A stretch of DNA of 44,165 nucleotides from JBDRED01 sp043820025 [NCBI: Elusimicrobiota bacterium] (GTDB taxonomy: Bacteria > RUG730 > JBDRED01), in contig JBDRED010000029.1 in NCBI GenBank assembly GCA_043820025.1, positions 1-44,165 on the forward strand. Direction: 5' to 3'. Of this stretch, positions 1 to 44,165 are shown one piece after another (the stretch's first letter is position 1; each line of letters opens with the position of its first letter). The position numbers and the translations under genes were made by a program. The notes beneath the pieces were generated by a model, which saw only the letters and a list, made by a program, of their open reading frames with translations, was not told where the DNA came from and ran no database searches.

Positions 1-1
1 A

Positions 2-430
2 AAAACAGCAGGCGGGATATTTCCCGGAGCAGGCAGGCTTGCGCATTTAGCTGCAGAGGATATGAGGCAATTGGCTAAAGAAGAAAGGCAGTATGTATTT
101 CACAGCCAGGGCACTATAATAGCAAAGAATGCGCTAAAGATACTAGCGGATCAAAAAGTGAAGTTTAATAAGAACAGTCATTTTGTATTTTTAGGGCCTG
201 CGGTAGATAAGAAAGATGTTATAAAAATAGCAAAAAAACTTGGAGTAATTGAAGAACAAATTACTTTTTACGCTAATCCAAGAGATCCAATATCCAATGT
301 TTTATCAGATGCAAGAACAGGGACAGTGATGCAAGGCATAAAGGATTTACTGCATAATAATTTTGAAGACCATAAATTAGATAATTATAAATGGTGGAGA
401 GAATGGAGGCCCAATGAAAAACATTATTAA
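2..430 (+). CDS. C-terminal part of an alpha/beta-hydrolase-like protein (possible polymorphic-toxin tail), 5' end outside window
   Basis: The frame is open from base 2, so the true start lies upstream; the first in-window ATG at 62 is not taken as the start. Numbering from that ATG, the motif HSQGT (Ser15) resembles a nucleophile elbow, NPRDPIS (Asp75) is a plausible acid, and DHKLDNY (His104) a plausible catalytic His. The order Ser-Asp-His and the spacing fit the C-terminal half of a small serine hydrolase of the kind found at the end of polymorphic toxins and secreted lipase effectors. The gene overlaps the next one by 17 bases, so the two are translationally coupled. The family assignment is inference from motifs; the delivery domains that would prove a toxin are not in the window. 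Confidence 0.5.
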   Translation, partial: KTAGGIFPGAGRLAHLAAEDMRQLAKEERQYVFHSQGTIIAKNALKILADQKVKFNKNSHFVFLGPAVDKKDVIKIAKKLGVIEEQITFYANPRDPISNVLSDARTGTVMQGIKDLLHNNFEDHKLDNYKWWREWRPNEKHY

Positions 431-1004
431 GAAGATTGTAATCGCATTAGTAATTTTAGCAGGAGTAATATTTTTACTTAAGTCATTAGTATGGTTTAAA
501 GGTATTAGTGAAGAATCAAAGCCTGAGGTCTTAGATAAGTATTTTGAGTCAATGACAGATAGTGAAGGTTGGGTAATGAAAGAAAGAGGATTATGGGAGA
601 AAAGTGAGGCAGTGGGTTATGAAGATAAAGATATAAGACCTTATGAAAAAGAAAATGTAGAGACAGGTATAATAGAATCCGGATACGAAGGTTTAGATTT
701 TTTCAAATCCTACAATCAAGAAGGAAATTCGTATAATAATGACCCTGTAGTATTTATAGGCGAATGGGAATATGATAAGCAGTTAGATACAGAGATAAGA
801 ATAGTAAAAAGACAAGGTTTAATGAATGGTTCAATAAGGTCTTCCTTTGAAACCAAAGACGACATTAATAAAGACATCCCTTCAAAACCGCTCGAACTCA
901 TCAGAGAAAACAACATGCCATTCGGCGGCCGCGGAATAACCAAAGCTGAGAATGATAAAATAGTAGAAGCTCTCCGCGCCCAAGGCTACATAGTAGAAGA
1001 GTAG
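414..1004 (+). CDS. Small membrane-anchored protein, candidate immunity protein for the upstream hydrolase
   Basis: A 196-residue protein with one strongly hydrophobic N-terminal segment (about residues 5-27) followed by a soluble, charged domain, so it should sit in the inner membrane facing the periplasm or be exported. I do not recognise the soluble domain. It overlaps the end of the hydrolase-like gene (ATG inside its last codons), the classic toxin-immunity arrangement, and a periplasm-facing protein would suit neutralisation of a secreted lipase. That role is inferred from position and topology only. The start is fixed by the purine-rich GGAGAGAATGGAGG just upstream. Confidence 0.5.
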   Translation: MKNIIKKIVIALVILAGVIFLLKSLVWFKGISEESKPEVLDKYFESMTDSEGWVMKERGLWEKSEAVGYEDKDIRPYEKENVETGIIESGYEGLDFFKSYNQEGNSYNNDPVVFIGEWEYDKQLDTEIRIVKRQGLMNGSIRSSFETKDDINKDIPSKPLELIRENNMPFGGRGITKAENDKIVEALRAQGYIVEE

Positions 1005-1345
1005 ATGTGTAGGGGTTGAATAATTCCTGGGGCATTATTAATCGCTCAGCCCAAATTTATGAGGGCTGAGCGGAAAGCCTTTATGTATATATTTTTAAAT
1101 CAAAACTCTAGAAAAGAAACTCTAGAAAACTCTAGAAAAGAATTGCAATTTGAAGGTATATCGATTAAAATTAAACATGAATTATATAATAATGATATTA
1201 CTAACCATAATTCTTTTTTGTTCACACTATCGTTTATTCTTACTTCCTCCGGGGCAGGTTTAATAATCTCAAGTAAATCATTGTTGTGATTCGAGCATTA
1301 GTGTTTGATCTGTGAATATATGAGGGGATATTCTAGGAGGTTACA
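1005..1345. other. Intergenic region with a perfect hairpin and short direct repeats
   Basis: No convincing gene. Bases 1043-1052 and 1063-1072 are a perfect 10-bp inverted repeat (CGCTCAGCCC and its complement) with a 10-base loop; it lacks a clear T-run, so it is at best a weak terminator for the upstream pair. Three copies of ACTCTAGAAAA begin at 1105, 1119 and 1129. A 76-codon open frame (1059-1289) starts inside the hairpin and has no ribosome-binding site. Confidence 0.5.
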
Positions 1346-2770
1346 ATGATCTCAAAAGATAATGAGATTTTGATAGATAGAAGGAAAAAACCATTTATTA
1401 GAACCGCTAAAAGAAGACAATTCGATAGACGTTCTTCATATAGGGTCGTAGAGAACTTTCCTATTACAATAAAAGATGCAAATACTAATATTTCTGGATT
1501 TATACATAATATAAGCGATGCAGGAGTATATGTGGAAATCGATAAGAAATTAGTAATCAATAATGATTATATAATGAGTATTGAATCAATCCTTCCAAAT
1601 AGTATAAAAGTCAGGGTTAACTGGGAGAAATTGATTAATGGGAAAAGACTTTATGGCGTTGAGTTCCTGGACTTAACTGATGACGATAAACAATCAATAA
1701 GAATGAAGATTTTACTTAAAGATGATCTGTTTAAAGCTCATGCAAATGCAGCTATTGATAAGATTCAAGATAAACGTTTATCTGACAAGGTAAAAAGCTT
1801 TTTCCGGCATAGTGTGAAACAAGCAATTTTAGAACTTATAGAAGTAGATGCGCAAATCACCAGTAAAAAGAACAGTAAAAAAATACAAAAACAATGTGAG
1901 AAAATTTTAAATACTTTGGTTGCTGAAGGGGATAGCATAGAATTATTAATAGATGAGCCTAGTATTGTGAAGGATATTAAACATAGGGTTCGAGCTTTAT
2001 TGGGATATTTTGTATATCAGGCTAAAACGATTAAAAGAGCCTTTGAAAAACCTAGAGGATATCCTGGCGACTATGATATGCTCGAGATTGTTTATGATAA
2101 TTTGGAAATATCCGATGGAATAGGGAAATATATTGATAGATATTTTTTAAATGTTCCGTATGCTGATGGAATAAGGCGAAGAAAGGACAAGATGCGAAGA
2201 GTTATTGAAGGCTTTATTAAAGAATCAGACAAAGAAAAGTTAGCTCTTTTAAATTTAGCAAGCGGATCGTGCAGAGAATTAAAGGAAATGATTGATAATT
2301 GGGCAGGGGAAATGAAAAAGCTAGATGTGTCTTGTGTGGATTTGGATCAGGCTGCGTTAGATTTTTCAAAAAAAGTTCTAGCTAAGATTGACAAAAATGT
2401 AAATATGCGGTTTATTAATGGTAATATACTAGAACTTGGAAAAATAGAGGACATCAAGAATAAAAAGTTTGATTTGATTTATAGTATAGGTATTGCAGAT
2501 TATCTGCAGGATAGAATTATTGTAAAAATACTCAAAGAGTGTTATGGTTTATTGAATACAAAGGGAGAGATAGTAATAGCTTATAAGGATAAAGATCAGC
2601 ATCGACCATTACTTCTTAACTGGTATGGAGATTGGTATTTTATACCGAGAAATGAAAATGAAGTTTTAAGTCTTATTAAAAATGCTTTAAAAGATGAGAG
2701 CTATAAAATCAGCATAGATAGAGAGGATACAGGAGTAATATTTTTTGTAACAATAAAAAAAGAGAGATAA
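1346..2770 (+). CDS. PilZ domain fused to a PhcB-like SAM-dependent methyltransferase
   Basis: 474 residues, start supported by TAGGAGG. The N-terminal PilZ domain (about 25-125) carries both c-di-GMP-binding signatures: RxxxR at Arg29-Arg33 and NISDAG at 55-60. After a helical linker comes a region with PRGYPGDYDMLE (236-247), a signature I associate with proteins annotated as 3-hydroxypalmitate methyl ester biosynthesis enzymes (PhcB-like). A Rossmann methyltransferase fold follows: motif I-like LNLASGSCRE (302-311), acidic VDLD (331-334) and a motif IV-like region around 375-390. By family analogy it may methylate a fatty-acid-type signal under c-di-GMP control. The product is unproven, and motif I is atypical (ASGS instead of GxGxG). 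The stop codon abuts the start of the next gene, a diguanylate cyclase. Confidence 0.75.
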   Translation: MISKDNEILIDRRKKPFIRTAKRRQFDRRSSYRVVENFPITIKDANTNISGFIHNISDAGVYVEIDKKLVINNDYIMSIESILPNSIKVRVNWEKLINGKRLYGVEFLDLTDDDKQSIRMKILLKDDLFKAHANAAIDKIQDKRLSDKVKSFFRHSVKQAILELIEVDAQITSKKNSKKIQKQCEKILNTLVAEGDSIELLIDEPSIVKDIKHRVRALLGYFVYQAKTIKRAFEKPRGYPGDYDMLEIVYDNLEISDGIGKYIDRYFLNVPYADGIRRRKDKMRRVIEGFIKESDKEKLALLNLASGSCRELKEMIDNWAGEMKKLDVSCVDLDQAALDFSKKVLAKIDKNVNMRFINGNILELGKIEDIKNKKFDLIYSIGIADYLQDRIIVKILKECYGLLNTKGEIVIAYKDKDQHRPLLLNWYGDWYFIPRNENEVLSLIKNALKDESYKISIDREDTGVIFFVTIKKER

Positions 2771-5557
2771 ATGAACATATTTAACTTTATTCCTTTAGAG
2801 TATTATACGATAACAGGGTTTATTAATTTTATAACCTCGTTATCTTTAGGAATATTGGTTTTGAAACATAGCCGAGTTTTATCAAATAAGCTCTTTTCTT
2901 ATTATACCTTTTCTATTTCTTTCTGGTCTTTGTTCTATTTCATTTGGTTGTTATCGGATACTCCAAAACATGCTGAGTTTTATCTGCGAACATGTATGAT
3001 TGGAGTTGTCTTTATACCGTCAATATATTTTCATTTCACTGTAGAATTTCTTAACATAAAAAACAAACAGAAACTTGTAATATTTAATTACTTTTTCAGC
3101 GCTATCTCAATTCCTTTGCTTTACACTACTCTTTATGCAAAAGATTTAGAGCCGTTCTTAAAGATTCCATATTGGCTGCATACAGGACCATTTTTCCATA
3201 TAGTGTTGTTTCATTTTGGGGCGATTATGCTCTATTCATTCTATTTATTACTTTATTATGGACGTAAAGAAGTTGGCATGCATAAAAATCAAATTATGTA
3301 TGTTATGGTATCTACGGCTATAGGATTTGTAGGTGGGTGGACTAATTACTTTTCTTGGTATCGCATCCCTGTCCCGCCTTTTTTAAATATACTGGTTTCT
3401 GTTTTTGTTGCAGGTGTTGCTTACGCTATAGTAAAGCATCATTTGATGGACATAAAGCTGGCATGGAGAAAGAGCACAATTTATTTTATATATATTATTA
3501 CCACTACTGCCATGCTAATTTATTTAGCGATTTTATTTAGGTTTCAGGCCCAAATAGTAGTGTTTCTTTTTATTGCAGGGATTACTATAGCAGTATTTAC
3601 TAAAGATATTTTTGTGTCATTTTTATCTAGAATTGTGCTTAGAGATTATGAAACTGTTCTGGGAGAGTTGAATGATATTATTTCAGACAATACAATATTC
3701 TATAAAATAGGCAATTTGATTACATTTTTAACGCGCAATATAAGAAAGATTATGGGCGTAGAAAACTGTTATTTTCTTACTTTAAAGAAAGAGGCTGATG
3801 CATTTATGGTTTATAAAGAATTAAGCAACGAGGATGACTGCCCAATACAGATACCGAGAAATAATGTACTGGCAAAAACATTAAACTATTATAAACGGCC
3901 TATAGTTAAGGAATTAATATCAAGTAAGATGGCGGAGAATAAACATGATGTCAGGGAATTAAAGCAAAATATGGATAGGCTCAAAATTGAGGTTGCTGTT
4001 CCATTTTTTGTTGATCAGAAATTACATGGGATTATGCTTTTAGGATATAAGAAGGATAACTCATTATTTAACGATGAAGAAGTTAAGAGGCTGGATATTT
4101 TAGCAAAGGCAAAAGAACAGAACTTTGCGCTTGCTCTTTTAATAGAATCACAAGAAGAACTGGTGCTGATTTCAAGACGTATCTCTGAAACCGAAGATAT
4201 GGAAGAGTTAGGGAAATATCTCGTGCAGGTAATGATGCGGGTCTCAAACAGCACTCAGTCGGCAATATTTTTAAGTTCGCCAAAGAGGAATAAATATAAT
4301 TGCTCATATTATAAAGGAATAGATAATGCTGTGATAGAAATAAATGAAGAAGAATATCTAATACAAATATTAAATGATAGAAGAAAACCTTTATTTTTTA
4401 AGGATATAAAGGAGTGGGCGGAAAAGTCCGAGCTTGTCGACATAAACAAAGCGTTTGAGTTAATGAAAAAACTTAAAGCAGAGATGATTATACCAATATT
4501 ATCGGGCGGGCTGTTGGGTTTCTTTGTTCTCGGGGAGAAAAGAACCGGCGAAGACTATGATAGAAATGACTGGTCGTCATGCAGAGCTTTGATAGAAACA
4601 GCAACCGCAAAGATAGTAAACATTAATCTTGTAGAGAAGAGTCAAAGAGACGCTTTGACAAGTTTGTATAATAAAGAAAAGGTGCAGTCTTGGCTCAGTG
4701 ATATTATACAAGAATCAATCAAAACAAAAAAGCCGTTTGCAGTCATGATGATAGACGGAGATTATTTTAAAAGAATAAATGATACAAAAGGCCATCCTTA
4801 TGGGGATAAGGTGTTAATAGAACTTTCTGAGACGCTGGTCAGGGCAGGCAGGCCGACTGATTTGGTGTTCAGAATAGGCGGAGAAGAATTTTTGGTTGTT
4901 CTAATTGCAAGCGGAGAGGAAGGAATAAGAATATATTATGACAGATTGACTGAAATGATGAAGAAAGGTAAATATATTAACGAGATGACAATAAGCGCAG
5001 GCGCAAGCGTATTCAATCCTGATATTAAGGAAGAAAGGGATTATGCATTACATAATACGGATATAATTCGAATGAAACTAATACAGACATCAGACGATGA
5101 AGCATATAGGGCGAAGCAGGAAGGCAGAAACAGGCTGTGTTATGGCGGAGAGATAAAGGAGAGCGAAATTTTAACAGAGGAAGGAGAATACAAATATAGA
5201 GTAGAGGTTTTAGGACAGGATTTAGGCGAGATGGAACGAGTAGACGAACTATTAAAAGCCTTCGGAGTTGACGTAAGTTTTGGGGAGATACGAAAAGGGT
5301 TAGAAGTGTTTAAAGACGATAAACCTGACGGGGTTATGATTCTTTTAGAAAAAGATTACAATATTGAAGAACTGAAAAGCGCAATAAAGGATCTGAAGAA
5401 AAGAAGAGTAAGTTTAAATATCGCAATAGTAAGTTACGATGGGGAATTAAGGAGTAAACTGGAAAAAGAAGATATTATTATAGACAGATATTTAGTAGCT
5501 CCCATAGACAAAGCATTAATTGCAGATTGGGTGCGTTCAGTTTGTGAAATAATGTAG
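2771..5557 (+). CDS. Membrane-bound diguanylate cyclase (7TM-like sensor, GAF repeats, GGDEF, degenerate receiver-like tail)
   Basis: 928 residues. The first ~280 form about eight hydrophobic segments resembling the 7TM sensor region of some histidine kinases. Two GAF-like regions follow (about 300-460 and 465-620). The GGDEF domain begins at Asp627 (DALTSLYNKE) and has an intact active-site GGEEF at 703-707. RPTD at 694-697, five residues before it, is a complete inhibitory I-site, so product inhibition by c-di-GMP is expected. The last ~110 residues look like a degenerate response-regulator receiver. The ATG directly follows the previous TAA, so c-di-GMP synthesis is coupled to a PilZ-containing enzyme. 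What the sensor detects is unknown. Confidence 0.85.
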   Translation: MNIFNFIPLEYYTITGFINFITSLSLGILVLKHSRVLSNKLFSYYTFSISFWSLFYFIWLLSDTPKHAEFYLRTCMIGVVFIPSIYFHFTVEFLNIKNKQKLVIFNYFFSAISIPLLYTTLYAKDLEPFLKIPYWLHTGPFFHIVLFHFGAIMLYSFYLLLYYGRKEVGMHKNQIMYVMVSTAIGFVGGWTNYFSWYRIPVPPFLNILVSVFVAGVAYAIVKHHLMDIKLAWRKSTIYFIYIITTTAMLIYLAILFRFQAQIVVFLFIAGITIAVFTKDIFVSFLSRIVLRDYETVLGELNDIISDNTIFYKIGNLITFLTRNIRKIMGVENCYFLTLKKEADAFMVYKELSNEDDCPIQIPRNNVLAKTLNYYKRPIVKELISSKMAENKHDVRELKQNMDRLKIEVAVPFFVDQKLHGIMLLGYKKDNSLFNDEEVKRLDILAKAKEQNFALALLIESQEELVLISRRISETEDMEELGKYLVQVMMRVSNSTQSAIFLSSPKRNKYNCSYYKGIDNAVIEINEEEYLIQILNDRRKPLFFKDIKEWAEKSELVDINKAFELMKKLKAEMIIPILSGGLLGFFVLGEKRTGEDYDRNDWSSCRALIETATAKIVNINLVEKSQRDALTSLYNKEKVQSWLSDIIQESIKTKKPFAVMMIDGDYFKRINDTKGHPYGDKVLIELSETLVRAGRPTDLVFRIGGEEFLVVLIASGEEGIRIYYDRLTEMMKKGKYINEMTISAGASVFNPDIKEERDYALHNTDIIRMKLIQTSDDEAYRAKQEGRNRLCYGGEIKESEILTEEGEYKYRVEVLGQDLGEMERVDELLKAFGVDVSFGEIRKGLEVFKDDKPDGVMILLEKDYNIEELKSAIKDLKKRRVSLNIAIVSYDGELRSKLEKEDIIIDRYLVAPIDKALIADWVRSVCEIM

Positions 5558-5591
5558 CTTATTTATTATTTACCTAAATTACCTAATTATC

Positions 5592-5620
5592 TTGACACCA
5601 TTATCAAAGATAAGTATTAT
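5592..5620 (+). promoter_or_regulatory. Consensus sigma70-type promoter of the trp operon
   Basis: TTGACA (5592-5597) and TATTAT (5615-5620) with an ideal 17-bp spacer. The predicted start of transcription, about 7 bases after the -10 box, coincides with the A of the leader-peptide ATG at 5627. Confidence 0.85.
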
Positions 5621-5626
5621 ACAAAC

Positions 5627-5689
5627 ATGAGTAAACAAATATTAAATTCAGATATTTTAAGGAATTGGTGGCGGTTCTTGCATAATTAA
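5627..5689 (+). CDS. trpL: trp leader peptide with tandem Trp codons
   Basis: A 20-codon open frame with two adjacent Trp codons (residues 14 and 15), followed by Arg-Phe-Leu-His-Asn and a TAA. This matches the logic of the enterobacterial TrpL peptide: a ribosome stalled at the Trp pair covers RNA segment 1 of the attenuator just downstream. The ATG lies only 7 bases after the -10 box, leaving no room for a ribosome-binding site, so the message is probably leaderless. There is no better in-frame start before the Trp pair. The gene is below the size normally called automatically. Confidence 0.85.
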   Translation: MSKQILNSDILRNWWRFLHN

Positions 5690-5761
5690 TAACAAGAACT
5701 TGCAAGCCATTTCTATATCTACGAACCGCAGGTTCTTGTTAAGGGACCTGCGGTTTTTTTT
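5674..5761 (+). promoter_or_regulatory. trp attenuator: competing antiterminator and terminator hairpins
   Basis: Segment 1 (GTTCTTG, 5674-5680) overlaps the leader codons just after Trp-Trp and pairs with segment 2 (CAAGAAC, 5693-5699). Segment 2, extended to 5703, can instead pair with segment 3 (GCAGGTTCTTG, 5728-5738) over about 11 positions to form an antiterminator. Segment 3 also pairs with segment 4: ACCGCAGGT (5725-5733) with ACCTGCGGT (5746-5754), followed by eight T (5754-5761), an intrinsic terminator. Low charged tRNA-Trp should stall the ribosome on segment 1 and favour 2:3, allowing read-through into trpE. A second T-run after GCCGG at about 5785 has only a 4-bp stem. Confidence 0.9.
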
Positions 5762-5819
5762 ATGCCGGTCTTTGTGCCGGTTTTTTTAATTAGGGATGTG
5801 ATATTTAAAGGAGACAAAA

Positions 5820-7388
5820 ATGTATTTTCCAACTAGAAATTTATTTTTAAAGAAAGCTAAAAAAGGAAATATTGTGCCAATATATAAGGAGATACTTGCT
5901 GATCAGGAAACGCCTGTGTCAGCGTTTATGAGGTTTAAAGACAAGGCGGATAATATCTATATGCTTGAAAGCGTAGAGGGTAACACAAATGTAGGCAGAT
6001 ATACATTTCTTGGAGTAGGCGCTGACACAATCATTACATCAAAGAGTAAAATGTTTTCTATAACCACAAATGGAGAGACAAATGTCAAAAATGTTGATTC
6101 TCCAATAAAAGAATTGGAGCGGATTGTGCGGGAATACAAGCCGGCAATGGACAGCACCCTTCCTCCTTTTTATGGCGGCGCTGTCGGATATTTTGGTTAT
6201 GATATTGTCAGGTTTTATGAAAATATTCCGCATGAAGAAAAGCAGGATACTCTCGATGTCCCTGATATATATTTTATGATCTCAAAGGACGTGATTATTT
6301 TTGATAGAGTCACTAACTCAATAAAGATTGTTGCAAACGCGCATGTTGGCAAGGATAAAGAGGCAGCATATGACGACGCGGTTAATCGCATCAAGGATAT
6401 GGAGCAGATTCTATTAACATCAGAGAATGTTAGCGCTGATTCCGGTTCATCAGATATTGATGAACTTGTTTTTACATCGAATACGAGTAAAAAAGATTTT
6501 ATGAAAATTGTTGAAAGAGGTAAGGAGTATATACGGCAGGGGGATATCCTTCAGGTTGTGCTTTCGCAAAGATGGATGCTGGATAAGGAAATAGATCCAT
6601 TCGCGGTCTATAGACATCTAAGAACAATAAATCCGTCGCCATATATGTTTTTTCTAAAGCTTGGCGATATGAATCTTATTGGTTCGTCGCCGGAGGTAAT
6701 GGTTAAAGGCGGCGATGGCAAGATAATAGTTCGTCCTATAGCAGGCACAAGGCCCAGAGGCGCTGATGAGGAGCAGGATAACGCGAATGAGAAAGAACTT
6801 CTCTCAGATGAAAAGGAGCGCGCTGAGCATGTAATGCTGGTTGATTTAGGCAGAAATGATTTGGGCAGAATAGCTGTTCCCGGAACTGTAAAGGTTGAGG
6901 ATTGCATGGTTATAGAGCGATATTCGCATGTTATGCATATTGTTTCGCAGGTGTCAGCTAAGTTAGATGATAATGTTACTTGGGATGATGTGTTAAGGGC
7001 TGCCTTCCCTGCCGGCACAGTAAGCGGCGCGCCAAAGATAAGAGCTATGGAGATTATAGAGGAGCTTGAGCGCGAGCATAGAGGCGCTTATGCCGGAGCA
7101 GTGTCATACCTGGCTTTTTCCGGAAACTTTGACACATGCATAACTATACGAACAATTGTCCAAAAGGATAATAAATTATATTTTCAAGCAGGAGCAGGCA
7201 TTGTCGCTGATTCTAATCCGGAAAGCGAGTATTATGAGACAGTTAATAAGATCAAGGTCTTATTCAGCGCTGTAGCTGATTCTCTCGGCATGAGTAATAT
7301 TGAATTTTTGGAATATGAAAAAGATAACAGTATTATTGTCAGGGAAAACAAGGATAGTAAACAGGAGAATATTGAGGAGGAGCAATAA
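5820..7388 (+). CDS. trpE: Anthranilate synthase component I
   Basis: 522 residues, the usual length. TrpE makes anthranilate from chorismate using ammonia supplied by TrpG. Visible family features are the MLES element at 48-51 (equivalent of the LLES feedback-inhibition site for tryptophan), GTRPRGADEEQ, the LVDLGRNDLGR block and the FPAGTVSGAPK motif near the chorismate-binding site. The start is set by AAAGGAG 5-10 bases upstream. Its stop codon directly abuts the ATG of trpGD. It is the first structural gene after the attenuator. Confidence 0.97.
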   Translation: MYFPTRNLFLKKAKKGNIVPIYKEILADQETPVSAFMRFKDKADNIYMLESVEGNTNVGRYTFLGVGADTIITSKSKMFSITTNGETNVKNVDSPIKELERIVREYKPAMDSTLPPFYGGAVGYFGYDIVRFYENIPHEEKQDTLDVPDIYFMISKDVIIFDRVTNSIKIVANAHVGKDKEAAYDDAVNRIKDMEQILLTSENVSADSGSSDIDELVFTSNTSKKDFMKIVERGKEYIRQGDILQVVLSQRWMLDKEIDPFAVYRHLRTINPSPYMFFLKLGDMNLIGSSPEVMVKGGDGKIIVRPIAGTRPRGADEEQDNANEKELLSDEKERAEHVMLVDLGRNDLGRIAVPGTVKVEDCMVIERYSHVMHIVSQVSAKLDDNVTWDDVLRAAFPAGTVSGAPKIRAMEIIEELEREHRGAYAGAVSYLAFSGNFDTCITIRTIVQKDNKLYFQAGAGIVADSNPESEYYETVNKIKVLFSAVADSLGMSNIEFLEYEKDNSIIVRENKDSKQENIEEEQ

Positions 7389-8978
7389 ATGATATTGGTA
7401 ATAGATAATTATGATTCATTTGTATATAATATTGTGCAATATTTGTTTGAGCTGGGCGAGCAGGTAATTGTATATAGAAATGATGTGATAACTTTAGACG
7501 ATATAAGAACCATGAATCCTGACCATATCATAATATCGCCGGGCCCTAAAACGCCTAAAGACGCGGGTATATGTATAGATATAATAAAAAATTTCGCGGG
7601 TAAAATACCAATACTTGGCGTATGTTTAGGCCTGCAATGTATTGGCGAAGCGTTTGGCGGAGAAGTGGTTTTAGCAAAAGAACTTGTTCACGGAAAGGCT
7701 CGTGAAATAATACATGACGGCAAAACAATATTTTCCGGAGTTGATTCGCCGTTTAAGGCTGTGCGGTATCACTCTTTGGTAGTTTCAAGAAAGAATCTAC
7801 CGGATTGTTTAGAGGTGAGCGCTGCTACCGATGACGGAGAGATTATGGCTTTGCGTCATAAGATGCATCGTGTTGAAGGCATGCAGTTTCATCCTGAGTC
7901 AATACTCACGGAATTTGGAAAAAAACTTTTGACTAATTTTCTGCGCGGCGCAAAGGAAGGTATCTTAGTTAAGCAGGCGCTTAATAAGGTAGTGAGCGGT
8001 AAAGACCTTACTCTTGATGAATCCCGGAGCGCTATGGAAATGATTATGTCAGGAGAAATGACGAGCGCTCAAATAGCCGCGCTTATTACGGCTTTGCGTA
8101 TGAAAGGCGAAACTGTCGACGAGATTACAGGTTTTGCCGAGGTTATGAGGAAAAAATCTGAACGTGTAAATACTGATGAAAATGAAGTGATTTTAGATAC
8201 ATGCGGCACAGGCGGAGATAAGAGCGGCACATTTAATATTTCAACAGCAGCGGCATTTGTAATAGCAGGCGCCGGGGTAAAGGTGGCAAAACACGGCAAC
8301 CGCGCTGTTTCGAGCAATTCAGGGAGCGCGGATGTGTTATCAGAGCTTGGCGTTAACATTGAAGTTCCTAAGGAAAAGGTGGAGAATTGTATTAAAGAGA
8401 TTGGAATTGGTTTTATGTTTGCTCCTCTTTATCATAAAGCTATGAAATACGCTGTTGGCCCTAGGCGTGAATTAGGAATTCGAACTATATTTAATATTTT
8501 GGGGCCATTGTCCAATCCTGCGCGCGCGCAGCATCAGGTAATGGGCGTATATGATTCTTCGCTGACTGAAACGCTCGCAGAGGTTTTAGGCAGGCTGGGT
8601 GCAAAACGCGTTTATGTTGTTTTTGGCGAGGATGGATTGGATGAGATTACACTGACCGGAAGAACAAAGATTTCAGAATGGGTAAACGGCAGCGTAAAAA
8701 CTTGGACGTGTAATCCCAAGGATTATGGTTTTTCATTTACTAAGATTGACAATCTAAAGGCGCGCAATGTAAAAGAAAGCTCGGACTTTATAACAGCAAT
8801 ACTGCAGGGAGAGAAAGGGCCAAAGAGAGATATTGTGGCGCTTAATGCCGCTGCAGGGCTTGTTGTGTCCGGGCAGGCTGAAACATTTAGTGATGGAATT
8901 AAGGCGGCTCAGGATGCGATAGACAGCGGATCTGCGTATATAAAGCTAAAGGAATTAATTGCGTTTACGAATAAATAG
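7389..8978 (+). CDS. trpGD: Fused anthranilate synthase glutaminase and anthranilate phosphoribosyltransferase (TrpG-TrpD)
   Basis: 529 residues. Residues 1-190 are a class I glutamine amidotransferase: nucleophile Cys79 in GVCLGLQ, His168 and Glu170 in FHPES, and the ISPGP loop at 49-53. It delivers ammonia to TrpE. From about residue 196 to the end is TrpD, with the phosphoribosyl-pyrophosphate-binding CGTGGDKSGTFNIST and the HGNRAVSSNSGSADVL block; it couples anthranilate to phosphoribosyl pyrophosphate. The fusion order is the same as in enterobacteria, but the linker is short. Zero-gap junction with trpE. Confidence 0.96.
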   Translation: MILVIDNYDSFVYNIVQYLFELGEQVIVYRNDVITLDDIRTMNPDHIIISPGPKTPKDAGICIDIIKNFAGKIPILGVCLGLQCIGEAFGGEVVLAKELVHGKAREIIHDGKTIFSGVDSPFKAVRYHSLVVSRKNLPDCLEVSAATDDGEIMALRHKMHRVEGMQFHPESILTEFGKKLLTNFLRGAKEGILVKQALNKVVSGKDLTLDESRSAMEMIMSGEMTSAQIAALITALRMKGETVDEITGFAEVMRKKSERVNTDENEVILDTCGTGGDKSGTFNISTAAAFVIAGAGVKVAKHGNRAVSSNSGSADVLSELGVNIEVPKEKVENCIKEIGIGFMFAPLYHKAMKYAVGPRRELGIRTIFNILGPLSNPARAQHQVMGVYDSSLTETLAEVLGRLGAKRVYVVFGEDGLDEITLTGRTKISEWVNGSVKTWTCNPKDYGFSFTKIDNLKARNVKESSDFITAILQGEKGPKRDIVALNAAAGLVVSGQAETFSDGIKAAQDAIDSGSAYIKLKELIAFTNK

Positions 8979-9010
8979 CGTCGAAAACAGTAAATATGTT
9001 AAGAGGAAAA

Positions 9011-9838
9011 ATGAGAAATATTTTAGAACACATAGTTAATATAAAAAAACAGGAAATAGAATATTTGAAAAAATGTATGCCGTTAGAGTTTTTGCTTGAA
9101 ATGGCTCATCTTGTTCCCGGAGATAAAAGAGATTTTCTTTCCGCGGTTTCGAATAAGGATGAGATTAATGTAATAGCTGAGATCAAGAAATCTTCTCCTA
9201 CAAAAGGCGTTTTAAAGAAGGATATGGATATTCAGGCGTATGCCGCGCTTTATGAAAAGTCAGGAGCCTGCGCTATTTCAGTATTAACAGAGGAAACATT
9301 TTTTTCAGGGGATAAGGTTTATCTGCGTATTGTGCGCGATATGGTAAAAATCCCTGTGCTTAGAAAGGATTTTATTATTGATAGTTACCAGGTGCATGGT
9401 TCGCATGTATTAGGCGCTGACGCTATTCTGCTGATTGCTTCAATATTGAGCGATGATCAGCTTAAAGATTATTTAGCGTTAGCAAAAGAATATAAGATGT
9501 ATTGCCTTGTTGAGACGCATTCAAAGAAAGAGATAGAGCGCGCGGTCAAGGCCGGGGCAGTCATTATAGGCATCAATAATCGTAATCTTGTAGATTTTTC
9601 TGTTGATCTCTCTACTACTGAACAGCTCAAAAAATTTATTCCGGATGATAGAATAGTAGTGAGCGAGAGCGGAATTAATAATTACGATGATGTTGCGCGT
9701 CTTAAGGAATCAGGCGTGAATACAATACTAGTGGGCGAAACAATAATTAAAAGCAATGATCCGTATTTGAAGATAAGAGAGCTTCGCGGTTGTTTTAATG
9801 ATAATGACGATATGAAAAAAATAAAAAGGATGTGTTAA
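9011..9838 (+). CDS. trpC: Indole-3-glycerol phosphate synthase
   Basis: 275 residues from the ATG at 9011, which has AAGAGGA at a proper distance; an ATG five codons upstream at 8996 has no ribosome-binding site and is not preferred. The enzyme closes the indole ring from carboxyphenylamino-deoxyribulose phosphate. Diagnostic features are IAEIKKSSPTKG (about 55-66, with Glu57 and Lys59 in the catalytic region), VLRKDFIID, IIGINNRNL and VSESGI. It is a monofunctional TIM barrel; the isomerase TrpF is the separate next gene, 13 bases downstream. Confidence 0.95.
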   Translation: MRNILEHIVNIKKQEIEYLKKCMPLEFLLEMAHLVPGDKRDFLSAVSNKDEINVIAEIKKSSPTKGVLKKDMDIQAYAALYEKSGACAISVLTEETFFSGDKVYLRIVRDMVKIPVLRKDFIIDSYQVHGSHVLGADAILLIASILSDDQLKDYLALAKEYKMYCLVETHSKKEIERAVKAGAVIIGINNRNLVDFSVDLSTTEQLKKFIPDDRIVVSESGINNYDDVARLKESGVNTILVGETIIKSNDPYLKIRELRGCFNDNDDMKKIKRMC

Positions 9839-9851
9839 TAATTTTTAATTT

Positions 9852-10475
9852 ATGAAAGTAAAAATTTGCGGAATCACAAATACTGCGGATGCTCTTGCTT
9901 GTGTTGAGGCAGGCGCTGATATGTTGGGATTTATCATGTTCCCAAAGAGTGCTAGATATATTGAGAGAAGCGTTCTAAAAACCATAATTGATGAGCTTCC
10001 GGACAATGTGCTAAGGGTTGGGGTTTACGTCAATGAACCAATTGCGAATGTGCATGCTGATATTGAAAATGGATTTTTTGACATATTACAGTTTCACGGG
10101 TCAGAGACTCCGGATTATTGCGCGAAATTTGAGAATGAGGATGTGTTTAAGGCTATGCACATAATGAATGAAAAGGATTTGGGATTAATAGATTCTTATA
10201 AGGTGCAGGCTTTTGTTCTTGATTCGAAAACTGAAAAATTACCCGGAGGCACAGGCATTATATGCGACTGGTCTATGGCAAAGAAAGCGCAGGAAAAAGC
10301 AGGCTGCGTAATTTTATCAGGCGGATTAACGCAGTTCAATGTTGCAGAAGCTATTCAGACAGTTAATCCATATGGCGTTGATGTAAGCACCGGCGTTGAG
10401 AAGGAGCCCGGAATAAAGGATCACGATAAGATAAAGGAATTTATAAGAATAGCAAAGACAGCTTATAATGCATAG
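9852..10475 (+). CDS. trpF: Phosphoribosylanthranilate isomerase
   Basis: 207 residues, normal length. The N-terminal VKICGIT carries the catalytic Cys6; the Asp partner lies in the AFVLDSKTEKLPGGTG block and the phosphate-binding C-terminus in LSGGLT and VDVSTGVE. It performs the Amadori rearrangement between the TrpD and TrpC steps. Spacing is 13 bases from trpC and 9 bases to trpB, so it is a tight operon member. Confidence 0.95.
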   Translation: MKVKICGITNTADALACVEAGADMLGFIMFPKSARYIERSVLKTIIDELPDNVLRVGVYVNEPIANVHADIENGFFDILQFHGSETPDYCAKFENEDVFKAMHIMNEKDLGLIDSYKVQAFVLDSKTEKLPGGTGIICDWSMAKKAQEKAGCVILSGGLTQFNVAEAIQTVNPYGVDVSTGVEKEPGIKDHDKIKEFIRIAKTAYNA

Positions 10476-10484
10476 AGGTGTAAA

Positions 10485-11663
10485 ATGAAGACAGTTCCGA
10501 ATGTTAAAGGTTTTTTTGGCGAGTATGGCGGCAGATATATTCCTGAGACGCTAATAAACGCTGTTCTTGAATTAACGGAAAAATATCATAAAGCTAAGAA
10601 TGATAAAAAATTTAAAGCTGAATTAAATCATTATTTAACCACATATGTCGGCAGGCCTACGCCTCTATATTTCGCGAAACGTTTAACAGCCCTTTGCGGA
10701 GGAGCAAAGATTTATTTAAAAAGAGAAGACCTTGCGCATACAGGTTCGCATAAGATTAATAATACAATAGGTCAGGTTCTGCTTGCAAGGATGCTCGGTA
10801 AAACACGCGTTATTGCAGAGACAGGCGCAGGCCAGCATGGTGTTGCCACTGCTACGGCAGCAGCGCTTTTTGATATGGAGTGCGAGGTTTTTATGGGAGA
10901 TACAGACATTAAAAGGCAGAGGCTGAATGTTTTTCGTATGCAGATGCTTGGCGCTAAGGTCAGGCCTGTTTCATCAGGCACAAAGACTCTTAAAGACGCG
11001 TGCAATGAAGCGCTTCGCGACTGGGTGTCAACTGTAAAAAATACGCATTATGTAATTGGGTCAGTTGTAGGGCCTCATCCTTATCCGGTTATGGTTCGTG
11101 ATTTTCAGTCTGTCATAGGAAGGGAAGCAAAAAAACAGATAATAAAAATAGAAGGCAGAGTTCCGGATTACTGTGTTGCGTGTGTTGGCGGCGGCAGTAA
11201 TTCAATAGGATTGTTTTACCCATTTAGAAATGATAAAACAGAGTTGATTGGCGTTGAGGCAGGCGGCAAAGGGATCTCATCGGATTTACATGCTGCGACG
11301 CTGGTTAGGGGTAGTAAAGGCGTGCTTCACGGAAGCCTGAGTTATTTGCTCCAGGATGAATACGGACAAGTAAAGGATACTCATTCTGTTTCCGCAGGGC
11401 TTGATTATCCGGGCGTAGGGCCTGAGCACAGTTATTATAAGGATATGGGCAGGGCGAAATATGATTTTGTTACGGATAAAGAAGCGCTAAATGGATTTAG
11501 CGTATTGTGTAAAACCGAGGGTATTGTGCCTGCTCTTGAGTCAGCGCATGCTATAGCATATACATTAAAACTTGCGCCAAAGCTAAGTAAAAATAAAGTT
11601 ATAATAGTTAATCTCTCGGGCCGCGGCGATAAGGACGTGGAAACCGTTTTAAGTTTAACATAA
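10485..11663 (+). CDS. trpB: Tryptophan synthase beta subunit
   Basis: 392 residues with the pyridoxal phosphate lysine Lys90 in HTGSHKINN, the [11 protein letters not shown] catalytic Glu segment, and the phosphate-binding GGGSNS loop. Its length and the [10 protein letters not shown] start are those of the ordinary TrpB1 type that pairs with TrpA. The start has AGAGGTG upstream. It is followed by an 81-base gap holding a GGGACTGTCCC palindrome before trpA, the only loose junction in the operon. Confidence 0.97.
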
Positions 11664-11685
11664 GAGATCGAAAAAACTAATCACC

Positions 11686-11714
11686 GGGACTGTCCCTGAA
11701 TAGGGACTGTACCC
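11686..11714. repeat. GGGACTGTCCC-type palindromic repeat between trpB and trpA
   Basis: GGGACTGTCCC at 11686-11696 and a second near-palindrome, GGGACTGTACCC, at 11703-11714, separated by TGAATA. The unit looks like a dispersed mobile palindrome that landed inside the operon, which explains the widened trpB-trpA gap and the odd sequence context just ahead of trpA. No transposase is present nearby. Confidence 0.6.
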
Positions 11715-11744
11715 TCTGAGATGAGGGGGGAATATTTAAAATTT

Positions 11745-12542
11745 ATGAATAGAATAAATAAGATGTTTACAAAACTTTTGGAAGAAAAAAGAAAGGGCGT
11801 TTTCCCTTTTATCGTCGGAGGATATCCGGATATTAAAACAACAGGAGATCTTATAAGAGTTTTATCCGAATCAGGAGCGGATCTTCTTGAGATAGGAGTT
11901 CCATTTTCTGATCCTGTGGCAGACGGCCCTGTTATACAGGAAGCGTCTCACGAGGCTTTATTAAGAGGCGTAAATATAGAAGATTTATTCACGGTAGTCG
12001 AACACGCTCGAAAGAAAACCGGGATTCCGATTGTTTTTATGAGTTATTACAATCCGATTTTATCATTTGGCCTTGAGAAGACAGCAAAGCGGGCAAAGGA
12101 AGCAGGCGTTGACGGGTTTATTGTGCCGGATCTTCCGCCTGAAGATGGAGAAAAATTTGAAAAAATTCTAAAGAAAAACGGAATAAACTGCATATATCTT
12201 TTGACGATTAACAGTTCAAAACAAAGAATTAAACTTATATCCAAGAGGAGCAGCGGGTTTATATATTTAGTATCCAGGCTTGGCGTTACCGGAATGTCGG
12301 AGATAGAGCCGGAGCCAATAAAGGATACCGTTAAAGAGATTAAAAAATATTCCAATATTCCAATTGCTGTTGGTTTTGGAGTTTCAACCCCGGCGCAGGC
12401 AAAGGATGTATCCAATATTGCGGATGCTGTGATAATTGGCAGCGCAATCGTTAAAACCATTAGGTCAGCGAAGAAAGCCAATATTCTTAGTGAGACTTCG
12501 AAGTTTGTTGCAAAGATTGCCGGATCTGTTCATTCAAAATAG
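11745..12542 (+). CDS. trpA: Tryptophan synthase alpha subunit
   Basis: 265 residues from the ATG at 11745. The open frame extends to an ATG at 11721, but that start lies against the inserted palindrome and lacks a ribosome-binding site; from 11745 the N-terminus aligns with the enterobacterial protein and the catalytic residues fall at Glu49 (LEIGVPFSDP) and Asp60 (VADGP), the classical numbering. A G-rich stretch (11723-11730) lies 14 bases upstream, rather far for a ribosome-binding site. The enzyme splits indole-glycerol phosphate to indole for TrpB. Last gene of the operon; no clear terminator follows. Confidence 0.94.
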   Translation: MNRINKMFTKLLEEKRKGVFPFIVGGYPDIKTTGDLIRVLSESGADLLEIGVPFSDPVADGPVIQEASHEALLRGVNIEDLFTVVEHARKKTGIPIVFMSYYNPILSFGLEKTAKRAKEAGVDGFIVPDLPPEDGEKFEKILKKNGINCIYLLTINSSKQRIKLISKRSSGFIYLVSRLGVTGMSEIEPEPIKDTVKEIKKYSNIPIAVGFGVSTPAQAKDVSNIADAVIIGSAIVKTIRSAKKANILSETSKFVAKIAGSVHSK

Positions 12543-12689
12543 TGTTCTCGACTGAGAAATGAATAATATTTGTCTTTTCTTGCCAATTATGTTAAACTCA
12601 TTAAATTCAGTTTATTCCTAAAAAATTAATCAAAAAAATAACGTATCGCAAGATGATATACGCCATACGCTAAAAAGGGAGGAAAGAAT

Positions 12690-15600
12690 ATGAGTCGCAA
12701 AATGGTGCCATATGATGGAAACAGCGCGGTTGCGCATGTAGCGCATGCTACAAATGAAGTAATAGCTATATATCCTATCACGCCTTCGTCAAATATGGGC
12801 GAGATAAGTGATGAAAAGTCGGCAAACGGCGAAAAAAATATTTGGGGAACAGTTCCAAAGGTTGTGGAGCTTCAATCAGAGGCAGGCGCTGCAGGCGCGG
12901 TTCATGGAGCATTGGCTGCAGGTTCGCTGGCAACGACATTTACAGCTTCTCAAGGCCTTTTATTAATGATTCCGAATATGTACAAGATAGCAGGAGAGCT
13001 GACGGCAACGGTATTTCATATTGCGGCAAGGTCAATAGCATGTCAGGCTTTATCAATATTTGGAGATCATAGCGATGTTATGGCGTGCAGGCAGACGGGC
13101 TGGGCAATGCTTGCTTCAAGCAGTGTTCAGGAAGCAATGGATTTTGCGCTTATTGCGCAGGCGGCTACATTAGAATCCAGGGTTCCGTTCCTGCATTTTT
13201 TTGAAGGATTCAGGGTTTCTCATGAAATACAAAAAATTGAAGAGCTTACATTTGACGATATGAGGGCTATGATAGACGATAAATCGGTTAAGGCGCATAA
13301 GGACAGAGGCCTTAATCCGGAAAGGCCGGTAATAAGAGGCACCTCTCAAAATCCCGATGTGTATTTTCAAGGTAGAGAGAGCGTTAATAAATATTATAAC
13401 GCGTGCCCGGCGATTGTGCAAAAAACAATGGATAAATTCGCAAAGCTTTCAGGCCGCAAATACAAATTATTTGATTATGTCGGAGCTCCGGACGCTGAAA
13501 GAATAATTATAGCTATGGGTTCAGGCACAGAGGTTATACATGAGACAGTAGACTATTTAAATAAAAAAGGCGAAAAGGTTGGTTTAGTAAAAGTAAGGCT
13601 TTTCAGGCCTTTTGACGTTAGCGCATTAGCCGGCGTTATTCCCGCATCTGTTAAAAAGATATCTGTTTTAGACAGAACAAAGGAGCCGGGTTCGTTAGGC
13701 GAGCCGTTATACGAGGATGTTAGAACAGCCATAGGCGAAGCTATTGAAAATAAGGAAGGAAAACTTTCTTCTTATCCTGCTATTGTCGGCGGAAGATTTG
13801 GGCTGGGATCTGCTGAGTTTACTCCTGCAATGGCTAAAGCTGTATTTGATAATTTATCGCAAGCCAAGCCTAAAAATCATTTCACAATCGGTATAAATGA
13901 TGATGTGTCAGGAACAAGTCTTGAGTATGACAAGAAATTGTCTATAGAAGGAGAGGATACTTACAGAGCGATGTTTTACGGGTTAGGTTCTGACGGCACA
14001 GTCGGCGCGAATAAAAACTCAATCAAAATAATCGCTGATGAAACTAATAATTATACGCAGGGCTATTTTGAATATGATTCAAAAAAAGCGGGCGCTGTCA
14101 CGGTTTCTCATCTAAGGTTTGGCAAGGATGTAATAAGAAGCCCGTATCTGATAACATCAGCTAATTTTGTCGCATGCCATAATTTTTCGTTCCTTGAGAA
14201 ATATGACATGCTAAAAAATCTTGAGATTGGCGGAATATTCCTGCTAACCTCTTCATACAATAAAAATGAGGTGTGGGATAAGATTCCAAACAGAGTAAAA
14301 AAAGATTTAGTCACAAAAAAGATTAAGTTCTTTGTTATAGACGCAAATAAGATAGCTGAAGAGATTGGCCTTGGTTCGCGCATTAATGTAATCATGCAGA
14401 CAGCGTTCTTTAAAATATCCAAGGTTATTGACGATAAAGTAGCTATTGAAGCTATTAAAAAAGCTATAAAAAAGACCTATGGGAATAAAGGCGAAAAGAT
14501 TGTAAATATGAATATTGACGCAGTTGAAAAAGGAATAAGCGCGATTGAAGAGGTTCAAGTGCCTGCAGTTTTTGAAGGCAAGGCGGAAGATATAAAGGTT
14601 GTTCCGGATTCTGCTCCTGAATTTGTAAAAAATGTAACTGCGAAAATAATGATGAAAGAGGGCGAGAGCGTAAAGGTATCGGAAATGCCTAATGACGGAA
14701 CATGGCCTGTAGGCACTACTCAGTATGAAAAGAGAAATATTGCTATCACAATACCTGAATGGGGGCCTGATACATGTATTCAGTGCGGAAGGTGCAGCCT
14801 TGTCTGCCCGCATGCCGCCATAAGAATGAAGATGTACGACGCAGGCGAACTTAAAAACGCTCCAAAGAGCTTTAAATCATCTGACGCAAAAGGCACAAAG
14901 GCTGAAAATAAAAAGGTTACAGTGCAGGTAGCTCCTGAGGACTGCACAGGCTGCGGCACATGCGTGCATACATGCCCAGTGAAGGATAAAGGCGCGCTTA
15001 AGATGGTACTGCAGGCTCCGCTCAGAGAACAGGAAGCAAAGAATTATGAATTCTTCTTAAGTATCCCTGAGACGGATCCGGTGTTATTTAATAGAAATAC
15101 ATTAAAGGGTTCGCAGTTTATAAAACCGTTGTTTGAATATTCGGGCGCATGCGCGGGCTGTGGTGAAACTCCATATGTTAAACTGTTGACACAGCTTTTT
15201 GGAGATAGAACAATTATTGCAAACGCTACGGGTTGTTCGTCAATATACGGCGGTAATCTTCCTACAACGCCATACTGCACGCGTAACGATGGACGCGGGC
15301 CTGCTTGGGTAAACTCGCTGTTTGAGGATAATGCTGAGATGGCATACGGCATGAGGCTTACTGTAGATAAATCAACGGAATATGCGAATGAGCTTGCAGA
15401 TAGAATTCTAAATGGCTCAGGCTGTGATGATGCGAAAGAGATGATTAAAACTATTAGAGGTATTGACCAAAAAACACAGGAAGGCATTGAGCTCGTGAGA
15501 AAGAGCGTTGTTGAGCTTAAGAAAAAATTAGAAAAATGCGACTGCGACGACTGCAGACAGCTTTTAAATGTTGCGGATTATTTTATAAAGAGATCAGTAT

Positions 15601-16232
15601 GGGCGCTTGGCGGCGACGGATGGGCGTATGATATTGGTTATGGCGGCTTAGACCATGTGCTTGCTTCAGGAGCTAATGTAAATATTTTAGTTCTTGATAC
15701 TGAGGTATATTCAAATACAGGCGGCCAGGCGTCAAAGTCAACGCCATTAGGCGCTGTTGCAAAGTTTGCGGCGTCAGGGAAGCGTATAGGTAAAAAAGAT
15801 ATGGCAATGATTGCAATGTCTTATGGATATATTTATGTGGCAAAGGTTGCTATGGGCGCTGATCCAAACCAAGTTGTTAAGGCGTTTATCGAGGCTGAGC
15901 AGTATGACGGCCCGTCAATAATTCTTGCATATTCGCATTGTATTGCGCATGGAATCAACATGACAGAAGGAATGGATGAGCAAAAGAATGCTGTAGCGAG
16001 CGGGCATTGGCCGCTTTTAAGATACAATCCTGCGCTTGCTTTAGAGGGCAAGAATCCATTAGTATTAGACAGCAAGGCGCCGACTATGACAATCGCTGAG
16101 TATGCTTCTCATGAAAATAGATATAGAGTCCTTCAGAAGTCTGATCCCGAAACAGCTAAGAAATTAATGGATCAGGCTGACAAACAGGCAAAAGCAAGAT
16201 ATGACATGTACAAAAAAATGTCAGAGATGTAA
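12690..16232 (+). CDS. nifJ: Pyruvate:ferredoxin (flavodoxin) oxidoreductase, single-chain
   Basis: 1180 residues, the usual size for the homodimeric single-chain enzyme that oxidises pyruvate to acetyl-CoA and reduces ferredoxin or flavodoxin. In order: the N-terminal domain with YPITPSS; the central domain; a two-cluster ferredoxin insert with CIQCGRCSLVCP starting at Cys696 and CTGCGTCVHTCP starting at Cys752; then the thiamine-binding domain with CAGCGETPY, NATGCSSIYGG and GDGWAYDIGYGG. The start has AGGGAGGAAAG. It is transcribed alone: a weak promoter candidate (TTGCCA at 12580, TAAATT at 12602) lies in the 147-base gap after trpA, and a strong terminator follows. It marks an anaerobic lifestyle. 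Confidence 0.97.
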   Translation: MSRKMVPYDGNSAVAHVAHATNEVIAIYPITPSSNMGEISDEKSANGEKNIWGTVPKVVELQSEAGAAGAVHGALAAGSLATTFTASQGLLLMIPNMYKIAGELTATVFHIAARSIACQALSIFGDHSDVMACRQTGWAMLASSSVQEAMDFALIAQAATLESRVPFLHFFEGFRVSHEIQKIEELTFDDMRAMIDDKSVKAHKDRGLNPERPVIRGTSQNPDVYFQGRESVNKYYNACPAIVQKTMDKFAKLSGRKYKLFDYVGAPDAERIIIAMGSGTEVIHETVDYLNKKGEKVGLVKVRLFRPFDVSALAGVIPASVKKISVLDRTKEPGSLGEPLYEDVRTAIGEAIENKEGKLSSYPAIVGGRFGLGSAEFTPAMAKAVFDNLSQAKPKNHFTIGINDDVSGTSLEYDKKLSIEGEDTYRAMFYGLGSDGTVGANKNSIKIIADETNNYTQGYFEYDSKKAGAVTVSHLRFGKDVIRSPYLITSANFVACHNFSFLEKYDMLKNLEIGGIFLLTSSYNKNEVWDKIPNRVKKDLVTKKIKFFVIDANKIAEEIGLGSRINVIMQTAFFKISKVIDDKVAIEAIKKAIKKTYGNKGEKIVNMNIDAVEKGISAIEEVQVPAVFEGKAEDIKVVPDSAPEFVKNVTAKIMMKEGESVKVSEMPNDGTWPVGTTQYEKRNIAITIPEWGPDTCIQCGRCSLVCPHAAIRMKMYDAGELKNAPKSFKSSDAKGTKAENKKVTVQVAPEDCTGCGTCVHTCPVKDKGALKMVLQAPLREQEAKNYEFFLSIPETDPVLFNRNTLKGSQFIKPLFEYSGACAGCGETPYVKLLTQLFGDRTIIANATGCSSIYGGNLPTTPYCTRNDGRGPAWVNSLFEDNAEMAYGMRLTVDKSTEYANELADRILNGSGCDDAKEMIKTIRGIDQKTQEGIELVRKSVVELKKKLEKCDCDDCRQLLNVADYFIKRSVWALGGDGWAYDIGYGGLDHVLASGANVNILVLDTEVYSNTGGQASKSTPLGAVAKFAASGKRIGKKDMAMIAMSYGYIYVAKVAMGADPNQVVKAFIEAEQYDGPSIILAYSHCIAHGINMTEGMDEQKNAVASGHWPLLRYNPALALEGKNPLVLDSKAPTMTIAEYASHENRYRVLQKSDPETAKKLMDQADKQAKARYDMYKKMSEM

Positions 16233-16270
16233 GATATTTAATAGATAGATAAATGGTTAAAACCGGACAA

Positions 16271-16309
16271 ACGCCCCTTGTGACACATTAGTCGCAAGGG
16301 GCGTTTTTT
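16271..16309 (+). terminator. Strong intrinsic terminator after nifJ
   Basis: ACGCCCCTTG (16271-16280) pairs with CAAGGGGCGT (16295-16304); the stem continues inward through TGAC/GTCG with one wobble to a 6-base loop, about 14 pairs in all. Six T follow from 16304. Confidence 0.93.
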
Positions 16310-16316
16310 AATAAGG

Positions 16317-16381
16317 TATATATGAAAAACAGGGTATAATATATGAGTTATATATGAAAATACTGGGGGTATATATAGAAA
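16317..16381. repeat. Imperfect 32-bp direct repeat upstream of abiE
   Basis: Two units starting TATATATGAAAA at 16317 and 16349 (period 32), each followed by an ACnGGG-type segment and an AT-rich tail, with a degenerate third partial unit after 16381. AbiEi antitoxins are known to repress their own promoter, so this could be the operator, but it lies about 40 bases upstream of the promoter. Confidence 0.45.
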
Positions 16382-16420
16382 TATAGGGTCATATGTAAAA
16401 AATATTGGATAATTAATCTA

Positions 16421-16449
16421 TTGACAAAGGCAAGCCAAGTAATTATATT
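16421..16449 (+). promoter_or_regulatory. Promoter of the abiE pair
   Basis: TTGACA (16421-16426) and TATATT (16444-16449) with a 17-bp spacer, about 40 bases before the abiEi start codon. Confidence 0.75.
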
Positions 16450-16487
16450 ATTAATTGTTAACAAAAAAGCACTAATAAGGGTGAAAT

Positions 16488-17255
16488 ATGAAACAGAAAA
16501 TAATAAGATCGTTGTCTCCTAAAGAGGTGGATTTATTGAGCCGGCTGGAATTTGAAGGGAAAGCGGTTTATACTAAAGAAGAGTTGGTATCATTTTGTAA
16601 AGATAAACAACAAGGCCAATATCTTATTAAAAAATTACTTGAAAAGAAAAGGCTAAAAAAAATTATAAAAAATACATACTTTGTTATTCCAATCAAAGCT
16701 CCACAAGGTAAATGGATGCCTAATGAATATGTTATTGCAAAAATTCTAGTCAAAGACTCAAACTATTATATTGGTTATTCTAGTGTATTTAACTCTTATG
16801 GATTTACAGAACAAGTCGCTCAAATGATTTATGTAATAAATGATAAATATTCTTTCAGCAAAATAATAAATGGAATAAAGTTTAAAGCTGTTAAGGTTAA
16901 ATCAAAAAAAATATATGGTTTAGATACTAGAGTAATCGGTGGGGAAAATATTTCTTTTCCATCAAAAGAAAGAGCATTAATCGACGCGTTCGAGTTCTAT
17001 AATACTGCTAAAGCAGAGGCTATATTAGTTAATCAGTTTAAAAAAATAAACATTGAAACACTTATTGATTATGTATCATTGTATCCTGTGCAAATTGTTC
17101 GTAGACGCATGGGGTATTTTCTTGAAAAACTTAAGGTGCCTAAAAAAACGCTAAATAAAATTGATGTAGGAAAGTCCGGATATTCTTTTTTGCGCGATAA
17201 TGATGTAAAAAAGGGGGCTATTAATAAGAGATGGAGAGTGATAGTTAATGGATAG
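16488..17255 (+). CDS. abiEi: AbiEi family antitoxin (type IV toxin-antitoxin)
   Basis: 255 residues. An N-terminal winged-helix region (about 10-65, including a recognition-helix-like lysine-rich stretch) is followed by the AbiEi core with YIGYSSVFNSYGFTEQ and the FPSKERALIDAF segment typical of the family. In known systems AbiEi counteracts the AbiEii nucleotidyltransferase and represses the operon through its winged helix. The start has AAGGGTG upstream. It overlaps the toxin gene by 8 bases. The pair sits between housekeeping genes (nifJ and miaB) and is more AT-rich than both, consistent with acquisition. Confidence 0.85.
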   Translation: MKQKIIRSLSPKEVDLLSRLEFEGKAVYTKEELVSFCKDKQQGQYLIKKLLEKKRLKKIIKNTYFVIPIKAPQGKWMPNEYVIAKILVKDSNYYIGYSSVFNSYGFTEQVAQMIYVINDKYSFSKIINGIKFKAVKVKSKKIYGLDTRVIGGENISFPSKERALIDAFEFYNTAKAEAILVNQFKKINIETLIDYVSLYPVQIVRRRMGYFLEKLKVPKKTLNKIDVGKSGYSFLRDNDVKKGAINKRWRVIVNG

Positions 17256-18102
17256 GGAAAAGCTTCAAAGAACAATACCTTTTATTGCGGAAAAAAATAA
17301 ATTTAGATTAGAAACTATTGAAAAAGATTATTATTTAACTTTAATACTAAATAGCATTACTACACATTTAAGCGACAAGATTATTTTTAAGGGGGGTACA
17401 TTATTAAATAAGGTATATCTGGGTTATCATAGATTAAGTGAAGATTTAGATTTTTGCTTTTTTAGTACGACAAATATTAAAACACGAGCTCAGCGTTCTC
17501 GGGCCGTAGCCCCAATACGAAAGAAAATGAGAGAATTTCTAAATTATTTAAATTTAAAAAGTGATCAGATTGAAGGAATAGGATTTAATAATTCGACTCA
17601 GTATGTGTTTAATATATTTTATCCGTCCTTTGTTACCGGCCAAGAAGACAAAATAAAGTTAGAAATCTCAATTAGGCAAAATCCTGTTGAGAAGCCAATA
17701 TATAATACTATTAAACATTTTTATCAAGACCCTTTTTCGGGTAAGGATTTGATTCCGAGAAATAAGGTATTATCTTTAACCTATAATGAGACTGTTGCAG
17801 AAAAGTTAAAAGCTGCAATTACACGAAAGAATATAGCAATTCGGGATTATTATGATCTGTGGTTTCTTTCAGAACAAAAATTTGATTTTGAGAATCCACA
17901 ATTTATTTCAATATTTAAAACAAAGCTTGAAGAAGAAAATTATAGAAATAACTTTTCCTATAATTTTGGGCTAAACGAAGATTCAATAAATTCGCTATAT
18001 GAACAAGTGAAAACAGAACTTATTCCGGTTATTCGCACAGGAGAGAGGTTTGATCTAAATATGGTCTTTCGAAGATTTAATAAAATAATGAAAAATCTAT
18101 AA
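17248..18102 (+). CDS. abiEii: AbiEii/AbiGii family nucleotidyltransferase toxin
   Basis: 284 residues. The polymerase-beta-like nucleotidyltransferase signature is intact: KGGT at 48-51 and SEDLDF at 64-69, providing the two catalytic Asp residues. The LTYNETVAEKLKAA and IRDYYDLW segments are characteristic of the C-terminal half. Known members modify or block translation factors or tRNA when not held in check by AbiEi. Overlapping starts with the antitoxin imply coupled expression. Both active-site motifs are present, so the toxin is probably functional. Confidence 0.88.
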   Translation: MDREKLQRTIPFIAEKNKFRLETIEKDYYLTLILNSITTHLSDKIIFKGGTLLNKVYLGYHRLSEDLDFCFFSTTNIKTRAQRSRAVAPIRKKMREFLNYLNLKSDQIEGIGFNNSTQYVFNIFYPSFVTGQEDKIKLEISIRQNPVEKPIYNTIKHFYQDPFSGKDLIPRNKVLSLTYNETVAEKLKAAITRKNIAIRDYYDLWFLSEQKFDFENPQFISIFKTKLEEENYRNNFSYNFGLNEDSINSLYEQVKTELIPVIRTGERFDLNMVFRRFNKIMKNL

Positions 18103-18125
18103 TTCAAACATAGGATATCCAGCTT

Positions 18126-19421
18126 ATGAAAAAATTTTATATAAAAACATTCGGCTGTCAGATGAATGTGTATGACTCCCGGCTTATATCAGACCTGCTC
18201 GAAGAGAAGGGGTTGTCTGCTGTGGACGATATGAATAATGCGGACGTTATTGTTATTAATACATGCGCTGTGCGCCAGCTGGCTGAGAATAAGGCAGCGA
18301 GCGAATTGGGCAGGTGCAAAAAACTTAAGAAGAAAAATCCGGATCTTATTATAGCTTTTGTCGGATGCGTAGCGCAAAAGGACGGAGCCAATATTTTAAA
18401 ACGTTTCCCATATATCGATCTTGTAATGGGCACAAAGGATATGTATAGACTTCCGCAGTTACTGGACGACATAAAAATTAAAGGACCGATATTATTAACC
18501 AATATAGCCCAAAAGACAGGTAATTTTAGAAGCAATAAAGCTGACGGCGTTATAGGTTATGTTACAGTAATCCGCGGGTGCGCAAATTTTTGCAGTTATT
18601 GTATTGTGCCGCATGTCAGAGGCAAGGAAGAATCCCGCAGTATAAAAGAAATAATAAAGGAATCAAAAACGCTCGTTGATACCGGAGTAAAAGAGATAAT
18701 GTTTCTCGGGCAGAATATTAATGCGTTTGGAATGGATACAGGAGAAAGATTAGAGGATTTATTGGAACAGGCGGATAAAATAAATGGTTTAGAACGATTA
18801 AGGATTATGACATCGCATCCAAAGAGCGTTACTAAGAATTTTATCCAAAGTATGGCAGATATTCCAAAGGCCTGCGAGCATATACACATGCCGTTTCAGA
18901 GCGGATCCGATAAAATACTTAAAGAAATGAATAGAAAATATACAAGGGGTGAATATATTGATAAGGTTGCAATGATACGAAAGATTATTCCTAACTGCGC
19001 AATAACGGTTGATATTATAGTAGGTTATCCAAATGAAACAGAGCGTGATTTTGAAGAAACATTGGATTTGGTCAGGCTTTGCCGGTTTGACAGCGCATTT
19101 ACATTTAAATATTCGCCGCGGCAGGGGACTAAGGCGTATAAACTTAAAGATAATGTGTCAAAAGAGATAAAGGAAGCGCGGCTTGCGGAGCTTAATGATT
19201 TATGCCGCGAGGTTGCAAAAAAGAAGAATAATGAGTATGTCGGGCAGGATGTTCAGGTCATGTGGGAGTCTGTGAAAAAGACTAATCAAGGCAAGTTTTT
19301 GCTTGGAAAAACCCGCTCATTTAAACAGGTTTTTGCGCCATACAAGAGGCGCTCACCGGGTAAACTGGAAATTGTCCATATCTCAAGCGCCACGCCTTTT
19401 GCGTTAAGGTGTGACCTATAG
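18126..19421 (+). CDS. miaB: tRNA-2-methylthio-N6-dimethylallyladenosine synthase
   Basis: 431 residues. The N-terminal UPF0004 domain has cluster cysteines Cys11, Cys47 and Cys81; the radical-SAM motif CxxxCxxC is Cys152-Cys156-Cys159 (RGCANFCSYCIVPHVRG). A C-terminal TRAM region spans about residues 370-431. It adds the methylthio group to i6A37 of tRNAs reading UNN codons. The TFGCQMNVYDS start and the presence of all six cysteines distinguish it from RimO and MtaB reasonably well. It follows the AbiE pair by 23 bases but is probably functionally unrelated. Confidence 0.93.
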   Translation: MKKFYIKTFGCQMNVYDSRLISDLLEEKGLSAVDDMNNADVIVINTCAVRQLAENKAASELGRCKKLKKKNPDLIIAFVGCVAQKDGANILKRFPYIDLVMGTKDMYRLPQLLDDIKIKGPILLTNIAQKTGNFRSNKADGVIGYVTVIRGCANFCSYCIVPHVRGKEESRSIKEIIKESKTLVDTGVKEIMFLGQNINAFGMDTGERLEDLLEQADKINGLERLRIMTSHPKSVTKNFIQSMADIPKACEHIHMPFQSGSDKILKEMNRKYTRGEYIDKVAMIRKIIPNCAITVDIIVGYPNETERDFEETLDLVRLCRFDSAFTFKYSPRQGTKAYKLKDNVSKEIKEARLAELNDLCREVAKKKNNEYVGQDVQVMWESVKKTNQGKFLLGKTRSFKQVFAPYKRRSPGKLEIVHISSATPFALRCDL

Positions 19422-19520
19422 GGCAAGTAAAAAAGCTTGCAAGAAATGAAATCAATTTGCTATATATATCAGACAAAACAAGTACTAATATAAAGTACAA
19501 AAACTTTTAGGAGGTTTGTA

Positions 19521-20093
19521 ATGAAAAAGATTGTAGGATTAGTAGTTTTTGTTATGCTTTTAAGCACAGCGCTTTGGGCAAAGCCTATGTACAAGGTAAA
19601 TTTGGCTTATGGAATTCTTACGAGTCCGGAAATTCCTGAAATTATTCTCACAAAGACAACAAAGGGTGGTATTGGAGCAGGTGCTCAAGTTCTTTTCGGA
19701 GAAGAAAAAATAAAATATGGCGCAGAAATTGCTTATATGCCGATTTACAATTACAAGGATGATGGCTTGAAGGCTGCAACAGGAATTGACATAAAGAATA
19801 ATATGAATGCAATCCCAGTTTTAGCAGTCATAAATTATGATCTAGAAGAAATGGGAGAAATGAAGCCTTATTTACAAGGTGGATTAGGATTAAGTTTTAT
19901 ATCTGCAAAGTCAAATACTACAGGAGTTGAAGTTACTGATAATACAAGTAAATTTACATTTATGCTAGGCGCAGGTATGCTGAAGCCATTAAGCGATGCG
20001 CTTGATTTAGATATTTCTGTAAAGTATTATAATATAGCTACAGAAGGCGACACATCTTCTGAAGTAGTTATTGGCGCAGGAGTTTGTTTCTAA
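19521..20093 (+). CDS. Small outer-membrane beta-barrel protein
   Basis: 190 residues with a clear signal peptide (cleavage after about ALWA, residue 20). The rest is alternating beta-strand sequence and ends in a terminal Phe, the usual outer-membrane insertion signal; it resembles OmpA/OmpW-type eight-stranded barrels (PF13505-like). The start has TTTAGGAGG. It stands alone between miaB and the B12 riboswitch, and no function can be assigned from sequence. Confidence 0.7.
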   Translation: MKKIVGLVVFVMLLSTALWAKPMYKVNLAYGILTSPEIPEIILTKTTKGGIGAGAQVLFGEEKIKYGAEIAYMPIYNYKDDGLKAATGIDIKNNMNAIPVLAVINYDLEEMGEMKPYLQGGLGLSFISAKSNTTGVEVTDNTSKFTFMLGAGMLKPLSDALDLDISVKYYNIATEGDTSSEVVIGAGVCF

Positions 20094-20111
20094 TTTGATT
20101 TTTTAAAATTT

Positions 20112-20216
20112 AGCTTAGTAAAGATTTGGGGAAGCCTGTTAAAGTCAGGCGCTGCCGCGCAGCTGTGAGCGGAATGTTCCGCAAGCCAGAATACCAATTT
20201 GCTAAGAGGATTTTAT
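20112..20216 (+). promoter_or_regulatory. Cobalamin (adenosylcobalamin-type) riboswitch
   Basis: The conserved core is readable: GGGGAAGCCTG, AAAGTCAGGCGCTGCCGCGC, CTGTGAGCGGAA and AAGCCAGAATACC, with CTTAG (about 20114) and CTAAG (about 20212) closing P1. It precedes a terminator and genes for B12 uptake, so ligand binding should switch off transport when B12 is plentiful. Confidence 0.93.
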
Positions 20217-20250
20217 CCTTTCTTCGCGTGATATGGAAGGGTCATAGTAA

Positions 20251-20280
20251 AATGGCCTGTCTTATGACAGGCCATTTTTT
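20251..20280 (+). terminator. Riboswitch-controlled terminator
   Basis: AATGGCCTGTC (20251-20261) and its exact complement (20266-20276) form an 11-bp stem with a TTAT loop followed by a T-run. It lies about 35 bases after the riboswitch and is the likely expression platform. Confidence 0.9.
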
Positions 20281-20330
20281 ATTGGATTTGTATAGTCTAT
20301 AGAATATCAAACGAAGATTCCTGATTTGTT

Positions 20331-20406
20331 GAGACGCCCAATTTGGGCGTCTCTATGATAAACGTTTGGATGTATAGCTAACAAAGATTCCTGCCTTCGC
20401 AGGAAT
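20331..20406. repeat. Two dispersed palindromic repeats between riboswitch terminator and btuF
   Basis: GAGACGCCC and its complement form a hairpin at 20331-20353. ATTCCTGC/GCAGGAAT with a CTTC loop forms another at 20387-20406, flanked by GATTC and GACA as in the GTCATTCC-type family seen again at 23262, 36589, 38189 and 38863. They look like inserted intergenic elements rather than part of the switch. Confidence 0.65.
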
Positions 20407-20477
20407 GACAGGGAAGCTATGGAATACGTAACCTTTACAGTGAATGACAAGAAAAAGGAGCAATGAGGTAAGAGGAT

Positions 20478-21356
20478 ATGTTAAGAAGATTAATATTTTT
20501 ATTTTTTTGTTTATTAGTTATAAGCAGTCTCGCATTTTCTGCCGTAACTTATGACGCTACGGGAGAAGAGTGGGATACTTCGCGTAAGGTGAACAGGATT
20601 GTCTCTCTTGTCCCAAGTATTACTGAGGAAATATATCTTCTAAAAAAAGATTATTCGCTTGTAGGCGTTACAAATTACTGTAAACATCCCGGATCAGCGC
20701 AGGCCAAAGAAAAGGTTGGAACATTATTATCTCCGAACATAGAGGCTATAAAACTTTTAAAGCCGGATATGGTTTTTGCGTCAAAGGAAAATCAGGCGCA
20801 GGAGCTTGTTGAAAAATTACGCGAAATGAATGTTCCTGTGTTTGTTTTTGGCGAGATTTTAAGTTACGAAGATATTGAATTGGAGTTCATGCAGCTCGCT
20901 GAAATATTTGGAATGAATGTTGAGGCAGAAAAAATAATGGCGTCTTTAGAGAAAAAGATGAATGATATTACAAAACGCGTTGATAAAAAAAATATTAAGC
21001 GGAGCGTTTTTTGCGAATTAGGACATGAACCGCTGGTAACGGTTGCCAAAGGCAGTTATATTGACGAATTAATTGCGCGGGCCGGCGGCGTAAATATAGC
21101 TCGCAGCAGCAAGGCCAGGTATCCCCAATACAATATTGAAGAGGTTATAAAGAGCGATCCTGATATAATAATAATTATTAATATGGATGATATTAGCCAA
21201 TGGCCTAAAGATAGCTGGCTAAAGTATAAAGATATGAACGCTGTAAAGAATAATAATATATATGAATTGAATGCTGACGATATATGCAGGCCGTCGATAA
21301 ACGGGTATGTGGATGCGTATGAGAGGCTTGTTAGTATATTTGAGAAGGCATCATGA
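20478..21356 (+). CDS. btuF: Cobalamin ABC transporter periplasmic binding protein
   Basis: 292 residues with a signal peptide (hydrophobic 5-20, cleavage near SLAFSA). The protein is of the helical-backbone (TroA/BtuF) class: IVSLVPSITEEIYLL near the start, IEAIKLLKPDMVFA in the middle, a long linking helix at about 135-170, and a C-terminal lobe with IDELIARAGGVNIA. It is a soluble periplasmic protein that hands B12 to BtuCD. Assignment to B12 rather than iron-siderophore rests on the riboswitch upstream. The start has AAGAGGA. Confidence 0.85.
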   Translation: MLRRLIFLFFCLLVISSLAFSAVTYDATGEEWDTSRKVNRIVSLVPSITEEIYLLKKDYSLVGVTNYCKHPGSAQAKEKVGTLLSPNIEAIKLLKPDMVFASKENQAQELVEKLREMNVPVFVFGEILSYEDIELEFMQLAEIFGMNVEAEKIMASLEKKMNDITKRVDKKNIKRSVFCELGHEPLVTVAKGSYIDELIARAGGVNIARSSKARYPQYNIEEVIKSDPDIIIIINMDDISQWPKDSWLKYKDMNAVKNNNIYELNADDICRPSINGYVDAYERLVSIFEKAS

Positions 21357-21476
21357 ATTCTTAAAAATGTCGGTTTTATAACACTTAATGAGTTTTATTA
21401 ATTATAAAATCGCTCAATAAAACGCATTTGTCTAAAGACGGAGCAGAAAAGACAAAGGAGCGCGGGGAATAATATT

Positions 21477-22463
21477 ATGAAAAAAAGAGTTTGGATTATT
21501 TTGATTACGCTTTTGTTTTGCGCTGTATTGTTGTCTATTTTTGTCGGAGGCAGTAATATACCGATTCGCGAAGTTATTAAGGCGTTATTTAATAATTCTG
21601 AAAACACATCAATAGCGTCTATAATTTGGCAGGTTAGAATTCCAAGAAGCATACTTGCTATATTAGTCGGCGCTTCGCTTGCTGTATGCGGGTGCGTAAT
21701 GCAGGGCATGCTTAGGAATCCTTTAGCAGAACCGTATACTTTAGGCATTTCAGGCGGCGCTGCTTTAGGCGTAATGATAGTGTCATTTTTTAGTATTGGT
21801 TTTGCCGCCAGATCAGGAGCCGCTTTTATCGGCGCTGTTTTAGCGGGAGCGCTTGTATTTATGACAGCGCAAAGACGCAGTCTTACAGTATTGAATCTTG
21901 TGCTCGCAGGCATTATGGTTACAATATTAACCTCTAGCATAATTCTTTTTTTAACAGCGCTTTCTAATTCCGGGAATCTACACATGACAATGCTGTGGCT
22001 TATGGGAGATATTTCAATAAGTAATTATAAAAATCTTTTGGCATTAAGCATTCTAATGATTTCAGGAGTGCTGTTCCTGATATATTTTGGAAGAGATGTA
22101 GATATACTCTCATTAGGCGAGGATAAAGCGAAACAACTAGGTGTTTCTTCTTCGAGGATTATAAAAATTCTTTTCTTGGGAATAACAATACTCACAGCGT
22201 TTAGCGTTGCGTTCGCAGGCGTGATTAGTTTTGTCGGGATTGTAGTGCCGCATGTAATGAGAAAGATTGTTGGCCCGAAACACAGGGCTCTTATTACTGC
22301 CGCGGCTTTCGCAGGAGCGATTTATGTTTTAACAGCGGATGTTTTTGCAAGGCTTGTTTTATATCCTGTACAATTGCCGCTTGGAGTTGTTACAGGTATT
22401 ATAGGAAGTATATTTTTCTTGGTTATTATTACAAAAAAAGGAATCAGAAGTTATGGCAGATAA
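21477..22463 (+). CDS. btuC: FecCD-type ABC transporter permease for cobalamin
   Basis: 328 residues, about nine to ten transmembrane segments, with the family blocks IWQVRIPRSILAILVGASL, MQGMLRNPLAEPYTLGISGG and the coupling-helix region GVISFVGIVVPHVMR. It forms the inner-membrane channel with BtuD and receives substrate from BtuF. It overlaps btuD by 11 bases. Start supported by AAGGAG about 17-22 bases upstream and a weaker GGGGAA closer in. Confidence 0.88.
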   Translation: MKKRVWIILITLLFCAVLLSIFVGGSNIPIREVIKALFNNSENTSIASIIWQVRIPRSILAILVGASLAVCGCVMQGMLRNPLAEPYTLGISGGAALGVMIVSFFSIGFAARSGAAFIGAVLAGALVFMTAQRRSLTVLNLVLAGIMVTILTSSIILFLTALSNSGNLHMTMLWLMGDISISNYKNLLALSILMISGVLFLIYFGRDVDILSLGEDKAKQLGVSSSRIIKILFLGITILTAFSVAFAGVISFVGIVVPHVMRKIVGPKHRALITAAAFAGAIYVLTADVFARLVLYPVQLPLGVVTGIIGSIFFLVIITKKGIRSYGR

Positions 22464-23232
22464 TAAAAATATTCTCACATTTGAAAATGTTTGTATTGGT
22501 TATAATAAAAACGCTATACTGCATAATCTATCTTTTACCGTTCAAGAAAATGATTTTTTAGGAATAATAGGGCCTAACGGCTCGGGCAAAACAACGCTTA
22601 TAAATGCGCTTGTGGGGATTAGCGGAGTTTTGGAAGGCAGGATATTATTCCGAGATAAAGATATTAGTTTAATGGACGAGAAATTAATCGCTCAGAACAT
22701 TGCTATTGTGAGCCGCGGGATTGATCCTGCGTTTGATTTTACAGTTTTCGAATTTGTTTCATTTGGAAGGTTTCCGTATAAGGCCAGGCTCTCGTCTTTA
22801 AATAAAAAGGATATTTCTATAATTGATTCTGCTATAAAATGCATGGATCTGATTTCATTAGAAAGACGGAGTATCCGCGCTCTTTCGTCAGGCGAGTTTC
22901 AGCGCGTTTTAATAGCGCAGGCTTTGGCCGAGACTCCGAGGATACTTATTCTTGACGAGCCTATCGCGCATCTTGATCTTAAATATCAATTGCAGATTAT
23001 GAATTTTTTAAGAGAACTGCATTCAAAGGGAATTACCGTTATTACAGTTTTGCATGATATTAATATGACTGCGGGTTATTGCGAAAAGGCGCTTGTTTTA
23101 AAGGATGGCAGGATTGAGGCTTATGGGAATTCGAATGATGTGTTTAATGAGGATATGATAAATCTTGTTTATGGCGTGAATGGTAAGATGCATGTGGATG
23201 AGAAGACAGGTAAGAAATATATTTTTGTGTAA
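22453..23232 (+). CDS. btuD: ABC transporter ATP-binding protein for cobalamin
   Basis: 259 residues. Walker A GPNGSGKT at 40-47, signature LSSGEFQ at 144-150, Walker B ILILDEP at 164-170, and an H-loop in TVLHDIN. The usual Q-loop glutamine is not obvious: the segment reads IAIVSRGIDPAF (about 84-93), with Ser-Arg where Gln is expected, a mild oddity. It powers BtuC and partners with BtuF. The overlapping start within btuC indicates coupled translation. Confidence 0.9.
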   Translation: MADNKNILTFENVCIGYNKNAILHNLSFTVQENDFLGIIGPNGSGKTTLINALVGISGVLEGRILFRDKDISLMDEKLIAQNIAIVSRGIDPAFDFTVFEFVSFGRFPYKARLSSLNKKDISIIDSAIKCMDLISLERRSIRALSSGEFQRVLIAQALAETPRILILDEPIAHLDLKYQLQIMNFLRELHSKGITVITVLHDINMTAGYCEKALVLKDGRIEAYGNSNDVFNEDMINLVYGVNGKMHVDEKTGKKYIFV

Positions 23233-23261
23233 GATGAGGAAATAATAAAACCGCTTCTGTC

Positions 23262-23284
23262 ATCCTCGGGCTTGACCCGAGGAT
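23262..23284. repeat. GTCATCC-type palindromic repeat
   Basis: ATCCTCGGG and its complement with a CTTGA loop, preceded by GTC: a widespread kind of intergenic palindrome, lying between btuD and btuB. Confidence 0.7.
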
Positions 23285-23344
23285 CTTTGAGAGATGAATA
23301 TTACAGGTTTTCTATGTTTGAAGAATAGTATAGGGGGATACATA

Positions 23345-25237
23345 ATGAAAAAAATATGGTTAATTTTTTGGGCAGTATTACTTATTGGAAATATTTTTGC
23401 CGAGGAGCCTATTTATCATGGGACTGTGCATGTAAATGCGTCGAGGTCTGATTCCAGCCTTAAGGATCTGCCTGTTAATGTGACCGTTATTACCGGAGAT
23501 GATATCGAGAAAACGCAGGCAGTTACATTGAGAGACGTTTTAAGAGTTTACGGCGGGTTTATGAGCATAAGTTATACAGGCTCAATCGGAGCGGAAAGCA
23601 CAGCGCGCGTTAGAGGAGGAGGATCAAATAGTTCCCAGCATACCTTGGTGCTTATAGACGGACAGGTTGTTAATGACCAGGGCAGAGGAGACGCTGACAT
23701 TGGACAGATTTACACGGAAAATATAGAGAGGATCGAGATAATAAGAGGCGGGTCTTCGTCTCTTTGGGGGTCTAACGCGATAGGAGCTGTTATTAATATT
23801 ATTACCAAAAAAGGACAGGGAAAATTAAATTCAAAATTCAAAGTAATGGCAGGCAGTTTTGGGAGGCGGATATATTCTGTAAACAGCGGTTATTCGAGCG
23901 CTGAAAGCAGAGTTAAGGATTTATATATTTCCGTTGCCGGCGATAATTGCGACGGATGGAGAGATAACAGCGACTATGAGGGGATAGACGGCTTAATGAA
24001 TATTGGATTTAAGATTAGCGGGAACAGCGAGCTGGATTTAAGGACATTATTCCATAAGAGCAGGTATGGCCTGCCCGGTACCGGCGGCCTGCTTGTTAAG
24101 GATTATGACGGTAAAATAGAAAAAATCGCAGATACTCCAAATGCAAGAATGGACTACACAAGAAATGACCTGCAGTTAAAATATAGTCTGTATATTGGAG
24201 ATGAAACAAAAATCTCTCTAAGGCCGTATTACACAGAGAATGATAAAATTGCGTCGGACGTTACATATAATAATCCAATTGATGTAACAACCTGCGGAGC
24301 AGAGCTTGAAGTAAATACAGTGTATGATATAGTAGCGGGCTATGATCTTAAGCGCGATGGGTTTATAAGAAAGGATGAGATGGTAATTCCCTCGAACACG
24401 ATTGTAGACAAAGAGACAATGATAAATGCGGCTTTTCTCCAGAAAACAATTAATTTTAAAAAATTAAAAACTATCTTAAGCGCCAGATACGACGAACATT
24501 CTGTGTTTGGCAGTGAGATAAGCCCAAAGGCGTCTTTAGTCTTAACGCCAAATGAACGTGTGAAGTTTTCGGCAAGTTCAGGAAAATCATTTAGAGCTCC
24601 GACCTTTGAGGATCTTTATTATCCTGAAGACACATATTTAAAAGGCAATGAAGGCCTTAGTCCTGAAACAGCGTGGGTTTATGATCTGGGCGTTGAGTAT
24701 AAATATAATGACGCGCTTGTAACCTCTTTTACGCTTTATAGAAGCGATATTAAGGATATGATTGAATGGGCGCCCATTGACCCGTCTGATTTAATGAGTA
24801 AATGGACGCCGACAAATATTGAGGAGGCTTACAATCAGGGCGTTGAGGTTGAGGTTATTAATAAAATAACAACAGGATTAAAGCAAAAATTTAATTATAC
24901 GTATTTAGAGAGCGAATCAAAGATTCCCGGCAGGACAAGTTATTCCAGGCTTCAATATACTCCAAACAATAAGATCAGTTATGTAATAGATTATTCATGT
25001 TCTTGCGGATTTGATTTTATGTTTCATTTAACCTTTGTTGACGACCAGAAGTGGGGAGAAATGGACTTTCAAAAAATACCGGCGTATGTTGTTGCTGATT
25101 TGGCATTAAAGAAAAATATAAATTCTGTTAGTTTTTATGCAAAGATTAATAATATTTTTGATAAAATGTATCAGACAAGAATAGGGTACCCAATCCCCGG
25201 AAGAACAATTTATGGGGGAGTGCAGATAAAGATTTAA
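23345..25237 (+). CDS. btuB: TonB-dependent outer-membrane receptor, probable B12 receptor
   Basis: 630 residues from the ATG at 23345, which has GGGGGATA upstream and begins a good signal peptide (cleavage near IFAEE); the open frame extends to 23294 but those codons derive from the flank of a palindromic repeat. A plug domain (about 30-150) contains LPVNVTVITGDDIE, TLVLIDGQVVND and GGSSSLWGSNAIGAVINIITKKG, followed by the 22-strand barrel with the SFRAPTFEDLYYP motif. The B12 role is inferred from the shared riboswitch-led cluster; the barrel itself does not reveal substrate. No tonB, exbB or exbD is in the window. Confidence 0.85.
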   Translation: MKKIWLIFWAVLLIGNIFAEEPIYHGTVHVNASRSDSSLKDLPVNVTVITGDDIEKTQAVTLRDVLRVYGGFMSISYTGSIGAESTARVRGGGSNSSQHTLVLIDGQVVNDQGRGDADIGQIYTENIERIEIIRGGSSSLWGSNAIGAVINIITKKGQGKLNSKFKVMAGSFGRRIYSVNSGYSSAESRVKDLYISVAGDNCDGWRDNSDYEGIDGLMNIGFKISGNSELDLRTLFHKSRYGLPGTGGLLVKDYDGKIEKIADTPNARMDYTRNDLQLKYSLYIGDETKISLRPYYTENDKIASDVTYNNPIDVTTCGAELEVNTVYDIVAGYDLKRDGFIRKDEMVIPSNTIVDKETMINAAFLQKTINFKKLKTILSARYDEHSVFGSEISPKASLVLTPNERVKFSASSGKSFRAPTFEDLYYPEDTYLKGNEGLSPETAWVYDLGVEYKYNDALVTSFTLYRSDIKDMIEWAPIDPSDLMSKWTPTNIEEAYNQGVEVEVINKITTGLKQKFNYTYLESESKIPGRTSYSRLQYTPNNKISYVIDYSCSCGFDFMFHLTFVDDQKWGEMDFQKIPAYVVADLALKKNINSVSFYAKINNIFDKMYQTRIGYPIPGRTIYGGVQIKI

Positions 25238-25240
25238 AGC

Positions 25241-25281
25241 CTTCTGTCTTCTGAATTCTGACTTCTGGCTGCTGACTTCTG
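25241..25281. repeat. Short simple repeat of CTTCTGA-like units
   Basis: About six imperfect copies of CTTCTG/ATTCTGA in 41 bases directly after btuB. No coding or hairpin role seen. Confidence 0.5.
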
Positions 25282-25328
25282 TTACTTATTATATTTGACT
25301 TCTTTTTATGAAAGGAGTATAATTTTGC

Positions 25329-25715
25329 ATGAAAAAAAATAAAACAAAAACCAAATCTAAAAAAAGGGCAGTGAAGAAGGCTGTAAAATCCCGGAAAAAA
25401 GCGGTAAAGAAAGCCGGGAAGAAATCTAATAAGAAAACCACAAAAACTAAAAAGAATAAATCCGCGAAGAAAAAACCTATTAAAAAAACCGGTAATCAAA
25501 CTATCAAACAAACAACATTTATACACCGGGAAAATAAACCCAAGAAAAAATCTAAAACAAAATTTATTGGCTCAGACTGCCAGTATTGTTCTCTGGAAGA
25601 GGGTGTTTATTGCATGATTTATTTTTGCTCTCTTAATAAAAACGCTGAGCAAAGAAAGGTATGCAACGATGGATTCAGCAGAGAGTGCCCTCATTATAAA
25701 AAGGTAAAAATATAA
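25329..25715 (+). CDS. Lys-rich protein with C-terminal cysteine cluster, unknown function
   Basis: 128 residues. The first ~75 are almost entirely Lys, Ala, Thr, Ser, Arg and Asn, like the basic tails of bacterial histone H1-like proteins. The last ~45 carry six cysteines (CQYC, then single Cys at increasing spacing, ending ECPHY), suggesting a metal-binding module. It might bind nucleic acid, but I recognise no family. The start has AAAGGAG at an 11-base distance. It lies 30 bases upstream of a PilZ gene that also ends in a cysteine-rich tail. Confidence 0.6.
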   Translation: MKKNKTKTKSKKRAVKKAVKSRKKAVKKAGKKSNKKTTKTKKNKSAKKKPIKKTGNQTIKQTTFIHRENKPKKKSKTKFIGSDCQYCSLEEGVYCMIYFCSLNKNAEQRKVCNDGFSRECPHYKKVKI

Positions 25716-25745
25716 TTTTAAAACTGATTGGAGGGAAGCGGTCTT

Positions 25746-26219
25746 ATGCCTACAACAATAAAACGAAAAAGGCCTACTGCAAATGCCGGCTATGAAGAAA
25801 AAAGAAGACATCGACGCGTTAGGATTTCGCCTCTATTGATTGAACCAATACAAATTCGAATTCCGGAAACAAAGGTCAGCCAACCGGCGCCGGGAATAAT
25901 AGCGGATATCAGCGCCGGAGGTATAGCGCTTATGACATATCTGGACCTTCCAATAGGAACTCAAATAGATTTAGGCTTTAATCTCTTTGGATTAAAGCTT
26001 GAAAAATTAAAAGGCAGGGTAGCTAGAGTAAAAGAGCATTATAATACTTATATGATGGCAATAATTTTTGATAAAGCTTGCAGGAGTATTGATAAGCATA
26101 TTGATACTGTTTCAATGGATTTTGAAGATTGTGAAACAAAATGGGTGCGCGGAGAAGAAAATATTTGCAAAAAAACATGTTCGTACTATGATTACTGCAC
26201 AAAGCCTGTAAAGAAATAA
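25746..26219 (+). CDS. PilZ-domain protein with cysteine-rich C-terminus
   Basis: 157 residues from the ATG at 25746, 11 bases after GGAGG (25730-25734); a TTG at 25728 overlaps that ribosome-binding site and is rejected. The PilZ domain has Arg20xxxArg24 in EEKRRHRRVR and DISAGG at 54-59, so c-di-GMP binding is likely. The C-terminal ~45 residues hold five cysteines in a CRS..DCE..ICKKTCSYYDYC pattern, possibly a metal site. A second c-di-GMP effector besides the PilZ-methyltransferase at the left end. Confidence 0.8.
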   Translation: MPTTIKRKRPTANAGYEEKRRHRRVRISPLLIEPIQIRIPETKVSQPAPGIIADISAGGIALMTYLDLPIGTQIDLGFNLFGLKLEKLKGRVARVKEHYNTYMMAIIFDKACRSIDKHIDTVSMDFEDCETKWVRGEENICKKTCSYYDYCTKPVKK

Positions 26220-26230
26220 TTTTTTATATA

Positions 26231-26317
26231 TGGTGGGGATAGAGAGATTTGAACTCTCACAGCCTTGCGGCTACTAGACCCTGAACCTAGCGCGTCTGCC
26301 AATTCCGCCATATCCCC
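26231..26317 (-). tRNA. tRNA-Leu (anticodon CAG)
   Basis: On the minus strand the gene reads GGGGATATGGCGGAATTGG at its 5' end. It has a 7-bp acceptor stem, an anticodon loop UUCAGGG (anticodon complement at 26281-26283), a long class II variable arm (AGCC GCAA GGCU), a T arm with GUUCAAAUC, and an encoded 3' CCA at 26231-26233. Confidence 0.97.
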
Positions 26318-26326
26318 GAGATTTTA

Positions 26327-26355
26327 AATATAGCAGAAAATGTCTTTAAAATAAA
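26327..26355 (-). promoter_or_regulatory. Candidate promoter of the tRNA-Leu gene
   Basis: Minus strand TATATT (complement of 26327-26332) preceded by TGC as an extended -10, with a weak -35 TTTATT (complement of 26350-26355) at 17 bp. The predicted start is about 3 bases before the tRNA. Confidence 0.45.
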
Positions 26356-26398
26356 GGTAAAAATAAGAATTATAATAAAATAATAAAGAATATAGGAA

Positions 26399-26433
26399 AG
26401 GAGTCAGGGGTAAACGCTCCGGCTCCTTTTTTT
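26399..26433 (+). terminator. Intrinsic terminator before the giant surface-protein gene
   Basis: AGGAG (26399-26403) pairs with CTCCT (26423-26427), with further pairs inward between the GTCAGGGG and CTCCGGC segments, then seven T (26427-26433). Read on the + strand it would stop transcripts running antisense through the tRNA or act as a leader terminator. Confidence 0.6.
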
Positions 26434-26448
26434 GTGACTAAAGTCACC
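26433..26448. promoter_or_regulatory. CRP/FNR-family-like operator
   Basis: TGTGA-N6-TCACC, matching the CRP-type consensus TGTGA-N6-TCACA at nine of ten positions; its core GTGACT/AGTCAC is a perfect inverted repeat. It lies about 90 bases upstream of the giant gene. The regulator is not in the window. Confidence 0.45.
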
Positions 26449-26537
26449 TTGAAATTATAGATTTTGATGATAATATATATATAGCCATTAGATTAACTAT
26501 ATATTCAGAATATAAATATATTCAGGAGGAATGCATA

Positions 26538-29500
26538 ATGAGAAAGAAGGTATCCTTGGGAATTTTTCTTTCCTTAATAATGTTTTTAACCGGTTTAGTA
26601 ATTACAAATTTATATGCGGTTGAGTATGGTATTATAAGCGGAACTATTACTTATAGCGGCGAAAAGCCGGGAGATTTATATGTATTCGCATTTTCAAACT
26701 GGCCTGAGAATGGAGATCCTTTTCCGTATATGGTTGGCACAAGCGCATATCCGGTATTTAGTAGTCCGCAATTTTATGAAATGAGCGTTGAGACAGGCAC
26801 AGAGCGCTGGGTAGCCGCGTACTTAGACAGTAATGGTGATGGAAATCTTAACGAAGAACTTGGAGAAGCAAAGGGGCAGTATGAGGGAGAGGTTCCATTT
26901 TTATTGTCCACAAGCGGAAGAACCGGTATAGATTTTTTAATCGTTGATGGGGATGTTAGCGGCAAGATCTCAGGTAATTTGAGCTATAGCGGCTCAAGAG
27001 TAGGAACATATACTGTAAACATCACAACAGATCCATACGGATACTCTCGTGAAGATCAGATTGAACAAGGCAGCGCAGGGGCATATACGACTAATTGGGT
27101 GTCTACAGGCTCATATTATGCGCGCGCGTGGATAGATGAGGATGCAGATCAAAATTGGGATAGAGATGAAGCGTTTGGTATTTATCAGTACGGAGTTAAT
27201 GCAAGAAAATTAGTTCCTGTGACAGACACAAACACAGTTACGGGGATTGATATCACAATAAATGATCCGGGCGCAATGCAGGGAAATGTTACGATAAATG
27301 ATCCGTCGCCTGTCGGAGATGTCTTTATAGTGTTTTCAGATACTCCGTCATTTAACGGCGGAAATGTTGCTGATCAGCATTTCTACCATACATCGGGTTC
27401 GTATTCTCAAGACTTGCCTCCCGGAGACTATTATATCTTTTCGTGGCTTGATAAAAATTCCAATTATCAGAAGGACGCAGATGAGGTTTACGAGCAGTCA
27501 GGGCCTATAACTGTCACAGAGGGCGGAACCGCTATTCATGATTTAAACCTTACTATTCCTGATTCAAGCATATCCGGCGCGGTTACTTACAGCGGCGCAT
27601 ATACAGGAGATGTAATTATTTATGCAAATACAAATGGGGATATTTATACAATTAGTTACAGCACTACATTCGCATATACCGGAACCGGAGATTATAATTT
27701 CAAGATAACTTTGTCGCCGGGCGAAAATTATTACATTTACAGCTTTGTAGACAGGGATAGTAATAACAATTATAACAATATTAATGAACCGTTTGGCGAG
27801 TATACAGGGAATCCGGTTTATCTTACCGCTTCTCCTGCAACAGGCATAAACTTTACTGACAACGATCCTTCTGCGGATCCCGGAGATACAATAACAGGTA
27901 TAGTTAACTTTTCATCAACCGTTGTGGACACATCAAATCTGGGCAGTGGCATATATGTCAGCGCTTTTTTAAATCCAAATCTTGAGGGTAATTATGACGC
28001 GTATGTGCAGATTACTTCAACAGGCCAGTATTATATGCACGAGCTTACGCAATACACAACATATTATTTGGCAGCGTATGTTGATCAAAATTATGATTAT
28101 ATATCAAATCCGTCAGAGCCTAAGGGAATTTATGACGTAAATGGTGATGGTACTCCTGATCCTGTCTATATTTCAAATCAATCAAAAGCTAATATTGATA
28201 TTTCGTTAATCCAAAAAACGAGCGGCAATGGCAGTATTGGCGGATATATTAATTACACAGGCGTCTCATCCGGAACTGTTAAGGTGCAATATTGGCGCGG
28301 ATATATTTCAGGTTCGCCGGATGGTTCTATTACAGTCGGAGGATCTGAATTATTTACTGTCGCAGGATCGAGCTATACATTAAATGACCGGAGATATGAT
28401 ATTACAGGGCTTATTGAGGATAGTTATTTTCTAGAGACATATATTGATCTAAATAGTAACGGCAGTCTTGACGCAGGCGAACCGTCAGGGAAATATGGCA
28501 ACAGCTATGCCTGGTCTATCTGGGTTCCGGACGGAGGATTTTCAGATTACATAAACATGACAATCAAAGAGCCATTCTCCGGAAAACTGCGCGGCAGAGT
28601 CGCAGTAAGCACAGCTGTAGCGCAGGCGGTTGGGAATGTAACGGTTAGGTTGTACGAGGAAGGCAGTAATGCCGTAGTTTCCAGCTGTACCTCTGTTGGT
28701 ACTTGGAATAACGCGGATGGACATGACTATAACTTTGAATTTGCTAATATTTCGGTAGTGCAAAATAAATATTACAGACTTCAAGCAAGCTCTGCAGGCC
28801 GGATGATAGAGCCGTGGGATGTATGGTTTACTTTCTCGGATCAAGCTGTAAACTATTTAGAGGATAGAGCGTCTTGGGCTGATCCATTAAAGGTTTATCC
28901 TGGCGCAAGCCTTTCAGTTGATAATATATCAATCGGCAATGGAGTAGATGTTTCGACCTATGCTGTGACAATTAGTCCGGATAGCGACGGTAGTAAAGAC
29001 AATGCGAGTATCGCATTTGATATATCAGCTGTAAATCTTGCAGATACTTCTTATGGTTCAGCAGCCTACAGGCTCATAATTGATACTAATAAAGACGGAG
29101 TTTTCTCAACGTTTGACTGGAGTCAGGTGAGCTGGGACGAGCAGGGCAATCCGCTTTATGATGGAGTAAAGAGAACGTGGGATGAAATGTATAGAATTAT
29201 TGCTGAGAACAGCGATTGGTCTTACCAGGGTTCGGTTTATGGCGATGGCGTACATTCCGAGGAAATAAACTGGGAAGGCAGAGACACAAACTGGAACGCT
29301 CTCCCTAAGGGAACTTATGCTGTGAAACTGCAGATAATAAGCAAGCCATGGTGGGACGAAACAGAGACGATCTTTGACTATGACAATAAGATAGCTGAGA
29401 TTACAATAGACGCTGTTGAGATAACGGGACGTGTGACATACTCATTAGCAGGCTCAACTCAGACCTTTGCTGTTAAGGGCGCGAGAGTAGAGGCGGGCGG

Positions 29501-32500
29501 TATGCAGGCATGGGGCAGCGCTTATACAGATTCAAACGGAAACTATAAGGTCAGCGGGTTAAAGGCCGGATATTACTGGATGGGCGTGCAGGCCGCAGGT
29601 TTTACAAGCGCGTATAAAGAAAATGTTGAGGTAGGCGCTGCAGGCGCATCGAATATTAATTTTATAATGGAAAAAGGCGGAAAACTTGAGGGAACAATAA
29701 AATTATCAGGCGGCGCGTTCCAGGCATATACTGACAGGTGGGGCTATACTGTTGACAGACTATACGGCTCTGTAAACGCGTGGTCAGAAACCGGCCCGAG
29801 CTATGGATGGAGCGAGTTTGTTATTTATGCAGGAACTGACACAGCTAAGTTTGAAATGAGTTTAGCGCCCGGAGAATATAAGTTAAGAGCTGAAGCGCCG
29901 GATTATGTAAGCCAGACTTTGAGCGTCACAATAACTGCGCAGGGAGCAGTATTAAATATTTCCATGGCAAAGTCAAAAAAAATCACAGGCCTTATCAAAC
30001 TTCCTGACGGCGATACAGCGCCTGCCGGAGGTTTGCGGATTGACGCAAGCGCGAATTCTTTTGATAACAGAAACTTTGGATGGGGGGGAGGCTTTATTGA
30101 GGCTGGCAAGAGTTCAACTACATTTGAAATAAATAGTGTCGCTGTCAGCACATATACAGTCAGAATCAGATGCCAGGAGTTTATAGAAAAGGTTGTAAAT
30201 AATGTGATAGTGCCTTCAGCAGTCAGCAGTGTTAATATCGGAGAGATTCAGTTTAGCAAAGGAAGCAGGATTAAAGGCGAGCTTAGAATCGAAGGCGATA
30301 CGTCGGGTATGCAGCCATTCCCGGTTGGAATTAACGCGTACTCGCAGTCTCTGAACGCAGGCAATGGAACTCAGGTGCAGATGTCAACGAGCGCAGCCGT
30401 ATCAATTTCATCGTATGTAATATCCGGCCTGTCAGCAGGCAGTTATGGCCTGAACTCTTGGATGAACGGATTTGAGATGGAAAATTCTCCTCTAATTGTA
30501 AGTTTAGACGGAAGTTCGGATAAATTTCAAAACATAACATTAAAAGCGTATTCAGGAAAGATACAGGGGAGAATAACAGGGTTCACGGACTACACAAAGG
30601 TATATGTTTCAGCTGTACTGCCTTGGTGGAGCTCAACGAACAGCGATGGCCAGCCTATTAAAACCGTTATTAATAGCGAAGGGTATTATGAATTATCAGG
30701 ATTAGGCACAGGAGAATATATTGTCACAGCTAATGAATATGATACAGCTCCAAACGGCTGGACTCCCGGCGTTCCGACCGGGCAGTATGGCGAAGCAGTG
30801 GAGCGCGTAGGCGTAGCAAATGGCGAGACAACCGGAGATATTAATATGTCTCTTGGCAGCGGCAATACTATACAAGGGCTTATTGTAAAGGGAGCAGGCG
30901 TTACTTATGATCTTTCCGCGTCTACAATCCAAATCATGGCTGTGCCTATGAAGTTCAGATGGTACAACATGGAGGAAACTAAATTTGCGGCAGCAGAAAT
31001 AGTCAGCTCAAATGCGTCTTCAGCAACGTACAGAATTTCAGGCCTTGCAGATGACCTGTATTTACTGCAGTTTGACGGAGACTTAAACGATGACGATAAA
31101 GACGAGGTTGCAGGACAGCAGACATCTATCTATATTTCCAATGGAGAGACAAAAACTCAAAATATAGTAATTAAAAAAGGTTATGTGATTACCGGCAATG
31201 TTGAAAGGCCAAAAACAGGAGATGATAATTTTACGGTACAGCTCTTTAAAGCTGACGATAATAGCCATAATGCCATTTCATATGCTGAATTAACATTTCA
31301 AAATTATAATGTCAGCGGTAATTATTATCAAAATCAAAATAAATTATCATTGCCATTCAGTCTTGGCCCTGTTGCGCCCGGCAATTATATTATTAATGTT
31401 TATCCGTCGAGGGAAAACTATAAGGTTGCTTATGCGGCTGTTACGGTATCTTCATCAGACGTGAAGATGGCAAATATACGAATGAGTAAGGGAGCTACAA
31501 TTACCGGAACACTTGTCGACGGAGACACAGGCAAGCTTATTACTAAAGATGACAATATAAAAATTAGGTGCGAAGCTCGGCCTTGGGTTGAAGGCGGATA
31601 TAAAGAAATTGGCAATGAGCAAAATTATTGGAATTCCGAATGGGGAGCAAATCCGATGGAAATCAGCAGCGGCACGTTTAAGCTTCCGAACCTGCCTGCA
31701 GGAAATTATTTTGTTAGATTAGAAAGCAGCGGCGGAGATTCAGCAGGCGATAAGGTTTATACGACTGTTCTCATTGCAGGGATCACTGTGCCTGATACAA
31801 CTGTAGATGTTTCAATTGGAACCGTTAAATTATATGAGGGCGTGACAATTTCAGGCAGAGTAACGGATGCGTCCGGCGCAGCGCTTGCGAACATTAGGAT
31901 GGTAGGAATACCTTCTTCAAGCCATGGCTCGAGCGTGTCTGTAAATACTAAAACAGACGGCAAAGGATATTATGTATTACGAGGTATTGACCCTAATATT
32001 AAATATTGGGAAATAACAGCCGCGTATCGTCCGGACTGGAGGGAAGGCATAAAGGTTGAGTATGGCGATGAGGTCATAGATAATGTCGCGCCAAAATCAA
32101 AGGATATTAATTTTATTCTGAAAAAAGCAGATGCGAATCTGGAAGGCCGGGTGAATGCGCCTGCAGGAAAAAGCCTTGTTTCGCCGTTTGATAATGACGC
32201 GCCAATGGCAGTAATTCTCCTTACTAAAAAAGGAAAGGTTTATAAAAATCCTATGGGCGGAATAGAGGCCCGCACTGCTCCGGACGGACACTTCTTTGTT
32301 CAGGGATTAGTTCCGGGAAAATACTCTCTTAAGATTATGTCAAAAGGCCTTGCTACAGCTGTTACAGATGTAATGCTGATTTCCGGAGAGACAAATACTA
32401 CATTTGTGACTAAACCAATAGCTCTTACGGAAGGCGGGAAGGTTACCGGATTAATCAGAGATAAGGAAGGCCGGAAAATAACTACTTCGCAGGTTGAGAT

Positions 32501-34211
32501 GGTTGTAGCTGTGCAAAAAGGCACATTCATACTTGCATTTGGAAGTCTTGAGGTTGATCCGTCGACAAACGAGATTAATTCATACAGGATCGAAGGTTTA
32601 AAATCAGGAGTCGATTATTATCTGATTATGGCTGCTGCTGAAGGCAGTGACCTGCGCACATCAACATTTACAGTAAGAGTAAATAACACAAATGATGTCA
32701 TAACACAGGATCTGGTTTATACGGACACTCCGCCCGGCTTTATTGTTCAGATCGCAAGAGATAAAAATAATGATAAGAAATTTTTACTATCATTGTTTTC
32801 GACTGAGGAATTGCTTGAGTCCGAAGGCAATAAAATTATCACAAAGAAGGCGGGGCAGGCCAGCGGTAATCTTCCGGAAGCAGAAATATATTATGCGAAA
32901 TCTAAGGATTCGCTTACAGCCGCATATTATGTGGGAGACACAGGATTCGATTTTGATAACAAGTATTTTGTATTACAAATAAAAGGGCATGACTTAGCGG
33001 GCCAGGAGACGAGTATTGAGCTGAGCGTAAAAATAGGTATGCAGGCAAAAAATGAGGGAGATATTAATCCTCTGCTCGGCGGAAGCGTAAAGCTGGGAGA
33101 GGGCGATGTAACGAGCATTTATATACCCGGCGGAGCAATTGCCACGGACGATGTAGGTAATGTGAAGACAATTATTATTAAGGTAGACGCGTCTGAAATA
33201 GGCCCCGGCGGAGCGCCTAAGCGTCCGGCCTGCGCGTATCCTTTTGAAATTCCTAAACTGCCGAAAGGCACGCAGGTAACTGATAAGATGACTCCATCGA
33301 GTACGCTCAATAATACTTTGCAGAGCGGATACTATGAAATAGAGGTGTGGTCTGTTTCCGGATCTGCGCTCGGAGCTCTATTGAATCTCGGTGAAGACAG
33401 TTCTGCAAAGGTTACGATTCAATATGACACAAATACAGTAACATCGCAGCTGCTGAATAAACTGGATGTGGCATATTACAACGAAACTACAGGTATATGG
33501 CAAAAAGAAAATAGCGAGAGGATAATTGACTCAAAGAACGGCACAATCTCAGTAACAATTAATCACTTGTCAAAGTTTGCGGCGTTTACCGACGTCTCTG
33601 CTCCCGGAGTGCCTGCAGGCCTGGTTATAAACAGTCTTGGCGCAAATAGCTGTAAGGTTGTCTGGAATAAGGTAAATGACAGCGATCTTGCAGGCTATAA
33701 AATTTGGAGAAGCACAATTTCCACGGACGCAGGTTTTACAAATATCGCGCTGGTTGGAAAATCAAATGCGGACACCGGTGAATACACAGACACCGGCCTC
33801 GACTCAAAATTAACTTACTATTACAAAGTTTCAGCCTATGACGACGCTACAACGCCTAATGAGAGCGCTATGTCCGAGAGCGTTTCATGGTCCGGCGCTT
33901 ATAACGGGCCATTCATAGCATACATATTCCCGTCGCCGTTTAATATGTCAGTATCGAAAACCGCTTCGCTCAGATACCGCGTTCCCGGAGACGGAACAAA
34001 GACAATGAAGATAACAGTCAAAATTTATAATATTGCCGGCGAGCTGGTAAGAACATTAATGGATGAAGTTGAAAAGAATGACGGTATTGAGGAGATAGAA
34101 GTATGGGATGGCGCAAATGACAGCGGAAATACAGTTGCAAGCGGCGTATATATTTACTACTTTAAAGCAGGAGATTATTCGCAGATTAAAAAATTTGCAG
34201 TTGTTAAATAG
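26538..34211 (+). CDS. Giant secreted repeat protein with carboxypeptidase-regulatory-like domains, FnIII and FlgD-like C-terminal domain
   Basis: 2557 residues with a signal peptide (hydrophobic 8-24, cleavage near NLYA). The N-terminal ~660 residues are six beta-rich repeats of about 100-120 residues, each opening with a SGxxTYSG-like strand and ending with a loop of EF-hand or dockerin type (DSNGDGNLNEE at 97; equivalents starting at Asp200, 305, 405, 516 and 637). The middle holds many carboxypeptidase-regulatory-like Ig units (for example TDSNGNYKVSGLKAGYYW) with KGxxITGxV openings. A fibronectin type III domain lies at about 2354-2455. The last ~97 residues (from IFPSPFN) are a FlgD-like domain with KIYNIAGELVRTL and ASGVYIYYFKAG, resembling type IX sorting domains. 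Start has CAGGAGGAA. Probably an adhesin or sheath-like surface protein exported with the PorV-like partner downstream. Confidence 0.85.
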   Translation: MRKKVSLGIFLSLIMFLTGLVITNLYAVEYGIISGTITYSGEKPGDLYVFAFSNWPENGDPFPYMVGTSAYPVFSSPQFYEMSVETGTERWVAAYLDSNGDGNLNEELGEAKGQYEGEVPFLLSTSGRTGIDFLIVDGDVSGKISGNLSYSGSRVGTYTVNITTDPYGYSREDQIEQGSAGAYTTNWVSTGSYYARAWIDEDADQNWDRDEAFGIYQYGVNARKLVPVTDTNTVTGIDITINDPGAMQGNVTINDPSPVGDVFIVFSDTPSFNGGNVADQHFYHTSGSYSQDLPPGDYYIFSWLDKNSNYQKDADEVYEQSGPITVTEGGTAIHDLNLTIPDSSISGAVTYSGAYTGDVIIYANTNGDIYTISYSTTFAYTGTGDYNFKITLSPGENYYIYSFVDRDSNNNYNNINEPFGEYTGNPVYLTASPATGINFTDNDPSADPGDTITGIVNFSSTVVDTSNLGSGIYVSAFLNPNLEGNYDAYVQITSTGQYYMHELTQYTTYYLAAYVDQNYDYISNPSEPKGIYDVNGDGTPDPVYISNQSKANIDISLIQKTSGNGSIGGYINYTGVSSGTVKVQYWRGYISGSPDGSITVGGSELFTVAGSSYTLNDRRYDITGLIEDSYFLETYIDLNSNGSLDAGEPSGKYGNSYAWSIWVPDGGFSDYINMTIKEPFSGKLRGRVAVSTAVAQAVGNVTVRLYEEGSNAVVSSCTSVGTWNNADGHDYNFEFANISVVQNKYYRLQASSAGRMIEPWDVWFTFSDQAVNYLEDRASWADPLKVYPGASLSVDNISIGNGVDVSTYAVTISPDSDGSKDNASIAFDISAVNLADTSYGSAAYRLIIDTNKDGVFSTFDWSQVSWDEQGNPLYDGVKRTWDEMYRIIAENSDWSYQGSVYGDGVHSEEINWEGRDTNWNALPKGTYAVKLQIISKPWWDETETIFDYDNKIAEITIDAVEITGRVTYSLAGSTQTFAVKGARVEAGGMQAWGSAYTDSNGNYKVSGLKAGYYWMGVQAAGFTSAYKENVEVGAAGASNINFIMEKGGKLEGTIKLSGGAFQAYTDRWGYTVDRLYGSVNAWSETGPSYGWSEFVIYAGTDTAKFEMSLAPGEYKLRAEAPDYVSQTLSVTITAQGAVLNISMAKSKKITGLIKLPDGDTAPAGGLRIDASANSFDNRNFGWGGGFIEAGKSSTTFEINSVAVSTYTVRIRCQEFIEKVVNNVIVPSAVSSVNIGEIQFSKGSRIKGELRIEGDTSGMQPFPVGINAYSQSLNAGNGTQVQMSTSAAVSISSYVISGLSAGSYGLNSWMNGFEMENSPLIVSLDGSSDKFQNITLKAYSGKIQGRITGFTDYTKVYVSAVLPWWSSTNSDGQPIKTVINSEGYYELSGLGTGEYIVTANEYDTAPNGWTPGVPTGQYGEAVERVGVANGETTGDINMSLGSGNTIQGLIVKGAGVTYDLSASTIQIMAVPMKFRWYNMEETKFAAAEIVSSNASSATYRISGLADDLYLLQFDGDLNDDDKDEVAGQQTSIYISNGETKTQNIVIKKGYVITGNVERPKTGDDNFTVQLFKADDNSHNAISYAELTFQNYNVSGNYYQNQNKLSLPFSLGPVAPGNYIINVYPSRENYKVAYAAVTVSSSDVKMANIRMSKGATITGTLVDGDTGKLITKDDNIKIRCEARPWVEGGYKEIGNEQNYWNSEWGANPMEISSGTFKLPNLPAGNYFVRLESSGGDSAGDKVYTTVLIAGITVPDTTVDVSIGTVKLYEGVTISGRVTDASGAALANIRMVGIPSSSHGSSVSVNTKTDGKGYYVLRGIDPNIKYWEITAAYRPDWREGIKVEYGDEVIDNVAPKSKDINFILKKADANLEGRVNAPAGKSLVSPFDNDAPMAVILLTKKGKVYKNPMGGIEARTAPDGHFFVQGLVPGKYSLKIMSKGLATAVTDVMLISGETNTTFVTKPIALTEGGKVTGLIRDKEGRKITTSQVEMVVAVQKGTFILAFGSLEVDPSTNEINSYRIEGLKSGVDYYLIMAAAEGSDLRTSTFTVRVNNTNDVITQDLVYTDTPPGFIVQIARDKNNDKKFLLSLFSTEELLESEGNKIITKKAGQASGNLPEAEIYYAKSKDSLTAAYYVGDTGFDFDNKYFVLQIKGHDLAGQETSIELSVKIGMQAKNEGDINPLLGGSVKLGEGDVTSIYIPGGAIATDDVGNVKTIIIKVDASEIGPGGAPKRPACAYPFEIPKLPKGTQVTDKMTPSSTLNNTLQSGYYEIEVWSVSGSALGALLNLGEDSSAKVTIQYDTNTVTSQLLNKLDVAYYNETTGIWQKENSERIIDSKNGTISVTINHLSKFAAFTDVSAPGVPAGLVINSLGANSCKVVWNKVNDSDLAGYKIWRSTISTDAGFTNIALVGKSNADTGEYTDTGLDSKLTYYYKVSAYDDATTPNESAMSESVSWSGAYNGPFIAYIFPSPFNMSVSKTASLRYRVPGDGTKTMKITVKIYNIAGELVRTLMDEVEKNDGIEEIEVWDGANDSGNTVASGVYIYYFKAGDYSQIKKFAVVK

Positions 34212-34249
34212 TAAAAAATCGGCTAAAATTATCAATGGAGGATAATGAG

Positions 34250-35179
34250 ATGAAAATAACAAAAATTATTGTTTCCTCAGTCCTGGTTCTAAATCTGGTA
34301 CAGGTGTGTTTTGCCGTGAACAGCAAGGTTGGCACAACAGGCGCTCAATTTTTAAAGATTGGCACAGGCTGCAGGCCTATTGCAATGGGCGGCGCGCAGG
34401 CGGCTCTTGCAGATGATGTGCATGCAATGTACTGGAATCCGGGAGGGCTTGGCCATGTAGAAGCTAGAGAGGTTATGGCTCAGCATATTATTTGGTTTCA
34501 GGATATTGCTTATGAATATCTTGCTGTTGCGTATCCTTTGGAAACAATCGGCACGTTTGGATTTTCCGCGTCATATGTTTCTGCAGGAGATATAGAGAAA
34601 AGAACGAGCGACACGAATGATCCTGAAGGCACATACACAGCTAATGATTTGGCTGTTGGAGTGAGTTATGGAAGGATGCTTGGAAGAAAGATCGGAGTAG
34701 GATTAAATTTAAAATACATAAAAGGCGTGATTGATAATTACAGCGCTACAGCTTTTGCGGTTGATCTTGGCGCGTTATATCATCCCAATAAAAGTAAATT
34801 ATCCGTAGGGCTTGCTGTGCAAAATATTGGCAGTGAGTTGAAATATATCAACGAGGGCGATCCTCTGCCTTTGAATATAAAACTGGGATTTGGTTATAGG
34901 ATGCTCAGGGATGAGGCGCTCACATTTGCTTTAGATGTTAATTACCCAAATGATAATGATATTAACGCAGGAGTTGGCGCTGAGTATGTTTTAGAGGTGG
35001 GCAGGTCAATAAAACTGCCGCTTAGGGTTGGATACAAAACACTAAATGATTTTGATACGATCGATGGCTTAAGCGCGGGCGTTGGATTTAAAATAGAAAG
35101 GTACAGCTTAGATGTAGCGTGGGTTCCATATGGAGACCTGGGTGATACATACAGAATATCGTTAATGGCGAAATTTTAG
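34250..35179 (+). CDS. PorV/PorQ-family outer-membrane barrel (UPF0164-like)
   Basis: 309 residues from the ATG at 34250, 8 bases after GGAGG (34237-34241); the ATG at 34235 overlaps that site and is rejected. Signal peptide to about QVCFA. The mature start GAQFLKIGTGCRPIAMGGAQAALADDVHAMYWNPGGLG is the hallmark of the PorV/PorQ/UPF0164 group, and the protein ends in Phe as barrels do. In Bacteroidetes PorV shuttles cargo with a C-terminal sorting domain in the type IX system; here it directly follows a giant protein ending in such a domain, so it may be the cargo's partner. That is inference; core type IX genes are not in the window. Confidence 0.85.
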   Translation: MKITKIIVSSVLVLNLVQVCFAVNSKVGTTGAQFLKIGTGCRPIAMGGAQAALADDVHAMYWNPGGLGHVEAREVMAQHIIWFQDIAYEYLAVAYPLETIGTFGFSASYVSAGDIEKRTSDTNDPEGTYTANDLAVGVSYGRMLGRKIGVGLNLKYIKGVIDNYSATAFAVDLGALYHPNKSKLSVGLAVQNIGSELKYINEGDPLPLNIKLGFGYRMLRDEALTFALDVNYPNDNDINAGVGAEYVLEVGRSIKLPLRVGYKTLNDFDTIDGLSAGVGFKIERYSLDVAWVPYGDLGDTYRISLMAKF

Positions 35180-35224
35180 CGCTAAAGATTTGGATTTAGT
35201 TTTGTTTGCATTATGGAGGTAAAA

Positions 35225-36331
35225 ATGAAAATACGGATAATGATTTTAACTGGTATTTTCTTTGTTTTAACTGCTTCGGCATTTGCCGCTGAGATTAAGG
35301 TTGTGTCTGTTAAGGGAATTGTTGACGTGCGGCCGTTTACGGAAAACAGCTGGAAATCTCTCGAAAAAGATGATTTACTGCATGCTAAGGATACAGTGCG
35401 CACCGGGCCTGCGTCAATGACAAAGCTGGAGTGTGAAAACGGCGCTAAGGTAGATATCAGCGAGAACACTGAAATAATATTAACAAAACTTACTGACGAC
35501 GAGAAAGGTATGAATTTGATGGTCGGGAAGGTAAAGGCTTTTGTGAAAAAGCTAAGGCCAAAAGAGAAGTTTGAAGTCGAGACTCCGGTAACTGTGTGCT
35601 CAGTCAGAGGAACAAGCTTTACCGTTGAAGTTTTTAAGAATAAGACATCCTTTGTGTATGTTCATTCAGGCATAGTCGCTACCAGGCGGCTTGATGGAAT
35701 CGGCGAGGATATATTGGTTCATCCGAATGAAAGCATAAAGTATGAATTAGGACTGCCTCCTATTCGGAAGGAGTCATATTATGGAAAGATGGGAATGGAA
35801 ACACGCGCTGAGGTAGAGCAGGAGATGAGAGTTGATATGAGCAAGGAACAGATCCAGTCTGCTGCTGCGAATGAAATGAAGGTGGCTGAATATCAGCTGG
35901 GAAAAACTATGGTTGACGCGTTTGGTAAAAGGGTGCGGCTCGACGAATATATTATCCGTCCTGACGATGATGAGTTTAAGTTTGTCGCTCTTAATGAAAG
36001 GGATAACAGGTTTGACTGGTTCGAGTATAAAGCGGAGTTTAATAGTACGCTTCCTACTGATTTAATTAATATAAAGGACAGCTTCTATGATACAAGCAAG
36101 GTATCAATAGCAGACGGGAAAACATATTTTATAACTGACTATAAAAAGACAAGGTCAAATACAAGCGACTCAATCGTTGACTGGGCTACAGGCGGTTTGC
36201 CAAATGCGGGCGGCGATGTTATTTTTGGCGTTTATAAATATAAAATTAATGATACGGAACTAATAACAAAGACTGTAACAGACAGGAATAATAAAAAATA
36301 TAATTACACAGGCATGGCAGTCCTTCTGTAA
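35225..36331 (+). CDS. FecR-domain protein, C-terminally shortened by an in-frame stop
   Basis: 368 residues from the ATG at 35225 (GGAGG at 35215-35219; the ATG at 35213 overlaps it). Signal peptide to AFAAE. A FecR domain occupies about 45-150, with VRTGPASMTKLECENGAKVD, a GKVKAFVKKL strand and FEVETPVTVCSVRGTSFTVEV. The remainder has no recognised fold. The reading frame meets TAA at 36329-36331 within CTG-TAA-AAA-AAA, but the same frame stays open for another 75 codons of similar composition to 36559. So this looks like a recent nonsense change or a sequencing error in a gene once about 444 residues long. Between two outer-membrane proteins, it is likely periplasmic or surface-exposed. 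Confidence 0.8.
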   Translation: MKIRIMILTGIFFVLTASAFAAEIKVVSVKGIVDVRPFTENSWKSLEKDDLLHAKDTVRTGPASMTKLECENGAKVDISENTEIILTKLTDDEKGMNLMVGKVKAFVKKLRPKEKFEVETPVTVCSVRGTSFTVEVFKNKTSFVYVHSGIVATRRLDGIGEDILVHPNESIKYELGLPPIRKESYYGKMGMETRAEVEQEMRVDMSKEQIQSAAANEMKVAEYQLGKTMVDAFGKRVRLDEYIIRPDDDEFKFVALNERDNRFDWFEYKAEFNSTLPTDLINIKDSFYDTSKVSIADGKTYFITDYKKTRSNTSDSIVDWATGGLPNAGGDVIFGVYKYKINDTELITKTVTDRNNKKYNYTGMAVLL

Positions 36332-36559
36332 AAAAAAGTTATTACTGAAACAGATGATATAGGAACAGGATACATAGGCACTGTGAAAGTAAATTTTAAT
36401 AATGGCAATTGGTCAAAGGAACAGTATTATAAGATAGACGATGCAGGCAATGCTGTTGAAAGCACAGACCCGAACGCTAATCAAGAGGTAGTATTTACCT
36501 CTGATTTAATGGACGATAAGATAGATCTTGTAATAGACCCGAAATTATTCGGCGATTGA
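36332..36559 (+). pseudogene. In-frame continuation of the FecR-domain gene beyond the stop
   Basis: 75 sense codons in the same frame as the upstream gene, ending in TGA at 36557-36559. The product is protein-like (acidic, with TDDIGTGYIGTVKVNF and NGNWSKEQYYKIDD) and has no start codon or ribosome-binding site of its own, so it is best read as the detached C-terminus. Confidence 0.65.
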
Positions 36560-36588
36560 AAAATGTAAGTGCGTAAGTGACGCTGATG

Positions 36589-36802
36589 CGTCATTCTGAG
36601 GGTTACTGCCCGAAGAATCTTCGTGAGGAGTTCCTCTATCGGGGATCCTTCGCTCTGCTCAGGAAGACGGATTTGTAGCCCGGGGTTCCCTGCCTGCGCG
36701 AGGACAGGCTTTAGGCCCCGGTAATTGAAAAAAGGGGATTATTCCCCTCAAAACAAAAACTTCCATGTTCACCCCTCTATTAAGAGGGGGGCAGGGGGGT
36801 GT
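36589..36802. repeat. Mosaic of several dispersed intergenic repeats
   Basis: In about 210 bases: a GTCATTCTGAGGGTTACTGCCC-GAAGAATCTTCG type element (36589-36665), a GTAGCCCGGGG...CTTTAGGCCCCGG hairpin (36675-36725, second copy at 38069), a GGGGATTATTCCCC palindrome (about 36735-36748), and a CACCCCTCTATTAAGAGGGG...GGGGGGTG hairpin (36770-36802, relative at 38122). No gene lies here; the last element runs up to 26 bases before the next start codon. Confidence 0.7.
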
Positions 36803-36827
36803 GTTAACGAAATTTGGAGGGAAAATC

Positions 36828-38018
36828 TTGAAAAAAATATCCTTAATAATTATCGCAGTTTTTCTTTTTAATTCATTCTCGTTTTCTGCAGAACTGGTCA
36901 CAGTCGCAGACGCCCAGGTTCTTGGCGGCCAGTATGTTTTTGAGGGAGCGCCGGGCACTTTTGGCGGCATTATTAATTTTGATTTTGTTCCGGCGATTAA
37001 ATTTACTGATACATTCGCATTGGTTCCAAGTTATTACCTTAATTATAAAGGCACAAAGGACGCGTCAGAGCTGGCAGGCGGCGACACGCTCTTTCAACAG
37101 TCAATGGATCATACTGTAATAGTAAAAGCTGTAAAAAAATTAAATAATGGTTTTAAGGTCAAGCCAAGGGTTAGTTATAGAATGGAATGGCTTATTGAGA
37201 CCACAGACGAAAAATGGGGCGAGGGATTATTCGACTATACAAAAACTTCCGGCGGAGTTGAGTTTGAAAAGGAGTTTAGCGAAGGTAAGATGAATAATCT
37301 TTCTTTTAGCTACGACTATTACGCTATCGTCTTTCCTAATTACGCGGCATTATCCACAGAGTATGGCGCAGAGCTTGCGGGCGCAACAGGCGCAAATGTT
37401 CTTGATTTTAATACAAATGAGATAGGCTTGTCGTCGAAATGGAAACTTTCTGATTCTGTATACGGCATGTTAAATTATACAATTGGACTAAAGGCGTTTG
37501 TTGATCAAAACATAGTCGAAGAAACAGGACTGTATATAAATGATCTCCGCAAAGATACTGCGAATATGATTTTGCTTAACTTCTCAATGCCAAAGCAGAA
37601 TATAATTTACGGCATTGATTATTTATATAGTTCCTATGGCAGTACCCAAAATCACTATGACGCAACATATTTAAAATACATTCCGGATTATTACGACTAT
37701 AAAGAACATTCATTTGGCCCGTCTTGCAGGTTTAAGATAGGCAGCGCTCCATGGACATGTTATGCGAGCTATATGCTGCGTCTAAGAAACTATGATGGAA
37801 GGCTGATCCAGGATACTGTCGGTGATTATGGCGAGGACAATGTTAATGTGACAGCGCACAGCATCATACTCACGACAGAGGTTCCTGTCTCAACGAGCCT
37901 GGTATTTAGAACAAGCCTCTCATACAGCGCGCAGGCCAGTAACATGAAATACGAACAAACCTATAGATATAATTTCAACACCTTTAATTACTTCTTTGGC
38001 CTCGGCTGGAAGTACTAA
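36828..38018 (+). CDS. Outer-membrane beta-barrel protein
   Basis: 396 residues from a TTG at 36828, 7 bases after GGAGG (36816-36820), which begins a proper signal peptide (LKKISLIIIAVFLFNSF, cleavage near SFSAE). The frame extends to an ATG at 36765, but those 21 codons (MFTPLLRGGQGG...) are simply the translated palindromic repeat. The mature protein is alternating strands with many aromatic residues and ends in GLGWKY, a barrel terminus. It may act with the FecR and PorV-like neighbours; no specific function recognised. Confidence 0.7.
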   Translation: MKKISLIIIAVFLFNSFSFSAELVTVADAQVLGGQYVFEGAPGTFGGIINFDFVPAIKFTDTFALVPSYYLNYKGTKDASELAGGDTLFQQSMDHTVIVKAVKKLNNGFKVKPRVSYRMEWLIETTDEKWGEGLFDYTKTSGGVEFEKEFSEGKMNNLSFSYDYYAIVFPNYAALSTEYGAELAGATGANVLDFNTNEIGLSSKWKLSDSVYGMLNYTIGLKAFVDQNIVEETGLYINDLRKDTANMILLNFSMPKQNIIYGIDYLYSSYGSTQNHYDATYLKYIPDYYDYKEHSFGPSCRFKIGSAPWTCYASYMLRLRNYDGRLIQDTVGDYGEDNVNVTAHSIILTTEVPVSTSLVFRTSLSYSAQASNMKYEQTYRYNFNTFNYFFGLGWKY

Positions 38019-38248
38019 CATTCTTCTCTGTCATTGCTGCAATTTCCGACAACTAAACCACTAACAATGTAGCCTGGGGGCTTTAGCCCCCGGGAAATAG
38101 AAAAAGAACTATATGGTGACACCCCCTTTACCAAATGGGGCTAGGGGGATTTTGCTCTCTCTCCGTCATCCTGAACTCTCTCTCTGTCATTCCGGACTTG
38201 ATCCGGAATCTTCGTAAATTTAACATCCAAACAATAAAAAACTTAACA
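38019..38248. repeat. Intergenic stretch made largely of dispersed palindromes
   Basis: No gene. Holds a GTAGCCTGGGGG/CCCCCGGG hairpin (38069-38097), a CACCCCCTTTACC...GGGGG element (38122-38155), and a GTCATTCCGGA/TCCGGAAT hairpin (38187-38211) followed by TCTTCG. They belong to the same families as at 36589-36802 and probably serve as transcription brakes at the end of the surface cluster. Confidence 0.65.
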
Positions 38249-38276
38249 TTGACAATACCAAAAAACAGTGTATAAT
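38249..38276 (+). promoter_or_regulatory. Promoter of the DUF4258 toxin-antitoxin pair
   Basis: TTGACA (38249-38254) and TATAAT (38271-38276) with a 16-bp spacer, both perfect hexamers. The predicted start of transcription is about 38283. Confidence 0.8.
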
Positions 38277-38282
38277 ATACAT

Positions 38283-38552
38283 ATTAAGTACATATATGGT
38301 AAACACATAATACAACGAATGAGTGAAAGAAAAATTTTAAAGGAAGAAATAGAAATATTATTATCTAACGAACAGCCATCAATTATCGTTCCTAGTAAAA
38401 CGGATAAAGATGTTGAATTAATAATGGGGTTTGTATTAGAAAGAGGTTTAGTTGTAATTTATAATAAAAAAACAGGTGTTCTAATTACTGTAAGACAGAT
38501 GAGAGATAAAGAGAAAAAATTGTTTGAGGAGGTCTTGTATGACAAAGAGTAA
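38283..38552 (+). CDS. DUF4258-family toxin-like protein; start codon uncertain (possible non-ATG)
   Basis: About 90 residues. The pattern YGKHIIQRMSERKILKEEIEILL is the N-terminal signature of DUF4258 proteins, small RelE/HigB-like toxins or nuclease relatives, followed by beta-strands ending LVVIYNKKTGVLITVRQM. The upstream in-frame GTG (38268) lies inside the -10 box and cannot be the start. The first downstream ATG (38319) would delete the conserved His and Arg. The best natural start is an ATT at 38283 (giving MKYIYGKH), exactly at the predicted transcript start; this is unusual and uncertain. It overlaps the next gene by 14 bases. Confidence 0.6.
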   Translation: MKYIYGKHIIQRMSERKILKEEIEILLSNEQPSIIVPSKTDKDVELIMGFVLERGLVVIYNKKTGVLITVRQMRDKEKKLFEEVLYDKE

Positions 38553-38838
38553 ATATCACAAAAAAAAATTAACATCAGCCAAGAAGGTAAAAGACATGGC
38601 AGCATATTATGATGATGTGGATATTGAAAAAGCATTTGATTTTTCAAAAGCTGTAAAGAATAAAGGAACTGTTAAGCGTGTTAATATGTTAGTGCCGCAT
38701 GATTTGTATGTTGAAGCTGAAAAGATAGGAAGAATGACAGGCACAGGTTATCAAAACGCGTTAAAAACAGCAATAGCCATAGGCTTACATCGTCTAATGT
38801 TCGAACTAAAAAATCCGGGAAAAATTGTAGGCACTTAA
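38539..38838 (+). CDS. Ribbon-helix-helix/BrnA-like antitoxin
   Basis: 99 residues from the ATG at 38539, preceded by GAGGAGG (38526-38532); a TTG at 38524 overlaps that site. The N-terminal ~45 residues are basic and probably disordered, as in toxin-binding tails. The segment TVKRVNMLVPHDLYVEAEK...GYQNALKTAIAIGL (about 44-83) fits a ribbon-helix-helix DNA-binding unit of the CopG/BrnA type. Overlap with the DUF4258 gene and order toxin-first match BrnT/BrnA-like modules. It should repress the shared promoter. Confidence 0.7.
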   Translation: MTKSKYHKKKLTSAKKVKDMAAYYDDVDIEKAFDFSKAVKNKGTVKRVNMLVPHDLYVEAEKIGRMTGTGYQNALKTAIAIGLHRLMFELKNPGKIVGT

Positions 38839-38862
38839 ACTTAAGATTCCCGTGTTCCTTCT

Positions 38863-38935
38863 ATGTCATCCCGGATGAGGATTACTGCCCTTTGCCGGGC
38901 GGTGTTTGTAACCCAGCCCGCATGTTCATATCCAT
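38863..38935. repeat. GTCATCCCGGATGAGGATTACTGCCC-type intergenic element
   Basis: Bases 38865-38907 resemble the element at 36589 (GTCAT..TGAGG.TTACTGCCC), followed by GCCGGGCGGTGTTTGTAACCCAGCCCG. It fills the space between the antitoxin and the first box array. Confidence 0.5.
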
Positions 38936-38946
38936 ATTCATGCGCT

Positions 38947-39000
38947 TTTGTATACATTGCAGCCCTCAATGTATACAAACCATGGTACTTTGTATACATT
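38947..39000. repeat. Box array I: three TTTGTATACATT boxes at 21-bp steps
   Basis: GTATAC cores begin at 38950, 38971 and 38992, spacing exactly 21 and 21. Flanks alternate: TTTGTATACATT, then AATGTATACAAA, then TTTGTATACATT. The whole block is a recognisable copy of the first three boxes of array II (shared CTCAAT and GTACTTTGTAT). Confidence 0.85.
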
Positions 39001-39071
39001 GTCTAGCGTTGGGGTTCTATTTTTGCCGAATTTCCCCATTATTTTTACCTGAAATTGCTATATTTTAATAC

Positions 39072-39092
39072 TTTACCGGGATTCCCGGTAAA
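39072..39092. repeat. Perfect palindrome between the two box arrays
   Basis: TTTACCGGG and CCCGGTAAA flank ATT (9-bp arms, 3-base centre). ATTCCCGGT recurs at 39109-39117, right before a TTGACA (39117-39122). Could be a second operator; the stretch 39001-39130 has no gene. Confidence 0.55.
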
Positions 39093-39132
39093 TACCTAAT
39101 AAAACCAAATTCCCGGTTGACAAATTAAGAAG

Positions 39133-39290
39133 TTTGTATACATCTACGATCTCAATAGATACAAAACATTGTACTTTGTATCTATTTCAAGCAAAAATAT
39201 ATACAAACTATAGAATTTCGTTTACATTTCTTGACATAATGTATACAAAGTGCTATATTTTGTATACATTAGAAAAAAAAAGGATACAAA
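39133..39290. promoter_or_regulatory. Box array II: eight GTATAC-type boxes in 21-bp phase upstream of fic
   Basis: Cores start at 39136, 39157, 39178, 39199, 39220, 39241, 39262 (all 21 bp apart) and 39282 (20 bp). Core sequences: GTATAC, AGATAC, GTATCT, ATATAC, GTTTAC, GTATAC, GTATAC, GGATAC. Flanks alternate in orientation (TTTGTATACATT versus AATGTATACAAA). The sixth box lies in the spacer of the fic promoter and the seventh over its transcription start. Likely cooperative repressor binding every two helical turns. Confidence 0.85.
39231..39259 (+). promoter_or_regulatory. Promoter of the first fic gene
   Basis: TTGACA (39231-39236) and TATATT (39254-39259), spacer 17 bp; predicted start near 39266, inside a box. 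A second TTGACA at 39117 with TACATC (39139-39144) at 16 bp could be an alternative. Confidence 0.8.
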
Positions 39291-39292
39291 CT

Positions 39293-40441
39293 ATGAAAAT
39301 AATAGAAATAGGAAAATATATTCAACAAAAAGAAGGATTTAAGGCTTTTGTTCCAAGTTCGTTCCCACCAAAAGATGGTTTTGAATTTGATGCGTCAGTA
39401 TTGAAGAAAAACGATCAGGCTACAAGACTGCTTGGAAAGCTTGACGGTATTACTAAACTATTGCCAGATGCTGATTTTTTCTTATTGATGTATTTAAGAA
39501 AAGATGCGGCATCTTCAAGTCAAATTGAAGGTACACGAGCAACGATGATTGACGCAATAGAAGCAGATGCAAAAATTAATGCAAATATTCCGGAAGATGT
39601 AGATGATATTTTGCACTATATAAAAGCTCTAAATTATGGAATACAGAGAATGGAAGTTCAGAATTTTCCTCTAAGTCTTCGTTTTATTAGAGAGTTACAT
39701 ACTAAATTAATGGATAAAGCTAGAACAACTCATTTTGCTGATCCCGGAGAATTTCGTAAAAGTCAAAATTGGATTAGCGGTACTCGTGTAGATAATGCTT
39801 TATATGTTCCTCCACCAGTACATGAAATGCAAAATGCTTTAACTGATTTAGAGAAATTTTTACATGCTGATGATTTTACATTAACTCTTATTAAAGCTGG
39901 GATTATTCATGCTCAATTTGAAACAATCCATCCTTTTCTTGATGGCAATGGCAGAACAGGAAGAATGTTGATTACTTTTTATTTATGGAAAGAAGGTTTT
40001 TTAGAAAAGCCAGTTTTGTTTTTATCATCTTTTTTTAAAAAACATCAAAAACTTTATTACGAAAGACTTTCCGGATATCATAATGGCTTGGTCTCTGATT
40101 GGGTAGATTTTTTTCTTGATGGAGTAATAGAAATAGCTAATGAAGCTATAGCTATTGTTGATAAAATTACACAACTTCGAGAAGAAGACATAAAAAAAAT
40201 ACAAAAGCTTGGAACTCGCGCATCGGAAAGTGCGGCAAAGCTCTTGCCAGAACTTTACGCGCAGCCTATTGTAAGTGTTTCTCTAGTACAAAAATGGACA
40301 GGATTTACGAGAGCAGGAGCAGAGCGTGTAATTAATCGTTTTATAGATATGGAGATACTATCTCCTAAAAAGAAAGATACAAAATATGGTCAATCATATG
40401 TTTATAAAAAATATTTAGAAATTTTTAAGGATAGTAAATAA
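39293..40441 (+). CDS. Fic-family AMPylase-like protein with C-terminal winged helix
   Basis: 382 residues from the ATG at 39293 (AAAAGG upstream). The frame is open back to 39134, but those codons are the 21-bp box array read as protein. N-terminal domain with the inhibitory-helix motif Ser75-SQI-Glu79-Gly80, then the complete Fic motif HPFLDGNGRTGR at 213-224 with the catalytic His213. So it is a self-inhibited Fic protein that normally transfers AMP from ATP to a protein. The C-terminal ~65 residues (from LPELYAQPIVSVSLVQKWTGFT) are a winged-helix domain, which makes it a candidate for binding its own upstream boxes. The next gene starts 38 bases downstream. Confidence 0.9.
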   Translation: MKIIEIGKYIQQKEGFKAFVPSSFPPKDGFEFDASVLKKNDQATRLLGKLDGITKLLPDADFFLLMYLRKDAASSSQIEGTRATMIDAIEADAKINANIPEDVDDILHYIKALNYGIQRMEVQNFPLSLRFIRELHTKLMDKARTTHFADPGEFRKSQNWISGTRVDNALYVPPPVHEMQNALTDLEKFLHADDFTLTLIKAGIIHAQFETIHPFLDGNGRTGRMLITFYLWKEGFLEKPVLFLSSFFKKHQKLYYERLSGYHNGLVSDWVDFFLDGVIEIANEAIAIVDKITQLREEDIKKIQKLGTRASESAAKLLPELYAQPIVSVSLVQKWTGFTRAGAERVINRFIDMEILSPKKKDTKYGQSYVYKKYLEIFKDSK

Positions 40442-40479
40442 TCGTGGATATAATCATATTCAAAGCGAGGTAGCTAAAA

Positions 40480-41217
40480 TTGAAAATGAAACAAACCGGT
40501 AATTTGGTTTCTCAATATTTAGAAAATATTTCCAGCAAGATTTTAGAAGAACATGCGGATATAATAAAAAAGTATGTTAATAAAAGACATGGTATATATG
40601 CTTTGTATAAAAATAATAAGCTGTACTATGTTGGATTGGCGTCTAATTTGCGAAATAGGTTAAGACATCACTTAAAGGATAGGCATGCTAATAGATGGGA
40701 TAGTTTCAGTATTTACTTAATAGTGGGAGAAAAACATTTACATGAATTAGAGGCATTATTATTGCGTGTTATTACTAAGAAAGGGAATAAACAAAAAGGA
40801 AAATTTAAAAAAGCAGAAGATTTAAAAAAACAATTAAGCTGTGATTTGAAGAATAAACAAAAGGTGGAATATAATCGTATATTAGGAAAAAATTCTTGTG
40901 TTGTGAGAAATAGAGTTGATGAAAAATACAAGAAAGAACAAGGAAGAAACCCTATATTAGCTCAATACACAAGTAAGCGTTTTCAAATTCGTTTCAAGTA
41001 TAAAGGAAAACTTTATATCGCGTATGTTAGACAGAATGGAACTATAACATTTGATCAAAGAAGTTCTAAAGTGAAAGATTCGAAAAATAAAATTTACACT
41101 TCTCCGTCCTCTGCTGCGTCTGCTGTTGCCAATGGACGACTGAATGGTTGGATAAATTGGAAATATGAACGAGCTCCAGGCGATTGGGTTTTGCTGGATG
41201 AATTAAGGATGAAATAA
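40480..41217 (+). CDS. GIY-YIG nuclease with RAMA-like C-terminal domain
   Basis: 245 residues counted from the TTG at 40480, 9 bases after GAGG (40467-40470); an ATG at 40486 is the alternative. The GIY-YIG catalytic core has GIY at 38-40, YVG at 50-52, the catalytic Arg in SNLRNRLRHH (58-60) and the metal-binding Glu91 in HELEALLLR. After a basic linker comes a domain from about 160 to the end, with YKGKLYIAYV, SPSSAASAVANGRLNGWINWK and a final WVLLDELR; this fits RAMA domains, associated with adenine methylases and modification-linked nucleases. A DNA-cleaving role in defence is likely by family and by neighbourhood; target and partner are unknown. Probably co-transcribed with fic. Confidence 0.75.
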   Translation: MKMKQTGNLVSQYLENISSKILEEHADIIKKYVNKRHGIYALYKNNKLYYVGLASNLRNRLRHHLKDRHANRWDSFSIYLIVGEKHLHELEALLLRVITKKGNKQKGKFKKAEDLKKQLSCDLKNKQKVEYNRILGKNSCVVRNRVDEKYKKEQGRNPILAQYTSKRFQIRFKYKGKLYIAYVRQNGTITFDQRSSKVKDSKNKIYTSPSSAASAVANGRLNGWINWKYERAPGDWVLLDELRMK

Positions 41218-41344
41218 ATATAAGTGGCCTGTTAAATTTATTTTACTACTATATAGAAGAGGTAATCAATGCATTTTAAATTTAGAAATATCAAATGCCA
41301 AAAGTGAGGTGATTTGTAAATCTGGCAAGTGGTAATAATAAAAA

Positions 41345-41366
41345 TGTCTGAAAAAGACAGTTTTTT
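41345..41366 (+). terminator. Weak intrinsic terminator candidate
   Basis: TGTCT/AGACA with a GAAAA loop (41345-41359) followed by G and six T. Five pairs only. The rest of 41218-41461 is AT-rich with no gene seen. Confidence 0.45.
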
Positions 41367-41461
41367 AAACTTATGATAATGGAACAAATTGAGTAGTGAA
41401 AAAAATTAAATAACGGGGGTAAAAGCAGTGCAATAATAAGGGGTTAGCTTATAAAATTAAT

Positions 41462-41777
41462 ATGAATACAAACAATATTTTTGAACAAATAAAAAAAATT
41501 AACGAATATGGACAAGAAGTTTGGAGCGCCCGGGATTTATACAAATTATTACGTTACACAGAATATGGTAAATTTTTGCCGGCAATAGAACGAGCTAAAA
41601 AAGCTTGTGAAAACAGCGGTCAAGACGTGATTTTTGCATTTCGCTCACGTGAGCGAACCCCAAAAATCACGTAACCAATATGGCGATATACAAGGGCAAA
41701 TAGTGGATGATTATAAATTATCTCGTTATGCATGTTACCTTATAGCGCAAAATGGCTCCCTATTTAATTATACTTAA
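41462..41777 (+). pseudogene. dinD: Broken dinD (DNA-damage-inducible protein D family)
   Basis: The first ~55 codons (frame of 41462) match the DinD start: FEQIKKINEYGQEVWSARD, then YKLLRYTEYGKFLPAIERAKKACENSGQD. The frame then runs to a stop at 41674. A second frame (+1) continues with VDDYKLSRYACYLIAQNG, the next conserved DinD block, and stops at 41777 without the long C-terminal part. A perfect 16-bp palindrome (41641-41656, TCGCTCACGTGAGCGA) sits at the break. So the gene is both frameshifted and truncated. DinD relatives are SOS- or RecA-linked and often found near phase-variable or restriction genes. Confidence 0.8.
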
Positions 41778-41919
41778 GACAAATAATGGACAAAAAAATA
41801 GACAAATACAAATCAAATTGTATGTAAGATTAAATAAAGCATTGTAAATAAAGGAAATAAAACAATATTAAAAGACTAAACACTAGACAAAACTATGGAC
41901 AAAAACTTGACAAATCAAA
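41778..41919. repeat. Two GACAAA triplet clusters upstream of the second fic gene
   Basis: First cluster: GACAAA at 41778, 41789 and 41801; second: at 41886, 41898 and 41909. Spacing within each is 11-12 bp, about one helical turn, and both end in a TCAAA segment, so one looks like a copy of the other. The second cluster overlaps the -35 box. Confidence 0.6.
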
Positions 41920-41935
41920 ATAATAATACTATAGT
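41907..41935 (+). promoter_or_regulatory. Promoter of the second fic gene
   Basis: TTGACA (41907-41912) and TATAGT (41930-41935) with a 17-bp spacer. The -35 is embedded in the third GACAAA of the second repeat cluster. Confidence 0.8.
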
Positions 41936-41959
41936 ATGGATGTATTTAAAGAATTTAGG

Positions 41960-41978
41960 TACATGCTTTTGGCATGTA
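41960..41978 (+). promoter_or_regulatory. Hairpin in the 5' leader of the second fic gene
   Basis: TACATGC and GCATGTA (7 bp) with a TTTTG loop, ending 4 bases before the AAGG ribosome-binding site. It could tune translation. Confidence 0.5.
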
Positions 41979-41994
41979 TAAGAAGGTATTATAA

Positions 41995-43155
41995 ATGAAT
42001 GAACAATTAATAAAAAAAGTTATGACCTATAAATCAGGACAATTTGTATTTAGTAGAAAGTATGATGATGCTGTTATATCAAAATATCTTGTACAGGTTG
42101 AATTGCTGTATGATACAGTGATGAATGTTCCTATTTTACCACAAATGCTTGTTAGATTAGATGAGGAATTGATTATACGTTCAATATGCGGCACAGCAGG
42201 TATAGAAGGAAATATTATTGATGAAGAAAAGGTAAAGCAGATAATTAACGGGAATGATCAACAGAAAAGTACAGAAAGAAAACAGAGAGAGATAGAAAAT
42301 CTTAAAAGAGTTTACAAATATATAAATGATTTAGCTGAGAAAAATGAGAACAATGAGATAACAGAAGATATCATAAAAAAATGTCACAACATTATAACAG
42401 AAGGTATAAATTACAATAATAATTCTCCTGGTCAATATAGGAATTCAAAGGTATATGTTAACAATGAAGAACATGGCGGTGTGGACGTTCCACCTAAAAT
42501 AATTGAAGATATTAGAAATTTAATGGAACAATTTATTTCTTGGATTAATTCAGAAGAAATGAAATCTATTAACCCCATACTTAGAGCTGGGATTGCGCAT
42601 TATCATTTATCCAGGATACATCCATTTGCAGATGGTAACGGTAGAACAGTTCGCGCAATTGAAGCATTTATATTAATTTCATCTGGCATAAAATATCTTC
42701 CTTTGCTTCTTTCAAATTATTATTACAAAAATATTGATGAATATTTTTGGGCATTTTCAAATACCAGAAACAATAAAGAATATGATATCAGCGCTTTTTT
42801 AGAGTTTGTTTTAAAAGGGTGTTTAGAATCTTTGCTAGAAATAAAGACTTATGTTTTTGTATTTATAAATAGGCTTGTATTAAGGGATTATTTCCATGTC
42901 TTAAAAGAAAAACGGGATATAAATCAAAGACAGTTTGATCTGTTAAATATTATGTTAGATGGGAACATTGATTTTAGTTTACCTGATTTATTAAATAAAT
43001 CCCAATTTAAGGGTTTATACGCAAAGCGCAGTCTAAAAACAGTTCAAAGAGATGTGAAGAATCTAGAGAAAAACAAATTGATATTTTTAAAAGAAGAAAA
43101 ATATCTTCTTAATATTAATATTTTGAAGAGTTTAAGCTTTAAAAAATTAAAATGA
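41995..43155 (+). CDS. Fic-family protein with C-terminal winged helix
   Basis: 386 residues, start with AGAAGG 8 bases upstream. The inhibitory motif is Thr67-AGI-Glu71-Gly72-Asn73 and the catalytic Fic motif HPFADGNGRTVR lies at 209-220, both complete, so it is a self-inhibited Fic enzyme of the same overall design as the one at 39293 but clearly a different lineage (little shared sequence outside motifs). The C-terminal ~80 residues (INQRQFDLLNIMLDG... KRSLKTVQRDVKNLEKNKLI) form a winged-helix DNA-binding domain. Such Fic proteins commonly accompany type I restriction loci, consistent with the hsdR-like fragment just downstream. Confidence 0.88.
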   Translation: MNEQLIKKVMTYKSGQFVFSRKYDDAVISKYLVQVELLYDTVMNVPILPQMLVRLDEELIIRSICGTAGIEGNIIDEEKVKQIINGNDQQKSTERKQREIENLKRVYKYINDLAEKNENNEITEDIIKKCHNIITEGINYNNNSPGQYRNSKVYVNNEEHGGVDVPPKIIEDIRNLMEQFISWINSEEMKSINPILRAGIAHYHLSRIHPFADGNGRTVRAIEAFILISSGIKYLPLLLSNYYYKNIDEYFWAFSNTRNNKEYDISAFLEFVLKGCLESLLEIKTYVFVFINRLVLRDYFHVLKEKRDINQRQFDLLNIMLDGNIDFSLPDLLNKSQFKGLYAKRSLKTVQRDVKNLEKNKLIFLKEEKYLLNINILKSLSFKKLK

Positions 43156-43245
43156 CAAATAGAAAAAATATAGTGAAAACACCTAATTATACTTAAAAAT
43201 AAAGGGTTTTTTATTTGACTGACATTTGACTAAAGGAGTTTATTT

Positions 43246-43430
43246 ATGTCTCTAATTAACGAAAAAGCTTTTGAAGAAACCATTGAACATAGTCTTATTA
43301 CAAAAACATTTGCAAAAAATAATAAAAAATCAAATGACATAAAAATATATTCCTATTGTCTTATAATCCAAAAAATGATAAAACACCCTTGTTAGTATTG
43401 CTAAAAAGATTAAAGATAATATTTATATAG
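43246..43430 (+). pseudogene. Fragment resembling the N-terminus of a type I restriction subunit R
   Basis: A well-placed AAAGGAG precedes ATG at 43246, opening MSLINEKAFEETIEHSLIT, which matches the typical start of HsdR (NEkaFEd.Ie..L). The frame stops at 43395 after 49 codons; a different frame continues briefly to 43428-43430 with no recognisable motif. No nuclease or helicase motifs are present, so this is a remnant or a decapitated gene. Confidence 0.6.
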
Positions 43431-43437
43431 GAATAAA

Positions 43438-44165
43438 ATGATTACTAAATATCACGCAAAATATTTTGCACATGAATTAACAAAGAAATGTTCATCAGAT
43501 AGTATCCAAAAATTAATGGTATCTCTTGCAGATGCACAAGTTGATCTTAATCCTCATCAGGTTGATGCAGCTCTTTTTGCTTTTCGTTCTCCTTTTTCAA
43601 AGGGAGCTATTTTAGCTGACGAAGTTGGTTTGGGTAAAACTATTGAGGCTGGAATAGTTCTTTCTCAGAAATGGGCCGAAGGAAAAAGAAAAATATTAAT
43701 TATCGTTCCTTCTTCACTCAGAAAACAATGGATGCAAGAACTCGCAGAAAAATTCTTTCTTCCGTCAATAATAATTGAAACTCCATCTTTTAATAAATTT
43801 ACAAAGGAAGGAATAGCTAATCCATTTGATGTTAAAGAAAACATTGTGATTTGTTCGTACCACTTTGCAAGAAATAAAGAAGAATATGTGCATATGGTAA
43901 ATTGGGATATTGTTGTTATAGATGAAGCTCATAGATTGCGTAATGTCTATAGAACAGATAATAAAATTGCTAAAACTATTAAAGCATCTATTGAATCTGT
44001 TCCAAATAAAATTCTTTTAACTGCAACGCCTTTGCAAAATTCACTTATGGAATTATATGGACTAGCAAGTTTTATTGATGAACATATATTTGGAGATATA
44101 AAAAGTTTTAAAGAACAGTTTATTAATATTTCAGAAGAGAGCATTTATAAAGATTTGCGTGAACG
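43438..44165 (+). CDS. SNF2/DEAD-type helicase, N-terminal part (runs off window)
   Basis: Open from ATG at 43438 (AGGA upstream) to the window edge, 242 codons so far. Q-motif-like LNPHQVDAALFA (37-48), Walker A GLGKT at 64-68 in ILADEVGLGKTIEAG, IIVPSSLRKQWMQEL, the DEAH box at 162-165 (VVIDEAHRLRN), and motif III TATPLQN at 195-201. These are the first motifs of an SNF2-family ATPase. The exact style (LADAQVDLNPHQ, ADEVGLGKTIEAG) is that of helicases encoded in bacterial defence clusters together with DNA methyltransferases, but the partners lie beyond the edge. Confidence 0.88.
   Translation, partial: MITKYHAKYFAHELTKKCSSDSIQKLMVSLADAQVDLNPHQVDAALFAFRSPFSKGAILADEVGLGKTIEAGIVLSQKWAEGKRKILIIVPSSLRKQWMQELAEKFFLPSIIIETPSFNKFTKEGIANPFDVKENIVICSYHFARNKEEYVHMVNWDIVVIDEAHRLRNVYRTDNKIAKTIKASIESVPNKILLTATPLQNSLMELYGLASFIDEHIFGDIKSFKEQFINISEESIYKDLRE

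What the first reader, a model, noticed from the sequence alone, without database searches (positions are those of the whole stretch)
39133..39290. Helically phased, alternating GTATAC box array over the fic promoter
Eight boxes related to TTTGTATACATT sit upstream of the Fic/winged-helix gene; seven are exactly 21 bp apart (39136 to 39262) and the eighth is 20 bp on. Orientation alternates at every step. The sixth box fills the 17-bp spacer of a consensus promoter and the seventh covers the start site. Two helical turns between boxes puts all on one DNA face, so a protein could polymerise along the array and shut the promoter. The Fic protein's own winged helix is the obvious candidate, which would couple AMPylation state to transcription. 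I know of no described Fic system with such an array.
Basis: partly seen in the sequence, partly recalled or inferred. Interest (0 to 1): 0.82.

Follow-up and report, generated by a model that had tools for sequence, protein, structure and literature searches.

The report
Self-operator array of a Fic toxin
A bacterial AMP-transferring enzyme of a family used against phages appears to switch off its own gene by lining up along a row of evenly spaced, alternately flipped DNA boxes, and relatives of the gene in other bacteria carry the same layout with different letters.

Summary
The array is real: eight alternating boxes over the fic promoter, seven exactly 21 bp apart, the eighth 20 bp on. It is not a local curiosity. 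Of 161 fic-like genes (five phylum-level genome draws plus plasmids), 91 carry four alternating boxes about 21 bp apart just before the gene. Five other spacings give 8-19 of 161, same orientation 17 of 161, other genes in the same loci 0 of 217. The layout is kept while the letters change in all boxes of a locus together. The protein segment that best tracks the letters, beyond overall kinship, is the start of Fic's own winged-helix recognition helix (first of 331 windows in two sets, third in one). So the protein most likely binds its own operator as dimers on one DNA face and represses itself. CccR, a Fic protein with a C-terminal helix-turn-helix, is a proven self-repressor, so the principle is known; the conserved array in this SoFic-like antiphage family I did not find in print. 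Binding, polymerisation and coupling to AMPylation are untested.

The parts
39133..39144 (+). box 1 TTTGTATACATC
39154..39165 (-). box 2 TTTGTATCTATT
39175..39186 (+). box 3 TTTGTATCTATT
39196..39207 (-). box 4 TTTGTATATATT
39217..39228 (+). box 5 TTCGTTTACATT, just upstream of the -35; corresponds to the first box of the usual four-box operator
   Evidence: position -76 as in most close orthologs
39238..39249 (-). box 6 TTTGTATACATT, inside the -35/-10 spacer
   Evidence: same place in orthologs
39259..39270 (+). box 7 TTTGTATACATT, over the predicted transcription start
39279..39290 (-). box 8 TTTGTATCCTTT, overlapping the Shine-Dalgarno
39231..39259 (+). sigma-70-type promoter TTGACA-17-TATATT
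   Evidence: 11 of 12 matches; a consensus match only
   Evidence: probable partial tandem copy of the promoter region
39293..40441 (+). fic gene (382 aa): SoFic-family AMPylase, class II inhibitory motif SSQIEG, Fic motif HPFLDGNGRTGR
   Evidence: Fic_N and Fic, PADLOC SoFic E 1.3e-110, motifs, fold matches
40244..40426 (+). C-terminal winged-helix domain, residues 318-378
   Evidence: AlphaFold2 model, block pLDDT 72-87 except 58 for residues 361-370 in the wing
40310..40348 (+). recognition helix, residues 340-352; its first six residues best track the box letters
40382..40402 (+). wing, residues 364-370 (KYGQSYV); next best tracking segment within the DNA-binding domain

Best explanation
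The boxes are the operator of the fic gene and the Fic protein is their repressor. Each 12-bp box is read by one C-terminal winged helix: the start of the recognition helix (residues about 340-345) and the wing (364-367). A Fic dimer bridges two neighbouring, oppositely oriented boxes 20-21 bp apart, two helical turns, so that both sit on one DNA face. Two dimers on four boxes cover the -35, the spacer, the -10, the start site and the ribosome-binding site, and keep expression of this AMPylating toxin low. The window carries an expanded version: eight boxes plus three in a probable partial upstream copy, room for four or five dimers, which should give a steeper, more cooperative shut-off. Shown by sequence: the array, its conservation with changing letters, its link to fic, and the covariation with the recognition helix. 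Inferred: binding, one dimer per two boxes, repression, cooperativity.
For: Array and promoter geometry. Pattern scan of genome contigs made without reference to fic: 51 loci, 12 with chains of three or more boxes, 8 of these directly upstream of a fic ortholog 71-76% identical; in the 11 host genomes that could be searched the exact pattern occurs at one place each. Fic is the gene shared by 10 of the 16 neighbourhoods compared; the next, an hsdS-type gene, by 3 (clusters lying antisense inside fic, and genes shared only by L003, L006 and L008, set aside). 91 of 161 fic upstreams beat all 80 shuffles for four alternating boxes at 21 +/- 1 bp; controls 8-19 of 161 at five other steps, 17 of 161 for same orientation; 0 of 217 upstreams of other genes in the same loci. 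Without the window and the seven loci found by the pattern itself: 83 of 153 (one of these, L062, is the same place as pattern locus L035). Thinned to under 60% protein identity: 29 of 45. Letters change in all boxes together: TTTGTTGACATC (L066), TTAGTATACAT (L069, L075), TTATGTAAATTT (L087), GGTCCTTATTAT (L096). Per-column scan: residue 340 first and 342 fourth of 294 (n=91), 342 and 340 first and second of 297 (n=56), 341 first and 345 third of 294 (n=70, under 55% identity). Six-residue windows: 340-345 ranks 1, 3 and 1 of 331. Partial Mantel for the recognition helix r=0.28, p=0.001, n=91. Box 2 of the four lies nearest the -35/-10 spacer midpoint in 29 of 40 array loci with a recognisable promoter. 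Precedents: CccR represses itself, recognition helices 70.2 A apart in its dimer, about 20.6 bp by my arithmetic; CbFic2 needs about 20 bp of DNA for full stimulation.
Against: 70 of 161 loci do not pass the 21-bp test; 13 of these fit 21 then 30-31 bp (2-6 of 70 for out-of-phase or longer control gaps), the rest are unexplained. In the more distant homologs alone (n=45) the partial Mantel for the recognition helix is weak (r=0.08, p=0.056). Some columns outside the DNA-binding domain also rank high (105, 106, 71). Relatedness was removed only as core distance, not with a tree; and the window 340-345 was named after I had seen. Two array loci have no fic beside them (L020, L050), one has a different Fic (L042). 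The second Fic gene of the window has no such array. CccR's published operator has a different spacing, and its authors fit the 70.2 A distance to their 26-bp spacer. The CbFic2 authors found that its crystal dimer would need rearrangement, or DNA bending, to bind about 20 bp with both HTH domains. A promoter match is also found in 23 of 70 loci without the array.
Confidence: 0.85

Rival explanations
1. Another regulator of the host (global or neighbouring) binds the boxes and controls fic.
For: Two array loci lack fic beside them.
Against: No neighbour is shared nearly as often as fic; the exact pattern is at one place per genome in 11 genomes; box letters differ between fic clades and track Fic's own recognition helix.
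Confidence: 0.07
2. The boxes act in the messenger as hairpins over the ribosome-binding site rather than as DNA sites.
For: Neighbouring boxes are inverted repeats and the last one overlaps the Shine-Dalgarno.
Against: From the predicted start site the window's leader folds at only -1.8 kcal/mol, z -1.2; six of the window's eight boxes lie upstream of that start site; same-orientation repeats peak sharply at 40-42 bp over the 161 loci, as DNA phasing predicts and RNA pairing does not.
Confidence: 0.03
3. The array is a leftover of tandem duplication, or coding repeats (21 bp is seven codons and the frame is open from 39134), without regulatory role.
For: 54-nt direct repeats with 42-bp spacing, a probable partial copy upstream, open frame from 39134.
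Against: Spacings of 20 as well as 21 in homologs break the frame; box letters stay matched within a locus across wide divergence, which points to selection; a promoter match lies inside.
Confidence: 0.03

Closest known systems
CccR of Yersinia pseudotuberculosis (PMC9755527; passages read)
   Same: Fic protein with class II inhibitory motif and C-terminal HTH; dimer; represses its own promoter through inverted repeats near -35 and -10; recognition helices 70.2 A apart. Related in sequence to the window protein (7xux, phmmer E 2.4e-14).
   Different: Operator is two 10-bp repeats with 26 bp between, other letters, no array of four or more boxes reported; it is a type VI secretion effector.
SoFic / EcSofic antiphage family (PMC12249575, abstract and passages; PADLOC SoFic)
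   Same: Whole-length family match (PADLOC SoFic 1.3e-110) and fold match (3zcn, 3eqx, TM about 0.6); AMPylase with C-terminal domain; dimer.
   Different: I found no operator described for SoFic; PMC10628234 says that DNA binding of SoFic had not been shown. EcSofic has a 47-residue antitoxin AS1 downstream; none was recognised here.
CbFic2 (PMC10628234; passages)
   Same: Class II Fic with C-terminal winged helix that binds DNA; about 20 bp of DNA promotes the dimer; phmmer E 1.8e-11 over residues 35-372 (8cil).
   Different: Tested with random DNA sequences; reported target is histone H3; no operator described in the passages seen.
Phd-Doc toxin-antitoxin (recalled, no call)
   Same: Fic-fold toxin whose expression is set by occupancy of a palindromic operator.
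   Different: DNA binding is by a separate antitoxin, not by the Fic protein itself.

Membership tests
SoFic-type Fic protein | Fic motif HPFx[D/E]GNGRxxR (recalled form) | tested here: met
   HPFLDGNGRTGR in the window; 152 of 158 aligned homologs
SoFic-type Fic protein | N-terminal inhibitory motif [S/T]xxxE[G/N] (class II) | tested here: met
   SSQIEG in the window; a match in that stretch of all 158 aligned homologs
SoFic-type Fic protein | PADLOC SoFic model over the whole length | tested here: met
   E 1.3e-110, residues 15-379; no cut-off is given for this library
SoFic-type Fic protein | NCBIfam equivalog NF046030 (strict SoFic) cut-off | tested here: not met
   139.8 bits against 550: same wider family, not the same protein as Shewanella SoFic
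SoFic-type Fic protein | C-terminal winged helix | tested here: met
   AlphaFold2 helices 308-323, 329-336, 340-352 and strand 368-370, the wing itself at low confidence; whole-length fold matches to Fic proteins with such a domain, and weak matches (E about 0.2 and above) to winged-helix repressors
SoFic-type Fic protein | Antiphage activity | not testable with these tools
   needs infection assays
SoFic-type Fic protein | Small antitoxin AS1 downstream (as in EcSofic) | tested here: inconclusive
   No complete ORF of at least 30 aa between fic and the GIY-YIG gene; no AS1 sequence was at hand to search with
Fic/HTH self-repressor (CccR type) | Inverted repeats over its own promoter | tested here: met
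Fic/HTH self-repressor (CccR type) | Operator geometry 10-N26-10 | tested here: not met
   12-bp boxes at 20-21 bp steps
Fic/HTH self-repressor (CccR type) | Binding and repression by the protein | not testable with these tools
   only covariation as support
Fic/HTH self-repressor (CccR type) | Type VI secretion of the protein | not tested
   no secretion genes were looked for

The most novel reading that the evidence does not exclude
The operator array is the toxin's antidote as well as its off switch: Fic lined up as dimers on its boxes is held in the quiet, AMP-removing state, and anything that strips it off the array or dilutes it below dimer strength, such as a phage degrading or copying DNA, frees monomers that AMPylate targets and at the same time opens the promoter. 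Array length (four boxes usually, eight plus three here) would set how much enzyme is held in reserve.
Probability: 0.15. Interest if true: 0.9.

Novelty: new variant of a known kind. Interest (0 to 1): 0.7.

Why it matters
SoFic is an antiphage toxin family whose regulation a 2025 paper calls elusive (abstract of PMC12249575), and relatives are common: 76 of 379, 50 of 349, 80 of 345, 50 of 244 and 31 of 240 genomes in five draws (first threshold 1e-20, the others 1e-40). A family-wide operator whose letters can be read off next to each gene gives about ninety natural pairs of recognition helix and box, which makes the DNA-recognition code of these proteins directly testable. It also gives a concrete place to test the CbFic2 idea that DNA-bound dimers are quiet and monomers active. 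A relative with the 21+31 layout lies on pAQ6 of the laboratory strain Picosynechococcus PCC 7002.

Tried and rejected
Viral contigs: the box-pair pattern gave 9 loci, three with chains of three boxes at up to 3 mismatches (L003, L006, L008), not followed further; a protein scan with Fic, which reaches close relatives only, found none there. Phage records: 5 distant Fic relatives, not analysed. Of the 51 genome loci, the 39 without a chain of three boxes were not studied as arrays (some served as seeds for genome draws). Second Fic of the window: no 21-bp array. RNA hairpin: weak. My first promoter regex had a wrong spacer length and gave 6 of 91; it was replaced. The inverted-repeat lag profile is broad because shifted windows pair; only the same-orientation peak at 40-42 is sharp. 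The AlphaFold2 model is of moderate quality (pLDDT 65, eight sequences), so only its C-terminal part and its fold class are used. Named plasmid set: 7 of 14 loci have no shuffle of 100 as good in at least one of three layouts tried (L095, L096, L097, L220, L222, L227, L228; L095 and L220 give the same boxes at the same places; three tests per locus); no fic gene is annotated at L222 and L226, and the starts I guessed there are not start codons, so their positions are unsure.

Literature: nine searches (searches returned no paper) of the open-access library found CccR and CbFic2 but no array operator for a Fic gene; most subscription papers and all preprints are not held. Also seen as passages: PMC12894286 and PMC2701414, neither with such an operator in the passages shown.

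Full report
What is there. Eight boxes related to TTTGTATACATT precede the fic gene (39293-40441); seven are exactly 21 bp apart, the eighth 20 bp on, and orientation alternates at each step. They cover a promoter match TTGACA-17-TATATT (39231-39259), with box 6 in its spacer, box 7 over the predicted start and box 8 on the Shine-Dalgarno. Markov copies of the window never gave an alternating 21-bp chain longer than one box (60 copies). Three further perfect boxes lie at 38947-39000; 38930-39110 aligns with 39110-39300 far above mononucleotide shuffles (score 31, maximum of 200 shuffles 10), so the upstream part is probably a decayed partial copy.

The gene. Its product has Fic_N and Fic domains, matches the PADLOC SoFic antiphage model over its whole length (1.3e-110), has the inhibitory motif SSQIEG and the motif HPFLDGNGRTGR, and its model matches SoFic-like folds over the whole length (7cb8, 3zcn, 3eqx; TM about 0.6). 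It falls short of the strict NCBIfam SoFic cut-off (139.8 against 550 bits). AlphaFold2 places helices at 308-323, 329-336 and 340-352 and a strand at 368-370, as in a winged helix; the wing itself is modelled with low confidence.

The array elsewhere. I scanned genome contigs for the box pair without reference to fic: 51 loci. Twelve have chains of three or more alternating boxes; eight of these lie directly before a full fic ortholog 71-76% identical, one before a truncated fic (L039), one before another Fic gene (L042), and two have no fic within the DNA held (L020, and L050 where the boxes and a promoter-like sequence follow hsdS and precede an ATPase-like gene). By record title seven of the twelve are Patescibacteria-type MAGs (L015, L020, L034, L035, L036, L039, L053), two gammaproteobacterial (L044, and L050 Thiomargarita), three unnamed bacteria. 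In the 11 of these genomes that could be searched the exact pattern occurs once each. Among 16 neighbourhoods compared, fic is the gene shared most (10 loci); an hsdS-type gene is shared by three, and the remaining clusters are antisense frames inside fic, genes shared by the viral loci, or pairs. In the orthologs the layout is four boxes at about -76, -55, -34 and -14, steps mostly 21/21/20, box 2 in the -35/-10 spacer.

Change of letters, constancy of layout. A protein search of 379 genomes of the phylum of L035's genome gave 76 with a match (E up to 1e-20); the best 30 became loci, from 77% to 36% identity. Below 65% identity the layout often stays but the letters differ, in all boxes of a locus together: TTTGTTGACATC in L066, TTTGTTTACATT in L067, TTAGTATACATT in L069 and L075, TTATGTAAATTT in L087. 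Four further phylum-level draws (seeded by the genomes of L044, L013, L022 and L058: 50 of 349, 80 of 345, 50 of 244 and 31 of 240 genomes with matches at 1e-40, best 30 or so of each fetched) and four plasmid loci brought the set to 161. A scan that asks only for four mutually similar boxes, alternating, at 21 +/- 1 bp, in -160 to +30 of the start, beat all of 80 shuffles in 91 of 161; steps of 15, 18, 24, 27 and 30 gave 18, 19, 11, 10 and 8, and same orientation at 21 gave 17. Upstreams of 217 other genes in the same loci gave none. By source: 25 of 30, 15 of 29, 16 of 30, 8 of 30, 18 of 30, plasmids 1 of 4, and 8 of 8 for the window and pattern-found loci; without those eight, 83 of 153. 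By identity to the window protein: 12 of 13 at 70% and above, 13 of 15 at 50-70%, 3 of 5 at 44-50%, 17 of 42 at 40-44%, 45 of 82 at 35-40%, 1 of 4 below. Thinned to under 90, 70 and 60% identity: 83 of 141, 51 of 83, 29 of 45. Boxes per array: 3 in 5 loci, 4 in 74, 5 in 9, 6 in 2, 8 in the window alone. Among the 70 negative loci, 13 fit boxes 21 and then 30-31 bp apart, against 2, 4, 6 and 5 for gaps of 15, 26, 36 and 42 (12 for a gap of 10); 11 of the 13 come from the draw seeded by L022. The same layout is seen in Picosynechococcus PCC 7002 and on a Synechocystis pSYSX. A promoter match is found in 40 of 91 array loci (7 expected in mononucleotide shuffles) and in 23 of the 70 others; among the 40, box 2 of the four is nearest the spacer midpoint in 29.

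Who reads the boxes. If Fic itself does, box letters should follow its recognition helix more closely than the rest of the protein. Partial Mantel tests (box distance against segment distance, Fic core distance removed) were run on thinned sets chosen by array score, which are not the same as the 91 array loci above: n=91 (z over 3), recognition helix r=0.28, wing 0.18, preceding helices 0.15, each p=0.001; n=56 (z over 5), 0.25 (p 0.001), 0.11 (p 0.014) and 0.19 (p 0.001); homologs under 55% identity, n=45 (z over 4), 0.08 (p 0.056), 0.11 (p 0.045) and -0.02 (p 0.69). Column by column, with no region chosen beforehand, residue 340 ranks first and 342 fourth of 294 (n=91); 342 and 340 first and second of 297 (n=56); 341 first and 345 third of 294 (under 55%, z over 3, n=70); wing residues 365-367 rank 9 to 14 in the first set. 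Columns outside the domain also rank high (105, 106, 71). The whole domain exceeds the rest of the protein in the first two sets (p 2.5e-4 and 1.3e-3) but not clearly in the third (p 0.063). Among 331 six-residue windows, 340-345 ranks 1, 3 and 1, and in the second set the two above it overlap it; that window was named, with its edge taken from the model. At equal core distance, boxes are closer when residues 340-345 are alike: in the nearest fifth 0.38 against 0.63, in the farthest 0.63 against 0.69 (n=91 set). By eye, most TTTG boxes of close homologs go with wing YGQSY and TTAG boxes with other wings. No tree was used for these tests.

How it most likely works. One winged helix per box, one Fic dimer per two boxes, all on one DNA face. 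The numbers fit the precedents: CccR's recognition helices stand 70.2 A apart in its dimer, about 20.6 bp of B-DNA by my arithmetic, though its authors fit that distance to their 26-bp spacer, and CbFic2 needs about 20 bp of DNA for full stimulation. CccR shows that a Fic/HTH protein can repress its own gene. Binding, repression, occupancy and cooperativity in the window's system are inferred. The CbFic2 authors suggest that DNA-bound dimers remove AMP and monomers add it; if that held here the operator would also restrain the toxin, which is my most novel reading and untested.

Novelty. Self-repression by a Fic/HTH protein is known (CccR). I found no report of an array operator, of DNA binding by SoFic relatives of this kind, or of the layout's conservation (searches; one 2023 paper says SoFic DNA binding had not been shown). 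I therefore rate it a new variant of a known kind, with a broad and testable extension.

Noticed in passing
window 41995-43155: A second Fic gene (PADLOC SoFic 4e-46) whose upstream region shows several GACAAA repeats by eye but no 21-bp alternating array.
   Followed up: partly
window 40480-41217: Gene with GIY-YIG catalytic domain and below-cut-off DUF4357/RAMA matches directly after fic.
   Followed up: no
window 38249-38838: Perfect sigma-70 promoter match (38249-38276, 12 of 12) at the called start of a two-gene pair: a DUF4258-like 94-aa protein (just under cut-off) and a 104-aa partner without a family; may be a toxin-antitoxin pair.
   Followed up: no
window 16488-18102: AbiEii-type nucleotidyltransferase (17248-18102) overlapped by an upstream 255-aa gene without a clear family, the layout of a type IV toxin-antitoxin pair.
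   Followed up: no
window 39134-40441: The fic frame is open through the main array (21 bp is seven codons), so gene callers could start fic 53 codons too early.
   Followed up: yes
L050:7559-7664: Three perfect boxes and a promoter-like sequence after hsdS, but the next frame looks like an ATPase, not fic: fic lost or replaced, or control from afar.
   Followed up: partly
L019, L053, L097: fic lies next to type I restriction hsdS genes or their fragments.
   Followed up: no
L039:6444-6660: Chain of boxes before a fic cut off after about 55 codons.
   Followed up: partly
L075, L077: fic homologs with in-frame TGA codons in the draw seeded by L035; a recoded TGA is a possible reason.
   Followed up: no
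L178-L182, L184, L185, L095, L165, L220: Variant with box steps of 20-21 and then 30-31 bp, helical phase kept, mostly in the draw seeded by a cyanobacterium.
   Followed up: partly
window 26538-35179: 2557-aa protein with carboxypeptidase-regulatory-like repeats, followed by a PorV/PorQ-family gene, suggesting type IX-like secretion.
   Followed up: no
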